From: a virus
IMG/VR virus record: IMGVR_UViG_3300049740_003016
Location: 97,236-161,235 of that record
DNA length: 64,000 nucleotides
Strand: one strand, 5' to 3'
Shown piece after piece: positions 1 to 64,000 of the stretch (the stretch's first letter is position 1; every line of letters begins with the position of its first letter). Position numbers and translations under genes: made by a program. A model generated the notes under the pieces. The model was not told the origin of the DNA. It did no database searches and saw only the letters and a program-made list of their open reading frames with translations.

Positions 1-1
1 T

Positions 2-526
2 GCCAAAACAGAAATGAGTCCAGAGTTGATTCACCAAATATCTTCATTTTTAAGAGAGTGTTCTAAACTTCATCCAACGATTGTAATTGCAGGAAATCAT
101 GATTGTAATTTGAATAATCCTGATCGTCTTGACGTACTATCACCTATACTTGATATGATGGACGATGACAATTTGTTTTATTTAAAAGATACTGGTGTAT
201 ATAAATTAGGTGATGTTGCTATTGGAGTTTTTGGGATATTTGAAGAACCAGGTGAATATATCAAAGGTTCTGACATAAAAGATGATTCTATTAAAACCAA
301 GATTGCGGTATACCACGGTGCGGTAAAAAGAAGTAGAACCGATATAGGATATGTAGTTATGGGTGGTGATATTAATCTACCTATGTTTAATGGATATGAT
401 ATTGTTATGCTTGGGGATATACACAAGTATCAAGTTTTGCAGGAGTATCAAACTGAGCATAGATTTATTCCTGAGAGTAAGATAGATGAATATAAATTAG
501 AAGGATGGTGCGTTAGTGATGACTAA
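2..526 (+). CDS. 47: gp47/SbcD-type nuclease subunit, N-terminal part (partial at window edge)
   Basis: This is the metallophosphatase half of the T4 gp46/gp47 (SbcCD, Mre11-Rad50) recombination nuclease, which resects DNA ends for recombination-dependent replication. The reading frame is open from base 2, so the true start and the first metal-binding motifs lie outside the window. Visible motifs are GNHD (bases 92-103), a YHG histidine (about 311-319) and GDIH (413-424), matching the phosphatase motifs; the usual GHxH reads GDIH. The frame stops about 35 codons after GDIH. The expected continuation (YxGS, then GE and HGY) is missing here but present at the start of the gene at 1441, so the nuclease is split by the gene at 519. 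The stop overlaps that gene's start, suggesting translational coupling. Function from motifs is firm; activity of the split enzyme is unknown. Confidence 0.8.
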   Translation, partial: AKTEMSPELIHQISSFLRECSKLHPTIVIAGNHDCNLNNPDRLDVLSPILDMMDDDNLFYLKDTGVYKLGDVAIGVFGIFEEPGEYIKGSDIKDDSIKTKIAVYHGAVKRSRTDIGYVVMGGDINLPMFNGYDIVMLGDIHKYQVLQEYQTEHRFIPESKIDEYKLEGWCVSDD

Positions 527-1451
527 TATACTCATAAGATGTAGAAACATACAAATCGGTGATACTTTGTTTGCAAGTAGTGTTGCAAAAAAACTGAAAG
601 AAGAAAACCCAAACTGCGTAGTTCATTATGACATTTCTTTTTTACAACCAATTGAGTTGATGATGAACAATCCATATATCGATGGGGTGTTTTATAAAGA
701 ATCTGCGGATATTCAATATGATGTAGTTTACAATCTAATTGATACAGATTTTGTAATTGATCCATATATATCGGCCGTTTCTCAACTTCAAAGGTTGTGC
801 AATATTAAAAACTTCGACGATACCTTTGAAATTTATACAAACCCTCACCTTGATTATTCTATAAAGAAAAGTATTCAAGAATTAAAAAACATAAATGAAT
901 TAGAAGATGGTGTAATTTTGGTAGGATATCAAGTAGATTGGGAACGAAAAAGTTATTTGTTTACAGAAGATGAATATGAAAAAGCAGAAGGTGCAGAAGA
1001 TGGATCAGGATACGGAAGTGGCAAACGAAATATTTATGATATAATAAATCCACTAGAGGTTAACTCAGATGTTTTGTTGCTTGCACTTGGTATAGAGGAA
1101 AAAATTTCCAAGCACTATCCCGAAATAAACTCTACAAACAAATTTTCTTTTACTGCAAGTTTAATTAAAAATTGCGACTATGTAATTGGTGCTGAAGGGT
1201 GTATTACAAATATGTCATCGGCAATTGGAACAAAAACTATTATTACAACTGATTACATTCATCAGTTGTTCGGTCCCAAAGGAATTAACTGGTTAAAGCA
1301 AGGAAGAGATTTTTCTAATTTAGAAAAAAGAACTCCGTTTTTAGGACCTCATGTGTATTTTCCAAATAATGGTCATGTGCATCTTAGTCCATATCTTACT
1401 GATTACGAGGTAGGGGAAGAAATTTTAGAAATTGTAACGAATGGAAGATAA
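519..1451 (+). CDS. GT9/heptosyltransferase-like glycosyltransferase inserted in gp47
   Basis: The N-terminus has the pattern of ADP-heptose/GT9 glycosyltransferases: a first strand, then IGDTLFASSVAKKL, a VVHYDI strand and NNPYIDGV. Near residues 220-245 a segment with CDYVIGAEG and SSAIGTKT resembles the family's nucleotide-sugar binding region. GT9 enzymes usually add heptose or related sugars to lipopolysaccharide; in phages such genes may modify host surface or DNA, but the substrate cannot be read here. I chose ATG 519; GTG 516 is an in-frame alternative, and AAGGA at 501-505 could serve either. The gene overlaps the gp47 fragment on the left and the gp47C-gp46 fusion on the right by about 10 bases each, so it sits exactly between two parts of one nuclease. 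The family call is moderate because the sequence is divergent. Confidence 0.6.
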   Translation: MTNILIRCRNIQIGDTLFASSVAKKLKEENPNCVVHYDISFLQPIELMMNNPYIDGVFYKESADIQYDVVYNLIDTDFVIDPYISAVSQLQRLCNIKNFDDTFEIYTNPHLDYSIKKSIQELKNINELEDGVILVGYQVDWERKSYLFTEDEYEKAEGAEDGSGYGSGKRNIYDIINPLEVNSDVLLLALGIEEKISKHYPEINSTNKFSFTASLIKNCDYVIGAEGCITNMSSAIGTKTIITTDYIHQLFGPKGINWLKQGRDFSNLEKRTPFLGPHVYFPNNGHVHLSPYLTDYEVGEEILEIVTNGR

Positions 1452-4041
1452 AGAAACATACATAAAAGTAACAAGACATAATCCCGAAAAACCGGTTGTG
1501 GTTTATTCGGGTAGTATGATACAACAAAACCACGGGGAGTTGCCTTCTGGCCATGGTTATGTTTTATGGGATTTGAAAAATAGAACACACCAACAATATG
1601 ATGTACATAATGAATATGGTTATTATACGGTTACGGTTCGTGATGGAAAGTGTGTTAGTGATTTATCTAAACTACCAAATAAAGCAAGATTGCGTGTCAA
1701 GGTGTACAATACAACCGCAACTGAGACAAAGGAGATTATTGCAGAAATACGAAAGCAAACTAGTATAACGGATTTAAATGTTACACGATGTGATGCAATT
1801 TCCGAAGCAAAAAAATTTGATCGTGACAACAAATTTGATTTCGGTGACATATCTCTTGCACAGATTCAAAATGATTTAATTGAAGATTATCTAACTCGTA
1901 ATTTTGTGGTTGATGAAGAGCAAATAAAAACTGCTCTTGACATTAATAAAGAAGTAAATGAAAAGTTGGTAATTAAAGAGATACTTAAAAACTGTATTTG
2001 GAAACCAAAGAAGTTTGAGTTTGGAAATATGTTTAGTTACGGCGATGGAAATGTAATTGACTTTTCTAATATGAAAAGTGTTATGGGGTTGTTTGCTTCT
2101 AATGCAAGTGGTAAAAGTAGTGTAATGAGTGCATTGAGTTTTTGTTTATTTGATAAGTGTGACCGTGCGTTCAAGGCCTCACACGTATTGAATACACAAA
2201 CGGATAATTTTTATTGTAAACTTAATTTTGAAATATCCAATATAAATTATTATATTGAAAGAACTGCATCCACAAAAAAGAATGGAGATGTTACCGTTGT
2301 TGTAGATTTTTGGAAACTAGACGAAGATGGTCAGACCATTTCATTAAACGGTGAACAAAGAGCAGGAACAAACGCACTTATTCGTGATCATGTAGGTTCT
2401 TATGATGACTTTGTATTAACTACTTTGAGTTTACAAAATAACAATGCGATTTTCATAGATAAAAGTCAGAGTGAAAGAAAAGACTTGCTTGCTCAATTTA
2501 TGGGAATTGATATATTTGATCAATTGCACTCTACTGCATCTGAAGATATAAAAGAAATAAATGCATTATTAAAAAGATTTAATCGTGAAAATTTTGATGA
2601 AACATTGGTAGAGGTAACAGAAAAACTAAGCAGTATATCAGAACAATATTCAGAGCAGGAAAGTAAAACTAATGTTGCACTACTAGAGCAAAAACGCATT
2701 AACAAAATTCTCTCAGATAAAAGTTCTAAATTTAAAAATTGTTCGTTTGATGAAGATAGTTCCGACATAGATAATTTGGAATTTAATAAAAAGAACTTAG
2801 AAGATAGACTTGTGGTTGCAGAAGAACAAAGAGATGTAGAATCTGCACGAAAAAAAGAACTTGTAAATAAACGAGGAGACTTATCAAAAAGAATTTCTGA
2901 GTTATCTGATGTAGAAGAAAATTATGTAAAGGTTCTTAAAATAAGAGAAGAGGTTGTAATTGTTGATAAAGACTTAGCAGTTTTGAGAACTTCGGTTAAT
3001 GCAAAACTTGATAAATTAAAACATTATGATGATCACGAATATGATCCGAAATGTTCATATTGTGTAAACAACTCTAAAAACTTAATTGAAAGTGCAGAGC
3101 AAACCAAACAAGAACTTGACAAAGATAAAGCAGCCGCAGACGAACTTGTAAAACAAAAAGCAGTATATACAGAACAATTAAGTGAATTTGAGAATGTAGA
3201 AGATGAATATGAAGAATTAAAAGATTTGAACAACACTTTCACACAAACTTCATTTGAAATCAACGAAGCAGATTCAAAAGTTCTTGCTTTATCTAGTATG
3301 ATAGAGTCACTTGAAAAGGATATAGTAATTAATAACAAGAACATTGATTCATACCATGAGTGTAAAGACATAATTGAATTTAATAAAAAACTACAAGTCG
3401 AGGTAGATGCTCTTCAAGATAAGTTATTGTCTGTAAACAAAATAGCAAATGATGAAAGTGAAAAACTTCAAACTCTTTTTGGTGAGGTAAAAATTGTTGA
3501 AAAAGAACACGAAGATATTCTTGCATCAATAGAAGAAGCAAAAAGCTACGAAAGAAAAAAACGAGGATATGAACTTTATCTTGATGCTGTAAAACGAGAT
3601 GGTATATCATATGAACTTATTTCTAAAACTATTCCAAGTATTGAAAGTGAAGTAAATAATATACTTTCTCAAATCGTTGATTTCGGTATGAATCTCGAAA
3701 TGGACGGAAAACATATTTACTCAAAGATTACTTACGAGGATCGTCATTGGCCATTAGAAATGTGCAGTGGCATGGAACGATTCATAAGCAGTATTGCTAT
3801 GCGTGTAGCACTTATCAATGTAAGTAGTCTTCCTCGTTCTAATTTCCTTGTTATTGATGAAGGGTGGGGTTCATTAGACGGAGACAATATCAGCAGTGTA
3901 TTTAATCTATTTACATATCTAAAAGGTCAGTTTGAGTTCATACTTGTTATAAGTCATTTGGATGTTATGAGAGATATGGTAGACGAAATTGTAGAAATTC
4001 AAAAAGAAGGTTCATTTAGTAAGATAAATTACGGAGCATAA
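1441..4041 (+). CDS. 46: gp47 C-terminal part fused to gp46/SbcC-type ATPase
   Basis: The 866-residue protein joins two normally separate subunits. Residues 1 to about 170 continue the SbcD/gp47 fold: YSGSMIQQNHGE begins at residue 22 and is followed by HGYVLWD. From about residue 175 it is an SbcC/Rad50-type ATPase, with Walker A ASNASGKSS (K225), long coiled-coil arms, a CSYC zinc hook (C538, C541), an ABC signature CSGME at 775-779 and Walker B NFLVIDE at 801-807. The complex opens and trims DNA ends together with UvsX and gp32, both encoded near 53-55 kb. T4 gp46 is about 560 residues, so the extra length is the gp47 piece plus longer arms. The start overlaps the glycosyltransferase stop and has no clear Shine-Dalgarno. 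Motifs are unambiguous; the fusion itself is directly visible. Confidence 0.9.
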   Translation: MEDKETYIKVTRHNPEKPVVVYSGSMIQQNHGELPSGHGYVLWDLKNRTHQQYDVHNEYGYYTVTVRDGKCVSDLSKLPNKARLRVKVYNTTATETKEIIAEIRKQTSITDLNVTRCDAISEAKKFDRDNKFDFGDISLAQIQNDLIEDYLTRNFVVDEEQIKTALDINKEVNEKLVIKEILKNCIWKPKKFEFGNMFSYGDGNVIDFSNMKSVMGLFASNASGKSSVMSALSFCLFDKCDRAFKASHVLNTQTDNFYCKLNFEISNINYYIERTASTKKNGDVTVVVDFWKLDEDGQTISLNGEQRAGTNALIRDHVGSYDDFVLTTLSLQNNNAIFIDKSQSERKDLLAQFMGIDIFDQLHSTASEDIKEINALLKRFNRENFDETLVEVTEKLSSISEQYSEQESKTNVALLEQKRINKILSDKSSKFKNCSFDEDSSDIDNLEFNKKNLEDRLVVAEEQRDVESARKKELVNKRGDLSKRISELSDVEENYVKVLKIREEVVIVDKDLAVLRTSVNAKLDKLKHYDDHEYDPKCSYCVNNSKNLIESAEQTKQELDKDKAAADELVKQKAVYTEQLSEFENVEDEYEELKDLNNTFTQTSFEINEADSKVLALSSMIESLEKDIVINNKNIDSYHECKDIIEFNKKLQVEVDALQDKLLSVNKIANDESEKLQTLFGEVKIVEKEHEDILASIEEAKSYERKKRGYELYLDAVKRDGISYELISKTIPSIESEVNNILSQIVDFGMNLEMDGKHIYSKITYEDRHWPLEMCSGMERFISSIAMRVALINVSSLPRSNFLVIDEGWGSLDGDNISSVFNLFTYLKGQFEFILVISHLDVMRDMVDEIVEIQKEGSFSKINYGA

Positions 4042-4053
4042 AACATATTTAGA

Positions 4054-4064
4054 TATATATTTAT
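4054..4064 (+). promoter_or_regulatory. late-promoter-like motif
   Basis: TATATATTTAT, the recurrent motif of this genome, lies 20 bases before the kinase-like gene's ATG (4085) in the gap after the gp46 gene. A promoter role is inferred from recurrence only. Confidence 0.4.
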
Positions 4065-4084
4065 TATGTACCTAAAATGTATTT

Positions 4085-5128
4085 ATGGAAAATTCTGAAG
4101 AAAATCAAAAAGTCCAAGAAACCCTGATTAAAGCAGGATTGCGTAAAGGATACTTTACACTTGTAGAGGGTGTATATGACCCTGGCATTTTAAAAGCAGT
4201 ATTTCTAGCAGGTGGTCCTGGTTCTGGTAAATCTGCTACTGTTGATACATTATTCAATTTTCCACCGGATGCAAGAAACTTATCACCAAGTGGATTAAAG
4301 ATTGTTAATAGTGATCCTGCATTTGAGATATTACTAAAAAAAGCAGGATACGATTTAAATCTTGCTAAAATGGACGACAAAACCTTTAGCAAAGTAACAA
4401 GCAATGATCCAAATAGTGTTCGTTCCCGTGCAAAGAAAATAATGCTTAAACAATTTGAGTTATTTAAAGATGGTCGTTTGGGTGTTATCGTTGATGGAAC
4501 TGGTGATGATTATGCTAAAATATCAAAGCAAAAAAAAGAACTTGAAAAACTAGGATACGATTGTTATATGGTGTTTGTAAACACAACATTAGATGTGGCA
4601 CAACAAAGAAACGCAATGCGTAAAAGAAAACTTCCACGAAAAATAGTAAAAGATATTTGGACAGATGTTCAAAAAAATCTTGGTAAGTTTCAAGGTTTGT
4701 TTAAAGCAAATTTTGTTATAGTAGATAATTCAGAAGATACTCGCAGTAAAACAAAACCTGGTAGATTAGATTTAGTTCCACGACTTATGAAAGAAGTTGC
4801 AAGATTTATATCCAAACCAATTCGTAATCCACTTGGAAAAAAGTGGATTAAAATGATGATGGCACATGATAGGGTGAGTAAGAGTGGTGATAAAAGAAAT
4901 CGTATGAACGAAGAACTGGATATGGTTTCAATGGGAGATGTAGTTCTACCTATGGATTTGGAAAGACATTTATCTCGTTCTATATTTGTAATTAAAAAAT
5001 TTAAATTAAACGAAAGACGGAATCTTGCAATTATATCAAGACTGGTTGAAAGTTTAGAGTTGGATAGAAACCAACTTAATAAATACTTCCATCAAATTAG
5101 AACATTAAAGTTCAGAGGAGAAAAATGA
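4085..5128 (+). CDS. P-loop kinase-like protein (zeta-toxin/polynucleotide kinase type)
   Basis: A Walker A loop GGPGSGKSA (residues 43-51, K49) follows the strand AVFLA, and a second strand GVIVDGTGDD resembles the Walker B/substrate region of small-molecule and zeta-type kinases. The downstream basic stretch (RNAMRKRKLPRK) could form the lid. This supports a phosphotransferase that moves the ATP gamma-phosphate to an unknown acceptor. The C-terminal third (from about residue 230) has no recognised domain. At 347 residues it is longer than T4 polynucleotide kinase, and no phosphatase domain is visible. It opens a run of closely spaced genes (4085-9934) with overlapping starts, so it is probably cotranscribed with them. 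No Shine-Dalgarno is apparent at ATG 4085; two other ATGs at 4065 and 4077 are out of frame. Confidence 0.6.
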   Translation: MENSEENQKVQETLIKAGLRKGYFTLVEGVYDPGILKAVFLAGGPGSGKSATVDTLFNFPPDARNLSPSGLKIVNSDPAFEILLKKAGYDLNLAKMDDKTFSKVTSNDPNSVRSRAKKIMLKQFELFKDGRLGVIVDGTGDDYAKISKQKKELEKLGYDCYMVFVNTTLDVAQQRNAMRKRKLPRKIVKDIWTDVQKNLGKFQGLFKANFVIVDNSEDTRSKTKPGRLDLVPRLMKEVARFISKPIRNPLGKKWIKMMMAHDRVSKSGDKRNRMNEELDMVSMGDVVLPMDLERHLSRSIFVIKKFKLNERRNLAIISRLVESLELDRNQLNKYFHQIRTLKFRGEK

Positions 5129-5478
5129 TGTTTGACAAAATACTTGATGAATTGATACTTGAAGATAAGTTGGGTGAGACATGGAGACTTGAAATGGCTC
5201 CAAATCATGCACATTATAGTTTTTCTTCATCAAAAAGTGGAAATGAAAAGTGGGCAAAACAATTGGCAATGAAACTTTTAAAAAATGAAAAAGATGATTT
5301 TAAGTTCATTGGAATTTATAGTGAGGGTGAAACTGATCTTGGTCCAATCGTTGATGGATATATATTTCATTGCACACCTGAGTACCTTGATAAAGCACCT
5401 CATTTGCATCGTGAGAAAAAAAAGGCCTGCAAACAACACATTAAAACAGGAAAAATTATTGAATATTTTGAGGACTGA
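5125..5478 (+). CDS. hypothetical protein, 117 aa
   Basis: No family was recognised. The protein is soluble and charged, with Trp and His residues in the N-terminal half (ETWRLEMAPNHAHYSFSS) and a Lys-rich C-terminus. It starts at ATG 5125 inside the preceding stop (ATGATG), with a good Shine-Dalgarno GAGGAG just upstream, so it is translationally coupled to the kinase-like gene. Confidence 0.6.
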   Translation: MMFDKILDELILEDKLGETWRLEMAPNHAHYSFSSSKSGNEKWAKQLAMKLLKNEKDDFKFIGIYSEGETDLGPIVDGYIFHCTPEYLDKAPHLHREKKKACKQHIKTGKIIEYFED

Positions 5479-5480
5479 TT

Positions 5481-5996
5481 ATGAGCATAAAAGAATACAA
5501 ACGATACAAAGATGATCCGTTTTGGATGAAGTCAAAATATGATGGAGTTTCGGGTGAACAAAGACTACCTGTACAACGAAGACTTCGCAAGGGTGGCATT
5601 AAGTTTAAGAAAGGTGATGAAATACTTTATTATCCAAAAGGAAAAGTGATTTTAGTCGGAAAAGAAGCAGAGCAAGCATACCGTGATTTTCAGGCAGCTG
5701 CACAGGATGAAGATTTTTATATGTCGATGTACGAGGGCAAAACTATGAATGAAATTAAAATAACAAGTAAAGAATATAAACAAGCAATTGATTTTATGTC
5801 GGATATGCATTCCAGTATATTAAAAGCAAAAGACAAAGTTATAGCATTTCTTAAAAGAAAAGGATTTGATGAAATGGCAGATGAACTTTCTCCTATGTCT
5901 AAAATTGAATTTAAGAAGTTTGTTGAAAAACGAGTGTATGAGCAAAAAATTAGAAAACAAATTCGTACAATTCTTTCTGAAATATTAAAAAAGTGA
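5481..5996 (+). CDS. hypothetical protein, 171 aa
   Basis: No family was recognised. It is basic, with an N-terminal YKRYKDDPFWMKSKYDG segment, a short beta-rich part (GDEILYYPKGKVILVGKEAE) and a helical C-terminal half. The last residues, IRKQIRTILSEILKK, resemble the amphipathic leader helices found at the N-termini of several head-region proteins of this window. The stop overlaps the GTG of the next gene (GTGA), indicating coupling. Confidence 0.55.
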   Translation: MSIKEYKRYKDDPFWMKSKYDGVSGEQRLPVQRRLRKGGIKFKKGDEILYYPKGKVILVGKEAEQAYRDFQAAAQDEDFYMSMYEGKTMNEIKITSKEYKQAIDFMSDMHSSILKAKDKVIAFLKRKGFDEMADELSPMSKIEFKKFVEKRVYEQKIRKQIRTILSEILKK

Positions 5997-8500
5997 AAAC
6001 TGAACTAAGAGAATTGCTTACTCAAAATTTAACTGAGTATGTTGTGAAAGATGTATTGCAAGAAAATTCAATACGAAAAGTTATTGGAATATATCCTGGT
6101 AGATTTCAACCAGCAGGAGTGCATCACTATAAAACATACAAATGGTTGGATGGTAAGTTTGATAAAGCATATGTAGCAACTAGTGACAAAACGGATGCCA
6201 CAAAAAGTCCATTGAATTTCAAGGAAAAGAAAATGGTATGGACAAAGCATGGAGTCCGGAATGTTACAAAAGTAAAAAATCCATATGTATGTGAAGAAAT
6301 TTTAAAGAAGTATGATCCAAATACAACGGCAGTCGTTTATATTTTCGGAGAAAAAGATGCGGGTAGATTAAAAACAACCAAAGCAGATGGTTCTCCTGCG
6401 TATTATCAATCATATGAAAAAAATAAAAATGATTTGAAACCATACGGTGAACATGGATATTTTATTGTAGCACCACACGTAAGCATTAAGGTTTTAGGAA
6501 AAGAAGTTAGTGGTACTCGTATTCGTGATTTATTAGGAAGTCCTGAACACGACAAAATGACAAAAATTCAAGCATTTGAAGAATTGTTTGGTTGGTATGA
6601 TGAAAAAATATTCAAGTACCTTACAAAGAAATTCAGCACATTGTTTGAAAATGAAGAGTTATTTGAAAGTTTTTTGCAGAACTATCCAAACTTTACAAAA
6701 TCAATTTCAACTATATTGAATGAAGTAAGCACAATAGCCGCATCGGGTATTCTGTTGGTTGATGACGGTCCGGGTTCTTTTTTCCCAAACAAAGTTTACG
6801 AAACTGAAAGTGCGGAAAGAGTTCAGCAACTTGGGTATGATCTTTTAGATTATGTAGTGGGTAAAAACGGAGTAGGTAGAAATGCAGATTATAGAATGTG
6901 GAAAGAATACGCAGGACCCGTACCGGCAGTATCTTTTTATCCTGCAGGTGTAACAGACGAAATAACTGCAAATAATCAAATTTCAATAGAAAAATCAAAA
7001 TCAGCACACGAACAATGGGTTGAGGTAATAGATTCTGTTGCTCAAACTTCTGGATATAAATTAGTAGACTTTATAGGTTCAGACGCATCTATACGAAAAG
7101 TAGATAGGTCCGGAGAAGAAAATGTAGACGGAAATACACTGGATGTTGATGTTGATGAAAAAGAAGATAAAATAGAAAAGGGTGTTGAAGGTCAAGTAAT
7201 CAAAGAAAATCAACTTCTGACGGAAGGAGGTGCAGCGGGACATATGAGCCATCCGTTTGATGATCGTGATTTAACGTTTGGTGATTTAAAGGAAATGATT
7301 CGTAGATCACTCGCCGGAGAACTAAATGTTGAAAAAGAAGTTACTGAAAAACTTGATGGACAAAATTTAATGTTTTCTTGGAAAGATGGTGAGTTAGTGG
7401 CTGCAAGAAATCAAGGTCATTTAAAAAATGCAGGAGCAGCCGCACCCAATGTAAAAGAATTTTCAAGTATATTTGCTGATCGTCCTGAGAATATACGTGA
7501 TGCATTTGTAAGTGCAGTTGAAGATTTGGAAACTGCTATATCTGGTCTTACGGATGCTCAGAAGAATAAAGTATTTCGTGAAGGTGAACGTTTTATGAAT
7601 ATAGAGGTAATGACACCTGCTACACAAAATGTTATTCCTCAAAATGCAGATATGTTGGTATTCCACGGAACACAGGCATATGATTCCGCAGGAAAACCAG
7701 TTAGTGTAGATTCCGAAGGAAATGATATAACAGGTGAACTTAAAGATTCTGCAAGAATGCTTAAAGGTATGTTGAAACAAATAAATGCAGATGTTCAAAG
7801 TCGTTATTCATTGAATGCACCGATTGTGGTGGAACTTCCTAAAAGCAAAACATTTGGAGATTCTTATGCAAAGTATTCTGCTAAAATAGATAAACTGAAA
7901 AATAAATTTAGATTAAAAGACAACGACAAAGTAATGAAGTATCATGATTCTTGGTGGAGAGATTTACTGAACAAACAACAAACAAAAACTAAAGAGATAT
8001 TTCCATCAAACGTATACGAAGCACTTATTGGTCGTTGGGCATATAATGATAAGTCTAACAAAATTACTACAATTAAAAAAGACTTATCTGATCACCCAAA
8101 GTTACTTGCGTGGGTCACTAAGTTTGAAAAAGAAGATATTACAAAACAATTTGAAGAAAATATGTGGCCATTTCAATTCATCTTTTTGAAATTGGGTGCG
8201 GAAGTATTAAAGAATGTAAAAGGATTTGTTGCGGCCGGTGGAAGTGATGATATTGCAAAAGCACTAGATGTTCATGTTAAAACATTAGAATCAAAAAAGA
8301 TTGGTTCTGTTGAATCACCTGATAAGTTTAAGAAAGACATGGAGAAGTTAAATAAAAATCTCAATCGTCTTAATTCTATTGGTGGAAGCAACGCAATCGC
8401 ACCAACAGAAGGTGTTGTATTTCAATATAAAGGTGGAACATATAAACTTACAGGTACATTTGCTCCTATAAATCAAATTATGGGTATAATGAGATTTTAA
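5993..8500 (+). CDS. NMN/cytidylyltransferase-like domain fused to a DNA/RNA ligase-like domain
   Basis: The 835-residue protein has two nucleotidyl-transfer domains. Residues about 27-230 match the NMNAT/cytidylyltransferase fold: GIYPGRFQP begins the first loop and VSGTRIRDLL resembles the ISSTxxR motif. The expected HxGH reads GVHH, so the first catalytic His is absent and activity is uncertain. The second domain carries covalent nucleotidyltransferase motifs: I as EKLDGQN (K453), III as FMNIEV (about 530-540), IV as EGVVF (806-810) and V as YKLTG (K818), the layout of ATP-dependent ligases. Motifs I and IV lie about 350 residues apart, far more than usual, so an insert is present. The GTG start overlaps the previous stop. 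The N-terminus (LTE15, LQE24) resembles other leaders here. Roles in NAD or RNA repair are inference. Confidence 0.65.
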   Translation: MKTELRELLTQNLTEYVVKDVLQENSIRKVIGIYPGRFQPAGVHHYKTYKWLDGKFDKAYVATSDKTDATKSPLNFKEKKMVWTKHGVRNVTKVKNPYVCEEILKKYDPNTTAVVYIFGEKDAGRLKTTKADGSPAYYQSYEKNKNDLKPYGEHGYFIVAPHVSIKVLGKEVSGTRIRDLLGSPEHDKMTKIQAFEELFGWYDEKIFKYLTKKFSTLFENEELFESFLQNYPNFTKSISTILNEVSTIAASGILLVDDGPGSFFPNKVYETESAERVQQLGYDLLDYVVGKNGVGRNADYRMWKEYAGPVPAVSFYPAGVTDEITANNQISIEKSKSAHEQWVEVIDSVAQTSGYKLVDFIGSDASIRKVDRSGEENVDGNTLDVDVDEKEDKIEKGVEGQVIKENQLLTEGGAAGHMSHPFDDRDLTFGDLKEMIRRSLAGELNVEKEVTEKLDGQNLMFSWKDGELVAARNQGHLKNAGAAAPNVKEFSSIFADRPENIRDAFVSAVEDLETAISGLTDAQKNKVFREGERFMNIEVMTPATQNVIPQNADMLVFHGTQAYDSAGKPVSVDSEGNDITGELKDSARMLKGMLKQINADVQSRYSLNAPIVVELPKSKTFGDSYAKYSAKIDKLKNKFRLKDNDKVMKYHDSWWRDLLNKQQTKTKEIFPSNVYEALIGRWAYNDKSNKITTIKKDLSDHPKLLAWVTKFEKEDITKQFEENMWPFQFIFLKLGAEVLKNVKGFVAAGGSDDIAKALDVHVKTLESKKIGSVESPDKFKKDMEKLNKNLNRLNSIGGSNAIAPTEGVVFQYKGGTYKLTGTFAPINQIMGIMRF

Positions 8501-8502
8501 TC

Positions 8503-9540
8503 ATGGAAGAGAAAAAACTTTCAATTGCAGCCAGAAGAAAACTATCAAGAGCAGCCAAACGAACTGCTAAAAAACGTTTACTTAAAAAAAAGTTATTGGC
8601 AAAACGAATGAAAACACCTGAAAAGTTAAAAGCATCTGCACAAAAGGCTGCCAAGAATGTTCTTGTAAAAAAAATTACAGGAGGGAAGTCGTATTCAGAT
8701 TTAAGTATTACTCAAAAACAGACAATTGATAATAAACTAAAACCAGCAATAATCGCAAAGGTCGCCAGAAAGATGTTACCAAAAATAAAAGCAAAAGAAA
8801 AAGAACGACTCAAACGAGTTAGAGCAAATACAAATACGGTGCAGGAAAATAAACACGGAGTTTTGACTTTAAAAGTAAATGGATCACATCCAGAAGTATC
8901 TGCACATTATGAAGATGGGAAACTAAAACCATATATCTTTAAAACAAGAGAAGACGCAAAAAAACATTGTAAGAAAGTTGGAGGAAAACCATTTGAGTCA
9001 TTTGAAACTGGTAGGTTCTATGTAGAGTTTACAAAAATAGACGGACCAATAAATGAAAAATCTGTGTCAAAATCTCAACAAAGATTATTTGGAATGGTTC
9101 ACGCATATAACAAAGGTGAGTTAAAAAAGTCTGATGTGGATGGTGGTTTATATTCTAAGATTAAAAAAATAGCAAACGGAATGACAAAAAAGGATACAAA
9201 GAAAATGGCAAAAACTGATCACGATGATTTACCTGAAAAAGTTCCAACGAATGAAAGTAAAGAAAACCAAGAAAATTTAAAAGATTTAAAAGCAATACTC
9301 GATGTTGCTAAAATGCTAAGTGATAAAAGTCCATATTTTAAAGGTCGTGGTAGCAAAAAAGAATATATTAAAATGCTTGTTCACAAAATACAAAAGTTGT
9401 CCGAGTCAAAAAAGCAAAAGTTATTAACCAAGATGGACGCATATAAAAAAGTTCGTAAAACAACTATGCCAAAAAGTATTCCTATGAAAAACAAAAAGGC
9501 ATATGACAGAAAAGACTTTAAACGAGGTAAATATGATTAA
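8503..9540 (+). CDS. basic protein with DUF3008-like domain
   Basis: Residues 1-110 are extremely rich in Lys and Arg (SIAARRKLSRAAKRTAKKRL and similar), as expected for a DNA- or RNA-binding segment. Residues about 188-245 match the DUF3008 pattern found in phage proteins: SKSQQRLFGMVHAYNKGEL, then IANGMTKKDTKKMAKT and LPEKV. The C-terminal 80 residues are again basic and helical. The gene begins three bases after the previous stop. The composition fits a protein packaged with DNA or one used in head assembly, but that is inference. Function of DUF3008 is not known to me. Confidence 0.6.
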   Translation: MEEKKLSIAARRKLSRAAKRTAKKRLLKKKLLAKRMKTPEKLKASAQKAAKNVLVKKITGGKSYSDLSITQKQTIDNKLKPAIIAKVARKMLPKIKAKEKERLKRVRANTNTVQENKHGVLTLKVNGSHPEVSAHYEDGKLKPYIFKTREDAKKHCKKVGGKPFESFETGRFYVEFTKIDGPINEKSVSKSQQRLFGMVHAYNKGELKKSDVDGGLYSKIKKIANGMTKKDTKKMAKTDHDDLPEKVPTNESKENQENLKDLKAILDVAKMLSDKSPYFKGRGSKKEYIKMLVHKIQKLSESKKQKLLTKMDAYKKVRKTTMPKSIPMKNKKAYDRKDFKRGKYD

Positions 9541-9934
9541 GTTAAATGGAAACATTTATCTAAAGGCAAACGAATTAGAAAAATATATAAACGAAGTTGC
9601 AAAACGATTTAAAACTTCGCACCGTGCAATATTACCCCAACAAATTACATATCTTGATAAAGAATTTGTTGATAGTATAAAAGAAGAAGAGAAAAACTTG
9701 TGTTTATCTATTGTCTTTTTATATGGGTATGGAGAGGATCATGCTCCTTTAAAAAAAATAATACAAGGAATACACGACAGATTTAGAAAAGAAAATGAGT
9801 GTTGTGAAAAATTATACTTTATGCAATACGACTTAACAGATACTCAACGTAAGAAATATAGAACTCAATACGAGAACTTTTTAATAAATGTTTTTTTGAA
9901 TGAGTGTATTAGAAAATTAGAAATACTATCATAG
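9533..9934 (+). CDS. hypothetical protein, 133 aa
   Basis: No family was recognised. I chose ATG 9533 rather than the upstream TTG at 9503 because ACGAGGTAA lies at the right distance before it; the gene then overlaps the basic protein by 8 bases. The product is mixed helical, with two adjacent Cys (ECCEKLYF) and several aromatic residues. The chain ends near the candidate promoter at 9938, so it closes the 4085-9934 gene cluster. Confidence 0.55.
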   Translation: MIKLNGNIYLKANELEKYINEVAKRFKTSHRAILPQQITYLDKEFVDSIKEEEKNLCLSIVFLYGYGEDHAPLKKIIQGIHDRFRKENECCEKLYFMQYDLTDTQRKKYRTQYENFLINVFLNECIRKLEILS

Positions 9935-9937
9935 TAT

Positions 9938-9966
9938 TTGACAAAAAATAAAAAATATGGAATAAT
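9938..9966 (+). promoter_or_regulatory. sigma70-like promoter
   Basis: TTGACA (9938-9943), a 17-base spacer and AATAAT (9961-9966) precede the gene at 9975. Transcription would begin at or just before the ATG, and no convincing Shine-Dalgarno is present. Confidence 0.5.
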
Positions 9967-9974
9967 AATAGGTT

Positions 9975-10601
9975 ATGGCAAAAATGGATAAAGATGACTT
10001 GAAGTATGTGATAAAAAGATCACGTAAATTGTTTAAAGGTGAAGAACTTCCCAAAGTACATGGATACGAGGGAGAGGTTGAGGAACTTGTAATCCGACAA
10101 CCAGGTGAAGTTTGGACAGATAAAGCTGGAAAAGAATGGAAACAAGTTGGTTCTAATTCAAAGGTTAGAACAGAAACTTTAATGGATAAGGTCCGAAAGT
10201 CTTTAAGAGAAGCACCGAATTGTCCTAAGAAAATGTGTACGGTTGATCCAACTAAAAACCTAGACAAAAGAATGCTTGCTATGAAAGGTATGTGTTTTGA
10301 TTGTGTTCAAGAATACGAACAAAAACTAAAGGATGAAGGTAAGTACGAAGCATATGAAAAAAAGACTATGCTTGAAAATGAACTTAGTTTTCTGTTAGAC
10401 ACCAAAACAAAATTGGTGGAATCAAAAGAGCATATTACAAACGATCCCGAGTTTTTAAATGAAGATGGTTCACTTGAGCAGTGGAATCTTCCAAATAAAC
10501 AGCAAGTTATGGGTGATTTGGAAAAAGATTTAGAAGAACTTGAAAATCGTTTAAAAGAAGTTGAAGAGAATTTAGAAGAATATGTGGATATGACTTTTTA
10601 A
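9975..10601 (+). CDS. hypothetical protein with Cys pairs upstream of terL
   Basis: The 208-residue protein has four Cys in two groups, CPKKMC and CFDC (residues about 76-112), which could bind zinc. A coiled coil follows (KDLEELENRLKEVEENLEEY near the C-terminus). It sits directly upstream of the large terminase, where T4 has the small terminase gp16, and a coiled coil is also a gp16 feature. However, T4 gp16 is shorter and I see no sequence match, so small terminase is only a positional suggestion. It has its own sigma70-like promoter and a strong terminator. Confidence 0.55.
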   Translation: MAKMDKDDLKYVIKRSRKLFKGEELPKVHGYEGEVEELVIRQPGEVWTDKAGKEWKQVGSNSKVRTETLMDKVRKSLREAPNCPKKMCTVDPTKNLDKRMLAMKGMCFDCVQEYEQKLKDEGKYEAYEKKTMLENELSFLLDTKTKLVESKEHITNDPEFLNEDGSLEQWNLPNKQQVMGDLEKDLEELENRLKEVEENLEEYVDMTF

Positions 10602-10630
10602 AAGTTTCAAGGTATCCTTGAAACTTTTTT
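10601..10630 (+). terminator. rho-independent terminator
   Basis: A perfect 12-bp stem (AAAGTTTCAAGG with CCTTGAAACTTT) around the loop TAT is followed by a T run. It separates the Cys-pair gene from the terminase unit. Confidence 0.85.
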
Positions 10631-10652
10631 ATATTATAGAAAATTAAATACA

Positions 10653-10663
10653 TATATATTTAT
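10653..10663 (+). promoter_or_regulatory. late-promoter-like motif of terL
   Basis: TATATATTTAT ends 5 bases before the terminase ATG (10669), right after a terminator. No Shine-Dalgarno is present, so a leaderless mRNA is suggested. Confidence 0.5.
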
Positions 10664-10668
10664 TCTTA

Positions 10669-12270
10669 ATGGCAGGTAATCAAAAAGTTCCATTAAGGGA
10701 AATAATAAAACAGGAGTATACGGAGTGTTTAAAATCACCGTCATACTTCATGAAAAAATACTGCAAGATTCAGCACCCAACTTTGGGTACGATTCCATTT
10801 GCACTGTATGACTTTCAGGCAAAAACTCTTGAAAGTTTTCGTGACGAACAATTTAATATTGTTTTAAAAGCAAGACAAATGGGAATATCCACCCTTGTAT
10901 CAGGATACGCATTGTGGTTGATGACCTTTTTTACAGATAAAAGTATTCTTTGTATTGCTATCAATCAAGAAACTGCAAAAAACATTGTTACAAAAGTAAC
11001 TCATATGTCTGAACATCTACCGAGTTGGTTGCGAAGTGAGTGTACAGAAAAAAACAAACTTAGTATGCGTTTTAAAAACGGAAGTAATATTCGTGCAGCC
11101 TCAAGTAGTGTAGATGCTTCTCGTTCGTCATCATTGAGTTTACTTATCGTGGACGAGTGTGCGTTTATTACAAACATGGAAGATATATGGACTGCGTCAC
11201 AATCTACAATTACAACTGGTGGTCGTTCTATTCTGTTATCAACTCCGAATGGTATCGGTAACTTTTTCCACAAAACTTGGGTTGGTACTATGGATGGATC
11301 AAATGACTTTAATCCAATTAATTTGCATTGGTCATTGCATCCTGATCGTGATCAAAAGTGGAGAGACCTACAAACCAAAGTTCTTGGTGAAAAAGACGCA
11401 GCCCAAGAGTGTGATTGTGACTTTATCAGTAGTGGTCGTTCGGTTGTGGATGCTAGTTTAATTGAATGGTACAAATCCACAATGATGAAGGAACCTGTTG
11501 AAAAACGAGGTGCAAACAAAGAATATTGGATATGGGAATATCCAAATCATAACAAAGATTATGTTGTGGCTGCTGATGTTGCAAGAGGAGACGGAAAGGA
11601 TAAAAGTGCATTTCATGTATTTGATGTAGAAAACGTAAGACAGGTGGCTGAATTTAAAGGAGAAATAGAAACAAAAGATTTCGGCAATTTACTTGTTGCA
11701 GTAGCAAGTGAATTTAATGGAGCATTGTTGGTGGTAGAAAATGCAAATATTGGGTGGGCTGTGTTGCAACAAATAATAGATAAAGGATATAATAATCTTT
11801 ATTACACACAAAGAGATTACCAATATATAGACGAATTTACTCAACATACAAACAAATTGAACAGAATGGAAAAGAAGCAGGTTCCTGGTTTCACTACATC
11901 GATGAAAACACGTCCACTTATCATTAGTAAAATGGAAACATATGTCCGTGAAAAAGAACTTGAACTTGTATCAGAAAGAACTATTGAAGAATTATTCACA
12001 TTTGTTTGGAATGGTCAACGTGCAGAGGCAATGCAAGGATATAATGACGATTTGGTAATAAGTTTGTGTATTGCTCTGTGGGTTCGTGATACTGCTCTAA
12101 GATTTAGATCAGAGAATATTGAAACTCAAAAAAGTTTATTTGACTATATGGGCAGTACGACAAATATGGATGCAGGACAAGCATTTTTAAATTCTGGTTT
12201 AAAGACCAATCCATATGAAATGAAAAATCCCCACGGAGGAAGTGAAAGTTTAGATTGGCTACTTAAATAA
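10669..12270 (+). CDS. 17: terminase large subunit (gp17-like)
   Basis: The ATPase-nuclease that packages DNA into the prohead at the portal. The N-terminal ATPase has a deviant Walker A, LKARQMGIST (residues 66-75), with Lys/Arg at the start of the loop instead of the usual GKT Lys, and Walker B LLIVDE (D162, E163). The C-terminal RNase H-type nuclease shows VAADVARGDGKD (D303), VVENAN (E357) and GYNDDLV (D460/D461), the three expected acidic positions. Length is 533 residues against 610 for T4 gp17. It is the first gene of the head unit, preceded by a terminator and a late-type motif, and followed by a lipoprotein gene rather than directly by the portal. Identification is firm. Confidence 0.95.
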   Translation: MAGNQKVPLREIIKQEYTECLKSPSYFMKKYCKIQHPTLGTIPFALYDFQAKTLESFRDEQFNIVLKARQMGISTLVSGYALWLMTFFTDKSILCIAINQETAKNIVTKVTHMSEHLPSWLRSECTEKNKLSMRFKNGSNIRAASSSVDASRSSSLSLLIVDECAFITNMEDIWTASQSTITTGGRSILLSTPNGIGNFFHKTWVGTMDGSNDFNPINLHWSLHPDRDQKWRDLQTKVLGEKDAAQECDCDFISSGRSVVDASLIEWYKSTMMKEPVEKRGANKEYWIWEYPNHNKDYVVAADVARGDGKDKSAFHVFDVENVRQVAEFKGEIETKDFGNLLVAVASEFNGALLVVENANIGWAVLQQIIDKGYNNLYYTQRDYQYIDEFTQHTNKLNRMEKKQVPGFTTSMKTRPLIISKMETYVREKELELVSERTIEELFTFVWNGQRAEAMQGYNDDLVISLCIALWVRDTALRFRSENIETQKSLFDYMGSTTNMDAGQAFLNSGLKTNPYEMKNPHGGSESLDWLLK

Positions 12271-12287
12271 CAAAACGGAGAAAACAA

Positions 12288-12896
12288 ATGAAGATAACGC
12301 AAAATATACTCATAACAATATGCTTATTATTTTTTACAGGAGGTTGTGCAACTCAATCTTTATTACCAACACAGGGGGTATATACTGAATCATCGTTTGA
12401 GACATACACTCAAGTTGAAGGTGTAGTTGAAAAAATAGTTCTAGGTGAAACAAAGTATTCTGACTTAGTTAAAATGGGACTAGACTTGGAAAATATTCCA
12501 AATGTAAAACGACTTACTTATCTCGATGTCATGAGTAAATTTAAATTAGATAGTCCGTCGAGATATACGTTATTTAATAAGATTGAGTTACCTGCGGGTG
12601 TTCTTAAAATGCTGGCTGCACGTGAAGATGGACTTGCATACGAAATTAATTTAGAAAGGATTAAAAATAAACGAGAAGGAAGTGTCATTTTAGATATACT
12701 AAACTTTAGAAAAAATGTACATACAACTGGTTGGAAGATAAGTGTTTTGATATTAATTGTAGATGACACAGTAGAATATGTATTGTATTCTGGTGAGAAG
12801 AATATTGATACTTTAAAACGAGAACGAAATCCTTTGGGTCCGTTTCAAGGATTTGATGGAGGTGACATCATTGGTGCGGCTAGTGATTTAAAGTAA
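12288..12896 (+). CDS. predicted outer-envelope lipoprotein
   Basis: The N-terminus is a lipoprotein signal: a basic start, a hydrophobic stretch (ILITICLLFF) and lipobox FTGGC with the lipidated Cys at residue 20. The mature part (about 180 residues) is a soluble mixed fold; GETKYSDLVKMGLD resembles short motifs in small bacterial lipoproteins, but no family is assigned. A Shine-Dalgarno (CGGAG) precedes ATG 12288. It sits between terminase and portal, an odd place for an envelope protein. Superinfection exclusion or host-surface modification are possible roles, on location and signal only. Confidence 0.7.
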   Translation: MKITQNILITICLLFFTGGCATQSLLPTQGVYTESSFETYTQVEGVVEKIVLGETKYSDLVKMGLDLENIPNVKRLTYLDVMSKFKLDSPSRYTLFNKIELPAGVLKMLAAREDGLAYEINLERIKNKREGSVILDILNFRKNVHTTGWKISVLILIVDDTVEYVLYSGEKNIDTLKRERNPLGPFQGFDGGDIIGAASDLK

Positions 12897-12907
12897 TATA
12901 TATTAGA

Positions 12908-12936
12908 TTGACATATATGTATATATTTAATAGAAT
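12908..12936 (+). promoter_or_regulatory. sigma70-like promoter upstream of portal gene
   Basis: TTGACA (12908-12913), 17 bases, TAGAAT (12931-12936). The spacer contains a TATATATTTA run resembling the late motif, so both polymerase forms could use this site. The portal ATG follows with an AAGGT Shine-Dalgarno. Confidence 0.5.
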
Positions 12937-12958
12937 TTATCATTTATAAGGTTACACA

Positions 12959-14782
12959 ATGGCAGACCCTAAACAGAACAAATTATTTGGAGCATTAAAA
13001 CGACTTTTTTCAAGTGGAGTTATTGTACGAAATGTCGGTGGAAAAAAACTAAAAGTAGCAGACACCGATAATTTACAGTATTCAAAAAAAACAAGAGACA
13101 AATATGATCGTATGCATACTTTGTATAGTGATTATGCAAACGGATTCAATAATATAGGATTTCAGACTGCACGACTTGAATTGTTTAGTGATTATGAAGT
13201 AATGGACACCGATCCAATTATTTCAAGTGCATTGGATATTTATGCAGACGAATCTACTACACGCAGTGAGTTTGGTGAAATACTAAAAATATCAAGTAAT
13301 GATTCAAATGTTAAAGGTATTCTTGAAAATTTATTTTACGATATATTAAATGTAGAGTTTAATTTATGGGGTTGGATTCGTAATATGTGCAAGTATGGTG
13401 ATTTTTATCTTCATCTTGAAATTGAACCTGAGTATGGTGTGTTAAATGTCAAACCTGTTTCAACATATGAAATGACACGAATTGAGGATATGGATCCTGA
13501 TAATCCACAATTAGTAATGTTTAAACAAGAAGGTCAGTATCGTGCAAATTACGAAAACTATGAAATAGCACACTTTAGATTGCTCGGAGATACAAATTAT
13601 CTTCCTTATGGAAAAAGTATGGTTGAGGCTGCTAGACGAACATGGAAGCAACTTCAACTCATGGAAGATGCTATGCTTATTCATAGAATAATGAGAGCAC
13701 CTGAAAAAAGAATGTTTTATATTGATATCGGTAATATTCCACCAAACGAAGTTGATAACTTTATGCAAAAGGTTATTAATAAAATGAAAAAAGTTCCGTT
13801 TGTTGACGAAAAGACAGGAGATTATAATCTAAAGTTTAATTTGCAAAACATGACTGAGGACTTCTTTATGCCTGTTCGTGGTGGTGATAGTGGAACTCGT
13901 ATTGAAAATTTAGGTGCAATGACCTACGATGGAACGGAAGATATTGAGTATGTTAAAAATAAGATGATGGCTGCACTTAAAATACCAAAAGCATTTTTAG
14001 GATACGAAGAAGGTATAACTGGTAAAGCAACATTGGCTGCCGAAGACATTAGATTTGCAAGAACAATTGAGAGATTACAGAGAATCACGATAAGTGAGTT
14101 GACAAAGATTGCAATAGTTCATCTTTATTCACAGGGTTACACAGATGCCAAATTAGTTGATTTTAATTTAAAATTGACCAACCCTTCTACAATTTTTGAA
14201 GAAGAACGTGTAAGAATATTGTCAGAGAAATTATCTACTGCACGTGATATGGTTGATGCAAAAATGTTTTCAAAAGATTGGGTCTATGATAAAATATTTG
14301 GTCTTGCAGAAGACGAGGTTAATGAAATTAGAAGTAACTTTGTGGACGATGCAAAGGAATTTTTCCGACTTGAAAGTATTCAAAATGAAGGAAATGACCC
14401 GGCTGACCCAACTCAAAATCAGACAGATACAGAAGATGATGGGTGGGGTTTTGGTAAACTTAGTGACGAAGAAAAGCAAGAAAAAATACATCAACGTGAA
14501 AAAGACGAAAACAAAAGAAAGAATGACGGAAAAAAATACGATCATCCGGATGATAAACCAATGGGCCGTGATAGACTCGGTGCGGATGAAAGACGGAATT
14601 CTGGACGAGATTGGGGTGATAGTCCTCTAAAACTTGAAGCAGATTTGCAAAAGTTAGATTCTTTCTTGAAAACTTCTAAAAAAAGTGAAACAAAAATTGC
14701 AAAGTTATTAACAGAAAGTGAAGAAAAATCAAAAGATGATAATAGCAATTTTTTAGGTGAAGATAATTTAATTGAAAAATAA
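12959..14782 (+). CDS. 20: portal protein (gp20-like)
   Basis: The dodecameric portal forms the unique vertex through which DNA enters and leaves, and onto which scaffold and neck assemble. The sequence has the gp20 organisation: an N-terminal FSDYEVMDTDPIISSALDIY region, the wing and stem region with LEIEPEYGVLNVKPVSTYEM, AHFRLLGDTNYLPYGKSMVE, and EDIEYVKNKMMAALKIPKAF with LGYEEGITGKATL. At 607 residues it is longer than T4 gp20 (524), mostly from an acidic/basic low-complexity C-terminus (after about 470) that ends with a KLLTESEEKS segment similar to gp21 processing sites. It starts with a good AAGGT Shine-Dalgarno. Identification is firm. Confidence 0.92.
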   Translation: MADPKQNKLFGALKRLFSSGVIVRNVGGKKLKVADTDNLQYSKKTRDKYDRMHTLYSDYANGFNNIGFQTARLELFSDYEVMDTDPIISSALDIYADESTTRSEFGEILKISSNDSNVKGILENLFYDILNVEFNLWGWIRNMCKYGDFYLHLEIEPEYGVLNVKPVSTYEMTRIEDMDPDNPQLVMFKQEGQYRANYENYEIAHFRLLGDTNYLPYGKSMVEAARRTWKQLQLMEDAMLIHRIMRAPEKRMFYIDIGNIPPNEVDNFMQKVINKMKKVPFVDEKTGDYNLKFNLQNMTEDFFMPVRGGDSGTRIENLGAMTYDGTEDIEYVKNKMMAALKIPKAFLGYEEGITGKATLAAEDIRFARTIERLQRITISELTKIAIVHLYSQGYTDAKLVDFNLKLTNPSTIFEEERVRILSEKLSTARDMVDAKMFSKDWVYDKIFGLAEDEVNEIRSNFVDDAKEFFRLESIQNEGNDPADPTQNQTDTEDDGWGFGKLSDEEKQEKIHQREKDENKRKNDGKKYDHPDDKPMGRDRLGADERRNSGRDWGDSPLKLEADLQKLDSFLKTSKKSETKIAKLLTESEEKSKDDNSNFLGEDNLIEK

Positions 14783-14805
14783 TTAGGTAAAATCTATTTT
14801 ATATT

Positions 14806-14815
14806 TATATTTATA
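14806..14815 (+). promoter_or_regulatory. late-promoter-like motif
   Basis: TATATTTATA between the portal gene and the gene at 14846, about 30 bases before its GTG start. Promoter role inferred from recurrence. Confidence 0.4.
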
Positions 14816-14845
14816 GTCATATATATATTAAGACACTACATCGAT

Positions 14846-15715
14846 GTGAAAAAACTAAAACATAGTAAATACAAAAACACAGGCATTTTGTTCGAACTTT
14901 TGGTCAGACAAATAACGGCTGATGTATTGGATGGCAATACAGCATCAGATGCAAATAAGTTACTAAAAAAGCATTTCGCAGAGAATACTGCATTGGGAAA
15001 AGAGCAAAGATTATATCAACTATTGATAGAAGAAACAACCGGTGATTCTTCAAAGGCAGAGTCTTTGTTGTCGGTGGTTGTTGAAAATCATAAAAAATTA
15101 ACTCAAAAAGAATTAATAGATGCTCGTTATAATTTGGTAAAAGATATTAAAGAGTCTTATCCAATTAATGATTTATTTAGATCAAAGATAAGAAACTATA
15201 AAACATATGCAAGTATTTACAAGTTATTTGAGAGTCACAATCCATTAGTTTATTGTGATCCGAAAGAAATTTATGAATCAAAAAACACCATCTTAAAAAG
15301 TTTGTGCTCCCGCACTTCTGAAAAAAATGAAGTAGTTGATGTTAATGATTATGAAAAGCAAAATGAAGATTTGCGATTAATTGCATACAAATTACTCGTA
15401 GATAATTTTAATAAAAAATATAGTTCACTTGACGAGTCTCAACAAACTTTACTTAAAAATTATATAAATAATATATCAAATACAAATAGTTTGCGTGAGT
15501 ATATAAACAAACAAGTTCCTTCGATAAAAAATAAAATTAACAAATATTCACAATCAATTGATGATGATGTAGTTAAAATAAAACTAAAAGAAGTTATTTC
15601 TCAACTTGATAAAACAACTGCGGGTAAAGTTGTGAGAGATTCCCAGGTATCAACCATTCTTATTAGTTATGAGTTAATTAAAGAATTGAAGAGACACACA
15701 GATGAAAAAAAGTGA
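14846..15715 (+). CDS. conserved-looking head-region protein, 289 aa
   Basis: No named family was recognised. The protein is helical and basic, beginning KKLKHSKYKNTGILFELLVRQ, with a central RSKIRNYKTYASIYKLFESH segment. The frame opens with GTG 14846; the ATG at 14844 is out of frame and stops at once. It lies between portal and prohead protease, so a role in prohead core or portal assembly is plausible by position. Its end overlaps the next start by 14 bases. Confidence 0.6.
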   Translation: MKKLKHSKYKNTGILFELLVRQITADVLDGNTASDANKLLKKHFAENTALGKEQRLYQLLIEETTGDSSKAESLLSVVVENHKKLTQKELIDARYNLVKDIKESYPINDLFRSKIRNYKTYASIYKLFESHNPLVYCDPKEIYESKNTILKSLCSRTSEKNEVVDVNDYEKQNEDLRLIAYKLLVDNFNKKYSSLDESQQTLLKNYINNISNTNSLREYINKQVPSIKNKINKYSQSIDDDVVKIKLKEVISQLDKTTAGKVVRDSQVSTILISYELIKELKRHTDEKK

Positions 15716-16181
15716 ATTAAAAACTTTAATAAAAAAAATTATATGTGAGTTACAAGACGAGGATTCCGACATCCACGAAATAAATACTACCGGTAACATT
15801 GAAGGTTATCAAACTCCACACGCATTTAGTTCTGATGATGAAGACGAACATAAAAAAGGAATTAAATCTACTGCTGAAGTATTTGACTATAAATCAACCG
15901 AAAATAAAAAAACAAATACGGTAAAGTTGAACGAAGGCAAAAGTTTATTTCATACATTTAGAGATCATCCCGATCTGTCACCTGAACAGAAAATGGGAGT
16001 TGCGGTTCGTGAGGTCAATAAGTTATTAAGTGAGGTTGAAAAGATAATGAAAGTTTCTTCTCGTTATAAAACCGAATCAAATATTAATAGTGGTCGTATG
16101 TGGAAGACGACCAATAGATATCTACTAAAACTTGAAGAAAGATTAAAACGAATATCTATGAAAATCAAAGAAATGAAATGA
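15702..16181 (+). CDS. hypothetical head-region protein, 159 aa
   Basis: The N-terminal helix KKSELKTLIKKIICE (ending ICE16) matches a leader pattern shared by several genes here and fits the (L/I)xE consensus cut by T4 gp21. A charged linker and a Lys-rich C-terminal helix (KLEERLKRISMKIKEMK) follow. KLNEGKS in the middle is a second possible processing site. It may be packaged in the prohead core; function unknown. Confidence 0.55.
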   Translation: MKKSELKTLIKKIICELQDEDSDIHEINTTGNIEGYQTPHAFSSDDEDEHKKGIKSTAEVFDYKSTENKKTNTVKLNEGKSLFHTFRDHPDLSPEQKMGVAVREVNKLLSEVEKIMKVSSRYKTESNINSGRMWKTTNRYLLKLEERLKRISMKIKEMK

Positions 16182-16191
16182 GGTAATTGTT

Positions 16192-16575
16192 ATGAAAAAT
16201 TGTCAAAGATTAGATAATGTTGCAACCAACATGATTCCGTTTGAAGAAAAAACAGCAAAACTTATTAAGAAAAATAAAACAAGTATAAAATTAACAAGTT
16301 CAAATACAGGTAAAACTCTTGCAAAAAAACTTGGTGAAAATTGGACCCCCCATGCTAATTTGTGTGAAATATCATCCGAATCAAATGGTATTAAAACTTT
16401 TATACGGGTTAACAAAAATTCTAAAACAAATGAATTTGAATATTCATTTAGTTTTGATACATCTGAACTAAAAAATAATTCATTTAGAGATGTTAATGAG
16501 TTGAAGCAATCTGTGAGCAACTCACTTGTTGATGTAGTAAAAACAATTGCAGAGTGTGGCAATAAATTAGGTTAA
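16192..16575 (+). CDS. hypothetical protein, 127 aa
   Basis: No family was recognised. The start ATG 16192 follows GAGGTAATTGTT, a usable Shine-Dalgarno. The N-terminal half is basic (KLIKKNKTSIKLT), and the C-terminal half alternates strands and an amphipathic helix (VNELKQSVSNSLVDVVKTI). It belongs to the run of four unknown genes between portal and protease. Confidence 0.5.
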   Translation: MKNCQRLDNVATNMIPFEEKTAKLIKKNKTSIKLTSSNTGKTLAKKLGENWTPHANLCEISSESNGIKTFIRVNKNSKTNEFEYSFSFDTSELKNNSFRDVNELKQSVSNSLVDVVKTIAECGNKLG

Positions 16576-16578
16576 ATT

Positions 16579-17217
16579 ATGTGTGATTGTGGATGTGGAA
16601 GTTGTGAGATAGCAGAGGATTCTTCTCAAAGTGATCCAAGTATGGATGATTTTAAATCTGCTCTGAAGCATCTTGGTGATTCAATTAAATCAGTACACAA
16701 GTCAAGTGAGGGTAAAAAATTATCAACGGAATACTGGTTAGACCTTGTAAATCTTTTAAAAAAAGCAAAATTGGGTGTTTCGATGATGGAACTTGGTATT
16801 GATGACGAAGAAGAAATTAAAAATACACACGATGCTACAATCAAAAAAGTGAAACCAACACCTGACGGAGAAAAAGGTGAAGGTGGTCCTAGAGATGGAA
16901 CTGAACCACAGAAATCTGATACTGATTCTAAGCAAACTGAATCAACCGATGGCATATATGATAAACTAAACCATTTAACTATTTTATTAACAGAGAACTC
17001 TTTTGAAAACATTGAAAGTGACGGAACTGAACTTCATATCTGTAAGAATGAAAGAAAGTTTACCATAAAATATGATGATTCGTTTTATATGATTTCTGAG
17101 AACTACAACTTTGATCTTGGTTGTGATGATTTAAATGATGTAGTAAATATATTTATTAAATTGAGTAATCAAACAGAAACTGCATTAAAAGAAGATTATC
17201 GTATGTCAGCCCAATAA
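16579..17217 (+). CDS. hypothetical protein with N-terminal CxCxCxxC
   Basis: The N-terminus MCDCGCGSC places four Cys within eight residues (C2, C4, C6, C9), which could bind a metal. A helical part (DDFKSALKHLGDSIKSVHKS) follows, then an acidic Gly/Pro-rich linker (residues about 85-125) and a C-terminal domain of about 80 residues that contains LTILLTENS, a possible gp21 site. No family was recognised. It starts three bases after the previous stop. Confidence 0.55.
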   Translation: MCDCGCGSCEIAEDSSQSDPSMDDFKSALKHLGDSIKSVHKSSEGKKLSTEYWLDLVNLLKKAKLGVSMMELGIDDEEEIKNTHDATIKKVKPTPDGEKGEGGPRDGTEPQKSDTDSKQTESTDGIYDKLNHLTILLTENSFENIESDGTELHICKNERKFTIKYDDSFYMISENYNFDLGCDDLNDVVNIFIKLSNQTETALKEDYRMSAQ

Positions 17218-17261
17218 CTTTAATTCTAAAAAAAAATAATTAAATTAAGATACATATATAC

Positions 17262-17270
17262 TTATTTATT
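17262..17270 (+). promoter_or_regulatory. late-promoter-like motif of prohead protease gene
   Basis: TTATTTATT, with TATATAC just upstream, ends 3 bases before ATG 17274. There is no Shine-Dalgarno. Confidence 0.4.
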
Positions 17271-17273
17271 AGT

Positions 17274-17903
17274 ATGGCAAAAAAAATAATAGTATCTACA
17301 ATGCCCTTTGAGTTTAGTCCTGAGCAGATAAGTGAAAGCATAGAAAAAAATTCAGGTAAACTATTGGTCAGAGGTATTCTGCAAAAAGCAACTGAGCAAA
17401 ACCAAAACGGAAGAGTTTATAGTCGTGCTTTGCTTGAACGTGAAGCAGGTAAATATCAAGAAATGATAAACGACAGACGAGCATTGGGAGAGTTAGATCA
17501 CCCGGAGAGTAGTGTAGTCAATTTACAAAATGTAAGTCACAATGTTACAAAGATGTGGTGGGATGGTGATAATCTTTTGGGTGATGTAGAAATACTTGGA
17601 ACTCCTGCTGGTAATATTTTAAAAGAACTTTTCAAGGGTGGAATTACACTTGGAATCAGTTCACGTGGAATGGGAACAACCCGTGAGCACGAAGGAAAGA
17701 CAATGGTAAACGATGACTTTGAATTGGTCGCATTTGATTTTGTCAGTAATCCTTCCACCAGAGGTGCATTTTTAGAACCGGTTAAATTAAACGAATCAGT
17801 TACACATGAGACTAAAGTTGTAACAGAAGGCCGAGTTTGCACAAAATACTGCAAACTTGAAGGAATAATCCACGAAATACTTAATGAAGTAGGAGATATG
17901 TAA
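17274..17903 (+). CDS. 21: prohead core protease (gp21-like)
   Basis: The serine protease that cleaves scaffold, capsid and internal proteins after (L/I)xE during T4-type head maturation. The 209-residue length is nearly that of T4 gp21 (212). Key features are RALGELDHPESS (catalytic His76), MWWDGDNLLGDVEIL, and GITLGISSRGMG with the nucleophile at S129 or S130, followed by DFELVAFDFVSNPST. The C-terminus contains KLNESV and VTEGRV, which could be self-cleavage sites. The start sits just behind a late-type motif, and the stop is one base into the next gene's ATG. Identification is firm. Confidence 0.93.
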   Translation: MAKKIIVSTMPFEFSPEQISESIEKNSGKLLVRGILQKATEQNQNGRVYSRALLEREAGKYQEMINDRRALGELDHPESSVVNLQNVSHNVTKMWWDGDNLLGDVEILGTPAGNILKELFKGGITLGISSRGMGTTREHEGKTMVNDDFELVAFDFVSNPSTRGAFLEPVKLNESVTHETKVVTEGRVCTKYCKLEGIIHEILNEVGDM

Positions 17904-18361
17904 TGGCTACTGATAATAAACTACTAAAAAGTGTAATTCTTGAGGTTCTTCGTGAGGAAAAGCAAAAACAATTAAATGAGTTTAATCCTGATACCGGTAG
18001 ATTTGCTGACGAGGGGTTGTCAAGTGAGCAAAAAAAATTAACATCTGAGAAAATTTCTAAGTTCGGTAAATATCAAAAATATATTGCACTTGAGGCAAGA
18101 GACATGAATGTTGCAGAGGATATATGTAATATTGTAGAAAACGCATCCAAATATATTTTAAATGAAACTGATGACTGGTTTGATGCTATTAGTGTTAAAC
18201 GGAATTTAAAAGAGATAAAAACTTTAGCAAAAGAATTCTATAAAACTGCAAGTGAACGACAAGTTTATACACAAAGAATGCAAAGTTTATATGAAGATAT
18301 GGGAAATATTTTAAACAGATACTTTGAAATCAAAGGAGAATTATCGGATGAACAGAGATAA
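17903..18361 (+). CDS. hypothetical head-region protein with leader helix, 152 aa
   Basis: The start ATG 17903 overlaps the protease stop by one base (TAATG). The N-terminus KLLKSVILEVLREEKQ is an amphipathic helix with ILE14, LRE18 and LNE26, all fitting gp21 cleavage. The rest is helical. Position next to the protease and the leader suggest a prohead core protein; no family was recognised. Confidence 0.55.
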   Translation: MATDNKLLKSVILEVLREEKQKQLNEFNPDTGRFADEGLSSEQKKLTSEKISKFGKYQKYIALEARDMNVAEDICNIVENASKYILNETDDWFDAISVKRNLKEIKTLAKEFYKTASERQVYTQRMQSLYEDMGNILNRYFEIKGELSDEQR

Positions 18362-19073
18362 CTTAAAAAACTTTATTACAAAAGTTCTACTAGAAAAGGT
18401 AGACACTACACCAAATGTAATCGGCAAACTTGTTAAGAAAACCGTAAGTTTTCGTGGAATAGACAGACAATGTGTATGCGAAGGAACTATTGAAGATGCA
18501 AATCAGTATGCCTTTGAGAATGATCTTTCTTATACATTAGAGTCTTCGTCTCACTTTGGGGGGCATTATGTTAGTGAAATGACTTCATACGAATTTCAAC
18601 CAAATGCTGAATTTTACGGAGACTTAATGGAGACCAATTTGTCTGCAAGAGAGCAATTTTCTAGAATATGTGGAACAAATGACCAAATTTTAAAAGAAGT
18701 AGATGCCCAAGGTTCTGAAAACTTAGTCGAGTTTATCTGCACCGATAAGACTTTTCGTGAAGATAGAACTGATATGGTATTTGAAAAGATTAAATCTGAT
18801 GTGAATGGAAGGATGTACGATAAAACTCAGTTTGTTAAATTATTTGAATATCTCGTAAAACAGGCAAATTTAGTATGTGAAAATAAAAATTTATCAGAGT
18901 CAGAACTAGAATATGCAACAAAATTACTTTCACAAAGATTTTTTAAAAATGAAATTGAGTCTCCGTCTTGGGTAACCGAAGCAGAAACATTATGTGGAAA
19001 AAAATCATTTAAAACAGGAAACGCATTGGAAAATATGCAAAGAATAGTATCAGGACACCAAATGTTCTTATAA
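18348..19073 (+). CDS. hypothetical head-region protein with leader helix, 241 aa
   Basis: ATG 18348 is preferred over an upstream TTG because AAAGGAG lies about ten bases before it; it overlaps the previous gene by 14 bases. The N-terminus MNRDNLKNFITKVLLE (LLE16) has the shared leader pattern. The body contains a beta-rich part with Cys (RQCVCEGTIED) and a C-terminal helical segment. No family was recognised. Confidence 0.55.
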   Translation: MNRDNLKNFITKVLLEKVDTTPNVIGKLVKKTVSFRGIDRQCVCEGTIEDANQYAFENDLSYTLESSSHFGGHYVSEMTSYEFQPNAEFYGDLMETNLSAREQFSRICGTNDQILKEVDAQGSENLVEFICTDKTFREDRTDMVFEKIKSDVNGRMYDKTQFVKLFEYLVKQANLVCENKNLSESELEYATKLLSQRFFKNEIESPSWVTEAETLCGKKSFKTGNALENMQRIVSGHQMFL

Positions 19074-19088
19074 GGAATAAAACTTAAA

Positions 19089-19829
19089 ATGAAAATAACA
19101 AAATCAGAACTTAGAGAAATTATTCAAGAAGTAGCAGACGAACTTGGTTTGTTTGAAGGTTTGACCGCTGCCCAAGAAAAACTACCAGAACCATTAAAGA
19201 AAGCAATTCTTAAAAAGCAAGGAAAGCAAGAAGAGTCAGATGATTCTGAAGAAGAAGCAGTTGAAGAAGGTTTGACCGCAGCCCAAGAAAAACTTCCTGA
19301 ACCATTAAAGAAAGCAATTCTTAAAAAGCAAGGAAAGCAAGAAAAATCTGATGATGATTCTGATGAAGAAAAAATTGAAGAAGGTAATGCGTTTGGAGCG
19401 GCAGTAAAGGCTGCACGTGACAACGGAGATTCTGAATTTGAAGTAGGTGGAAAAAAGTATAAGTTAAAAGAGAAAAAAGAAATCACAGAGGACACAGAAG
19501 AATTTACTGGTGAAGAAGACGAAGACGATGTAGAAGAAGGAAATGCATTCGGTGCAGCTGTAACTAAAGCAAAAGAAGATGGAGATTCTGAATTTGAAGT
19601 AGACGGAAAAACTTACCAAGTTAAAGAATCATCATGTGACCAACACGAAGAAGACGAAGATGACGTTGAAGAAGGAAACGCATTCGGAGCAGCCGTTACT
19701 AAAGCAAAAGAAGACGATGACACCGAGTTTGAAGTAGATGGTAAAACATACAAGGTTCGTGAAAATTGGTCTAAGATTACACTTGCAGAAAAACTAAATA
19801 GAATGCTTGGAAATCGTAAAGTTTTGTAA
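19089..19829 (+). CDS. acidic protein with two kinds of internal repeats
   Basis: After a leader helix (KITKSELREIIQE, IQE14), two near-identical copies of GLTAAQEKLPEPLKKAILKK occur (residues about 24-48 and 61-85). They are followed by three copies of a module starting EGNAFGAAV and containing SEFEVDGKTYKV or close variants (about 98-128, 150-180, 195-226). Repeats are separated by Glu/Asp-rich linkers. The bead-like organisation, leader and position between protease and scaffold suggest a prohead core or internal head protein; similar short modules occur in other T4-type phages as far as I recall. The start has AAGGA upstream and a terminator follows. Confidence 0.65.
   Translation: MKITKSELREIIQEVADELGLFEGLTAAQEKLPEPLKKAILKKQGKQEESDDSEEEAVEEGLTAAQEKLPEPLKKAILKKQGKQEKSDDDSDEEKIEEGNAFGAAVKAARDNGDSEFEVGGKKYKLKEKKEITEDTEEFTGEEDEDDVEEGNAFGAAVTKAKEDGDSEFEVDGKTYQVKESSCDQHEEDEDDVEEGNAFGAAVTKAKEDDDTEFEVDGKTYKVRENWSKITLAEKLNRMLGNRKVL
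19158..19345 (+). repeat. tandem coding repeat type A, two copies
   Basis: Two copies of an approximately 75-base unit encoding GLTAAQEKLPEPLKKAILKK, spaced by an acidic linker, with nearly identical DNA, indicating recent duplication. Confidence 0.8.
19381..19765 (+). repeat. coding repeat type B, three copies
   Basis: Three copies of an approximately 95-base unit encoding EGNAFGAAV...FEVDGKTY. Copies two and three are closest; the first has a GGKKYKL variant. Confidence 0.8.
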
Positions 19830-19860
19830 AATACTACACCAAAAACACTTAAAAAACTAA

Positions 19861-19888
19861 AAAAGGGAAGAAAATCTTCCCTTTTTTT
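19861..19888 (+). terminator. rho-independent terminator
   Basis: Stem AAAAGGGAAGA with TCTTCCCTTTT around loop AAA, followed by more T. It ends the repeat-protein transcript upstream of the scaffold gene. Confidence 0.85.
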
Positions 19889-19927
19889 ATATATTTTTGT
19901 ATATTTTTAAATATTTGTTTACATAAG

Positions 19928-19938
19928 TATATATTTAT
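19928..19938 (+). promoter_or_regulatory. late-promoter-like motif of scaffold-capsid unit
   Basis: TATATATTTAT about 105 bases before the scaffold ATG, leaving a long leader. The leader holds a 7-bp hairpin (GTTTTCA/TGAAAAC, 19949-19968) and a Shine-Dalgarno AAGGA before ATG 20045. This is the longest gap in the window (about 215 bases). Confidence 0.5.
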
Positions 19939-20044
19939 CTTTCAAAATGTTTTCACTTTATTGAAAACCACAATTAAAGGTTTTAATTATTTGAAGTCCT
20001 ATTAAAATGACTTTACCAAACTAATCTATAAAGGATAATTAACC

Positions 20045-21382
20045 ATGAGTAAATTACTTAAAGAAGCTATTGCTGATGCGAAAGCAGTTCGTGAGACAGC
20101 CCTTGCCAACGCAAGACTTGCTCTTGAAGAAGCATTCGCACCACGTTTGCAAAGTATGCTTACCAAGAAACTCAGAGAAGAAGAATTAGAAGGCGAAGAA
20201 TCAGAAGTTGAAGTTTCTGATGAAGTTGAAGAAGGTTCTTACTCCGAAGAGGACGAGGAAGTTGCAGTTGAAGACGATGAAGTAGAAGAAGGTTCATATG
20301 CAGAAGATGACGAAGAGGCACCAGTTGAAGAACCGGCTGCTGAAGAGGCACCTGTTGAAGAACCAGCTGCTGAAGAAGAACCAGCTGCCGAAGAAGCACC
20401 TGCGGACGAAGAAGAAGAAGTCGCTGAAGACGATCTTGAAGCAGAACTATCTGCTGATGAAGACGAAGAGTCAGTTGAAGAAGACGCATTCGATTTAGAT
20501 TCCATCATCAAGGAACTTGAAGATGAAATGGCAATCGAAGACGAAAACGAAGAAGAATTAGAAGAGCAATCCGACTCATCTGAATTAGGTACAGGTGGTG
20601 AAGAACACGTCAACGTTGCTGATAGTGACGATGAAGATCTTCCCGATGACACCGAAGTTCAATCTGCACCAGTAGGTGAAGAAGACGATGAAATGCCAAA
20701 AGTTGCTGACATCGATGAAGATATTGATATCGAAATCGTTGACGAAGAAGCACCTGCAGGTGACGAATCTGATGAACCAACTGCAACAGAGTCCGATGAA
20801 GAACTTGCTTTTCCAACTAACGAAGCAGAAGGATGCAACCAAGGTGGTGACATCGGAGAAGACGATGAAGAAATCAACTTGGAAGAAATTCTCAAAGAAC
20901 TTGAGGACGAGTCTGCTGAATTGGAATCTGACGAAGAGGAATCTTCAGAAGAAATCGCAGAATTTAAATCTGCAAACGAAAAGCTTCAAAAAGAAAATGA
21001 TGAATACCGCAAAGTTTACAAATTTTTGCGAGGTAAGTTAAATGAAGTAAATCTTCTTAATGCTAAATTGCTTTATACAAATAAGTTGTTTAAGGCACAC
21101 GTATTAAATGAAGATCAAAAGTTAAAAGTCGTAGAAAGTTTTGACCTTACGAAGAATGTTCGTGAAGCAAAACTCGTTTATGCAACACTTGGTGAGAGTT
21201 TTCGAACTCAAGCAACACCTCCTGTAAAATCTGCTCCTAAAAAAGCAAAAATTCAAAAGAATCCTCTTACAGAAGGAATTGCTTCAAAACCAATTAAATC
21301 AACAAAACCTTCCAAGAAGATTTTATCTGAAGGCAATGATCTTGCTGACAGATTTAAGAAACTTGCAGGTATACAATCATAA
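20045..21382 (+). CDS. 22: prohead core scaffold protein (gp22-like)
   Basis: The scaffold that shapes the prohead and is degraded by gp21. The N-terminus SKLLKEAIADAKAVRETALA with ALEEAF is typical of scaffolds of T4-type marine phages. The middle (residues about 50-300) is extremely acidic, with imperfect EEAPVEEPAA repeats around 95-125. The C-terminus is helical and basic with NPLTEG and KILSEG, likely gp21 sites. At 445 residues it is much longer than T4 gp22 (269) because of the acidic repeats. It has AAGGA before the start and is followed 31 bases later by the capsid gene. Confidence 0.82.
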   Translation: MSKLLKEAIADAKAVRETALANARLALEEAFAPRLQSMLTKKLREEELEGEESEVEVSDEVEEGSYSEEDEEVAVEDDEVEEGSYAEDDEEAPVEEPAAEEAPVEEPAAEEEPAAEEAPADEEEEVAEDDLEAELSADEDEESVEEDAFDLDSIIKELEDEMAIEDENEEELEEQSDSSELGTGGEEHVNVADSDDEDLPDDTEVQSAPVGEEDDEMPKVADIDEDIDIEIVDEEAPAGDESDEPTATESDEELAFPTNEAEGCNQGGDIGEDDEEINLEEILKELEDESAELESDEEESSEEIAEFKSANEKLQKENDEYRKVYKFLRGKLNEVNLLNAKLLYTNKLFKAHVLNEDQKLKVVESFDLTKNVREAKLVYATLGESFRTQATPPVKSAPKKAKIQKNPLTEGIASKPIKSTKPSKKILSEGNDLADRFKKLAGIQS

Positions 21383-21413
21383 TTAATCATAAAATTCAAA
21401 AGGAAATAATATA

Positions 21414-22856
21414 ATGAGCGAAATAGGCAAATTATTACAAGAAAGTCAAAATCCTCAAGAACGTCTTATGGCTGAAACCCGTGGTTTGGTATCAAAATGG
21501 GAAAAGACAGGACTTCTCGAAGGAATTTCGACTGACACAGAAAAGAGTGGTATGTCCATTCTTTTAGAAAACCAAGCAAAGCAGTTGATCGACGAAGCAT
21601 CACGCACCGGTACAGGTGGAGGTAACGAAGAATGGAGTGGAGTAGCACTTCCTCTCGTTCGACGTGTGTTCGCAGAAATCGCATCAAAGGAATTCGTTTC
21701 CGTCCAACCAATGAATCTTCCATCAGGATTGATTTTCTACTTAGACTTTAAGTATGGAACAGACCAATCACTTCAAGGTAAAGGTGGAAGTCTTTTCGGT
21801 GGATCAGCAGACGCAAAACTCGGTTCAACCGACAAAGCAGAAGGTGGTCTATACGGTGCAGGACGCCATGGTTACTCAATCAATGACAAGCAAGTTACTG
21901 TTGAAGTTGGAGACGCACTTCCATCTGATGCAGACTTAGAAAGCATTCGTGCATTCCAAGTTGACGGTAATGCACTTGTTCTTGATGCAGATAACAAAAT
22001 GACACAAGCAGGTACACTTCAGTATCACGCACAAACAACTGCGGACAATCGTGGTGACTTTGAAGATAATCTTGGAAAGTCAGCAGAAGTTGCAGGTGCT
22101 GATCCAGAAGTTCCTTCTGATTCTGGTCTTCAAAAGGACATCGGAATTCCTGAAGTAAACTTGGAACTCAAAAGTGAACCAATCGTTGCAAAGACACGCA
22201 AGTTGAAAGCAGTTTGGACACCAGAGTTGGCACAAGACTTAAACGCATACCATAGTATTGACGCAGAAGCAGAATTGACTTCTCTTCTTTCCGAGTACGT
22301 TTCAATGGAAATTGATTTGGAAATTCTTGATATGCTTATCGTTAACGCACACACAGACGGTGGTACATTCAATGCGGCTGCTGATCTCCAAGGTGGTGAG
22401 ACTCAAGGAACATTGTTCCAAAAACTCGGCACAAAGATTCAAAAGGTGAGTAACACAATTCATCAATTGACTCTTCGTGGTGGTGCAAACTTCTTGGTTT
22501 GTTCCCCACAAGTTGCTACAGTTCTTGAAAGTATCCCAGGATATGCAGCTGACACAGACGGAAATCAGTCTCAGTTCGCAATGGGTGTTACCAAGGTTGG
22601 TGCATTAAACAATCGTTTCCAAGTCTACAAGAACCCATACATGACAAGTGGTGACGTTCTTATCGGATTCCGTGGAACAAACTTCCTCGAAACAGGTGCA
22701 GTTTATGCTCCGTACATTCCGTTGATCCAAACTCCTTTGGTATACGATCCGGTCAACTTTACTCCACGTCGTGGTGTAATGACTCGTTATGCTAAGAAGA
22801 TGGTTCGTCCTGAATTCTACGGAAAAATCTCTGTTACCGGTACAGCAGATCTTTAA
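21414..22856 (+). CDS. 23: major capsid protein (gp23-like)
   Basis: The main shell protein of the head. N-terminal residues 1-61 form a propeptide-like region (LVSKWEKTGLLEG), and LIDE at 58-61 followed by AS fits gp21 cleavage. The mature part shows the gp23 signature ALPLVRRVFAEIASKEFVSV and GLIFYLDFKYG, then ELAQDLNAYHSIDAEAELT, and QTPLVYDPVNFTPRRGVMTR near the C-terminus. Length is 480 residues against 521 in T4. The Shine-Dalgarno AAAGGAAA precedes ATG 21414. The codon choice looks more C-rich than in neighbours, as expected of a highly expressed gene (visual impression). A strong terminator follows. Confidence 0.95.
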   Translation: MSEIGKLLQESQNPQERLMAETRGLVSKWEKTGLLEGISTDTEKSGMSILLENQAKQLIDEASRTGTGGGNEEWSGVALPLVRRVFAEIASKEFVSVQPMNLPSGLIFYLDFKYGTDQSLQGKGGSLFGGSADAKLGSTDKAEGGLYGAGRHGYSINDKQVTVEVGDALPSDADLESIRAFQVDGNALVLDADNKMTQAGTLQYHAQTTADNRGDFEDNLGKSAEVAGADPEVPSDSGLQKDIGIPEVNLELKSEPIVAKTRKLKAVWTPELAQDLNAYHSIDAEAELTSLLSEYVSMEIDLEILDMLIVNAHTDGGTFNAAADLQGGETQGTLFQKLGTKIQKVSNTIHQLTLRGGANFLVCSPQVATVLESIPGYAADTDGNQSQFAMGVTKVGALNNRFQVYKNPYMTSGDVLIGFRGTNFLETGAVYAPYIPLIQTPLVYDPVNFTPRRGVMTRYAKKMVRPEFYGKISVTGTADL

Positions 22857-22881
22857 TTCTGCAAAGGATAACACAAAATTT

Positions 22882-22913
22882 AAGAGGGGTTCTTTTGAAC
22901 CCCTCTTTTATTT
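22882..22913 (+). terminator. rho-independent terminator after capsid gene
   Basis: Perfect 11-bp stem AAGAGGGGTTC/GAACCCCTCTT with TTTT loop and a T-rich tail. Confidence 0.9.
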
Positions 22914-22936
22914 TATAACGATTACTATAAGTGATG

Positions 22937-22946
22937 TATATTTATA
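22937..22946 (+). promoter_or_regulatory. late-promoter-like motif of neck genes
   Basis: TATATTTATA ends 3 bases before ATG 22950, with no Shine-Dalgarno; it follows the capsid terminator and so probably starts the neck operon. Confidence 0.5.
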
Positions 22947-22949
22947 GAC

Positions 22950-24290
22950 ATGGATGAAACAGAGAATACTGAATTAGAGAGAATACGGTGGGACGGAGTG
23001 GCAACATCACCAGTCGGAAAAACACCATTTGGTTTTTTTGACTCGGATGCTGAGTTTGTTTCGTTCGCACCAAGAGCAGCCGACTGGGCAGCTAAAAGAC
23101 TCGGTTATCCAATTGTTGATGTTGAAATGATTGATGTACAATTTTATACCTGTTTTGAAGAAGCAGTAACTGAATATAGTGCTCAGATAAATCAATTCTC
23201 AATCAAACAAAATTTATATAGTTTAAAAGGAACATCAACAAGTGTTAATTTAACTACTTCTGTTTTACAAACACAACCTTTGCCATTTTATTTAAAACTT
23301 TCAGAGGCATATGGAGCAGAAGTTGGTGTTGGTGGAAACGTAGATTGGAGAAAACAAAGTTTAGATGTTAAAAAAGGAGTACAAACATACGACTTACAAG
23401 GTTTGTTTGATCAATATTACACTTGTCCTAAAACCGGTGAAAAGAAACTTGAGCAAATTGAAGTAAAAAGAGTATTTCATTTTCCACCACCTGCACTTAA
23501 TAAAATATATGATCCTATGTCCAACTCGGGTATGAGTCATTCTAATTTATTAGGTGAATTTAATTGGGCAGGTATGTCACCTGTTGGTACACAATTTCTA
23601 TTAAGACCTGTAAATGAAGACTTAATGCGATTACAGGCAATAGAATTCAATGAGCAAATAAGAAGAAGTGCGTATGGTTTTGAGTTAGTAAATAACAAAC
23701 TAACTATATTTCCGGTTCCTGAAAAAGATTTTACACTTTGGTTTGATTACATATACAAACGTGAAAGAGATATAGCAGCCGTACAAGGTTATGTAGATGC
23801 AGATGATTTCAACACAATTCCAAAAACACAAACACAGGTGACCGAAGAAACAACACAACAGGTAGTTGCGGATCAAGTGCAAACAGGACTTCCATCTGAC
23901 CAAAGTGAACATTGCGATACACGTAATATAGCATCATCACCGGATTCGGTAACAGATTTTAGTAATGTTCCTTATCAATTTCATAGTTTTTCTACAATTA
24001 ACGATGTGGGTAAACGATGGATTATGAAATACTATTTATCAACTTGTAAAGAATTATTAGGTTCAATTCGTGCAAAATATCAAAGCATACCAATACCTGG
24101 TGGAGAAACTTCGTTAGATGGTGATGCTTTGAGAGCAGAGGCACAAACCGAGAAAGAACAATTAATCACAGAACTTAGAGAAGATTTAGATGTAACAAGT
24201 CGTAGTACAACAAGTGAGCAACTTAATCAGGTATCTGATAACCTACAAGAAAACCTAAAGAAAGTACCTAACTATTTATATATTGGATGA
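22950..24290 (+). CDS. 13: neck/head-completion protein (gp13-like)
   Basis: Order (capsid, this gene, gp14-like, gp15-like, sheath) and sequence both point to the T4 gp13 head-completion protein, which binds the portal and receives the tail. The region TPFGFFDSDAEFVSFAPR, then RLGYPIVDVEMIDVQFYTCF and EEAVTEYSAQINQ resembles the connector-type helical start of such proteins. The centre carries an FELVNNKLTIFPVPEKDFTL strand segment, and the C-terminus is helical. It is 446 residues, longer than T4 gp13 (309). The call relies on context as well as sequence. Confidence 0.6.
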   Translation: MDETENTELERIRWDGVATSPVGKTPFGFFDSDAEFVSFAPRAADWAAKRLGYPIVDVEMIDVQFYTCFEEAVTEYSAQINQFSIKQNLYSLKGTSTSVNLTTSVLQTQPLPFYLKLSEAYGAEVGVGGNVDWRKQSLDVKKGVQTYDLQGLFDQYYTCPKTGEKKLEQIEVKRVFHFPPPALNKIYDPMSNSGMSHSNLLGEFNWAGMSPVGTQFLLRPVNEDLMRLQAIEFNEQIRRSAYGFELVNNKLTIFPVPEKDFTLWFDYIYKRERDIAAVQGYVDADDFNTIPKTQTQVTEETTQQVVADQVQTGLPSDQSEHCDTRNIASSPDSVTDFSNVPYQFHSFSTINDVGKRWIMKYYLSTCKELLGSIRAKYQSIPIPGGETSLDGDALRAEAQTEKEQLITELREDLDVTSRSTTSEQLNQVSDNLQENLKKVPNYLYIG

Positions 24291-24296
24291 TTGGCA

Positions 24297-24758
24297 ATGT
24301 CGTATGGTAGATATTTTACAAGAAGAGACGTAAGATTAATGAATAGTCTTAATGGTGAATTGCTAAATGATATAATTGAGCAATATGTTATTGTATATAA
24401 AATTAATCCAAACGAGACTGAAGCAAATTTATATGGTGAAAGTCTTGATAAAATATATTACGAGGGTGTAAAAATAAATTGCTTGGTAGAAAGTGACCCA
24501 CGAAGCACGAACTATGAAGGATTTGGTCCTGATGTTAAAAAAGGAACACTGTTTAGATTTCATCAGAAATTGTGTGAAATAAAAAATATATACCCAGAAG
24601 TCTCGGATATTATTGAATGGGAGAACGCACATTTTGAAATCAGTAATGTGGTAGAAAATCAATTCTTGGGTGGCCAACCTGAAAAGAATTATAGTTTAGT
24701 GTGCAATGCACATATGAGCAGAAAAAGTAGACTTAACATAACCAACCGAGAAGTGTAA
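24297..24758 (+). CDS. 14: neck protein (gp14-like)
   Basis: A 153-residue protein starting at ATG 24297 (a TTG six bases earlier is less likely). The segment KKGTLFRFHQKLCEI, IIEWENAHFEISNVVEN and GGQPEKNYSLVCNAHMSR corresponds to the core of T4-type gp14, which closes the neck with gp13. It is shorter than T4 gp14 (256), lacking the C-terminal extension. It overlaps the next gene by one base (TAATG). Good agreement with gene order supports the call. Confidence 0.65.
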   Translation: MSYGRYFTRRDVRLMNSLNGELLNDIIEQYVIVYKINPNETEANLYGESLDKIYYEGVKINCLVESDPRSTNYEGFGPDVKKGTLFRFHQKLCEIKNIYPEVSDIIEWENAHFEISNVVENQFLGGQPEKNYSLVCNAHMSRKSRLNITNREV

Positions 24759-25984
24759 TGGACTATGGTAATGTAAACAATCCTTTTATTACATTAAGAA
24801 AATTATCAGGTGATGATTCCGATACATTTACGGCTAAATTAAATACAAGTCCACCAACACTTGCAAATGATAAATATATGTCAAATAAAAAGGTTTCAAA
24901 AGATTCCTTATATTCTGATAATCGTTCTGATAAAATGAGAATGGACGATGATGGAATATCATTTGAAAATTACTCAATTACATTAATGGATATTGACAAT
25001 ATTTTATACGAATATTTCACTAAAGTAATAAACCCACAGGTTGATGATTCAGGTGGAACTATTGCATCGGTACCTGTTAGACACGCATCACCTGAAAGAT
25101 GGAGTGCAATTTTGAATGATGGTGTTTATCGTGATAATAAGGGTCAGATTCAAAAACCAATGATAGTATTTACACGAACAAGTGTATCTAAGGATGATTC
25201 ATTTGTTTATTTTAATCGTTATTTGTCCGTTCCTTTTATTAAAAAATTTGATAAAAAAAATATGTACGATAAGTTTAGTTCTTTGACAAATTCAAATCGT
25301 CAATATGAAGTGCATAATATAACTTTTCCTGATCATGTAATATTGAATTATGATTTCACAATGACAACCGAGTATGTACAACAAATGAATGCTCTTGTTG
25401 AACGTATAAATTGGGTAAGTAATGATTATTGGGGTGATCCTTCAAGATTTAAATTTAGAGCATCGGTTGATTCTTTTTCAAACAGCGTGGAAGTACCTAC
25501 CGATGATGACCGAGTGGTAAATACAACATTTTCTTTAACTGTTAATGCTTATTTATTACCGGAAGTTTTTGATAATACAAAAACAACTAAACGAAACTTA
25601 ACAAACAGAAAAGTCATATTTGGAACGGAAGTAATTTCTGATAAGGCAGTAACAGGATTGGAAAACGCAGGTCAACGAGAAAAATTTGTTTTAAATAGAA
25701 CCAACCGTGAATTATATATTGAAGGTGATGTTGGAGACGAAACTGAGATAAGAATATGGAACGACGAAGAATACTATAATATATTCATTGACCAAAATAA
25801 ATTTGAGATAGCAATTGATGTAGATGACGATGCTAATGACTTTTTAATATGGAACAGAGATTCGGAGTTTGAATCAAACTTATTTAAAGACGATCACCTA
25901 CAAATTCAAGTAGGTAATAAAAAAATAGAAATATCTACACACGAACATACTGTTGAAATAATTAAAATAAAATATATAACTTGA
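24758..25984 (+). CDS. 15: tail terminator/sheath stabiliser (gp15-like)
   Basis: T4 gp15 caps the finished tail and joins it to the neck. The same order of segments is visible: VPVRHASPERWSAIL, MIVFTRTSVSKDDSF, NITFPDHVILNYDFTM with TEYVQQMNALVERIN, and VNTTFSLTVNAYLLPE. Residues after about 300 form an extra acidic beta-rich region (LYIEGDVGDETEIRIW onward) absent from T4 gp15 (272 residues against 408 here). Overlap with the gp14-like stop indicates coupling. Confidence 0.7.
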   Translation: MDYGNVNNPFITLRKLSGDDSDTFTAKLNTSPPTLANDKYMSNKKVSKDSLYSDNRSDKMRMDDDGISFENYSITLMDIDNILYEYFTKVINPQVDDSGGTIASVPVRHASPERWSAILNDGVYRDNKGQIQKPMIVFTRTSVSKDDSFVYFNRYLSVPFIKKFDKKNMYDKFSSLTNSNRQYEVHNITFPDHVILNYDFTMTTEYVQQMNALVERINWVSNDYWGDPSRFKFRASVDSFSNSVEVPTDDDRVVNTTFSLTVNAYLLPEVFDNTKTTKRNLTNRKVIFGTEVISDKAVTGLENAGQREKFVLNRTNRELYIEGDVGDETEIRIWNDEEYYNIFIDQNKFEIAIDVDDDANDFLIWNRDSEFESNLFKDDHLQIQVGNKKIEISTHEHTVEIIKIKYIT

Positions 25985-26009
25985 TTTTTTGATTATATTA
26001 TTGTATTAT
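25981..26009 (+). promoter_or_regulatory. sigma70-like promoter
   Basis: TTGATT (25981-25986), 17 bases, TATTAT (26004-26009). The ATG at 26017 lies where transcription would start, so the mRNA may be leaderless. Confidence 0.55.
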
Positions 26010-26016
26010 TTTAGCA

Positions 26017-26304
26017 ATGAAAAAAAACCAAGTAAAATTAACTAGTGACGAACTAGCTGAGATTTTGGCGTTAAATAATGAGTATCAGGATATTCTAATA
26101 GGACTCGGTCAGGTTAGCATCCGTAGAGACTCTCTTAAAAAAGAAGAAGAATCTATATCAAAAATGGAAAAAGAATGCTACTCTTCATATGAAGAAACTC
26201 AGAAAAAAGAAACTAATTTTAAAGAAAGAATTGCAAGAAAATATGGACAAGGTGAAATAGACCTTGAAACTGGTGTTTACACTAAATCAGAAAATAATTC
26301 ATAA
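26017..26304 (+). CDS. small coiled-coil protein, 95 aa
   Basis: Almost entirely helical with a heptad-like pattern (LGQVSIRRDSLKKEEESISK), ending in a short ARKYGQGEIDLETGVYT segment. The layout resembles small coiled-coil proteins found among T4-type structural genes, but no function is known to me. It has its own sigma70-like promoter and sits between the tail terminator and sheath genes. Confidence 0.6.
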   Translation: MKKNQVKLTSDELAEILALNNEYQDILIGLGQVSIRRDSLKKEEESISKMEKECYSSYEETQKKETNFKERIARKYGQGEIDLETGVYTKSENNS

Positions 26305-26329
26305 ATATAGGATTTTGAAATTTTCAAAA

Positions 26330-26338
26330 CATATTTAT
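26330..26338 (+). promoter_or_regulatory. late-promoter-like motif of sheath gene
   Basis: CATATTTAT about 60 bases before the sheath ATG; the leader ends with a strong Shine-Dalgarno AAAGGAG. A short palindrome (TTTTGAAA/TTTCAAAA) lies just upstream. Confidence 0.45.
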
Positions 26339-26398
26339 CATTAAAAGTAAAACATTTCCAAATTTTCAACCCATAACCCATAAAGGAGACTATATAAG

Positions 26399-29050
26399 AT
26401 GGCAGAACGAATTGTAAGTCCAGCAGTTTTCACCAACGAAATCGATCAAACGTTTTTAACGCAAGGCATTTCACAGATTGGTGGTGCGGTTGTAGGTCCA
26501 TTCTCAAGAGGACCTGCATATGCTCCAACTATCGTGAGAAGTCACGCAGAATTAGAAGATTTATTCGGTGTACCAGAAGGAAAATATTATCAACCATTCA
26601 CAGCACGTGAGTATTTAACACACCAAGGTGTTGTTACTATCGTTCGTGTTGGTGCATTGGGTGGATACAAACAAGATAACGCACTTGTAATCAAAGCAAA
26701 GGTAACAGATGTACCGGCAGACTTAAGTGGATCACTCGGAAGTGGGTCACTCGGAGTTTCCGTTGGAGACGAAGTAGTTATCGGTGTATTAGCAAATACT
26801 CTTTACGAAGGTATAGCAGATACATCTGGTTTTGAAGGTTCAAGTATTGATAACGACACATCCGTATTGTACTATGATACAGAGAGTGTCGATCCTGATT
26901 CAGGTGAAGTAGTTTCAGTAGGAAACTTAGAAACAACTCTTTACCTCAGAAAAACAGTTAGAACCGAAGACGAGTTCACAGGTGAAGTTATTGAGAGTGT
27001 TCAAAGTTTGAAAGATGAATTTGATTCTGATTATGCTTTTAACATTGATCCAAAAGAACCAGATAGTCTTCAAAATATCTTTGGTAGAGCAGCCAAGAAG
27101 AATTTAGAACCAGCATATTTCTACTCATATTTCCAAAATTCACAAGAAGATGTTTTCAATAACATCATGTCTGGTGTAAAGTATAAAGTTGAAGTAGATA
27201 CTTCTGACGATACAATGATATTTGAAACACGTGATAGTGTAACCGGTGAAGTTGACGATGATCCTTGGAAACCAGGTGAGGCTGCTTTCAGTTGCCGTCC
27301 TGCTGAAACTCCTTGGTTCAAGTCACAAGAAATCAGTGGAAGACGATATGATCTATTTAAGGTTTGGACAAGAAACATGGGTTCAAGTGCAAATCGTGAA
27401 ATCAAGATTGCTATCTATAACATCAGAACTCCGGGTTCAATTCAAGATACAGATTATGGTTCATTTAGTTTGATGGTTCGTTCATTTAACGATAACGATA
27501 AATCACCTGAAATCATTGAGAACTATGATAATTGTACACTTGATCCAATGAGTCCACGATTCCTTCCACGTGTAATCGGTGATCGTTTTACAACAATTGA
27601 TTCAAAAGGAAAAATCGTTGATTACGGTGATTACGCAAATTCAAGTAATTGGATTCGTATTGAAATGCCTTACGAAAGTACTGCACCTGCAAATGCTATG
27701 CCTTATGGTCATGCTCCATATCGTTCACCACTTGGTGGAATTGACATCGGAACACCAAAGTATAGTTATGCTTCTCAATACTCAAGAAATGTAGGAAGAT
27801 ACTTCAATGGTGCGGTGTTTAATCAAACATCACCTGACGGAATTCTTGAACTTCCACGTTCTGCAAGAGATACATCTGAACTTTTCCAACCACTTCCTGC
27901 TAACCCAGGTGATGCTGGAAGAGGTTTCTACATGGATAAATCAAAAGATTTAGAGTGGGTAGGTTCTTATGTAGAAGAAGTTGACGGAACAACTACCGTA
28001 ACTGAAGTTGATCCAATTCCTGTTAATCCATCTACTGCTGACGAATTGCTTGTAGCAAAACTTCGTAGATTTGTAGTTGGTTTCCAAGGTGGATTTGACG
28101 GACAATCTCCTGCACATCCAATTATGTTAGGAAAAGACATTTCTGAAACAAATGTTCAAGGTCTTGATTGTAGTAGAGAATTTAGTTCTGGAACAAAGGG
28201 ATACAAACGTGCGTTTGCGGCTCTTAGTAACCAAGACGAGTTTGACATCAATCTTCTTGTAACACCTGGTTTGACACTTGATCTACATAGATCAGTTATT
28301 AATCGTGGTGTTGATTTGTGCGAACAAAGAGAAGATTGCTTCTACATCCTTGACTGCGTAAGTGCTCATAATCAACCAGGTCGTGTTGATGATGCGGTAC
28401 AACAAGTTTCTACAATTGATAGTAACTATGCAGCCACATACTATCCTTGGGTAAAGATTATTGATCCAGCAACAAATGTTTTACAACCATATCCACCCTC
28501 ATCACTTATGATGGCTGTGTATGCGGCTAACGACAAAAGTTCTGCTGAGTGGTTTGCTCCTGCCGGTTTAAATCGTGGTGGAATTGAGCAAGCAGTTGCA
28601 GTAATGGATCGTCTTAACTTTGCAGAAAGAGATACACTTTACGAAGGTAAGGTAAATCCGATTGCGGCGTTTCCTGGTCAAGGTATTGTTGCATTTGGTC
28701 AAAAGACCTTACAACGTCGTTCAAGTGCATTAGACAGAGTTAACGTACGTCGTTTGCTTATTACACTCAAGAAGTTCATTGCAAGTTCCGCAAGATTCTT
28801 GCTTTTTGAACAAAATGTTGCATCAACTCGTAACCGTTTTCTTAGTATTGTTAATCCATACTTGGAAAATGTTCAGCAACGTCATGGTTTGTATGCTTTC
28901 CGTGTTATCATGGATGAGTCAAACAATACACCTGACTTGATTGATAGAAACATTCTTTATGGTCAAATCTTCTTGCAACCAGCACGTGCAGTTGAGTTCA
29001 TCATTCTTGATTTCAACTTGACACCAACTGGTGCTAGTTTTGAAGCATAA
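26399..29050 (+). CDS. 18: contractile tail sheath protein (gp18-like)
   Basis: The sheath protein polymerises around the tube and contracts on infection. The N-terminus SPAVFTNEIDQTFLTQGI with GGAVVGPFSRGPAYAPTIV is the conserved T4-type sheath start, and the C-terminal domain includes AAFPGQGIVAFGQKTLQ, VRRLLITLKKFIASS and LFEQNVASTRNRFL. It is 883 residues against 659 in T4; the extra length lies in the middle (about 130-450), corresponding to surface domains. A strong Shine-Dalgarno AAAGGAG precedes ATG 26399, and a UUCG-loop terminator follows. Identification is firm. Confidence 0.95.
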   Translation: MAERIVSPAVFTNEIDQTFLTQGISQIGGAVVGPFSRGPAYAPTIVRSHAELEDLFGVPEGKYYQPFTAREYLTHQGVVTIVRVGALGGYKQDNALVIKAKVTDVPADLSGSLGSGSLGVSVGDEVVIGVLANTLYEGIADTSGFEGSSIDNDTSVLYYDTESVDPDSGEVVSVGNLETTLYLRKTVRTEDEFTGEVIESVQSLKDEFDSDYAFNIDPKEPDSLQNIFGRAAKKNLEPAYFYSYFQNSQEDVFNNIMSGVKYKVEVDTSDDTMIFETRDSVTGEVDDDPWKPGEAAFSCRPAETPWFKSQEISGRRYDLFKVWTRNMGSSANREIKIAIYNIRTPGSIQDTDYGSFSLMVRSFNDNDKSPEIIENYDNCTLDPMSPRFLPRVIGDRFTTIDSKGKIVDYGDYANSSNWIRIEMPYESTAPANAMPYGHAPYRSPLGGIDIGTPKYSYASQYSRNVGRYFNGAVFNQTSPDGILELPRSARDTSELFQPLPANPGDAGRGFYMDKSKDLEWVGSYVEEVDGTTTVTEVDPIPVNPSTADELLVAKLRRFVVGFQGGFDGQSPAHPIMLGKDISETNVQGLDCSREFSSGTKGYKRAFAALSNQDEFDINLLVTPGLTLDLHRSVINRGVDLCEQREDCFYILDCVSAHNQPGRVDDAVQQVSTIDSNYAATYYPWVKIIDPATNVLQPYPPSSLMMAVYAANDKSSAEWFAPAGLNRGGIEQAVAVMDRLNFAERDTLYEGKVNPIAAFPGQGIVAFGQKTLQRRSSALDRVNVRRLLITLKKFIASSARFLLFEQNVASTRNRFLSIVNPYLENVQQRHGLYAFRVIMDESNNTPDLIDRNILYGQIFLQPARAVEFIILDFNLTPTGASFEA

Positions 29051-29073
29051 TATAGTGTAAGAAACTAAAATTT

Positions 29074-29106
29074 AAAAACCCCTCTGTTCGCAGAGGGGTT
29101 TTTTTT
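29074..29106 (+). terminator. rho-independent terminator after sheath gene
   Basis: Stem AAAAACCCCTCTG/CAGAGGGGTTTTT with a TTCG tetraloop and a long T run. Confidence 0.95.
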
Positions 29107-29113
29107 GTGTAGA

Positions 29114-29124
29114 TATATATTTAT
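29114..29124 (+). promoter_or_regulatory. late-promoter-like motif
   Basis: TATATATTTAT ends 5 bases before ATG 29130, immediately after the sheath terminator; no Shine-Dalgarno. Confidence 0.5.
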
Positions 29125-29129
29125 TAGAA

Positions 29130-29831
29130 ATGGATATGTCATTAACAGAAATTCTTCATGAACTTCAATACAAAGAGTTTTGTAAATTTGTAAAAGAAAA
29201 CAAACTTGATAAAGATGAAGTACAATTAAATGAATTTGCGATTCCTGGTAAACTAAAAAAGATTTGGTCTTTTTTGGTGGAACTGAAAAACATAGTAAAA
29301 GTCAAAATGAAAGACTTGGTAAAATTGTTTTTGAATAAAGTTGTTTTTAAGTTCTTCGCAAAAATTAAGTTTAGTATGAAGTATCTGTTTGATCTTGTTA
29401 AAAGAGGATTTAAGGCATATAAGCAGATCATAAAGGCAATCGGTGAATATATAGCAAACACTAAGGTAGGTCGTTGGACAGAAGACAAATTAAAAGACTT
29501 AGACGCATTTTTAGCAAAGCATCCTAAAACTAAAAGAATTGCAGGTTTGGCAGTTGCTGGTATTCTAATTTATATTTGGTTGAATATGACATTCACCGGT
29601 AATGCTGATTATGACTTTGATATGGGTGACATGATTTTGGCACTCGGGGGAGGATTCACTTTATCTACACTATTTGCTGGACCAGAAGGAATGGCACTTC
29701 TTACTTTGTTTGCAACCGGTGTTATAGGTTTATCTTTTCCATGGCCAGGTCCTCAACATTTTCAATTTATAGGAGCAGTTCTATATGGTTCTGCAAAATT
29801 AGTTGGACAGAAATTAACGAAAGATAAATAA
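29130..29831 (+). CDS. predicted membrane protein between sheath and tube
   Basis: The 233-residue protein begins with a leader (MSLTEILHE; LTE7, LHE11), continues with a very basic amphipathic region (residues 40-110) and ends with hydrophobic segments at about 137-155, 167-183 and 187-203. VQLNEF at 31-36 is another possible gp21 site. No family was recognised. A hydrophobic protein at this place is not part of the T4 tail; it may be carried in the virion or act on the host membrane. Both ideas are inference. Confidence 0.6.
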   Translation: MDMSLTEILHELQYKEFCKFVKENKLDKDEVQLNEFAIPGKLKKIWSFLVELKNIVKVKMKDLVKLFLNKVVFKFFAKIKFSMKYLFDLVKRGFKAYKQIIKAIGEYIANTKVGRWTEDKLKDLDAFLAKHPKTKRIAGLAVAGILIYIWLNMTFTGNADYDFDMGDMILALGGGFTLSTLFAGPEGMALLTLFATGVIGLSFPWPGPQHFQFIGAVLYGSAKLVGQKLTKDK

Positions 29832-29899
29832 ATATATTTTTTAATTTACCAACTATTTATATTTGTTGATTGAAAAAATGAACTTTCGGATTTTTAATC

Positions 29900-29909
29900 A
29901 ATATTTATA
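29900..29909 (+). promoter_or_regulatory. late-promoter-like motif of tube gene
   Basis: AATATTTATA about 41 bases before ATG 29951. An AT-rich inverted repeat (TTGATT...AATCAA, about 29867-29898) upstream may end the preceding transcript. Confidence 0.45.
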
Positions 29910-29950
29910 CTAAAAATAATCATTTAACATTAAACTGGAGAATATATAAA

Positions 29951-30442
29951 ATGGCACAAGTTATTTCAACCGAAGAAATGTTTTTTACGGCATTTGAACC
30001 GAAAACAGCAAATCGTTTTATCATGTATATGGACGGAGTACCCGCATACCTTATTAAAAGTGTTACTCGTCCTAATCTTAATATCGAAGTACAAACTCTT
30101 GATCACATCAACATCAAACGCAAGATTCGTGGTGGTAAAGCAGAATGGCAAGATATTACAATGACTCTTTATGATCCAATCGTACCAAGTGGTGCTCAGG
30201 TAGCAATGGAATGGGTTCGTCTTTCTCACGAATCTGTAACAGGTAGAAACGGTTATGCCGACTTCTATAAAAAAGACCTTGTTATCAATACACTCGGTCC
30301 TGTTGGTGACCTCGTTGAAGAATGGACAATCAAAGGTGCTTGGTGTCAAGCAACTAACATGGGAACATTAGACTGGTCAACAAGTGAATTCATGACTGTT
30401 GAACTTACCGTTTCCTACGATTACGCAATTCTTCAATACTAA
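29951..30442 (+). CDS. 19: tail tube protein (gp19-like)
   Basis: The inner tube subunit through which DNA passes. Length is 163 residues, identical to T4 gp19. Characteristic segments are FEPKTANRFIMYMDGVPAYL, IKSVTRPNLNIEVQTLDH, KAEWQDITMTLYDPIVPSG and LVEEWTIKGAWCQATNMG with the closing FMTVELTVSYDYAIL. A CTGGAG Shine-Dalgarno precedes the start and a strong terminator follows. Identification is firm. Confidence 0.95.
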   Translation: MAQVISTEEMFFTAFEPKTANRFIMYMDGVPAYLIKSVTRPNLNIEVQTLDHINIKRKIRGGKAEWQDITMTLYDPIVPSGAQVAMEWVRLSHESVTGRNGYADFYKKDLVINTLGPVGDLVEEWTIKGAWCQATNMGTLDWSTSEFMTVELTVSYDYAILQY

Positions 30443-30463
30443 TCTAAAATTAACCAGTTTAAT

Positions 30464-30494
30464 AAAAAAAACTTCCGAATGGAAGTTTTTTTTT
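30464..30494 (+). terminator. rho-independent terminator after tube gene
   Basis: Stem of AAAAAAAACTTCC with GGAAGTTTTTTTT around loop GAAT, ending in a T run. Confidence 0.9.
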
Positions 30495-30500
30495 AGCCAA

Positions 30501-30511
30501 TATATATTTAT
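30501..30511 (+). promoter_or_regulatory. late-promoter-like motif
   Basis: TATATATTTAT ends 6 bases before ATG 30518; no Shine-Dalgarno. Confidence 0.5.
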
Positions 30512-30517
30512 GATAAC

Positions 30518-30859
30518 ATGAAGTCTGATAAATTAAAAAACCAAGTTCTTTCTATTTTTGAAGAAATTAAACAAGATAAACAAACCGACTTGCAATTAGA
30601 AGGTTTAAAAGGTGCGTATGCTAAGTTGGCAAAGTTTTTGTTACAACAAGTAAAAGCAGGTAAATTTCTTAGAAATTACGACATTGAAGATAATGCAGGT
30701 CGTATGGTGTTCCAAACAGGTAGTGGAAAGAAAATTGTATTCAATGATATGAAACTTGGAGTTACTTTAAACAAAACATGGAAAGGTAAAAAGTCTAACG
30801 AGTTTTTTAATTATAATGATCACAAGGGTATTTTAAAATTTGCTCTTGCTGACATTTAA
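30518..30859 (+). CDS. hypothetical protein with leader helix, 113 aa
   Basis: The N-terminus KSDKLKNQVLSIFEE resembles the shared leader pattern. The remainder is basic with a likely beta hairpin (AGRMVFQTGSGKKIVFND). No family was recognised; it stands alone between a late-type motif and an AT-rich gap. Confidence 0.5.
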   Translation: MKSDKLKNQVLSIFEEIKQDKQTDLQLEGLKGAYAKLAKFLLQQVKAGKFLRNYDIEDNAGRMVFQTGSGKKIVFNDMKLGVTLNKTWKGKKSNEFFNYNDHKGILKFALADI

Positions 30860-30946
30860 TATATATTTTTTTTGAAAAAATTTTTTTCTTGTATATGTAT
30901 ATATATTGGTATATATTATACTTCAATTTAAATAAAGGTTACAATT

Positions 30947-31876
30947 ATGAGTGATGATAAATCAGTAGAATTACCTCCTGAGGTAAAGCAAGCATTACAA
31001 CGTGATGCTAATGAACAAAAACAAGCAAATAAGAATTTGCAAGAAACGAATATAAATCAACAAACTCAGTCGACACAGACATTTACTCAACAAACAGATT
31101 CTCCCAAGAAGTTTGAGTTTCCAAGTGAGGTAGTTGATTTGCCAAGTCAAGGTTGGTTTTATGATCCAACATCTCCATTGGCAAGTGGAAAAATTGATAT
31201 TAAATACATGACTGCACGTGAGGAAGATATTCTTACGAGTCAGAATCTTATTAAGAAGGGTGTTGTTCTTGATAAATTGCTTGAAGCACTTATCGTTACA
31301 CCGAATGTAAAACTTAATGAAATTTTGGTCGGAGATAAAAATGCTATATTTGTGGCTGCTCGTATTCTTGCGTATGGAAAAGACTATAAAGTAAAATTTA
31401 AAGACCCATCAAATAACGAAGATGTAGAAGACACGATTGATTTATCAAAAATCGAACCAAAGGAATTTGATTTTGAACAATATGATCGTGGTTCTAATTT
31501 GTTTTCGTTTGAACTTCCATTTAGCAAAAAAAATATTCATTGGAGTTTGTTAACACACCAAGACGAACAGAATATTGATGCTGAATTGAAAAGCATGAAA
31601 AAGTTTTCAAAGAATAAACACGAAACAACCGAGGTAACTACTCGTTTAAAGTATGTTATCAAAGCAATTGACGGAGACGAAGACAAAACTAAAATCAAGC
31701 AGTTTGTTGATCGTGACCTTCTTGCACGTGATAGTTTGGCATTTCGTGAGTATATTAAAGAAAATACACCTGACTTGGATATGACATTTAACTTTGAATC
31801 GGAAGACACCGGATATACTGAAAGGATGACGATCCCACTTGGGGTCGACTTTTTTTACCCTTCCAGCCGAGTATAA
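30947..31876 (+). CDS. 26: baseplate hub/assembly protein (gp26-like)
   Basis: Residues 1-60 are Gln-rich and probably disordered. From about 62 the pattern EVVDLPSQGWFYDPTSPL, then KYMTAREEDILTSQNLIKKG and DKLLEALIVTP is typical of the T4-type hub protein that works with gp51 in hub and tape-measure assembly. The C-terminal part contains a DIDLSK-like strand region and helical end. Length is 309 residues against 208 in T4. It has an AAAGG Shine-Dalgarno. Its last codons overlap the gp51-like frame at a run of seven T (31850-31856), raising a frameshift possibility. Confidence 0.7.
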   Translation: MSDDKSVELPPEVKQALQRDANEQKQANKNLQETNINQQTQSTQTFTQQTDSPKKFEFPSEVVDLPSQGWFYDPTSPLASGKIDIKYMTAREEDILTSQNLIKKGVVLDKLLEALIVTPNVKLNEILVGDKNAIFVAARILAYGKDYKVKFKDPSNNEDVEDTIDLSKIEPKEFDFEQYDRGSNLFSFELPFSKKNIHWSLLTHQDEQNIDAELKSMKKFSKNKHETTEVTTRLKYVIKAIDGDEDKTKIKQFVDRDLLARDSLAFREYIKENTPDLDMTFNFESEDTGYTERMTIPLGVDFFYPSSRV

Positions 31877-32120
31877 GGTTCAACTTCACGAAGAGATTTT
31901 TAATCTCTCGTATTATAGTCAAGGTGGATTTACACAAGATGTTGTGTATAATCTTCCGATTTATCTTAGAAGATTTTATATCAAGAAATTGGTGGATGTC
32001 CGAAAGAAAGAAAATGAAGAAGCAGAAAAAGCACAAGCAAAAGCAAAGTCTGGTGCAAGAACACCATCTAAACCTTCTACGTCAAGACCAAGTATGCCTA
32101 GTCGCAGAACATACAGATAA
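31839..32120 (+). CDS. 51: gp51-like hub assembly/chaperone fragment
   Basis: The segment AEYKVQLHEEIFNLSYYSQG and YNLPIYLRRFYIKKLVD is typical of the short gp51-like or tape-chaperone downstream frame in T4-type phages. No ATG or GTG opens it: the only candidate is TTG 31839, with AAAGGA about 13 bases upstream. The homologous part starts only around codon 9, immediately after the seven-T run in the preceding gene. So the product may instead be a C-terminal extension of the gp26-like protein made by +1 or -2 frameshifting, as known for tail chaperones of other phages. The C-terminus is Ser/Pro/Arg-rich. Confidence 0.6.
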   Translation: MGSTFFTLPAEYKVQLHEEIFNLSYYSQGGFTQDVVYNLPIYLRRFYIKKLVDVRKKENEEAEKAQAKAKSGARTPSKPSTSRPSMPSRRTYR

Positions 32121-32147
32121 CCTTTCATAAAGTAACTTAAATTACAG

Positions 32148-32180
32148 AAGTCGTATATTTATCAATATATACGACTTTTT
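32148..32180 (+). terminator. AT-rich hairpin terminator overlapping a late-type motif
   Basis: Perfect 11-bp inverted repeat AAGTCGTATAT/ATATACGACTT with an 8-base loop and T run. GTATATTTAT (32153-32162) lies inside the hairpin, and a second TGTATTTATAA follows at 32180-32190 before ATG 32209. Confidence 0.7.
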
Positions 32181-32208
32181 GTATTTATAACCTACACTTA
32201 AAAACAAT

Positions 32209-32511
32209 ATGGAAAAGAAACAATTATCAGAAGAGCAACAATTAAATGAATTTGTTGGAAAAATTGCGGCCGCAATGTTTACTAAAAAAGCAGACAAAAT
32301 TGTAAAAGCAACAAAAAACAATCCAAAAATTTATAATGCCTTATCACAATATAAAAAAGACCTTGAAGATTTTCGTGCGAGAATGAAAAAATTAGGAGTA
32401 AGCAGTTCAGAAGATTTAATAGCTGCGGTTAACAAGGACCCGAATGTTCCAAACATAGAAGATCCAAGAGATAGACGAAAAAGAATAAGACGTGAACTTG
32501 GTCTTGACTAA
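32209..32511 (+). CDS. hypothetical protein, 100 aa
   Basis: The N-terminus has KQLSEEQQLNEF, with LSE and LNE matching the gp21 consensus. The rest is basic and helical (AAAMFTKKADKIVKATKN) with a very basic end (RDRRKRIRRELGLD). No family was recognised. It lies directly before the tape-measure-like gene. Confidence 0.5.
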   Translation: MEKKQLSEEQQLNEFVGKIAAAMFTKKADKIVKATKNNPKIYNALSQYKKDLEDFRARMKKLGVSSSEDLIAAVNKDPNVPNIEDPRDRRKRIRRELGLD

Positions 32512-32527
32512 CTAAAGTAATCAAATT

Positions 32528-35500
32528 GTGGCAGATTTAGATGACATCAAGGATGATTTAAAGGATGTAGTAGATATATCCAAAATGATTTCTGGTGTCA
32601 TGGCAGGTGACGTAGAAACTTCCTTGGGTGGAGTTGATGACAAAGTAAAAGAAATTCAAGGTGCGATATCCGATGCATACGAAACAGGTCAAACGTTTAC
32701 TATTGAAAATACTACATTTGATACAATGCAAAGAATGCTTGGTAATTCACAAACAATACTTGCAAATACAATTCCACTAGCAACTCAATTTACAGAACAA
32801 TTGATGGGTGCATCGGATACGGCAGAAATGCTTACAAGTATTCAGGATGCAGGAACTCAGTTTCAACAACAAAAAGTTGATTTACAAAATGAATTAACTA
32901 CAAATACAGGACTTACGGCAAATAAAGTTGATGAAATACAAGCAAAACTTGCTCAATTTAGTGAAGTTGAAAAATTCCTTCAATCTTTAGAATCATCGGT
33001 GTCTGCAACAAGTAATTTAGATGATGCTATAAATGTTGCGTATGGTTCTATGGAAACTTTTATAGATACTCAAACTACATCACTCGAAAAAGTAAATGCG
33101 TTACAGGATGAATTAAGACGCATAGAATCAGCTGTAACTGATATAAGTTCAAAAACAATTTCATTTAATCCGGTGGTGGATACAAGTGCATTGACAAATG
33201 CTTCGGAAAAAATAAAAGAAATTGAGAGCAATGTAGCAGGTGGTAACATTATGGCAAACCTGGAAATAACAGGTGATAATGAAATAGAAAAATTAAAAGG
33301 GGATTTGGCAGCCGCACAAAACGGAGCAACAGCACTATCAGACGCCGCAAACGATTTTCGTAAAAGTTTAATAGGAGTATCAACAGAAAGTGAAGCACTT
33401 GCTAAAATTGAAGATGCTAGAAAAATTGCAAACCAAACAATAAGTGAAATTACCTCAGCTATGCCATCACAACAAGCCGCAGTAGATTCCGCAAGCAAAA
33501 CACTTGAAATTGAAAAAGCAAGACTTAATGCGTTACCTGCAGGAACCTTAGCATATGAAACACAAAAAGCACGAATGGAAGAAGTGGAAGTAACCCACAT
33601 ACGAGCAGTTAATGCAGTAAAATCCCAACAAGCAGAATTGGCAGAGGTTCAACGATTCGGAAAAGATTATCTTGATCAACAATCCATGTCGTTGGCCAAT
33701 GCGGAAAATATTGCATCTGGTATTGCAGAAATAAAAGGAAATACATCCGATTTAATTTCTGAAACGAGTAATTATCAAACCGAACTACAAAAATCTCAAG
33801 ATAAACTAGATCAATATGGAGAGAAATATCGTAAACTTGTTAAAGAACTAGGTCCTACATTTGATTCAGCTGCAAAAGGAATAGATTCAGCAAAGGAAAG
33901 TATATTGGGTATTGCTGGTAGTATTCCAATATTTGGTGGAATGATAGAAAACAATTTAAGAAAACCTTTTGAAGATGCTTCTAAAGAAATAACATTAGGA
34001 TTGGGAGAAGGATTTAAAGCATTTACACAAGTTATATCAGACAAAGGTTCGGTGACAGATGCAATGACCGCAGGTTTTGAAAAAATGTCACAGGCAATCA
34101 AATCTGCCGGTGCAGCTTTGAAAGCTGCTTTCTCGGGTCCTATGTTATTGATTGGAAGTATTTTGTTGTTAATTGGAATGGCAGTAAAACGATTCATGGA
34201 TTTGGAAGCAAAATCTCTTGAATTTCGTCAAGAACTTGGATTGGCTGCGGATTCAACGAAAGATATAGAATCAGCAGCTGCCGATGTCAATCGTGAATTG
34301 GCAGGATTCGGTGTAACACTTGATCACGCATACGAAGCCGCAAATGCTTTAACCCGTGAACTTGGTTCTACGATGCTCGTTACCAAAGAGCAAATAAAAA
34401 TGGTTTCAATGATGAACGCAGGATTAGGAATATCTGCGGAAAATGCAGTTGGTGTTTATGAAGTATTTAAAAATCTAAGTGGTGGTTCATCTGAAGTTGC
34501 AAAGAATTTGAGTTTGACAACGGTTGCATTAAGTACGGCTGCGGGTGTACCACTTGACGATGTAATGGGTGATATAGCAGGTGCTTCAGAAACAGTTTAT
34601 GCAATGTCACGTGGAACTGGTGTAGAGTTAGCAGTTGCAGCCATTGAGGCACGTCGTTTGGGAACTAACATTGAAAGCATTTCAAGTGCAATGGAACAAC
34701 AACTTGATTTTGAAAGTAGTATTACCAACGAAATGAAAATGGCAAGTATGCTTGGTCAGCACATTAGCATGGATGCAATGCGTCAGGCTGCTTTTGCAGG
34801 AGATCAAGTAAGATACATGGAAGAACAACAAAAAGTCATGGCACAAATAGGTGATCTGTCTGAAATGAATATGTATCAAAGAAAATCAATCGCAGCTGCT
34901 ATGGGCATGGAAGTTGGTGAATTGATGAAAATGCAAACTCAAACCAAAGCATTGGCTGCATTAGAGAACGGAACTGCGGAACAAAGAAAAGCACTTGCGG
35001 AATACCAAAAACAAAGAAATGCGGCTTTAGCAGGAGAAACAAAAAGTCTTGCAGAGCAAGGCATGGAAATTTTAAAACAACAACAAGCAGAAAATGTTCG
35101 TACACGAATGGCAGCCGCATTCAATGAACTGGTAACAGAACTTGGAAGTGTATTATTACCGGTCGTTGAATCTGCAATGAATATTCTCGTTCCAATTGTT
35201 TCAACACTTGTAAAAGGATTCGCAAAACTTTTAGTTGTAGTTGAACTACTAATGCAACCATTTATTTTTATAGGAAATATTATAAGTGCAATTACAGGTG
35301 ATACGGAAGGATTGAAAAAACAATTTGATGGTGTGGGGGCAGCCGCATTTGCTATCGGAGGTATTTTACTGGCCGCATTTACCCCTCTTGGTGGAATGCT
35401 AGGAAAATTTCTTGGAAAAATTCCATTAATCGGAGGTGCATTAGAGAAAGTTTTCTCAACAGGTTCATCTGCCGGAGAAAAAATGTTTGGAAAATTATCT

Positions 35501-38500
35501 GATAAAATGAGTTCATTATTTGGTGGTGACGCCGAAGATGCATCTGATGGATTTTTCAGTGGAATGAAAAACAAAGTAAAAGGTATGTTTGGTGGAGCAG
35601 GACCTGAAGTACCAGGACCTTTAAAGAAAGATGGAACTCCTGATATGCGTTTCAAAGCAAACAAAGAATCAATGAAACCAAGTATTCCTGATTTATCAGA
35701 CGATGCAGTACCTGATGTTGATCCCAAAAAGGGAGATAAATTTAAAGAGTTCATTGAAAAATTTAATCAAATAGATATGACACAAATTATTAAAGCAGCC
35801 GCAGCTTTAGTAATATTATCAGCCGCACTTTATGTAACTGCAAAAGCATTGAATGAATTTAATACGGTAGAGTGGTCATCACTGGTAAAAGGAACTCTTG
35901 CATTAGGAATATTGATAGGTGGGTTATATGCACTATCACAGGTTTTAGATAAAGCAAAAAGTTCGTTAATCAAAGGAGCAGCTGCGTTGCTAATTATGGG
36001 TGCAGCCTTGATACCAGTTGCATATGCGTTTAATTTAATGGGATCAATTGATTTTGTTTCTGTTTTACTTGCAGGAACTGCGATTGCAGGATTTGCAGTA
36101 ATGGCTGCGGTACTTGGTTATGTTGCACCTTATATAATAGCAGGTTCCATTGCACTTGCAGTTTTAGGAGTGGCATTGATACCTGCGGCTGTTGCATTTA
36201 ATTTATTCGGTGCAGTCAATTGGGGAAGTGTGTTCCTTGGTATTCTTGCAATCGGTGTTTTAGCAGTTGCGGCTGCTTTCATGGGAAGTGTAGCACCTTT
36301 AATTATTGCTGGTGCTATTGCAATAGGTGCATTGGGTCTTGCATTAATTCCATTTGGAATTGCAGCCATACTTGCAGGTGCTGGAATGGCATTAATAGGA
36401 TTTGGAATACAACTGATGGTCACTGGTCTTGATCAATTGAATGCAGGACATATATTAATGCTATACGGACTTGCCGGTGCTATATTCATGTTTGCGTTGT
36501 TGTCACCTGTTATTTTAATTGCAGGATATAGTATGCTTGTATTCTCGGCAGCCTTGGCATTGGCAGGAATTGGAGTTATGATTTTTGGGTTTGCCATGAG
36601 TCTTGTAGTTGAAACATTAAAAGAATTACCAGCAGCTGCCGGTGGACTTTTTGTTTTTGCTGTGGCACTTGCAATGCTTGCACCACTTACACCATTAATT
36701 TTATTAACTGCCGGTGCGTTGTTATTTTTGGGAGTGGCAATGCTTCCACTTGCGATGAGTATGGTAATTTTAGGAGCAGGTATTGCTTTACTTGGACTTG
36801 GATTTCAAATGCTTAGAGATTCAAATGCAGCCGGAATGTTAGTTGAATTGGGATTTGCGATGTCATTTATTGCAATGATGTCACCATTTATTGTAGTAGG
36901 TGCGGCTGCGTTGACGATTTTAACTGCGGTATTATTACCATTCAGTATTGCAGTTGCGGTTGCTGGACTTGGAATGATGTTATTTGGTATAGGTTTGAAT
37001 TTAACTGCGGAAGCACTTATTAAATTAGGTGATGGAGCAAAATATTTAATTGGTTTTGCAATAGCAGTAAGCATTGTAGGTGCAATGCTTCCATTAATTA
37101 TATTAGGTGCAATTGCTATGGTAATATTGGCAACTGCTTTAATACCACTTGGAGTGGCTGCCATGATTGCAGGTGTGGGTCTTATGGCAGTGGGTGTGGG
37201 TATGGATTTGATGGCATCTGCACTTGAAGACTTGGATGTAGGAAAACTTTTAGGATTAGCATTTACATTTGCAATTATGGGTTCAATGATTCCATTAATA
37301 TTACTTGGTGCAATCGCAATGGGAATTATGGCAACCGCAATGATACCATTAGCAGTTGCAGCCGCAGTTGCAGGAATTGGTATGTATATGTTTGCATCAG
37401 CATTTGAAATACTTGCGGATTCGTTGTCCAAAGTAACACCTGAATCTGTATTATCTTTAATTGGTCTTGGTGTAGCAATGATGTTCTTGGGAGCAATGGC
37501 ACCGTTTGCAATACTTGCTTCATTAGCACTCGCAGTATTTGCAATTGGTTTGGGTGCGTTTGGTATAGCAGCCGCAATCGTTGCTCCGTCAATGGATATT
37601 TTAGCAAAAGGATTTGCTATCTTAGCACTATCACTTGAGCATATAGCAGCCACGGCAATGCCAGCATTGGTAGGATTGACTTTACTTGGACTAATAAGTC
37701 CATTATTGTTTGTGGCAGCTGCGGGTATGGCTGCTCTTGCAATTCCTACTTTATTATTCGGTGCAATAGCCGGTTTAGTTGCACCTTCGATTTTGTTACT
37801 ATCTGGTGCATTTTATGTTTTGTGTGAATCATTGAAAAAAATTGGTGAAGAAGGTACACTTGCATTGGTTTCACTGATGGGTCTTGCATTATTAGCACCA
37901 CTATTGCTCGTAGCAGCTGCTGGTATAACTGCGGTTGGTGCATCTATGATGGCACTTGCATTTGGACTATTCTTCTTGGATGAAGATGATGTGGCTGTGC
38001 TTGGAATATTAGGTGAAGCAATGGCTAATATAGGCAAAGGAGCAAAAGACCTTGATATAACTTCATTTACAGAAGCACTTACGACTTTAGTTGATGATTC
38101 GTTCTTGTCCGGCATTTATTTATTGGGTGATGCAATAATGTATTTGGGAATGGCATTAAGTTCATTGCCAACAGAAAAAATGCAATTATTTGTAGATATG
38201 ACTGCATCTTCCGAAGGAGCAATGAGTGGAGTACCAACGGGAGGTACACCAGCACCTGCAATGTCCACAACTATTCAACCACCAGTAGAAGAAGAAAGTG
38301 GTGGATTCTTGGGAGGGTTGTTCGGTGGATTATTTGGAGAAGAAGCAACCACAGAAGCAGCCACAGAAGCATCTACGATTATCCAAACCCAAAAAGCAAT
38401 TGTAATTTCAGAAGGAACTAGTGGTGATGAGGGTGGTATGGGTACAGAATCAATTGGTGCTTCTGTTACACCACCAACTGGTGAGGGAGGAGGTTTTCTT

Positions 38501-38851
38501 GGTGGACTATTTGACGGATTATTCGGAGGAGAAGATAAAGCAGCCGAGACTTCAACGATTATTCAAACACAAAAAGCAATTGTAATTTCAGAAGGTGGTG
38601 GGGAATCACCACAAGAACAACTTGATATGCCAACTGGTACAGATGCAGGTGGTGGAGATTCATCTTTGGCAGAAATTATTGCTCAGATAGTAAATGCACC
38701 TGCACAAAACAACGCAGCTACAGGAGGTGGAGATAGTGCTGGTGTAGAAGCAAAACTTGATGAACTTATAGATTTAATGAAATCTGGCAAAATCGGTGTA
38801 CATATGGATGGTAGAAAAGTTGAATCTCAACTTGCAAGAGTAGCACCATAA
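32528..38851 (+). CDS. giant tape-measure-like protein with hydrophobic repeats
   Basis: At 2107 residues this is the largest gene. It follows the hub/chaperone pair, the usual place of the tape measure. Residues 1 to about 500 are helical, with coiled-coil character; about 540-560 is a first hydrophobic segment. A long alanine- and methionine-rich helical part follows. Residues about 1198-1830 consist of some ten repeats of 65-72 residues, each with hydrophobic helices (for example PLILLGAIAMGIMATAMIPL). The C-terminus contains two GGFLGGLF...STIIQTQKAIVISEG modules and a Gly-rich stretch. It could set tail length and insert into the host membrane during DNA ejection. The GTG 32528 start lacks a Shine-Dalgarno. 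T4's tape measure gp29 has 590 residues, so length and repeats are unusual. Confidence 0.7.
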   Translation: MADLDDIKDDLKDVVDISKMISGVMAGDVETSLGGVDDKVKEIQGAISDAYETGQTFTIENTTFDTMQRMLGNSQTILANTIPLATQFTEQLMGASDTAEMLTSIQDAGTQFQQQKVDLQNELTTNTGLTANKVDEIQAKLAQFSEVEKFLQSLESSVSATSNLDDAINVAYGSMETFIDTQTTSLEKVNALQDELRRIESAVTDISSKTISFNPVVDTSALTNASEKIKEIESNVAGGNIMANLEITGDNEIEKLKGDLAAAQNGATALSDAANDFRKSLIGVSTESEALAKIEDARKIANQTISEITSAMPSQQAAVDSASKTLEIEKARLNALPAGTLAYETQKARMEEVEVTHIRAVNAVKSQQAELAEVQRFGKDYLDQQSMSLANAENIASGIAEIKGNTSDLISETSNYQTELQKSQDKLDQYGEKYRKLVKELGPTFDSAAKGIDSAKESILGIAGSIPIFGGMIENNLRKPFEDASKEITLGLGEGFKAFTQVISDKGSVTDAMTAGFEKMSQAIKSAGAALKAAFSGPMLLIGSILLLIGMAVKRFMDLEAKSLEFRQELGLAADSTKDIESAAADVNRELAGFGVTLDHAYEAANALTRELGSTMLVTKEQIKMVSMMNAGLGISAENAVGVYEVFKNLSGGSSEVAKNLSLTTVALSTAAGVPLDDVMGDIAGASETVYAMSRGTGVELAVAAIEARRLGTNIESISSAMEQQLDFESSITNEMKMASMLGQHISMDAMRQAAFAGDQVRYMEEQQKVMAQIGDLSEMNMYQRKSIAAAMGMEVGELMKMQTQTKALAALENGTAEQRKALAEYQKQRNAALAGETKSLAEQGMEILKQQQAENVRTRMAAAFNELVTELGSVLLPVVESAMNILVPIVSTLVKGFAKLLVVVELLMQPFIFIGNIISAITGDTEGLKKQFDGVGAAAFAIGGILLAAFTPLGGMLGKFLGKIPLIGGALEKVFSTGSSAGEKMFGKLSDKMSSLFGGDAEDASDGFFSGMKNKVKGMFGGAGPEVPGPLKKDGTPDMRFKANKESMKPSIPDLSDDAVPDVDPKKGDKFKEFIEKFNQIDMTQIIKAAAALVILSAALYVTAKALNEFNTVEWSSLVKGTLALGILIGGLYALSQVLDKAKSSLIKGAAALLIMGAALIPVAYAFNLMGSIDFVSVLLAGTAIAGFAVMAAVLGYVAPYIIAGSIALAVLGVALIPAAVAFNLFGAVNWGSVFLGILAIGVLAVAAAFMGSVAPLIIAGAIAIGALGLALIPFGIAAILAGAGMALIGFGIQLMVTGLDQLNAGHILMLYGLAGAIFMFALLSPVILIAGYSMLVFSAALALAGIGVMIFGFAMSLVVETLKELPAAAGGLFVFAVALAMLAPLTPLILLTAGALLFLGVAMLPLAMSMVILGAGIALLGLGFQMLRDSNAAGMLVELGFAMSFIAMMSPFIVVGAAALTILTAVLLPFSIAVAVAGLGMMLFGIGLNLTAEALIKLGDGAKYLIGFAIAVSIVGAMLPLIILGAIAMVILATALIPLGVAAMIAGVGLMAVGVGMDLMASALEDLDVGKLLGLAFTFAIMGSMIPLILLGAIAMGIMATAMIPLAVAAAVAGIGMYMFASAFEILADSLSKVTPESVLSLIGLGVAMMFLGAMAPFAILASLALAVFAIGLGAFGIAAAIVAPSMDILAKGFAILALSLEHIAATAMPALVGLTLLGLISPLLFVAAAGMAALAIPTLLFGAIAGLVAPSILLLSGAFYVLCESLKKIGEEGTLALVSLMGLALLAPLLLVAAAGITAVGASMMALAFGLFFLDEDDVAVLGILGEAMANIGKGAKDLDITSFTEALTTLVDDSFLSGIYLLGDAIMYLGMALSSLPTEKMQLFVDMTASSEGAMSGVPTGGTPAPAMSTTIQPPVEEESGGFLGGLFGGLFGEEATTEAATEASTIIQTQKAIVISEGTSGDEGGMGTESIGASVTPPTGEGGGFLGGLFDGLFGGEDKAAETSTIIQTQKAIVISEGGGESPQEQLDMPTGTDAGGGDSSLAEIIAQIVNAPAQNNAATGGGDSAGVEAKLDELIDLMKSGKIGVHMDGRKVESQLARVAP
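36121..38040 (+). repeat. about ten degenerate hydrophobic protein repeats
   Basis: Units of 65-72 codons start with (A/S/I)P and share AIAMxIMATAMIPLxxAAxxAG-like helix pairs. DNA identity is low between most units but high between the sixth and seventh (about 37080-37480). Confidence 0.7.
38298..38605 (+). repeat. duplicated C-terminal module
   Basis: Two copies (about 38298-38416 and 38488-38600) encode GGFLGGLF, a Glu-rich spacer and STIIQTQKAIVISEG. The latter block is nearly identical in DNA. Confidence 0.75.
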
Positions 38852-38872
38852 CCTTCAAAAAAAATATATTGT

Positions 38873-38882
38873 TGTATTTATA
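38873..38882 (+). promoter_or_regulatory. late-promoter-like motif
   Basis: TGTATTTATA ends 6 bases before ATG 38889; no Shine-Dalgarno. Confidence 0.45.
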
Positions 38883-38888
38883 TATAAC

Positions 38889-41420
38889 ATGGCTAGTTGG
38901 ATTTCAAAAATGTTTCCTGATCTGTTTGGAGGTAGTTCAAATACACAATCTTCAAGCGATTTTAGAGAATTTGAAAATTCTAAAAGTAGACCAAGTACAA
39001 AATACGGAGGTAGTTTAAACGAACGGCTTGATCGTGGGCAAACTATATATAGAAGTGGTGTTCCATCTCCTGGTGCAAAATCACCAAGTATAGATGACCA
39101 AACAAGAAATTTAGACACCCGTGGAACTGGTAAAGGTGTAAACTTTTTTGGATATGGTCAAGATACAAAAGCAAATCCATTGGGAGATGCGGTTAATATT
39201 TCAACAAATCCATCTGCAACAGGTCGGGTAAAAATATCTGGATTTACCACAAAAGCATCTCCAAAAATGATTTCTGATTATGGTGGAGGTGAAAATGACG
39301 ATTCGGTAAAAATAGCTGCGGACAAAAGTGTTTATAGAAATGATCTAAATCCACGAAGTTATGGTCGTGAATTTACAAGTAAGGGAATTAGAACTCAAGG
39401 TGAATCTGGATTTGAATCGGCATATATTGATAAAGGAACAGAACCCATTGATAATTCACGTGAAGTTCAACGAAAAATGGATTTCGTTTCGTATGGTGAA
39501 GCATTAGATGGTCAAGGTGATGGTTATGTATCCTATAAGTTTAGTCAAGAGTATACAAACTTAAATACAGGTCCTTATGCTAAACCTACAATGGAAACTT
39601 GGGTACCGTACCCAGCATACGGTAATATCAATGAATATAAATATCTACCACGTTTGCAAGGTTTAACAAATAATGATCTTGGAAAAACTTTGTCAGTCGG
39701 TAATATAGGTGGTCCTTTTGATAAATTATCGGCAGGTGGTGGTTCGGATGGGGGAACTAATCCTGCAAATGAAAAAAGACGCATAGTTTCTGCATTAACA
39801 AAGCAATCCGGAGATATAGGTTCGGCTGTGGTGGACACGGGTGGTAGTTTTGTTGAAGTAGAAAATTCATCAATTTCTAATTCATCCCCTCTTTTGGTAG
39901 GGAAAACATGGGGAGCACCTTTATCTGTAAACAAAAACTTCAAAGATCAATATGAAATTATAAGTAAACCACCAACGGGTGAAGGAAAAGCAACGGAAGA
40001 AATGCAAAGTCGTGGTGATAATCGTGTAAACGGAGTAGTTACACCAGTCCCTAGTACCAATGCCGAACATTCAAAAATTTTGTCACGGGTCGGTATGAGT
40101 CTTACGGACAGAATAAATAATCCTTATCATAAAACTAAAAAATCACCACCTGGTTCTGCTGAAGAACAACAAGGTAATAACGATAAAGGTGAACAATCAT
40201 TACCAAGAAGTAAAGCAGTATCTTATGTAGATTTGGGTATAGGTAAAAGTGTTGAAACTATAAGACTAGATGAGTCATTGAAAAAGTTCGGAACGTCATA
40301 TACTGATAAATTGCGACAAATAGGACAACTCGGTGATTCTGCTGATTTAAAAGTATATAACGATATTAAAAGTTTAGTGGATTTAAAGCAATTGGCAGAA
40401 TCATCATTCAATCGCAGGACTAAAGAAAGTGCAGATTTACAGTCACCTGATTCGGGTCCTACCAGTAAAACATATAATCAAAGATTTTTAGAAAATCCAT
40501 ATCATTTAAATAAAAGAAATATACCAAATTATACAGGTATAGATAGAAAAGACCCATTTAATTTAAAAAGTGTATTAGATGCGGAAGATCATTCAATGAA
40601 CACAGAACCTGATTTTGCAAGTCAGGATTTTATTTCACTTTATTGGCACGATTTAGTAAATAAAAAATATATACCTTTTCGTGCATTTATTACTGGAATG
40701 AGTGATCAAGCAGATGCAACTTGGCAAAATGTACAATACTTAGGACGTGCAGATTCAGTTCACATATACCAGGGTTTTACACGACAATTATCGTGTGATG
40801 TACGGGTAGTTGCTCTTAGTATCGAGGAACTACACCCAATGTGGCAACGAATTAATTATATGGTAGGACTAACAAAACCAGCTTCCTATACGGAACATGG
40901 ATTTATCATTCCACCGTTTGTTAGATTTAATTTAGGAGATATATATCGTAATCAACCTGTCTTAGTAACAAGTGTTGCAGTTGAGATACCAGCAGAAGCA
41001 TCCTGGGAACTCGTAAACAACGAAAAAGCAAATGGTCAAGCAGAACGAGACAAATACGAATTTGCCGCCGGTGATATTAAAAGGAATAATGTTAAGGTTG
41101 CAAAATATCCAACAACGTGTGATTTAAAAGTAAGCATGACTGTACTGGAAAAATTTACTCCAGAGACAAAGGAAAATCACTTTGGTAATCATCCACTTCA
41201 TGCAGGTGTGGGAAATGGTTTTAATCAAACATTGACAAAATACGATAATAACACGCAAGATACACAACAAACAACACAGGCACAACAACAATCGGCACAA
41301 AGAGGACTAAATGCAGATCAAAATGCATCAAGACAAAGAACTCAAGAAGAAAGGCAAAACTCATTGTCATCGAGTTCACGAAGAAGTATTCTTGCTAATG
41401 TGGCACGAAACGGAATTTAA
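38889..41420 (+). CDS. baseplate tail-tube initiator-like protein (gp48/gp54 type)
   Basis: Residues 1 to about 560 are low-complexity, polar and Gly/Ser-rich. From about 575, YWHDLVNKKYIPFRAFITG, then VQYLGRADSVHIYQGFTRQL, SIEELHPMWQRINYMVGLT and IIPPFVRFNLGDIY with EIPAEASWEL follow the pattern of tube-like initiator proteins (T4 gp48 and gp54), on which the tail tube polymerises. The C-terminus is Gln-rich. At 843 residues it is more than twice the T4 proteins because of the N-terminal extension. Which of gp48 or gp54 it replaces cannot be told, and only one such gene is visible here. Confidence 0.65.
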   Translation: MASWISKMFPDLFGGSSNTQSSSDFREFENSKSRPSTKYGGSLNERLDRGQTIYRSGVPSPGAKSPSIDDQTRNLDTRGTGKGVNFFGYGQDTKANPLGDAVNISTNPSATGRVKISGFTTKASPKMISDYGGGENDDSVKIAADKSVYRNDLNPRSYGREFTSKGIRTQGESGFESAYIDKGTEPIDNSREVQRKMDFVSYGEALDGQGDGYVSYKFSQEYTNLNTGPYAKPTMETWVPYPAYGNINEYKYLPRLQGLTNNDLGKTLSVGNIGGPFDKLSAGGGSDGGTNPANEKRRIVSALTKQSGDIGSAVVDTGGSFVEVENSSISNSSPLLVGKTWGAPLSVNKNFKDQYEIISKPPTGEGKATEEMQSRGDNRVNGVVTPVPSTNAEHSKILSRVGMSLTDRINNPYHKTKKSPPGSAEEQQGNNDKGEQSLPRSKAVSYVDLGIGKSVETIRLDESLKKFGTSYTDKLRQIGQLGDSADLKVYNDIKSLVDLKQLAESSFNRRTKESADLQSPDSGPTSKTYNQRFLENPYHLNKRNIPNYTGIDRKDPFNLKSVLDAEDHSMNTEPDFASQDFISLYWHDLVNKKYIPFRAFITGMSDQADATWQNVQYLGRADSVHIYQGFTRQLSCDVRVVALSIEELHPMWQRINYMVGLTKPASYTEHGFIIPPFVRFNLGDIYRNQPVLVTSVAVEIPAEASWELVNNEKANGQAERDKYEFAAGDIKRNNVKVAKYPTTCDLKVSMTVLEKFTPETKENHFGNHPLHAGVGNGFNQTLTKYDNNTQDTQQTTQAQQQSAQRGLNADQNASRQRTQEERQNSLSSSSRRSILANVARNGI

Positions 41421-41422
41421 TT

Positions 41423-41716
41423 ATGAGATACTCATTTACAGATACAAAGAAATCGGAAAATGGAAAATCAGCATCCGAAACTACATTACTACAAAAATTT
41501 AAAAGTAGACCAACGGATATTTTTTTGGTGATAGTAGAAAGAACACGATTAGATCACTTGGCATTTAAATTTTATGATAATCCAAGTTATTGGTGGATAC
41601 TTGCACTTGCAAATGGAATAAAAGGAACAATGTATGTTCAACCAGGAACGAGAATAAGAATACCCGAGAGTGTAAATGAAGTAATCAACGATCACAGAAA
41701 AATCAACAATCGATAA
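41423..41716 (+). CDS. 53: baseplate wedge protein (gp53/LysM-like)
   Basis: A 97-residue protein with the gp53 core: RTRLDHLAFKFYDNPSYWWI, LALANGIKG and PGTRIRIPES. This is a LysM-like fold that in T4 gp53 clamps wedges together around the hub. It lacks the N-terminal part of T4 gp53 (196 residues). It starts three bases after the preceding stop and is followed two bases later by the next gene, so all three are cotranslated. Confidence 0.8.
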   Translation: MRYSFTDTKKSENGKSASETTLLQKFKSRPTDIFLVIVERTRLDHLAFKFYDNPSYWWILALANGIKGTMYVQPGTRIRIPESVNEVINDHRKINNR

Positions 41717-41718
41717 TT

Positions 41719-44700
41719 ATGTTTCCGAGTAGTATAACTAATTTGCTAAAGAAAAAAGCATCGGATATGATGCCGGCCGGTTTTGACTTCGGTGAACAGG
41801 AGCAAGAAGAAGAAAAAAATATTTCAGATTTCGTAAATGATGAAAGTCTCAATCCGTTTGCAAAAACTAATAAACCAAGTAGTCTTGCTGATCAAGGATT
41901 GAAAAGTTTATTTGGTGGAGGATCATCCAACACAGATAGTGGTGGAGGATTTTCTGACATGGTCGGTGGTGCATTAGGTGCATTTGGTCTAGGTGGGGGT
42001 GATGGAAAAGATTTTCTTGATAAATTAAGAAGTGATAAAAAATCAGACGGAGGTGAAAAACCATTATTTGAAAGTAAAGACGCCGCAAAGGCAGAATTGC
42101 TTACTAAACAAGCAAAACCACCTCCTACCGGAACTCCAATGGATGAATCATTTCCATCTGGTAATTCTGCACAATTTGGAACTACACATATACGTCCTTG
42201 GGTGCGACATGAATTGATGAGAAGAGAACGAAACACTGGTATGAATTATCCAGATAACGGTCAATATTCTTCGTATGTAGGAGCACCATTGGCAGGTGAA
42301 GATGGAGATTTTTCTGAAAGTTATGAGGATACCTTGTATAGAGGACCAAAAACTGCTTGGATGCGAGTAGTATCAAATGCAGTTGCAAAGGATGAAAGTG
42401 ACCCAACTGGAAATAAAAAGTTTTTCGGATTTGAATTGGGTGGAACTGCAAGCACAAATAAGTCGGCAACTAAATTGGACGATAGGTACGATTCATTTGA
42501 AAGAATGTATGGATTTGATCAAGATACTGGTCAGGGTGTAGGAAAAACATTTATGGGGTGGGGATATGATTCCACAGATGGTGGTCAGAAAGTCCCTCAC
42601 ATGGTAGAGGAAATGGATTTTAAACACAGACCGTCACCCGGTATAAATTCAATTAAATGTGAAGATAAAGATCCTGGTGCAAATATAAGAGAAACTACTG
42701 TTTCTTTCACCGTATTTAGTAGATCACAATTAGATTATATTGATGATTATTTTTTTAAATTAGGAACGACTGCAATTGTAGAGTGGGGGTGGAATACATA
42801 TCCAAGAGAAAATGTTGTAGATTATAGTAAACTAGGAGCAATACCTCAATACGCAAGAGGAAGTCGTGTAAAAGATGAAAACTTACTTGATAAAGTAAAT
42901 GCAAGACGATTTGAAATGGGAAAAACTGACCCTCTGTCTAAAAAAGATATTGACGATGATGTTGTGTATCAATACGGTGGTGGTAACGGTATACTTGGAT
43001 TGTGGAATGATAGTGTTTTGGCAAATACTGCTCTTAAAAATGGAAAAGGCAACTATGCGTTTGCCATCGGATTTCTATCAAGTTATAGTTTTAATTTGCG
43101 TGATGATGGTGGATATGATTGTGAAGTAAAAATAACATCACAAGCAGGTGGTGCGTGTGCTCTTAGTAACGATTCGTCTGGTAAGAAGGGCAAGAAAAAA
43201 GAAGATAAAGAAAAAGATAATAAAGAGGATTTTAAATATTTTATTGAAAACAAATTGGATGAAATCTTGATGGATGAAGGTGACGGAAATGATTTTTGGG
43301 ATTGGGGTGATTCTGACGATAACGAAAAACACGCAACTAAAATGGCGGGTAAGGCATACGGAAGATTCTTTCAATTTGATCAAAGCATAGGTGGAAAAGA
43401 TGCGTGGCACTCTGACCGTGAAGATTGTTATATAACATTCGGTTATTTTATTGATATAGTTAATTTCTTTTTCTCAAAAAAAATGAGTAAATCTAAGGCA
43501 ACGGTATTTGAATTTTCCGTTGGTGGTTGTAGATGTGTTGCACATCCCAATATAAAATCAACTGACGGAAAGGTTTTATTGATACCAAATGTAACTTCAC
43601 CCCGATATAACAAAGCAGATAGTGGTGGCTATAAGTTTGGTGAGGGTGGATATAAAAGTGATGTTGAAGGTGCAATTATGGAAGAAAGTTTTGAGGGTAA
43701 TACAGCCGGAGCAGCCGCAGACGCATTTTTTCAAGTTGTAAATGCAGAAATAAACGAGGGTGGTGGTGGTGATACACGAATTAAATCTCTCAGTGATGCG
43801 TTAGATGCTTCCCCCCGTGATGATTTGTATAGTATGCTATCGGCAGCTGCCAAACGAGCAGTAGAAAGAGGTGATTTACCGAAAGGTGTTACGGATATAA
43901 TGGTTCGTCCTTTTCCAGATTATGCAACGATTGATGGACAATCCACAGATGGATTCAGTGGAAGAATACAAGATTTATTTATAAACTATAATGTCATTAA
44001 AGATTCTGTATCAAACGGACAAGATATAAAACAAATAATTAAAGACATTTTAAAGAAAGCATCAACGGCTGCAGGTGGGGTATGGGATTTTGATGTAGTT
44101 GGAGCAGATACTGCGGTTTCAAACAGCACTACTGCAATAATTGTAGATAGACGATATTCTGGTCAAACCAATACATACGATATACAAAAAGATGATCAAA
44201 CATGGAAATTTAAATCTCATACGAAAAATAGTGTAGTTAGGGGATTGTCCTTAGACATATCCGTGGCACAAGAAACCTCACAACAAACGATTTTTCCAAA
44301 AGAAGATCAGAATTCTCAGGCAGATTTTCATTCAAGAGGTAGAATGGATAGAGTTCTTGACGGAGAAGCCGAGCAAATTGAGGCACAAAAACTCAATGAA
44401 GATACCAAACCAGAAGACGAAGATGAAGACGAAGATGACATTGAGTCGGAAGAAAAATTTATAGTAGGGCAGATGGTGGGTGCAAAATGGATAGATATTG
44501 AGTGTGTTGACCCAGACAGAAATCGTATGTTGGCAGGTATGAAGAAAGATAATAACAAAAAAAATAGTGTAAAAAATAATATACCACTTGATGGTTGTAA
44601 GGTAACACTTGAACTTGACGGAATAGAGGGCATTCGGTTATTAGATGTATTCACCTGCACAGGTGTACCAACACGATACTTTATGAATGGTCATTGGAGA

Positions 44701-44790
44701 GCACAATCGGTATCACATGAAATATCCAATAATGAGTGGGTAACCACGGTTGAGGGTGAGTATTTACCAAGTCCGGATACAAGCACATAA
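41719..44790 (+). CDS. large baseplate hub-like structural protein
   Basis: The 1023-residue protein starts with a polar Gly-rich region (1-140). The middle has RETTVSFTVFSRSQLDYIDD and FFKLGTTAIVEWGWNTY, followed by an acidic Lys/Asp linker (around 480-540). Near the C-terminus, GCKVTLELDGIEGIRLLDVF, GVPTRYFMNGHWRAQSVSHE and EWVTTVEGEYLP match the barrel-like ending found in contractile-tail hub proteins (gp27 class). A hub role is therefore likely, but no lysozyme or spike domain is visible. A very acidic stretch (DEDEDDIESEE) lies near residue 900. Confidence 0.55.
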   Translation: MFPSSITNLLKKKASDMMPAGFDFGEQEQEEEKNISDFVNDESLNPFAKTNKPSSLADQGLKSLFGGGSSNTDSGGGFSDMVGGALGAFGLGGGDGKDFLDKLRSDKKSDGGEKPLFESKDAAKAELLTKQAKPPPTGTPMDESFPSGNSAQFGTTHIRPWVRHELMRRERNTGMNYPDNGQYSSYVGAPLAGEDGDFSESYEDTLYRGPKTAWMRVVSNAVAKDESDPTGNKKFFGFELGGTASTNKSATKLDDRYDSFERMYGFDQDTGQGVGKTFMGWGYDSTDGGQKVPHMVEEMDFKHRPSPGINSIKCEDKDPGANIRETTVSFTVFSRSQLDYIDDYFFKLGTTAIVEWGWNTYPRENVVDYSKLGAIPQYARGSRVKDENLLDKVNARRFEMGKTDPLSKKDIDDDVVYQYGGGNGILGLWNDSVLANTALKNGKGNYAFAIGFLSSYSFNLRDDGGYDCEVKITSQAGGACALSNDSSGKKGKKKEDKEKDNKEDFKYFIENKLDEILMDEGDGNDFWDWGDSDDNEKHATKMAGKAYGRFFQFDQSIGGKDAWHSDREDCYITFGYFIDIVNFFFSKKMSKSKATVFEFSVGGCRCVAHPNIKSTDGKVLLIPNVTSPRYNKADSGGYKFGEGGYKSDVEGAIMEESFEGNTAGAAADAFFQVVNAEINEGGGGDTRIKSLSDALDASPRDDLYSMLSAAAKRAVERGDLPKGVTDIMVRPFPDYATIDGQSTDGFSGRIQDLFINYNVIKDSVSNGQDIKQIIKDILKKASTAAGGVWDFDVVGADTAVSNSTTAIIVDRRYSGQTNTYDIQKDDQTWKFKSHTKNSVVRGLSLDISVAQETSQQTIFPKEDQNSQADFHSRGRMDRVLDGEAEQIEAQKLNEDTKPEDEDEDEDDIESEEKFIVGQMVGAKWIDIECVDPDRNRMLAGMKKDNNKKNSVKNNIPLDGCKVTLELDGIEGIRLLDVFTCTGVPTRYFMNGHWRAQSVSHEISNNEWVTTVEGEYLPSPDTST

Positions 44791-44792
44791 AA

Positions 44793-45221
44793 ATGGAAGA
44801 ATATACTGAAGATTTAGAAGAAAAAGAAAAGTATTTACTTCTCTTAAATAAAACAGGAGCAAGTTTGAAACCAACTTATCTTAGTAACAATCCAACAGAT
44901 AAAGTTGTAGAACCATCGACAGATGATTATATAAAAGGAATGATGAATAGATATTTTGTAGCAAAAGCAAACGATTTATACTCACAGATATATGAAGTAA
45001 CTCCTGCTGAATATAAACAATTTAAAAAAAATCCATTTTATGTAACCGCAACAATGAGGTGGAAAATAACAGGTCCTTTAAAAAATGTTTATGACAGAGG
45101 AATTTTAAAAAATCGTGGAGTAGTTGATTTTAATATGGTGTCATATCAGGAAATTCAGGCAGTCATGCCACGAATCGACACTAAGATAAGTGCATTGAAT
45201 CAATTTCACAAAACTGATTGA
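44793..45221 (+). CDS. conserved-type tail/baseplate protein, 142 aa
   Basis: The pattern YFVAKANDLYSQIYEVTPAE, KKNPFYVTATMRWKITGP and VVDFNMVSYQEIQAVMP resembles a small protein that often accompanies baseplate genes in T4-type phages. I cannot give a T4 number. It begins two bases after the hub-like gene and ends just before a sigma70-like promoter, closing the tail cluster. Confidence 0.55.
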   Translation: MEEYTEDLEEKEKYLLLLNKTGASLKPTYLSNNPTDKVVEPSTDDYIKGMMNRYFVAKANDLYSQIYEVTPAEYKQFKKNPFYVTATMRWKITGPLKNVYDRGILKNRGVVDFNMVSYQEIQAVMPRIDTKISALNQFHKTD

Positions 45222-45246
45222 CATTGTTTTTATATTTTAGTATGAT
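45218..45246 (+). promoter_or_regulatory. sigma70-like promoter of polymerase-like gene
   Basis: TTGACA (45218-45223), exactly 17 bases, TATGAT (45241-45246). ATG 45253 is six bases beyond the -10, at the predicted transcription start, so the mRNA would be leaderless. Confidence 0.65.
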
Positions 45247-45252
45247 GGAAAC

Positions 45253-46551
45253 ATGACAATTTATGTCGAGACATTAAATGATTTCCAAGATTTTCAAACT
45301 GGCATAGCAAACGGAACTTGCTTTTTTCATTTTATTTATGATGAAAGTGTGCATCCGATCAAGGTTCAACCATGTGTTTTATTTGTATATCACTTTGAAA
45401 CTGACAAAACATTTGTATTTTCATTTAATCATCCAGATGTAGTTTGTATAAACTATAACATACTAAAAAATTTAGTAAATGTAAATGCAACAAAATTAAT
45501 TTATGATAAAAAGAATGTGTCACATTTTTGTAATATGAATAATTTTATCGATATTAAATTTGATAGGTATACAAAAACACTTAATGAAATTTCATGTAAA
45601 CTCCCTGCGTATAAAGATATCAGGTCCTGTCCAATTATGATACTTAAAAAAAGTTTCGACGATACCTTGAAACTTTTTAAAAATGAAATTTCCAATATAG
45701 ATGTAGATGCTTATACATTTGAAAACGAATTCTCAAGACAACTATCTAATATAGAAAAAAATGGAATTTATGTGAATAGATCAATGTTCAATATAGGAGA
45801 TGTATCATTGTTAGATGATGATGATCTAATTTATAGTCAATATAATATCTTAACCCCAGCGAATAGACCAAGTAATCGTTTTTCAAAAATAAACTTTGCG
45901 GCTTTAAATAAAAAGAAAAATGAACGAGATTCCATTTGTAGTCGGTATGAAGATGGTGCTATTGTAATGGTGGATTACGAGAGTTATCATTTAAGATTAT
46001 TTGCAGACTATGTGAGATTTGAATTACCAAAATCTTCTTTGCATGAATACCTTGGAAAATTATATCACGATAAAGAAACACTAACCGAGGAAGAGTACGA
46101 GTTGTCCAAGAAAATTACTTTTAACATAATGTATGGTGGTGTCTCTGATGATATACGTAATAATATTCCGTTCATGGCAAAAATAGCAGATTATGCGGAG
46201 AATATGTATAAAAAATATTTAGAAGATGGTTTTGTTAATACGTGGTATTTTAATCGTAAGATGAGATACGAAACCTACGGTAAATTAAATCCCTATAAAT
46301 TATTTAATTATCTTTTACAAAATGCCGAAACTGAACGAAATTGTTTAATGATGAAAAATATTCACTCGGTTATTGAGAATACGGATGTTAAATTAATACT
46401 CTATCATTACGATGCATTTATATTTGACATGAAGTCAACCGACTTTATTTTGACCAAGAAAATTAAAAGTAAACTACACGAAGATGGTAAATTTCCTGTA
46501 AAGTTTTATGCGGGAATAAACTATGGCAATATGAAATTAGTTAATGTTTGA
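45253..46551 (+). CDS. compact, divergent family A DNA polymerase-like protein
   Basis: The C-terminal 230 residues have the Pol I palm/fingers motifs. Before motif A, QYNILTPANRPSNRFSKIN parallels the TGRLSS region. Motif A is VDYESYHLRL (D241), with His246 where Pol I has Glu. Motif B is KKITFNIMYGG (K286, F290, Y294), lacking the upstream Arg. Motif C is YHYDAF (D387), where Pol I has HDE. Both catalytic Asp are kept. The N-terminal 150 residues may be a remnant exonuclease-like fold but show no acidic motif. At 432 residues it is shorter than known Pol I or phage T7 polymerases, so thumb and exonuclease parts are reduced. T4 itself uses a family B polymerase; none is in this window. An active enzyme is possible but not assured. 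Confidence 0.65.
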   Translation: MTIYVETLNDFQDFQTGIANGTCFFHFIYDESVHPIKVQPCVLFVYHFETDKTFVFSFNHPDVVCINYNILKNLVNVNATKLIYDKKNVSHFCNMNNFIDIKFDRYTKTLNEISCKLPAYKDIRSCPIMILKKSFDDTLKLFKNEISNIDVDAYTFENEFSRQLSNIEKNGIYVNRSMFNIGDVSLLDDDDLIYSQYNILTPANRPSNRFSKINFAALNKKKNERDSICSRYEDGAIVMVDYESYHLRLFADYVRFELPKSSLHEYLGKLYHDKETLTEEEYELSKKITFNIMYGGVSDDIRNNIPFMAKIADYAENMYKKYLEDGFVNTWYFNRKMRYETYGKLNPYKLFNYLLQNAETERNCLMMKNIHSVIENTDVKLILYHYDAFIFDMKSTDFILTKKIKSKLHEDGKFPVKFYAGINYGNMKLVNV

Positions 46552-46561
46552 GAAAAGAATT

Positions 46562-46571
46562 GATATTTATA
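46562..46571 (+). promoter_or_regulatory. late-promoter-like motif
   Basis: GATATTTATA about 35 bases before ATG 46607. Confidence 0.35.
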
Positions 46572-46606
46572 TGTATATTTTAATTTTTAAATGGTTATAT
46601 AAGTAC

Positions 46607-47005
46607 ATGAAAACTCAATTGTTATGCACCTTCTCTCAGATAAATGATTATCGTATGGTGATTAACAAAATAACAAACTTTTACAAAATAGTATTTGGAA
46701 AAGTTTATGTATTGCAAAACAAAGATGATGTAGATGAATTAATGTTGACATATAACATCGACGCAGATGTTTGCACTCAATCTAGTTTTTTTCCAGACAC
46801 AATAAGTGTGCATAGGAAAAAAGATTCAAATACACTTTACACCATTAACTCACTTAATGGGTTGATTAAAAAACTTAATAATGGTGTTTTGGACACTGCT
46901 TATTCAATAAATTGGAATGACTATAAAAATACAATATTATTGACAGACTCTGACAAGGGTGTAAGATTAGTGCCAACAAAACTTTACGAAATCATAAAAA
47001 TTTAA
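46607..47005 (+). CDS. small conserved-type protein, 132 aa
   Basis: I prefer ATG 46607 (KTQLLCTFSQIND) to the overlapping ATG 46544, because the first 21 residues of the longer frame are an atypical hydrophobic tail and small phage proteins with a similar MKTxLLCTF start exist. The fold looks alpha/beta: KIVFGKVYVLQNKDD, then a SLNGLIKKLNNG helix. Function is unknown. Confidence 0.5.
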   Translation: MKTQLLCTFSQINDYRMVINKITNFYKIVFGKVYVLQNKDDVDELMLTYNIDADVCTQSSFFPDTISVHRKKDSNTLYTINSLNGLIKKLNNGVLDTAYSINWNDYKNTILLTDSDKGVRLVPTKLYEIIKI

Positions 47006-47049
47006 TTTATTATTTGACTCACTCACAAAAAAAATATAAGGTAATGGTT

Positions 47050-49152
47050 ATGGAAAATAAAAAACGACAAAAAGAAAACAAAGAAGACACTCAAAAGCAT
47101 CTCGCATCGTTAATTACGGCTGATAACAATGATGCGGTAAGCACATATGAGTCTTTAAATTGGACAGGTACATTTTGGGATTATGTAGAAATGTTGGAAC
47201 AAAATCCAAGTATTGCAAAAAATTCGTATCAAAGACTTTACGACATGGTTATGTCACATGGTGTAGAAGAATTTACTTATTGTAAACGTAAACACATTAA
47301 GTATAAGTTTTTCGAGGGTCTTGGGGACATTTCTATTTATGGTCTTGAAGAAAATTTGATGGAATTTATGGATATTCTTAAAAGTGCAAGTAGACACTAT
47401 GGACCAGAACGACGTGTTATTTTATTACACGGTCCGGTAGGAAGTAGTAAGTCAACTATTGTAACTGCACTTAAAAAGGGTCTTGAGCAATACACACAAA
47501 CTGAAGAAGGTGCTTTATATTCATTCAGTTGGAAGGTTTCTGATAAAGATGGAAACGAAGTCATTGTTCCATGCCCAATGAATGAAGAACCTTTGAAACT
47601 TTTACCAGACGATGTGCGTAATGAAATTATTTCTAGATTAAATGCACAACGTAGTGATGATGACTATAAACTTAAATTAGATGGTGCATTGAATCCGGTT
47701 AATGAGTTTTACTATAATCAATTAATGGAGATGCACGGAGGAGATTACAGAAAGGTACTCGATCATATTGTCGTACGTCGTGTTACTCTTTCAGAAAAGA
47801 ATCGTGTCGGAATCGGTACTTTCCAGCCGAAAGACGAAAAGTCACAAGACGCAACCGAGTTAACAGGTGATATTAATTATCGCAAGTTGGCAGAATACGG
47901 AAGTGAAAGTGATCCACGTGCATTTGATTTTGATGGTGAATTTTTAGTATCAAATCGTGGACTCATTGAGTTCCAAGAAATTCTTAAACTTCAAACTGAG
48001 TTTTTATATGACTTGTTGGGTGCTACTCAAGAACACCGTGTTAAACCACGTCGTTTTAATCAAGTACCTATTGATGAAGTTATTCTTGGACACACCAATA
48101 ATGCTGAGTTTGAAAAGTTAACAAACAATAAATTTATGGAAGCACTTCGTGATAGAACTATCAAGATTGACATTCCTTATCTTCTTAAAATTGACGAAGA
48201 AAAGAAAATCTATGATCACTTCTACAACACGGATACTGTAAATAAACACATTGCACCTCATACAACTTATTTGGCTGCATTGTTTGCAGTTGTAAGTCGT
48301 TTGGAAGAAAGTTCAAAGCAAGACATGAGCATCATTCAAAAAGCAAAACTTTACAATGGTCAAAGTGTACATGGATTCACAGATGAACACGTTAAAGAAA
48401 TGCAAGAAGAATCTCCAAAAGAAGGATTGTATGGTGGAGTATCTGCTCGTTTCGTTCAGAACCAGTTTTCTAATGCAATCGTTAATCCAAGAATGGGTGC
48501 TAAGAGTTTGAATCCTTTCATGTTGTTTGCACAAATCCGTGAAGGACTTAAAAGTTATAGTGGATTTTCATCGGAAGATGATAAGAAGAACATGATGGAA
48601 CGGCTTGAATCTGTTGAAAAGGAATACGATAGAATTGTGAAACGAGAAGTACAACAAGCACTTAGTAGCAGTGAAGAAGCAATAAAAGCACTTTGTACAA
48701 ATTACATTGATAATATCGTTGCATACATTCAAGACGAAAAAGTTACCAATCCAGTTACAGGCAAAGAAGAAGTTGCAAATGAACAACTTATGCGTAGTAT
48801 CGAAGAAAAGATTGGTATTTCCAATGGTATGAAGGATGACTTCCGTAGAGAAATTATGAACTATATGGGTGGACTTGCCGCCAAGGGTAAAGAATTCAAG
48901 TATGATTCAAACGAGCAACTTTACAAAGCACTTGAAAAGAAGTTATTTGAAGATACTAAAGATAGCATCAAGTTATCTGCTCTTGCACAAGATACTGCAA
49001 CCGTAGTTGATAAAGAACTTCTTGAAAAGATTGACGCACTTAAGCAACGTCTTATTACATCCTTCGGATATGATGCAGATAGTGCTTCTGATGTTCTTAC
49101 ATATGTAGGTAGTATTTTTGCAAGAGGTGATGCAGACGAAGACGAAGATTAA
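47050..49152 (+). CDS. prkA: PrkA-family serine protein kinase/AAA protein (YeaG-like)
   Basis: A full-length (about 700 residues) PrkA homologue, the bacterial stress kinase called YeaG in E. coli. An N-terminal WTGTFWDYVEMLEQNP segment, Walker A HGPVGSSKST (residues 127-136, K134) and the strongly conserved NRGLIEFQEILK with LLGATQEHRV (about 302-330) are family hallmarks. The PrkA C-terminal kinase-like domain follows. In bacteria it is made under starvation and usually encoded beside YeaH and SpoVR, exactly as here. I chose ATG 47050 because AAGG at 47038-47041 is eight bases upstream; ATG 47044 and TTG 47014 are alternatives. TTGACT at 47014 could be a promoter -35. A phage copy is unusual to my knowledge. 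Confidence 0.9.
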   Translation: MENKKRQKENKEDTQKHLASLITADNNDAVSTYESLNWTGTFWDYVEMLEQNPSIAKNSYQRLYDMVMSHGVEEFTYCKRKHIKYKFFEGLGDISIYGLEENLMEFMDILKSASRHYGPERRVILLHGPVGSSKSTIVTALKKGLEQYTQTEEGALYSFSWKVSDKDGNEVIVPCPMNEEPLKLLPDDVRNEIISRLNAQRSDDDYKLKLDGALNPVNEFYYNQLMEMHGGDYRKVLDHIVVRRVTLSEKNRVGIGTFQPKDEKSQDATELTGDINYRKLAEYGSESDPRAFDFDGEFLVSNRGLIEFQEILKLQTEFLYDLLGATQEHRVKPRRFNQVPIDEVILGHTNNAEFEKLTNNKFMEALRDRTIKIDIPYLLKIDEEKKIYDHFYNTDTVNKHIAPHTTYLAALFAVVSRLEESSKQDMSIIQKAKLYNGQSVHGFTDEHVKEMQEESPKEGLYGGVSARFVQNQFSNAIVNPRMGAKSLNPFMLFAQIREGLKSYSGFSSEDDKKNMMERLESVEKEYDRIVKREVQQALSSSEEAIKALCTNYIDNIVAYIQDEKVTNPVTGKEEVANEQLMRSIEEKIGISNGMKDDFRREIMNYMGGLAAKGKEFKYDSNEQLYKALEKKLFEDTKDSIKLSALAQDTATVVDKELLEKIDALKQRLITSFGYDADSASDVLTYVGSIFARGDADEDED

Positions 49153-49172
49153 TAGTCAACTGATACATTATT

Positions 49173-50327
49173 ATGCCATCTCGTAGAATTAGAGAAGACC
49201 ACGGTGAATACAGAGATATCGTCAAGGGTAATGTTGACGAAAAACTCAAAAAGCACATAAAGGGTGGTCAAAGAATATCACGAAGAGGAAAAGACTTCGT
49301 TGTTGTTCGTGTTCCCCATGTAGAACTTCCAAGTTTTCGTTACGGACAACCTTCCGATGGAAGTGGAATTGGAAACGGAGAAGCAGATGTTGGTGATGAA
49401 GTAGGAGAAGGACCACCCCAAGGTCAGGGGCAAGGTGGTCAACCAGGTGACGGTGGTGAAGGAGAAGGTGAAGGTCACGAAATTGATGTTGGAATTAGCA
49501 TGGATGCTTATTTTGATATGATTGGTGAAGAACTCCGTCTCCCGAATCTTCTTCCAAAAGAAAATGGGGAAATGGTAAAAGAAAAAATCAAATGGAATCG
49601 AATTGCCAAGGTGGGTAACAACAGTCTACTGCATAAAAGAAAAACTCTTAAAAATGCATTCAAACGATTGATTTCAACAGGTGACTACGATGAAAAAGAT
49701 TTATCTAATTTCTATCCCATTAAAGATGACAAAGAATACAGAAGTTGGAGTTCAGTTGAAGTACCTGACACAAACGCAGCCATATTTTTTGTATCTGATA
49801 TTTCTGCAAGTATGGACGAAGAAAAACGAGCACTAATTCGTGAGTTGTGTTGGTATCTTGATAATTGGGTACAAAGATTTTATCAAGAAACACAAGTAAA
49901 ATATATCGTTCACGATCACCATGCACAAGAAGTTGACCAAGAAAAATTCTACAAATATAAAAGTGGTGGTGGGACACAAATCAGTAGTGCGTTTCATTTG
50001 GTGAATGATATTGTAGAAAAAGCATTTCCTTTAAATGAATGGAACATCTATGTATTTTATTTGAGTGACGGAGAAAACTTTGGTTCTGATAACGATTTGT
50101 GCGTTGATTATTTAAAAACAATGCAAAAGTATGCGAACCTAATTGGTATTACTGAAGTCAAGGCAGTTAGAAGTTGGGCTACATTTTTACCACACATTCA
50201 ATCTAAATTATCAAGTGGTGAACTTGATCCTAAAACGATTGTAACTGCATCAATGGATTCTCCGTCTGATGTATTCAAAACTCTACAAAAATTATTAACA
50301 CCTGCCGATGAAGAAGTACCTTTTTAA
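49173..50327 (+). CDS. yeaH: YeaH/YhbH family protein (DUF444, vWA-type)
   Basis: The N-terminus RRIREDHGEYRDIVKGNVDE and ISRRGKDFVVVRVPHVELP are typical of YeaH. A Gly/Glu-rich linker follows (residues about 75-110), then the vWA-like domain with DISASM (D209, S211, S213), GGGTQISSA and LSDGENFG, a metal-site arrangement. In E. coli YeaH is cotranscribed with the YeaG kinase and is linked to stationary-phase physiology. Length is 384 residues, as in bacterial homologues (about 430), so the domain set is complete. It starts 20 bases after the prkA stop. Confidence 0.9.
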   Translation: MPSRRIREDHGEYRDIVKGNVDEKLKKHIKGGQRISRRGKDFVVVRVPHVELPSFRYGQPSDGSGIGNGEADVGDEVGEGPPQGQGQGGQPGDGGEGEGEGHEIDVGISMDAYFDMIGEELRLPNLLPKENGEMVKEKIKWNRIAKVGNNSLLHKRKTLKNAFKRLISTGDYDEKDLSNFYPIKDDKEYRSWSSVEVPDTNAAIFFVSDISASMDEEKRALIRELCWYLDNWVQRFYQETQVKYIVHDHHAQEVDQEKFYKYKSGGGTQISSAFHLVNDIVEKAFPLNEWNIYVFYLSDGENFGSDNDLCVDYLKTMQKYANLIGITEVKAVRSWATFLPHIQSKLSSGELDPKTIVTASMDSPSDVFKTLQKLLTPADEEVPF

Positions 50328-50330
50328 GTT

Positions 50331-51896
50331 ATGGGAATTGCATGGGAAGTAGATAGTTTAAACGAAGGAGTATGTCCAGAATTGGCTGCTCTTATACCTG
50401 AGTGTTTACAGGCTTGTTATGATAATGGACTTGATCCATACCCTTTGGTTATTGAAGAATTTGATGCTGACGAAATAGTTGAGATTGCGGCCTATGGTGG
50501 TTTTCCTGTTCGTTATCCTCATTTTAATTTCGGACAACAATTTGAACAACTTCATCATCAGTATCACTCTGGTATGGGTAAGATTTATGAGATGGTTGTA
50601 AATACTGATCCGACTTATATGTATCTACAACGAAACAATCCTATTGTTGACAATTTAACTGTTGTTGCCCACGCAACTGCACATAGTGATTTCTTTAAGA
50701 ACAACATTATGTTCAAGCATACGAATCGTAATATGATGAATGTCATGGCAAATCATAGTGATAAAATTCGGATGTACATGGACCGTTTTGGTAGAAAGAA
50801 AGTAAAAGACTTTTTGAATGCGGCCTTGGCAATTGATGATTTAATTGATCCGTCTTTATGCTACCGTGAAAGTAGTTTAAAGAAAGCAACGAAGTTTAAT
50901 TTTGAAGACCGACAGCCACGTGAACACGTATCTCGTCTCGAAACGAAAGAATATATGCAGAAGTATGTCAATCCATCTCATTATATTGAGAGACAAAGAA
51001 AAGAACGTGAGGAACGACAAAAGTTGGCAGAAAATAAATTTCCATTGAAACCTGAACGAGATATTATGTTGATGATAATTAACCATTGTCGTTTAGAACC
51101 TTGGCAACAAAATATTCTCAGCATGATTCGTGATGAGTCTATTTATTATCGTCCACAGGGAATGACAAAAGTTCTCAACGAAGGATGGGCAAGTTATTGG
51201 GATTCGTATATAATGGCAACTTGCAACTTTGCTGGTGATGACGGAATATTTGATTACGCAAAACATCACGCAGGAGTTCTTGGTGGAAAATACAACATGA
51301 ACAATCCATATAAACTTGGAAATACTTTATTGCGTGATATTGAAGACCGTTGGAACAAAGGTAAGTTTGGTAAGGAATATGAAAATTGCGACAATGGGGA
51401 TGAAAAAAGATATTGGAATAAGCATCTCAATCTTGGTCGTGAAAAAATATATGAAGTTCGTGAGATGTATAATGATGTTACTTTCTTAAACGAATTTTTT
51501 ACAAAAGAGTTTTGTGAAAAACATGAATACTTTGAGTATGCTTTAGATAAGTCAACAAACAAGTATGTTGTAGTAAGCAAAGACTACAAAAAAATAAAAG
51601 AGAAACTTGTTAATCGTCATGTTAATATGGGAAGACCTGTAATTTATATGGAGAATATGAAATATCAAAATACAGAAATCCTACTAAGACATGATTTTGA
51701 AGGTCGTCCACTTGATTTAAAATACGCAACCGGTACTATGGCATATCTGCATGAAATTATCAAGAAACCAATCAACCTTTTAACTTATGATGTTGAAACT
51801 GAGGGTTATGGTGAGAATAAAGAGACAATAGAAGTTGAAGTTCGTTATCGTTACAATAACGGTGAACTCAAACGATACGAAGGAAGCAAGATATAA
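50331..51896 (+). CDS. spoVR: SpoVR family protein (YcgB-like)
   Basis: A full-length (521 residues) SpoVR homologue. Conserved blocks are EIAAYGGFPVRYPHFNFGQQ, HHQYHSGMGKIYEMVVNTDP, AHATAHSDFFKNNIMF, and later PWQQNILSMIRDESIYYRPQ with VLNEGWASYWDSYI. Several His and Glu in these blocks suggest a metal site. Bacterial SpoVR/YcgB is RpoS- or sporulation-controlled, and its biochemical role is not established. It starts three bases after the yeaH stop, so the three genes form one transcript. Confidence 0.92.
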   Translation: MGIAWEVDSLNEGVCPELAALIPECLQACYDNGLDPYPLVIEEFDADEIVEIAAYGGFPVRYPHFNFGQQFEQLHHQYHSGMGKIYEMVVNTDPTYMYLQRNNPIVDNLTVVAHATAHSDFFKNNIMFKHTNRNMMNVMANHSDKIRMYMDRFGRKKVKDFLNAALAIDDLIDPSLCYRESSLKKATKFNFEDRQPREHVSRLETKEYMQKYVNPSHYIERQRKEREERQKLAENKFPLKPERDIMLMIINHCRLEPWQQNILSMIRDESIYYRPQGMTKVLNEGWASYWDSYIMATCNFAGDDGIFDYAKHHAGVLGGKYNMNNPYKLGNTLLRDIEDRWNKGKFGKEYENCDNGDEKRYWNKHLNLGREKIYEVREMYNDVTFLNEFFTKEFCEKHEYFEYALDKSTNKYVVVSKDYKKIKEKLVNRHVNMGRPVIYMENMKYQNTEILLRHDFEGRPLDLKYATGTMAYLHEIIKKPINLLTYDVETEGYGENKETIEVEVRYRYNNGELKRYEGSKI

Positions 51897-51899
51897 TAA

Positions 51900-52658
51900 G
51901 TGAAACCTTTGGGTGACCAAGTTCATAATTGTGATAATTTATCACTTTTAAAAAAACTTGATACAAACTGTATTGATTTAATTTATTGTGACATTTTATA
52001 CGGAACAGGTAAAAAATTTAAAGATTATCAAGATTTAGAACCTGACCGACAGATCATTGATACTCATTATATTCCTCGTTTACACGAAATGAAACGAGTA
52101 TTAAAAACATCAGGAACAATTTATTTGCAAATGGATTTAAGAATTGTTCATTGGATACGTATTTTGATGGATAGTGTGTTTGGATATGATAATTTTAGAA
52201 ATCAAATTGTTGTTAAATTTAATATCGGTGGTCGTGGAAAAAAAGAGTTTGCAAAAAAGCATGATTATATCATAGTTTACACGAAGTCAGACGAGTTTGT
52301 TTTTAATGATATGGATATTCGTATTCCATATAAATCCGTAATCAGTAAAAAACAAGATAGACCAAACATCACAGACGAAAAATTAAAAATTGGAACGATA
52401 CCTACAAATGTTTGGGACGATATTCCTTCCGGCCTGAAGGTAAAAAAGGCAACTGATTATTATAGTGAAAAGCATCCTAAAATTTTAGAAAGAATAATCA
52501 AAGCAAGCAGTAACGAGGGTAATGTTGTTGCAGACTTTTATTGTGGAAGTGGAACTACATTGGATGTTGCTAAAAGTTTGAACCGTAAATTTATTGGATG
52601 TGACATCAACCCAAATGCAGTCAAAATTTCTAAAGAAAGATTGAGCAAAAAAAGTTAA
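51900..52658 (+). CDS. DNA methyltransferase (N4/N6, beta-class order)
   Basis: Catalytic motif IV lies near the N-terminus as DILYGTG (D31) and SAM motif I near the C-terminus as DFYCGSGTT (from D212), followed by FIGCDINPNAV. This is the circular order of beta-class amino-methyltransferases. The usual DPPY reads DILY, which may alter base or activity. The target-recognition region lies between (about 100-190). No restriction partner gene is adjacent, so it looks like an orphan enzyme protecting phage DNA or altering host regulation. GTG 51900 starts three bases after the spoVR stop, placing it in the PrkA unit. Confidence 0.75.
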   Translation: MKPLGDQVHNCDNLSLLKKLDTNCIDLIYCDILYGTGKKFKDYQDLEPDRQIIDTHYIPRLHEMKRVLKTSGTIYLQMDLRIVHWIRILMDSVFGYDNFRNQIVVKFNIGGRGKKEFAKKHDYIIVYTKSDEFVFNDMDIRIPYKSVISKKQDRPNITDEKLKIGTIPTNVWDDIPSGLKVKKATDYYSEKHPKILERIIKASSNEGNVVADFYCGSGTTLDVAKSLNRKFIGCDINPNAVKISKERLSKKS

Positions 52659-52668
52659 TTTTTTTACC

Positions 52669-52697
52669 TTGAAATGTGTTTAAAATTCAAGTAAAAT
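52669..52697 (+). promoter_or_regulatory. sigma70-like promoter overlapping late-type motif
   Basis: TTGAAA (52669-52674), 17 bases, TAAAAT (52692-52697); TATATTTATA (52697-52706) follows directly. ATG 52743 lies downstream. Confidence 0.4.
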
Positions 52698-52742
52698 ATA
52701 TTTATATATAGTAAATAAAACTGACTAAATAATAATTGAAAA

Positions 52743-52973
52743 ATGGATAATGAAGATAAAAAATACAATGCCTACGGCATTCGATTAGAAGTGTTAAAAA
52801 ACGCAAAAGAAATGGTATGGGAAGCATGGCACATGGAAAAAGAAGAGTTGGAAAGTCGTGCCAGTTTTGAAAATACTCCCTTAGAAATACCACCAATTCC
52901 AACTACACACGAAGTATTAGAAATTGCTTCGGACTTTTACAATTTCGTTGAAAATGGCGGAAAATCTTCTTAA
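52743..52973 (+). CDS. hypothetical protein, 76 aa
   Basis: A small acidic helical protein (RLEVLKNAKEMVWEAWHMEK) ending with EIASDFYNFVENGG. No family was recognised. It stands alone, directly before the gp32 promoter. Confidence 0.55.
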   Translation: MDNEDKKYNAYGIRLEVLKNAKEMVWEAWHMEKEELESRASFENTPLEIPPIPTTHEVLEIASDFYNFVENGGKSS

Positions 52974-52988
52974 TTAATATCATTCTGA

Positions 52989-53017
52989 TTGACGAAATTC
53001 AAATCGAGTTGTATTAT
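52989..53017 (+). promoter_or_regulatory. sigma70-like promoter of gp32 gene
   Basis: TTGACG (52989-52994), 17 bases, TATTAT (53012-53017). It gives an approximately 35-base leader with AAGGA before ATG 53060. Confidence 0.65.
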
Positions 53018-53059
53018 ATTAAGAATAATAATAACAAATACAAAATTAAGGAATAAAAA

Positions 53060-53890
53060 ATGGCAATTGACCTAGATAAAATCAAAGCAAAACTTACGAA
53101 CCTCTCTCAGAGTAACAATCGTAAGAACTATCAATGGAAACCCCAACCTGGAAAGCAACAGGTTCGTATCGTGCCTTACAAGCATCAACCAGATAATCCG
53201 TTTATTGAGTTGTTTTTTCATTACGGAATCAACAATCGGACTTATCTTTCTCCCAAGTCATTTGGTCGTCCAGACCCTATTGTTGAGTTTGCTGAAAAGT
53301 TAACTCGTAGTGGAGATAAAGATGATTATCGCATGGGACGTTCTCTTATGCCAAAAATGAGAACTTTTGTTCCTGTCATCGTTCGTGGTGAAGAAGCAGA
53401 AGGTGTTAGGTTTTGGGGATTTGGTAAAGAAGTTTACCAAGAACTATTAGGAGTCATTGCAGACCCCGATTACGGAGACATTACCGATGCAACTAATGGA
53501 AGAGATATTACAATAGAATTTCTTTCAGCAGAAGAAGCAGGAAGGTCATTTCCAAAGACTAATATTCGTGTTAAACCAAACACATCACCTATATCTGAAA
53601 ATAAAAATATAGTTGATGGTGTTGCCAACAATCAAGCAGAAATCACAGAGATTTATCAAGAATTAAGTTACGATGAATTGAAAGATGCTCTTGAAAAATG
53701 GGTAAGTGGAGAAACTGAAGAAGATGCTCCACCTGCCGAGTCAGTCACAGACAACGCAGTTGTCGTTGAAGAAACACAAAAAGAAGTAAAGCAACCAACT
53801 GTTGCTAGTGCAACTTCTGAACAAAGCAAACCAAACGCAACTTCTACGGAAGATGTAGAGGCTGCTTTTGAAGAGTTGTTCAAGTCTTAA
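53060..53890 (+). CDS. 32: single-stranded DNA-binding protein (gp32-like)
   Basis: Coats single-stranded DNA at forks and recombination sites and loads UvsX and helicase. The N-terminus (DLDKIKAKLTNLSQSNN) and KNYQWKPQPGKQQVRIVPYK with NPFIELFFHYGIN match the gp32 basic segment and OB fold, and GVRFWGFGKEVYQELLG follows. The C-terminus is acidic and ends VEAAFEELFKS, the protein-interaction tail. T4 gp32 has a zinc site with Cys and His; this protein has no Cys at all, so the zinc ribbon is lost (YLSPKSFGRPDP stands in its place). It leads the replication cluster and is followed by a large hairpin. Confidence 0.88.
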   Translation: MAIDLDKIKAKLTNLSQSNNRKNYQWKPQPGKQQVRIVPYKHQPDNPFIELFFHYGINNRTYLSPKSFGRPDPIVEFAEKLTRSGDKDDYRMGRSLMPKMRTFVPVIVRGEEAEGVRFWGFGKEVYQELLGVIADPDYGDITDATNGRDITIEFLSAEEAGRSFPKTNIRVKPNTSPISENKNIVDGVANNQAEITEIYQELSYDELKDALEKWVSGETEEDAPPAESVTDNAVVVEETQKEVKQPTVASATSEQSKPNATSTEDVEAAFEELFKS

Positions 53891-53896
53891 AACTAA

Positions 53897-53926
53897 GAGG
53901 GTGGTTGGAAAAATCCAACCACCCTC
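53897..53926 (+). other. 13-bp hairpin between gp32 and uvsX
   Basis: GAGGGTGGTTGGA/TCCAACCACCCTC with loop AAAA. No T run follows, so it is not a classical terminator; mRNA stabilisation or partial attenuation that favours gp32 over UvsX is likely. Confidence 0.75.
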
Positions 53927-53943
53927 ATATCAATTTAAAATTT

Positions 53944-55107
53944 ATGGCAAGAAAAAAAGAAGTAAAATCGACAAGCAAATCAGAAGATTTAGCATCTGTG
54001 TTAGCAGAAAGTTTAAACTCAGCATATAAAGATGAAGGTAAAGTAGCATTCTTTCTCAACGAGGGTGATGATCCATCGTTGATTTCCGACTGGATTCCAA
54101 CAGGTAGTAGTTTACTTGATCTGGCAATTTCAAATCGTCCGAATGGTGGAATTCCTGTGGGACGAATTACCGAAGTAACTGGACTAGAACAAAGTGGTAA
54201 AAGTTTGTTGTGTGGTCACATTCTTGCGGAAACTCAAAAGAAGGGAGGTGTTGCAGTGTATATTGACACGGAAACAAGTGTTAGTATTGAATATTTAACT
54301 GCTATTGGTGTTGATACAACTCAGTTGTTGTATGTTCATGTAGATACCGTAGAAGACATTTTTGCAACGATAGATAATATCATCGCAACAATTCGCAAAA
54401 GCAATAAAGATAGACTCGTTACTATTGTAACTGATAGTGTTGCAGCCGCATCAACAAAAGTAGAAATGTCAGCAGATTATAGCAAAGATGGATTTGCAAC
54501 GACCAAAGCAATTTTGATTAGTAAAGCAATGCGTAAGTTAACTTCAACAATTGGACGTCAAAGAATTGCATTAGTATTCACCAACCAACTTCGTCAAAAG
54601 ATGGGAGTTATGTTTGGTGATCCGTGGACAACAAGTGGTGGTAAAGCATTGGCATTCCACGCAAGTGTCCGTCTTCGTTTAAAGAATCTTGGACAAATCA
54701 AACAAGGTTCTACAACTGATGTAATTGGAAATAAATGCGAAGCAACAATCGTTAAGAATCGTATGGGTCCTCCCCAAAGAAAAGCAGCCTTTGAAATTTA
54801 TTTCAATCGTGGTATTGATGATTTAGGGAGTTGGATTACCACACTTAAAACTCATAAAGTATTTAAGCAAGGTGGTGCATACTACACTTATACTGATTCT
54901 AAAGAAAATGAACACAAGTTTATGGCAAAAGAATTTCCAACTTTGTTAGCAGAAAATCCTGATTTAAAAGAGGAATTGTATACTCAAATATGCGACAAAG
55001 TGGTTATGCAGTATGAATCTGCAAATAGTGTCATTGACGAAGACGTTGAATTTGAAGATAACGATACAATTGCTGAACAAGAATTAGCATCTGTATCCGA
55101 TGAGTGA
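53944..55107 (+). CDS. uvsX: RecA-like recombinase (UvsX)
   Basis: Strand-exchange protein for recombination-dependent replication. ATG 53944 is chosen; the longer frame from TTG 53905 would begin inside the hairpin. Residues 80-88 are Walker A GLEQSGKSL (K86), TIVTDSVAA (D164) is the Walker B strand, and TNQLRQKMGVMFGDPWTTSG is the L2-like region of the RecA family. The protein is 387 residues, close to T4 UvsX (391). The C-terminus is acidic. It overlaps the FEN-like gene by 8 bases. Identification is firm. Confidence 0.93.
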   Translation: MARKKEVKSTSKSEDLASVLAESLNSAYKDEGKVAFFLNEGDDPSLISDWIPTGSSLLDLAISNRPNGGIPVGRITEVTGLEQSGKSLLCGHILAETQKKGGVAVYIDTETSVSIEYLTAIGVDTTQLLYVHVDTVEDIFATIDNIIATIRKSNKDRLVTIVTDSVAAASTKVEMSADYSKDGFATTKAILISKAMRKLTSTIGRQRIALVFTNQLRQKMGVMFGDPWTTSGGKALAFHASVRLRLKNLGQIKQGSTTDVIGNKCEATIVKNRMGPPQRKAAFEIYFNRGIDDLGSWITTLKTHKVFKQGGAYYTYTDSKENEHKFMAKEFPTLLAENPDLKEELYTQICDKVVMQYESANSVIDEDVEFEDNDTIAEQELASVSDE

Positions 55108-56179
55108 TAAACGCAAAATATTCAGTTTATTTCAAGAGTTTTCAAAAGAGCAGAAAACTGAACTAGAAGTAGATAGAGATATAAATTCCGATGTACTTTT
55201 AGTGGATGGAATGAATACATTCATGCGTGTGTGGAGTATGTATCCAACTACAAATGAAAACGGAGATCATATCGGTGGTTACACCGGATTTCTAAAAAGT
55301 ATTGGTCATGCTATTCGTTTAAGAAAACCTACACGATGTATTGTTGTGTTTGATGGAAAGGGTGGTAGTACACGTAGAAGAAAAATATTTCCAGACTACA
55401 AAATGAAAAAGAATGTTCGGTTTAGGGTAAACCGTGCGTTGAGTTTGGATATGGATCAAACTGAAGAATCAAGTTCGATGAAGTATCAGATTGTGAAACT
55501 CATTGAATATCTTAATATGCTTCCTGTTACAACGATTTGCATGGACAATGTAGAAGCAGATGATGTCATGGCATTACTTGCTCGTTCTTATTTCAGTGGT
55601 CTTGGTAAAAAGTGTACTATAATGAGTACCGATAAAGATTTTCTTCAACTTGTAGACGAAGATGTTACTGTTTATAGTCCAACTAAAAGAACGGTTTACA
55701 CTCCTGAAAAAGTATCACTTGAATATGGAATACATCCTAATAACTTTTTATTGTATAGAACAATAGACGGAGACCGTGGAGATAATATAGATGGAATGAA
55801 AGGTGTTGGTGAGAAAAAACTAAAAACTGCATTTCCTGAATTATCAACCGAAGCAAAATTATCAGTTGATGATTTACTAAAAATTTCCGAAGAAAAGAAA
55901 AAAGAAATGCCATTGTATAAAAATTTTCTAAAAGAAGAAAATCAAAGTTTGTTAAAACGAAATTACGATTTAATGCAATTGGTAGATTCTATTCTTCCTG
56001 CAAGTATGCAGACAAAAATATTCGACCACGTCGATTCACCTGTAACAGAATTAAACAAGTTTGAATTTAGTAAAAAATTTGCTGAAGATCAACTATGGGC
56101 TGCGTTTCCAAACCACCACACTTGGTTAATGGAAACGTGGACAATTCTGAATAACTATGCGATTTCTTCACAATCGTAA
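55100..56179 (+). CDS. rnh: 5'-3' exonuclease/flap endonuclease (RNase H-like)
   Basis: Removes RNA primers and flaps. The acidic active-site strands are visible: LLVDGMNTFMRVW, CIVVFDGKGGSTRRRKIFPD, DNVEADDVMALLAR and MSTDKDFLQLVDED, followed by the helix-three-turn-helix DGDRGDNIDGMKGVGEKKL that binds DNA. Length is 359 residues against 305 in T4 RNase H. It overlaps uvsX, so replication and recombination functions are coupled. Confidence 0.92.
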   Translation: MSDKRKIFSLFQEFSKEQKTELEVDRDINSDVLLVDGMNTFMRVWSMYPTTNENGDHIGGYTGFLKSIGHAIRLRKPTRCIVVFDGKGGSTRRRKIFPDYKMKKNVRFRVNRALSLDMDQTEESSSMKYQIVKLIEYLNMLPVTTICMDNVEADDVMALLARSYFSGLGKKCTIMSTDKDFLQLVDEDVTVYSPTKRTVYTPEKVSLEYGIHPNNFLLYRTIDGDRGDNIDGMKGVGEKKLKTAFPELSTEAKLSVDDLLKISEEKKKEMPLYKNFLKEENQSLLKRNYDLMQLVDSILPASMQTKIFDHVDSPVTELNKFEFSKKFAEDQLWAAFPNHHTWLMETWTILNNYAISSQS

Positions 56180-56196
56180 TTTTTTTAAAAAAAGTC

Positions 56197-56225
56197 TTGA
56201 TTGGATTCCAATCATTTGATAATCT
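56197..56225 (+). promoter_or_regulatory. sigma70-like promoter of helicase gene
   Basis: TTGATT (56197-56202), 17 bases, TAATCT (56220-56225). ATG 56236 is ten bases beyond the -10, leaving almost no leader. Confidence 0.5.
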
Positions 56226-56235
56226 ATTTTAATAT

Positions 56236-57648
56236 ATGACGGAGACAAATAATAATGTAGATACTTTACAAAAGTTCGGTACTGCATTTCAAAGTAAAAC
56301 CATTCGTGCTTTAATTGACGATAAAAAGTTCTTAGAAAGAACTCACGATATTATTGAAACTGAATATTGGGAAAGTGAAGCACATAAATGGATTGTAGAT
56401 GAAATTTTAACGCACTACGATAAGTATAAAAGAACAACTACACTTGATGTATTTAAAATTAAGTGCGATGATGTAAACATTGATTCATTAAAGGCTGCAA
56501 TCATTGATCAACTTAGAAGCATATTCACGCAGGTTGACACAAATGATGCGGAGTTTGTTAAAAATGAGTTTTTAAACTTTTGTAAAAATCAAAAACTTAA
56601 AAATGCAATTATGCAAAGTGTTGACTTTCTTAAAGGTGGTCAATACGACTCTATTAAACGAATTGTAGATGATGCACTCAAAGCAGGAACTGAACGTGAT
56701 ATTGGTCACGATTATGCACGTGACATTGATTTAAGAATGTCAGAAACTGCACGGGATACCATCAATACAGGTTGGGAAGTAATCGATGATTTGACTAATG
56801 GTGGATTGGGACCCGGAGAACTTGGTGTTATTATCAGTAGTGCAGGAGGTGGTAAAAGTTGGTGTTTGGCATCACTTGGTAAATCAGCAATGCAAAGTGG
56901 TAAAAATGTATTGCATTATACTTTAGAACTTAATGAGTGTTATGTTGGACTTCGTTACGATAGTTGTTTCACAGGAATTCCGTTCCAAGATATTACGGAC
57001 TACGAAGAAAAAGTTAAGAATGTAGTTTCAACTATTAAAGGAAAACTTCTTATTAAAGAATATCCAACAAAAAGTGTAGGAGTTAGTACAATTCTTGCAC
57101 ACGCAAATTTAGCAAATACAATGGGATATCCTGTTGATATGGTGGTAATTGATTATGCAGATATTTTATCTCCGGGTAAAGTGTCTAATAATGCAAATAC
57201 CTATGTAGAACAAGGTGGTATTTATGAGGACTTACGAGGCCTTGCGGGCGAACTCGGAGTACCTGTATGGACGGCATCTCAAGCAAGTCGTTCGTCATTG
57301 GATGATAATATTATTGAAGCACAAAAAGTTGCGGATAGTTATCGGAAAATAATGACGGCAGACTTTGTTATAAGTTTGTCGAGAAAGGCAACTGACAAGG
57401 TTAGTAATACAGGAAGATTTCATGTTATCAAAAATCGTTTTGGGGCAGATGGCATGACTTTTCCAAGTAGAGTAGACACATCTTCGGGTGTTATTGAAAT
57501 ATATGATGAGCAAAGTACAAAGGGTGCGGAAATAATGGTGGAAATGAATGATTCCGAGAATGGTGCAAAGAATCTTTTAAAATCCAAGTACGACCAAATG
57601 AACAATAAAAATTCATATAATAACGAAGATAGTGTTGATATTGGTTAA
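56236..57648 (+). CDS. 41: replicative DNA helicase (DnaB/gp41-like)
   Basis: Hexameric helicase of the fork. The N-terminal helical domain covers residues 1-150. The RecA-like motor has Walker A SSAGGGKSW (K207), VVIDYADIL for Walker B, TASQASRSSLDDN and the C-terminal VIKNRFGADGMTF segment of DnaB-type helicases. Length 470 residues equals T4 gp41 (475). No primase gene is in the window. Confidence 0.92.
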   Translation: MTETNNNVDTLQKFGTAFQSKTIRALIDDKKFLERTHDIIETEYWESEAHKWIVDEILTHYDKYKRTTTLDVFKIKCDDVNIDSLKAAIIDQLRSIFTQVDTNDAEFVKNEFLNFCKNQKLKNAIMQSVDFLKGGQYDSIKRIVDDALKAGTERDIGHDYARDIDLRMSETARDTINTGWEVIDDLTNGGLGPGELGVIISSAGGGKSWCLASLGKSAMQSGKNVLHYTLELNECYVGLRYDSCFTGIPFQDITDYEEKVKNVVSTIKGKLLIKEYPTKSVGVSTILAHANLANTMGYPVDMVVIDYADILSPGKVSNNANTYVEQGGIYEDLRGLAGELGVPVWTASQASRSSLDDNIIEAQKVADSYRKIMTADFVISLSRKATDKVSNTGRFHVIKNRFGADGMTFPSRVDTSSGVIEIYDEQSTKGAEIMVEMNDSENGAKNLLKSKYDQMNNKNSYNNEDSVDIG

Positions 57649-57694
57649 AAAATTCTGTATATATAGTATGTATGTTTACGCAGAAATTCGTAAA

Positions 57695-57704
57695 TATATT
57701 TATA
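57695..57704 (+). promoter_or_regulatory. late-promoter-like motif upstream of nrdA
   Basis: TATATTTATA follows a short inverted repeat TTTACG/CGTAAA (57675-57694) in the gap between helicase and nrdA; the nrdA GTG has AAAGGT upstream. Confidence 0.35.
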
Positions 57705-57750
57705 TAATTAAATTATAATGTTAATATAAAAATCTAACAAAAGGTTACAA

Positions 57751-60234
57751 GTGAAAGTAAAAAAAAGAAACGGCAGATTAGAAGACTTCAATGTTGATAA
57801 AATCAACAAATGTGCTGAGAGGGCCTCGAAAAATTTAGATAACGTTAGTGCAAGTGAAGTTTTGATTGATGCCAAAATCAAGTTGTATGATAAAGTTACA
57901 ACGGTAGAAATAGACAAATCACTTATTATGAGTGCGAGGTCTAAAATTGAGTTTGAACCGAATTATGCTTATATGGCTGCGAGAATGCTTCTTAATACAA
58001 TTTACAAAGAAGTTTTTGGTGAGGGAGTAGATAGTGATGCTTTTGAACTTCAGTATCGTAAAAGTTTTATTACGAATATGCGTAGATTAGTCCGTGAAGA
58101 AATTCTCAATGAAGAACTTCTTGAGTGTTTTGATTTACGTGAATTGAGTGATAAACTTAATATTGAACGAGAAAAGGATTGGAAGTATCTTGGTATTCAA
58201 ACGATATACGATAGGTATCTTCTTCACATAAACAATCGTAGAATGGAAACACCACAAGCAATGTGGATGCGTATTGCTATGGGTCTTGCGTTGAATGAGA
58301 AACCTGAAGAACGTCAAGCATATGCAATTAAGTTTTATGAAACACTTAGTTGCTTTGACGTAGTAAGTTCCACACCAACTTTATTTAATAGTGGAACAAC
58401 TCATAGTCAGTTGAGTAGTTGTTATCTAAATACTTTTGATGATTCTATTGATGGAATATTTGATGGAATTTGGCAAGAAGCAAGAAAAAGTAAGTTTGCA
58501 GGAGGCCTTGGATTTGATATTACCAATTTCCGTGCAAGAGGAAGTTATATCAAAGGAACAAACGGAATCAACCAAGGACCAGTTTACTTTTGGAAACTTT
58601 ACAATGATATGCTCGTTGCAGTTAATCAAGGTGGTAAAAGAAAAGGTGCAGGATGTGCATATCTTGAAACCTGGCACGCAGATATTGAAGACTTTTTGGC
58701 ATTAAGAAAAACTGTAGGTGATGACAGAATGCGTTGTCACGATATGAATACTGCAAATTGGATTCCTGATTTGTTTATGAAGCAAGTTGAATCAGACGGT
58801 CCTTGGTATTTGTTTAGTCCAAATGAAACACCTGAGTTGCACGAAATTTTTGGTGAAAAATTTGAAAAGAAGTATTGGAAGTATGTTAAAAAAGGTCAAG
58901 AAGGTGAACTTAGTGTTTTTCGTGAAGTAAAAGCAAAAGACCTTTGGAAGAAGATGTTGAAAAGTATTTTTGAAACAGGACATCCTTGGGTTACATTCAA
59001 AGACCCAAGTAACATTCGTTATAGCAATCAACACGAAGGAACGGTTCATAGTAGCAATCTGTGTACAGAAATTCTTCTTCACACAAAACCAACTATTCAC
59101 GACAACGAAGGAACTCGTTCCGTAAAAGAGTATGGAGAAACTGCAACTTGTAATTTAGCAAGTGTGAATTTGAAACGACACGTTGATGTAAACAAACACG
59201 GAGAAAAATCTATTGATTACAAAAAACTTGAAAGTAGTGTAAAAACTGCAATGCGTATGTTGGATAATGTCATTGATCTTAATTATTATCCGACTGAAGA
59301 ATCACGTAAAAGTAATATGAATCATCGTCCTGTTGGTCTTGGAACAATGGGTTGGCACGATATGTTTTATGAGTTTAATGTTAATTACGAAAGTGATGAT
59401 GCGATTCGTATTTCCGATGAAATTTACGAAAACATTTCTTATTTCGCAATTGAAGCATCTTCTGATATGGCACTTGATCGTGAAACTTATAGTTCATATT
59501 CAGGAAGTCTTTGGAGTCAAGGAACATTTCCAATTGATACTTGGAAGCAAGTGATGAAACTTCGTGGTAATTCCGATGAAGTTGAACTTAGAAAAGATTG
59601 GGATGCTCTTAAAAAGAAAGTTGCTAATCAAGGAATGCGTAATTCCAATACAATGGCAATCGCACCAACTGCAACAATCAGTTACATCGCAGGATGTTCA
59701 CAAAGCATTGAACCAAACTTCGGTGTTATTTTCGTATACTCTACATTAAGTGGTGAATTCACAATGATGAATGAATATTTTGTCAACGATATGAAAGCAG
59801 AAGGATTGTGGACAAAAGAACTTGCTAACTTAGTTAAAAGTGTAGATGGAGATTTACAGAAACTTAATGGGGCAATTCCACCTTGGATTAAAGACAAGTA
59901 TAAAACTGCATTTCAACAAGATCAATTTAAACTTATTGATTGTGCAGCCTCTCGTCAAAAGTGGATTGACCAAGGACAAAGTCTAAATCTTTACAACGAC
60001 AAAAGTAGTATGAAGTTTCTTAACGATGTTTATTTCCACGCATGGAAAAGTGGTTTGAAGACAACTTATTATCTTCGTAATCTGGCTGCAAGTGCCGTTG
60101 AGAAAAGCACAGGAGTTAATGTAGAAGAGCAAACGACTGAAACTGAAAATGAAGAATCAGAGGGTGAACCATCTCCATCACTATGTAGTTTAGAAGCAAA
60201 AATGCGTGGGGAAGTCTGCGAAAGTTGTCAATAA
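57751..60234 (+). CDS. nrdA: ribonucleoside-diphosphate reductase large subunit
   Basis: Class I R1 subunit that reduces ribonucleotides to deoxyribonucleotides. The N-terminal KVKKRNGRLEDFNVDKINKC is an ATP-cone. Active-site residues are all present: SSCYL (C224) and TCNLAS (C467) as the redox pair, and SNLCTE (N436, C438, E440) for the radical mechanism. FAGGLGFDITNFRARGS and GGKRKGAGCAYLETWH are typical R1 segments, and the C-terminal VCESCQ supplies the thioredoxin-accessible Cys pair. It is 827 residues against 754 in T4. The GTG start is supported by AAAGGT nine bases upstream. nrdB lies 2.1 kb downstream, with a cassette of envelope genes between. Confidence 0.95.
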   Translation: MKVKKRNGRLEDFNVDKINKCAERASKNLDNVSASEVLIDAKIKLYDKVTTVEIDKSLIMSARSKIEFEPNYAYMAARMLLNTIYKEVFGEGVDSDAFELQYRKSFITNMRRLVREEILNEELLECFDLRELSDKLNIEREKDWKYLGIQTIYDRYLLHINNRRMETPQAMWMRIAMGLALNEKPEERQAYAIKFYETLSCFDVVSSTPTLFNSGTTHSQLSSCYLNTFDDSIDGIFDGIWQEARKSKFAGGLGFDITNFRARGSYIKGTNGINQGPVYFWKLYNDMLVAVNQGGKRKGAGCAYLETWHADIEDFLALRKTVGDDRMRCHDMNTANWIPDLFMKQVESDGPWYLFSPNETPELHEIFGEKFEKKYWKYVKKGQEGELSVFREVKAKDLWKKMLKSIFETGHPWVTFKDPSNIRYSNQHEGTVHSSNLCTEILLHTKPTIHDNEGTRSVKEYGETATCNLASVNLKRHVDVNKHGEKSIDYKKLESSVKTAMRMLDNVIDLNYYPTEESRKSNMNHRPVGLGTMGWHDMFYEFNVNYESDDAIRISDEIYENISYFAIEASSDMALDRETYSSYSGSLWSQGTFPIDTWKQVMKLRGNSDEVELRKDWDALKKKVANQGMRNSNTMAIAPTATISYIAGCSQSIEPNFGVIFVYSTLSGEFTMMNEYFVNDMKAEGLWTKELANLVKSVDGDLQKLNGAIPPWIKDKYKTAFQQDQFKLIDCAASRQKWIDQGQSLNLYNDKSSMKFLNDVYFHAWKSGLKTTYYLRNLAASAVEKSTGVNVEEQTTETENEESEGEPSPSLCSLEAKMRGEVCESCQ

Positions 60235-60244
60235 TTTAATGTAA

Positions 60245-60273
60245 TTGACTTAAAACCTTTATTGGGGTAATAT
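60245..60273 (+). promoter_or_regulatory. sigma70-like promoter of protease gene
   Basis: TTGACT (60245-60250), 17 bases, TAATAT (60268-60273). The leader includes AGGAGGG, the strongest Shine-Dalgarno in the window, before ATG 60317. Confidence 0.65.
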
Positions 60274-60316
60274 ATATGAATATATTATTAACCAATCAAC
60301 CCAGGAGGGTAAACCA

Positions 60317-61345
60317 ATGAATTCAAGCAAGATTTTCGCAATCGTGGCCTTTATGGCAATCTCCGTCAATGTTATTTTCGGAGCACCAAATCACAAACAA
60401 TTAAGGGAAGTTGCGGATCACTTGCAAGATGTATCGGTTACAATAAAAGCAAAAGCACGATATAGTAGTTCAGAAGGTTCTGGTGCAATGATTATCCGTG
60501 AAGTTGACGGAAAAAAAGTTACATTTGTTTGGACGGCTGCTCATGTTGTAGATAATCTTCGTAAAGTTCGTAGTGTCATTGAAGGTGGTGCTCCTGTAAA
60601 GATCGTTGAATTTGATGATGCATCAATTGTAAAAGAACTTGTGGAAAAAGGTCGTAGAGTTGGTGAAATGAAAATGGATGCTAAGATCATCAAGTATTCA
60701 AATGCTGACGATGGACACGATTTGGCACTTCTTATGGTTCGTGCAAAAGACTACGCAAAAGACGGAGTTGATTTTTATCTCAAAGAAGATAACGACAGAA
60801 TAATTCCAATTGGAACTGATTTATTCCACGTTGGTTCATTGCTTGGTCAAATGGGTGCTAATTCAATGACAACTGGAATTATTTCACAAGTCGGAAGAAC
60901 TCTTGATAAATTTGAATACGATCAAACAACCGTTACTGCTTTTCCAGGAAGTTCTGGAGGTGGAGTTTATTTGCAAAACGGACAATATGTAGGAATGATT
61001 GTTCGTGGTGCAGGTGAAGGATTTAATTTGATGGTCCCTGTACGAAGAATGATTCGTTGGGCAGAAAAGAATGACATTATGTGGGCAATTGATCCTAAAG
61101 TTGAAATGCCACCTATGGACGAAATTCTAAGTATGCAAATTGAAGACACCGGAGTCATTCGCAAGAATGATGACGAAGACGAAGACGAGTATAGCATAAA
61201 GTCTGCGTTTCCATATAGAATTAAAACTGAGTATAAATTTGACAATAAATTATTAAATGGATTTGATAAATCTGAAGAGTTTGGAAAAGAATTAAAGATT
61301 ATGCCATTTGATGGAATGAGTCCTTACAAGATTGAGCATAGATAA
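60317..61345 (+). CDS. secreted trypsin-like serine protease
   Basis: A signal peptide (KIFAIVAFMAISVNVIFGA, cleavage predicted after A23) directs it to the periplasm. The chymotrypsin/HtrA-type triad is complete: WTAAHVVD (H76), GHDLALL (D135) and FPGSSGGG (S213). Spacing is normal. The remaining C-terminus (about 270-342) has an acidic DDEDEDEYS stretch and no PDZ domain. Possible jobs are degradation of periplasmic or exported host proteins, or processing of a phage envelope factor. It has a promoter and a strong Shine-Dalgarno of its own and is translationally coupled (TAATG) to a lipoprotein. Family is clear; purpose is inference. Confidence 0.85.
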   Translation: MNSSKIFAIVAFMAISVNVIFGAPNHKQLREVADHLQDVSVTIKAKARYSSSEGSGAMIIREVDGKKVTFVWTAAHVVDNLRKVRSVIEGGAPVKIVEFDDASIVKELVEKGRRVGEMKMDAKIIKYSNADDGHDLALLMVRAKDYAKDGVDFYLKEDNDRIIPIGTDLFHVGSLLGQMGANSMTTGIISQVGRTLDKFEYDQTTVTAFPGSSGGGVYLQNGQYVGMIVRGAGEGFNLMVPVRRMIRWAEKNDIMWAIDPKVEMPPMDEILSMQIEDTGVIRKNDDEDEDEYSIKSAFPYRIKTEYKFDNKLLNGFDKSEEFGKELKIMPFDGMSPYKIEHR

Positions 61346-61803
61346 TGCGTTTTTTTGTTAGGTTTTTAATTGTTACATATATTACTTTATTATCACCCTT
61401 GGTTACTTCGTGTGCCGAGGGTGATGGGTTTATAAAAGCACCACCTCCGAAAAACGAATTTAAAGGTTGGCAGACTTTAATTAATCCTGTGCTTCAAAAG
61501 TCATATGAGGAATATCAAAAAAATAAATTGTTAAAAGAGCAATTTGAAAAAGATATTAGAAGATATGGAACATTAACAAAAGATGATTTAAATCTTGCTA
61601 TGATGATACATCGTTTTAATTTAAAAAGAGGAGATGTTGACCAGTATACATACAATGAATGTACAAAATGGATGAAGATATATGAGACAGAAATCGAAAT
61701 TGCAAGGAAAAATTACGATGGTCCTGCGTATGTATTCTTTTTTGAAGAGTTTGTTAAATTAACTTTTATTCGTGCAGGTGTTGATAAACTGGGAACACTT
61801 TGA
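61345..61803 (+). CDS. predicted lipoprotein coupled to protease
   Basis: The N-terminus has a lipoprotein signal with lipobox LVTSC (Cys23). The mature 130 residues are charged and helical (LKEQFEKDIRRYG, ARKNYDGPAYVFFFEEFVKL). No family was recognised. Because its ATG overlaps the protease stop, the pair probably acts together in the envelope. Confidence 0.65.
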   Translation: MRFFVRFLIVTYITLLSPLVTSCAEGDGFIKAPPPKNEFKGWQTLINPVLQKSYEEYQKNKLLKEQFEKDIRRYGTLTKDDLNLAMMIHRFNLKRGDVDQYTYNECTKWMKIYETEIEIARKNYDGPAYVFFFEEFVKLTFIRAGVDKLGTL

Positions 61804-61811
61804 TATTTATA
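61802..61811 (+). promoter_or_regulatory. late-promoter-like motif of Cys-rich miniprotein
   Basis: GATATTTATA ends 3 bases before ATG 61815; no Shine-Dalgarno, as at other leaderless-type sites. Confidence 0.45.
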
Positions 61812-61814
61812 GAA

Positions 61815-61916
61815 ATGGAAACTTTGAAAAAAATATTATGTAAAATAAAATGTTTTTTTAGTCCTTGTTGTGATGATGAGAAAAAGTGCGATTGCAAGTG
61901 TCATAACAAAAACTAA
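61815..61916 (+). CDS. Cys-rich miniprotein, 33 aa
   Basis: A short frame preceded by the recurrent late-type motif. The product has seven Cys (positions 9, 13, 18, 19, 25, 27, 29) and a His30 in 33 residues, with SPCCDDEKKCDCKCH at the end. The pattern suggests metal binding or, if exported, disulfides; there is no signal peptide. It could also be untranslated, but the promoter motif placement and composition favour a gene. Confidence 0.45.
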   Translation: METLKKILCKIKCFFSPCCDDEKKCDCKCHNKN

Positions 61917-61925
61917 TTTAATTAC

Positions 61926-61954
61926 TTTACATCAATAATCATTTGTGGTATATT
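61926..61954 (+). promoter_or_regulatory. sigma70-like promoter of u-spanin-like gene
   Basis: TTTACA (61926-61931), 17 bases, TATATT (61949-61954); AAAGGAG precedes ATG 61978. Confidence 0.5.
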
Positions 61955-61977
61955 TCTTCTATTAAAGGAGAAATAAT

Positions 61978-62292
61978 ATGAAATACATTATATTCATGGT
62001 AACATTACTTGTGTCTTCGTGTGGGATCAAAGAAAAATTAGTAAATTGGAATAACTCAGACGCACTTGGAGTACCAAAGCAAAATACATCACTTGATAAA
62101 AGTGACCATACATCTGTAGACGGAATGCATACTTTAGACAATCAAAAAATAATTGAAACTACATATACAGAACAATCAACTGATGTTGATGATGAAACTA
62201 ATTATTATTTTTATTTGATTCCGTTTGTTATTTTGAGTATACTTGCGTTTTTAGTATTTCGTTTAAAAAAACAAAATATGAATTCATTATAA
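61978..62292 (+). CDS. candidate unimolecular spanin (lipoprotein with C-terminal membrane helix)
   Basis: The protein has a lipoprotein signal with lipobox LVSSC (Cys15), about 60 soluble residues, a single hydrophobic helix at about 76-94 (YYFYLIPFVILSILAFLVF) and a basic tail RLKK. This is the layout of u-spanins such as T1 gp11, which are anchored in both membranes and fuse them at lysis. No holin or endolysin gene is visible in the window, so the lysis role is not confirmed by neighbours. An ordinary membrane-anchored lipoprotein remains possible. Confidence 0.55.
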   Translation: MKYIIFMVTLLVSSCGIKEKLVNWNNSDALGVPKQNTSLDKSDHTSVDGMHTLDNQKIIETTYTEQSTDVDDETNYYFYLIPFVILSILAFLVFRLKKQNMNSL

Positions 62293-62327
62293 ACTTTATT
62301 TGAAATTAAATCGTTATATATATTGAT

Positions 62328-63335
62328 ATGAAAACTGGAAAATTACTAGGTAAAGAAACAGAGGGAGTAAATCAAATACTTCCTCATAAACATAAATGGG
62401 CGTGGGATCTGTATGAACAGGGTGTGAAAAATAACTGGGTTCCTACTGATGTACCGATGACAAAAGATGTGCAGAATTGGAAATCTGCTCCTGAAGCATC
62501 TTTGAGTGAAGATGAACGATTGGTGATCAAGAGATGTCTTGGTTTCTTTGCAGGTAGTGAAAGTTTGGTAGCAAATAATTTGATGACATTATCAAAGTAC
62601 ATTACTGATCCTGAGTGCCGTCAATATATGGCAAGGCAGATGTATGAAGAGTGTTTACACAATCATACTGTAGTTTACATTTGCGATAGTCTCGATTTAG
62701 ATATTGGTGAGGTATACGAAGCATATCAAACCGTGCCTTCTATTAAAGCAAAAGATGATTTTCTTATGAAGGTAACTGGTGGACTCAATGATGCTGAAAT
62801 TGATACATCAACAAAACAAGGACGAAGAGAATTATACAAGGCCGCATTTACATATTGGGTTGTGTGCGAAGGAACATTCTTTTTCAGTGGATTTGCAATG
62901 CTTCTTGCTTTGAGTGATAAAATACCTGGAATTGCGGAACAGATTCAATATACACTTCGTGATGAAAGTATTCATATTAAGTTTGGAACAACTCTTCTTA
63001 ATAAACTAAGAGAGCAATATACAGATATAATGGATCAATCATTTGAGCAAGAATTGACTGATGTGTTAAAACAAGCAGTTGAACTTGAAATTCAATATGC
63101 ACAGGATGTGCTTCCACGTGGGATTCTTGGTTTGAACTCAAGTATGTTCGTTGAGTATATGCAGTTTATTGCTAATCGTAGATTGGAAAATCTGAATATG
63201 AATTTCAGATACGACAGTGACAATAATCCGTTTCCCTGGTTAAGTGAGGTTATTGATATTCGCAAACAAAAGAACTTTTTTGAAACTAGAGTCATTGATT
63301 ATCAGGATGAATCTGCATTAGTTGACGATTTTTGA
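62328..63335 (+). CDS. nrdB: ribonucleotide reductase small subunit, non-Tyr type
   Basis: R2 subunit that holds the metal-radical cofactor for NrdA. Metal ligands appear as GSESLVANN (E78), MYEECLHNH (E108, H111), VVCEGTFFF and LRDESIHIKFG. The position of the radical tyrosine, four residues after the His (Y122 in E. coli), is Val115; a Tyr follows at 117. The first ligand is Glu rather than Asp. Both traits resemble class Ic R2 proteins that use Mn/Fe and no tyrosyl radical. The C-terminus ends DESALVDDF, the R1-binding tail. The length of 335 residues suits class Ic better than T4 NrdB (388). Confidence 0.93.
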   Translation: MKTGKLLGKETEGVNQILPHKHKWAWDLYEQGVKNNWVPTDVPMTKDVQNWKSAPEASLSEDERLVIKRCLGFFAGSESLVANNLMTLSKYITDPECRQYMARQMYEECLHNHTVVYICDSLDLDIGEVYEAYQTVPSIKAKDDFLMKVTGGLNDAEIDTSTKQGRRELYKAAFTYWVVCEGTFFFSGFAMLLALSDKIPGIAEQIQYTLRDESIHIKFGTTLLNKLREQYTDIMDQSFEQELTDVLKQAVELEIQYAQDVLPRGILGLNSSMFVEYMQFIANRRLENLNMNFRYDSDNNPFPWLSEVIDIRKQKNFFETRVIDYQDESALVDDF

Positions 63336-63351
63336 TAATAGACACATATAT

Positions 63352-63570
63352 ATGTATGTGGACTACGATAAAGAATTATACGAAAAAAGTTTATATTATC
63401 GTCATGTAGTAGACGAACATAAAGAGATATATGTTCATAAATGGCTTGAATCTGAAAAAGAAGGTCAAGACATTGGAGTTGATAAAGCAAGACGTTCGTG
63501 GATCATAAATCATAAGAATCAATGGCATTCTTATTGGATTAAACAAAATTTAGATAATTTAGAAAAATAA
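63352..63570 (+). CDS. hypothetical protein, 72 aa
   Basis: ATG 63352 is preferred to TTG 63322, which would overlap nrdB. The product is charged and aromatic (YVDYDKELYEKSLYYRHVVD, then WIINHKNQWHSYWIKQN) and ends a short gap after nrdB. No family was recognised. Confidence 0.5.
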   Translation: MYVDYDKELYEKSLYYRHVVDEHKEIYVHKWLESEKEGQDIGVDKARRSWIINHKNQWHSYWIKQNLDNLEK

Positions 63571-63584
63571 AATAAAATAGTTTT

Positions 63585-63593
63585 TATATTTAT
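63585..63593 (+). promoter_or_regulatory. late-promoter-like motif
   Basis: TATATTTAT ends 5 bases before ATG 63599; no Shine-Dalgarno. Confidence 0.45.
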
Positions 63594-63598
63594 TTTAT

Positions 63599-64000
63599 AT
63601 GGATCAAACGGAAAAAATAACAGAACCTTCAGACGAAAAAAGGTTTCTAAAGTTTTTACCTACAAATCCTTTGAAACATTTAAAACTGCTTATAGTTGTT
63701 TTATTGCATTGGGCAGTTGTGATTGGTAATTTTTGTGCATTCTTTATTTTAGCATTTCAAGGATTTACTCCCTATGGATTTCCGTGGTATGTATGTTTGC
63801 CATTATGTTCTTTTATTGCTTTAATTTCATTTTCGAGAGTTCTGGATTGCCCAATGACTCGGTATGAAAATAAAATGAGAGTGAAACTTGGAAAACCAAC
63901 AATCAAAGGATTCATAGGTCATTATTTTCTGAAACCGTATGTTCGTAGAAAAGTGAGAAAAGCAAGAGAGAAACGAGAAGCATCGGGAAAAACAAAATGA
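63599..64000 (+). CDS. membrane protein with DUF2784-like pattern
   Basis: Two hydrophobic helices (about 29-53 and 62-79) are followed by CPMTRYENKMRVKLGKP and GFIGHYFLKPY, resembling the DUF2784 core, then a basic tail. The 133-residue frame ends with its stop at the last base of the window. An inner-membrane protein of unknown function; similarity is by eye only. Confidence 0.5.
   Translation: MDQTEKITEPSDEKRFLKFLPTNPLKHLKLLIVVLLHWAVVIGNFCAFFILAFQGFTPYGFPWYVCLPLCSFIALISFSRVLDCPMTRYENKMRVKLGKPTIKGFIGHYFLKPYVRRKVRKAREKREASGKTK

What the first reader, a model, noticed from the sequence alone, without database searches (positions are those of the whole stretch)
47050..51896. A complete PrkA-YeaH-SpoVR stress module in a T4-type phage
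Three consecutive full-length genes match the bacterial yeaG-yeaH-ycgB (PrkA, DUF444, SpoVR) set, with all family motifs and gaps of 20 and 3 bases, between tail and replication genes. In bacteria these proteins are tied to starvation and stationary phase, and their biochemistry is poorly known. Carriage as an intact unit suggests the phage uses it to set host metabolism, or to survive infection of starved cells. A phage-encoded copy may act on its own host's proteins.
Basis: partly seen in the sequence, partly recalled or inferred. Interest (0 to 1): 0.85.

Follow-up and report, generated by a model that had tools for sequence, protein, structure and literature searches.

The report
Phage-borne PrkA–YeaH–SpoVR stress operon
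A T4-type virus of bacteria carries a complete, well-kept copy of a three-gene bacterial stress operon that many other large phages also carry; it is real and clearly useful to them, but not unique, and the 'kinase' label on its first gene is doubtful.

Summary
PrkA (47050-49152), DUF444/YeaH (49173-50327) and SpoVR (50331-51896) are full length, on one strand and in order, between tail genes and gp32/UvsX of a T4-type phage. All AAA+ and MIDAS residues, and the residues invariant in SpoVR, are intact.

It is not a rarity. Of 80 related IMG/VR loci, all 76 not cut by a contig end keep all three genes in this order. Described Thermus phages (phiYS40, TMA, phiLo, MN1) already hold the set; Ralstonia jumbo phage RsoM2USA holds PrkA and SpoVR. 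Trees need at least four viral acquisitions. In the window's own clade the operon is fixed, evolves as slowly as gp32, and sits at a site that is empty in cousins.

Two corrections. Its closest bacterial relatives are the Myxococcota/Planctomycetota/Chloroflexota type, not E. coli YeaG. The lysine that E. coli YeaG needs in its kinase domain (K426) is Asn here, so I read PrkA as an AAA+ motor, DUF444 as its VWA adaptor and SpoVR as the client or effector. A starvation or host-physiology role is plausible but inferred.

Bonus: SpoVR carries inteins at two conserved sites, in phages and bacteria.

The parts
47050..49152 (+). PrkA: AAA+ ATPase with PrkA C-terminal domain, 700 aa
   Evidence: Pfam; full-length match to solved PrkA chain 9xip_A; K134, E307, E310, N350, R369, R417 invariant in 169 sequences
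49173..50327 (+). DUF444 (YeaH/YhbH family), von Willebrand A (VWA) protein with complete MIDAS, 384 aa
   Evidence: Pfam; AlphaFold model matches VWA domains in PDB, E 7.5e-9; MIDAS D209, S211, S213, T268, D299 conserved
50331..51896 (+). SpoVR (YcgB family), 521 aa; invariant H114-x3-H118, E284, E87, D382
   Evidence: Pfam; alignments; confident model without PDB look-alike
51900..52658 (+). N6/N4 DNA methylase, 3 bases behind SpoVR; kept at this place in the window's clade, absent behind the trio in L038, L039, L042 and L043; probably co-transcribed but not part of the core unit
   Evidence: Pfam 1e-42
46544..47005 (+). o153, left flank of the insertion; in cousins L242, L243, L249, L252 and L254 it lies 86-103 bases before gp32 (empty site)
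53060..53890 (+). gp32-like single-strand binding protein, right flank of the insertion
   Evidence: Pfam 8e-13, PHROG 1e-22

Best explanation
The phage carries an intact, long-domesticated bacterial operon encoding an AAA+/VWA/effector machine. Shown: three full-length genes, conserved together and in order in phages and bacteria, all ATPase and MIDAS residues kept, strong purifying selection, insertion at a defined site, several independent viral acquisitions and transfer between distant phages. Inferred: PrkA forms an ATP-driven ring; DUF444, through its VWA/MIDAS domain, couples the ring to SpoVR in the way VWA proteins serve MoxR-type ATPases (RavA-ViaA, NorQ-NorD); SpoVR, which has an invariant His-x3-His plus Glu cluster and a B. 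subtilis relative that binds RNA in vivo, is the effector. Made during infection, the machine would push the host into a stress-tolerant, low-loss state so that a slow or nutrient-limited infection can finish. It acts as a host-physiology (auxiliary) module rather than as a replication or structural part.
For: Families, residues and folds. All 76 uncut viral loci hold the three genes in this order. dN/dS 0.062, 0.055 and 0.048 for the trio against 0.055 (gp32), 0.071 (UvsX) and 0.31-0.45 for two neighbouring tail-side genes. Third-codon GC equals that of phage core genes, so long resident. Empty site in cousins: 0 of 29 with o153 and gp32 in view carry it; in the window clade every locus that reaches far enough upstream shows it. 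phA and phB are each one clade for SpoVR and DUF444, and nearly so for PrkA. L042/L043 share about 75% PrkA identity with the window but 33-34% major head protein identity: horizontal transfer between phages. E. [quoted passage not shown] the triplet is co-conserved (PMC2375023); SpoVR crosslinks to RNA in vivo (PMC12456014). The same phage also carries DnaK and two glutamate-dehydrogenase-family genes, which fits a host-physiology kit.
Against: No expression or infection data exist. The PrkA-DUF444-SpoVR complex is not shown here or in the papers read. Thermus phages carry the genes next to head and packaging genes, which would also fit an assembly role. The host is unknown, so whether it already has its own copy is unknown. 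Bacterial phenotypes differ (sporulation, starvation, antimicrobial peptides), so the cellular target is not fixed.
Confidence: 0.55

Rival explanations
1. The AAA+/VWA/SpoVR machine serves the virion: it remodels or matures head, portal or tail proteins (a phage-specific assembly chaperone), and the resemblance to the bacterial stress operon is only ancestry.
For: In Thermus phage Lalka8 the trio lies between portal/minor head genes and TerL, and in phiYS40 near terminase; in the window it lies at the end of the tail region. AAA+/VWA pairs mature other complexes.
Against: Close cousins with the same tail and replication genes lack the trio; a related trio serves phages whose head proteins are only 33-34% alike; in phB it lies near DnaE-like polymerase and HldE-like genes, and in the phA relatives L042/L043 none of the window's twelve marker genes is in the flanks.
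Confidence: 0.15
2. The operon is a counter-defence or superinfection-exclusion device: the AAA+/VWA pair disarms or senses something in competing phages or host defence.
For: It occupies a variable slot between conserved genes, is exchanged between distant phages, and has a DNA methylase behind it.
Against: Fixed, not variable, within the window's clade and under gp32-like purifying selection; bacterial homologues are found in many phyla. No scan of the defence-gene library (padloc) was made.
Confidence: 0.1
3. PrkA is a true Ser/Thr protein kinase and the phage uses it to phosphorylate host regulators.
For: Family annotation; E. coli YeaG K426A failed to complement (PMC4664914).
Against: The K426 column is Asn in all 35 phA copies, Asp in 43 of 44 phB copies and in 79 of 83 bacterial PrkAs, while the AAA+ residues are invariant; purified B. 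anthracis PrkA showed no kinase and negligible protease activity (PMC13001217).
Confidence: 0.1
4. Passenger cargo, transduced host DNA or a chimeric contig without function.
For: Enterobacter phage LAU1 has YeaG-YeaH at the very end of its record, which looks like that kind of case.
Against: Same flanks in many independent contigs, dN/dS about 0.05, phage-like codon composition. Frameshifts in one locus (L027) also hit its helicase gene, so they look like assembly errors.
Confidence: 0.03

Closest known systems
PrkA-YhbH/DUF444-SpoVR operons of Myxococcota, Planctomycetota, Bdellovibrionota, Chloroflexota
   Same: Same three families, same order, near-contiguous, PrkA 50-56% identical
   Different: Carried by a T4-type phage, GC3 ameliorated to the phage; separate well-supported clade
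Thermus phages phiYS40, TMA, phiLo, MN1, Lalka
   Same: All three genes in one phage neighbourhood
   Different: Other order (DUF444-SpoVR-PrkA), PrkA about 30-34% identical, separate acquisition
Ralstonia jumbo phage RsoM2USA (PMC8504454)
   Same: SpoVR (ORF28) and PrkA (ORF30) close together
   Different: Record not held here; a DUF444 gene at ORF29 could not be checked; best BLAST hits are proteobacterial
E. coli yeaG-yeaH and ycgB
   Same: Same Pfam families; AAA+ K116 = K134 here
   Different: About 27% identity; yeaG-yeaH has no SpoVR gene next to it in the E. coli record examined; kinase lysine K426 not conserved in the phage
MoxR-type AAA+/VWA pairs (RavA-ViaA, NorQ-NorD)
   Same: AAA+ ATPase next to a VWA/MIDAS protein; the analogy for mechanism
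   Different: PrkA is another AAA+ family, with its own C-terminal domain and a SpoVR partner

Membership tests
PrkA (PF08298 + PF06798) | Both domains over the curated cut-off, full length | tested here: met
   287 and 238 bits against cut-offs of 25; full-length alignment to 9xip_A
PrkA (PF08298 + PF06798) | Walker A/B, sensor 1 and Arg-finger residues | tested here: met
   K134, E307, E310, N350 and R369 invariant; role names beyond Walker A are my assignment
Ser/Thr protein kinase activity of PrkA | Lysine equivalent to E. coli K426 | tested here: not met
   Asn471 in the window, Asn in all phA copies
DUF444/YeaH (PF04285) | Family score and complete VWA MIDAS (DxSxS..T..D) | tested here: met
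   226.5 bits; residues; VWA fold
SpoVR (PF04293) | Family score over nearly the full domain and invariant residues | tested here: met
   360.8 bits, profile 7-405 of 407; H114, H118, E284, E87 and D382 invariant
PrkA-DUF444-SpoVR operon | Three genes adjacent, same strand | tested here: met
   Gaps of 20 and 3 bases
AAA+/VWA machine (MoxR-like working) | Physical PrkA-DUF444-SpoVR complex, ATP-dependent | not testable with these tools
   No complex prediction or biochemistry available
Starvation/stress module in infection | Expression and fitness effect during infection | not testable with these tools
   Needs a cultured phage-host pair

The most novel reading that the evidence does not exclude
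PrkA-DUF444-SpoVR is a widespread, repeatedly acquired and phage-to-phage exchanged takeover machine of large contractile-tailed phages that puts infected cells into a controlled low-metabolism state through SpoVR action on RNA or translation. Phages would then be the best system in which to find the unknown biochemistry of this operon.
Probability: 0.25. Interest if true: 0.75.

Novelty: new member of a known kind. Interest (0 to 1): 0.5.

Why it matters
The operon is widespread in bacteria but its biochemistry is unsettled (kinase, protease, neither). Phages have taken it up at least four times, keep it intact and pass it among themselves. That shows the three genes are kept as a unit, argues that the conserved AAA+ and SpoVR residues rather than a kinase site carry the function, and offers knock-out systems outside the bacterial background. 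Single genes were noted before (spoVR as an abundant viral 'sporulation' gene in an oxygen-minimum zone, PMC8940887; PrkA and SpoVR in RsoM2USA), but I found no paper in the held library that treats the set as one viral module, and the endospore reading given there does not fit an operon found in many phyla, among them Planctomycetota and Chloroflexota.

Tried and rejected
Chimera or host DNA: rejected by conserved flanks in many contigs. Decay: the only broken copies (L027) come with a broken helicase, so probably assembly error. Alternative starts TTG 47014 and ATG 47044: the ATG is lost in the closest relatives L037/L040. PDB relatives of SpoVR: none by sequence and none by fold at E<0.001; the H-x3-H/E cluster looks like a metal site but this stays a guess. 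ClpP-like protease behind SpoVR in many phB loci: tempting as a PrkA partner, but absent in the window and phA, and PHROGs also call it a head protease. Host: phage DnaK and glutamate dehydrogenase searches were uninformative, since the matches are spread over many phyla and many 'phage' records with these genes look like bacterial contamination. Whether phA and phB are one viral clade: support 48, undecided. Virion proteomics of phiYS40: the paper is not held.

Full report
What is there. The three genes stand as described: PrkA 47050-49152, DUF444 49173-50327, SpoVR 50331-51896, all on +, gaps 20 and 3. An N6/N4 DNA methylase begins 3 bases after SpoVR and is probably read with them. ATG 47050 is the conserved start. 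The contig is a 161,235-base linear IMG/VR record. T4-type identity rests on TerL, portal, head protease, major head protein, sheath, gp32, UvsX, exonuclease, DnaB-like helicase and NrdA.

How common. A scan of IMG/VR with the window's PrkA gave 160 relatives and kept 80 (a lower bound, since six short patterns were used). In 76 both partners follow PrkA in the same order; the other four are cut by the contig end; none with room lacks them. Two large groups appear: phA (window and L010-L046, PrkA 74-97% identical) and phB (L047-L089, about 47-50%), the latter on contigs up to 320 kb, plus the 595-kb record LR756511. Described phages with the set are Thermus phiYS40, TMA, phiLo, MN1 and Lalka; 634-642-kb uncultured phages hold all three families, in some with SpoVR far from PrkA. 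RsoM2USA has PrkA and SpoVR (PMC8504454). Enterobacter LAU1's YeaG-YeaH lie at the record's end and may be host DNA.

Where it sits and how old it is. A scan with UvsX shows that phages with UvsX at least 83% identical carry the trio wherever the contig reaches it (11 loci with the whole interval, 6.0-6.1 kb between o153 and gp32, three more with part of it, plus L015), while 0 of 29 phages at 60-65% with both flanks in view carry it; in five of these o153 and gp32 are only 86-103 bases apart. So it was gained at this site in the ancestor of the window's clade (or lost from all cousins). GC3 of the trio (0.23-0.27) equals that of core genes. dN/dS is 0.062/0.055/0.048, against 0.055 for gp32, 0.071 for UvsX, 0.10 for the methylase and 0.31-0.45 for two tail-side neighbours. 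L042 and L043 have the phA-type trio (PrkA about 75%) in phages whose head protein is 33-34% identical and whose trio flanks share none of the window's markers: transfer between phages.

Origin. The nearest bacterial PrkAs are 50-56% identical, from Myxococcota, Planctomycetota, Bdellovibrionota, Chloroflexota and others, mostly in the same operon order. In the tree phA (100), most of phB (100), L075/L089, the Thermus phages and the huge phages are separate groups; the huge phages fall with proteobacterial YeaG. phA and phB are each single clades for SpoVR and DUF444 too (L075/L089 form their own pair for DUF444), so the unit travels together. phA plus phB as one clade has support of only 48. 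At least four viral acquisitions are needed; no donor phylum can be named.

Parts and mechanism. PrkA keeps K134, E307, E310, N350, R369 and R417 in all 169 sequences. The lysine required in the E. coli 'kinase' domain, K426, is Asn in phA and Asp in most phB and most bacteria (PMC4664914). Purified B. anthracis PrkA had no detectable kinase and negligible protease activity (PMC13001217). I therefore treat it as an AAA+ motor. A solved PrkA relative exists (9xip, 9xiq, 9xir), aligned over nearly the whole length. DUF444 has all five MIDAS residues (one Ser-to-Thr in one relative) and models as a VWA domain, with MDN1-MIDAS among the PDB matches. AAA+ plus VWA is the plan of MoxR-type chaperones such as RavA-ViaA and NorQ-NorD. 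SpoVR has 16 invariant positions over phages and bacteria, among them H114, H118, E284, E87 and D382, a confident model (mean pLDDT 82.6) and no PDB look-alike. Its B. subtilis relative crosslinks to RNA in vivo (PMC12456014).

Inteins as a pointer. The long SpoVR proteins of phB carry LAGLIDADG inteins at two sites: after A287 (NEGWA|S, directly behind E284) and just behind E87 at N91; L080/L081 have both. Bacterial SpoVRs L107, L125 and L172 have inserts at the NEGWA site; in L107 and L125 Pfam names the intein. Inteins tend to sit in active-site motifs (general knowledge), so this independently points to E87 and E284 as the working centre. No paper in the held library has both words.

Judgement. 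The operon is real, intact and selected. Its job in infection is inferred from bacterial phenotypes. The viral set already existed in annotated records, so the finding is a new member of a known kind; what is new is its breadth, its site, its exchange between phages and the evidence against a kinase reading. Interest 0.5.

Noticed in passing
L052, L054, L060, L063, L072, L080, L085 (phB); L107, L125, L172 (bacteria): SpoVR genes carry LAGLIDADG/Hint inteins at two conserved sites (behind A287 and N91 in window numbering); two in L080/L081.
   Followed up: partly
L090:16735-18666 + (G000 outside the window): Full-length DnaK (Hsp70, 643 aa) in the same phage; also in relatives G001 and G003, and DnaK matches in the huge-phage records that hold PrkA.
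   Followed up: partly
L090:12602-13972 - and 13965-15347 -: Tandem pair of Glu/Leu/Phe/Val dehydrogenase genes in the phage; the pair also occurs in relative G003.
   Followed up: partly
phB loci such as L057:13128-13832, L070:13129-13824, L049:13260-13985: ClpP-like serine protease directly behind SpoVR, followed by a DnaE-like polymerase gene, in many phB loci; possible PrkA partner or head protease.
   Followed up: partly
window 45253-46551: 432-aa protein with a weak DNA-polymerase match (PHROG E 3e-4), fast evolving (dN/dS about 0.31), between tail genes and the trio.
   Followed up: no
L070:14042-16666: DnaE-like polymerase gene interrupted by an intein with homing endonuclease.
   Followed up: no
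L042:7980-12777 and L043:7989-12809: phA-type trio in phages with distant T4-type heads (33-34% head protein identity): transfer of the operon between phages.
   Followed up: partly
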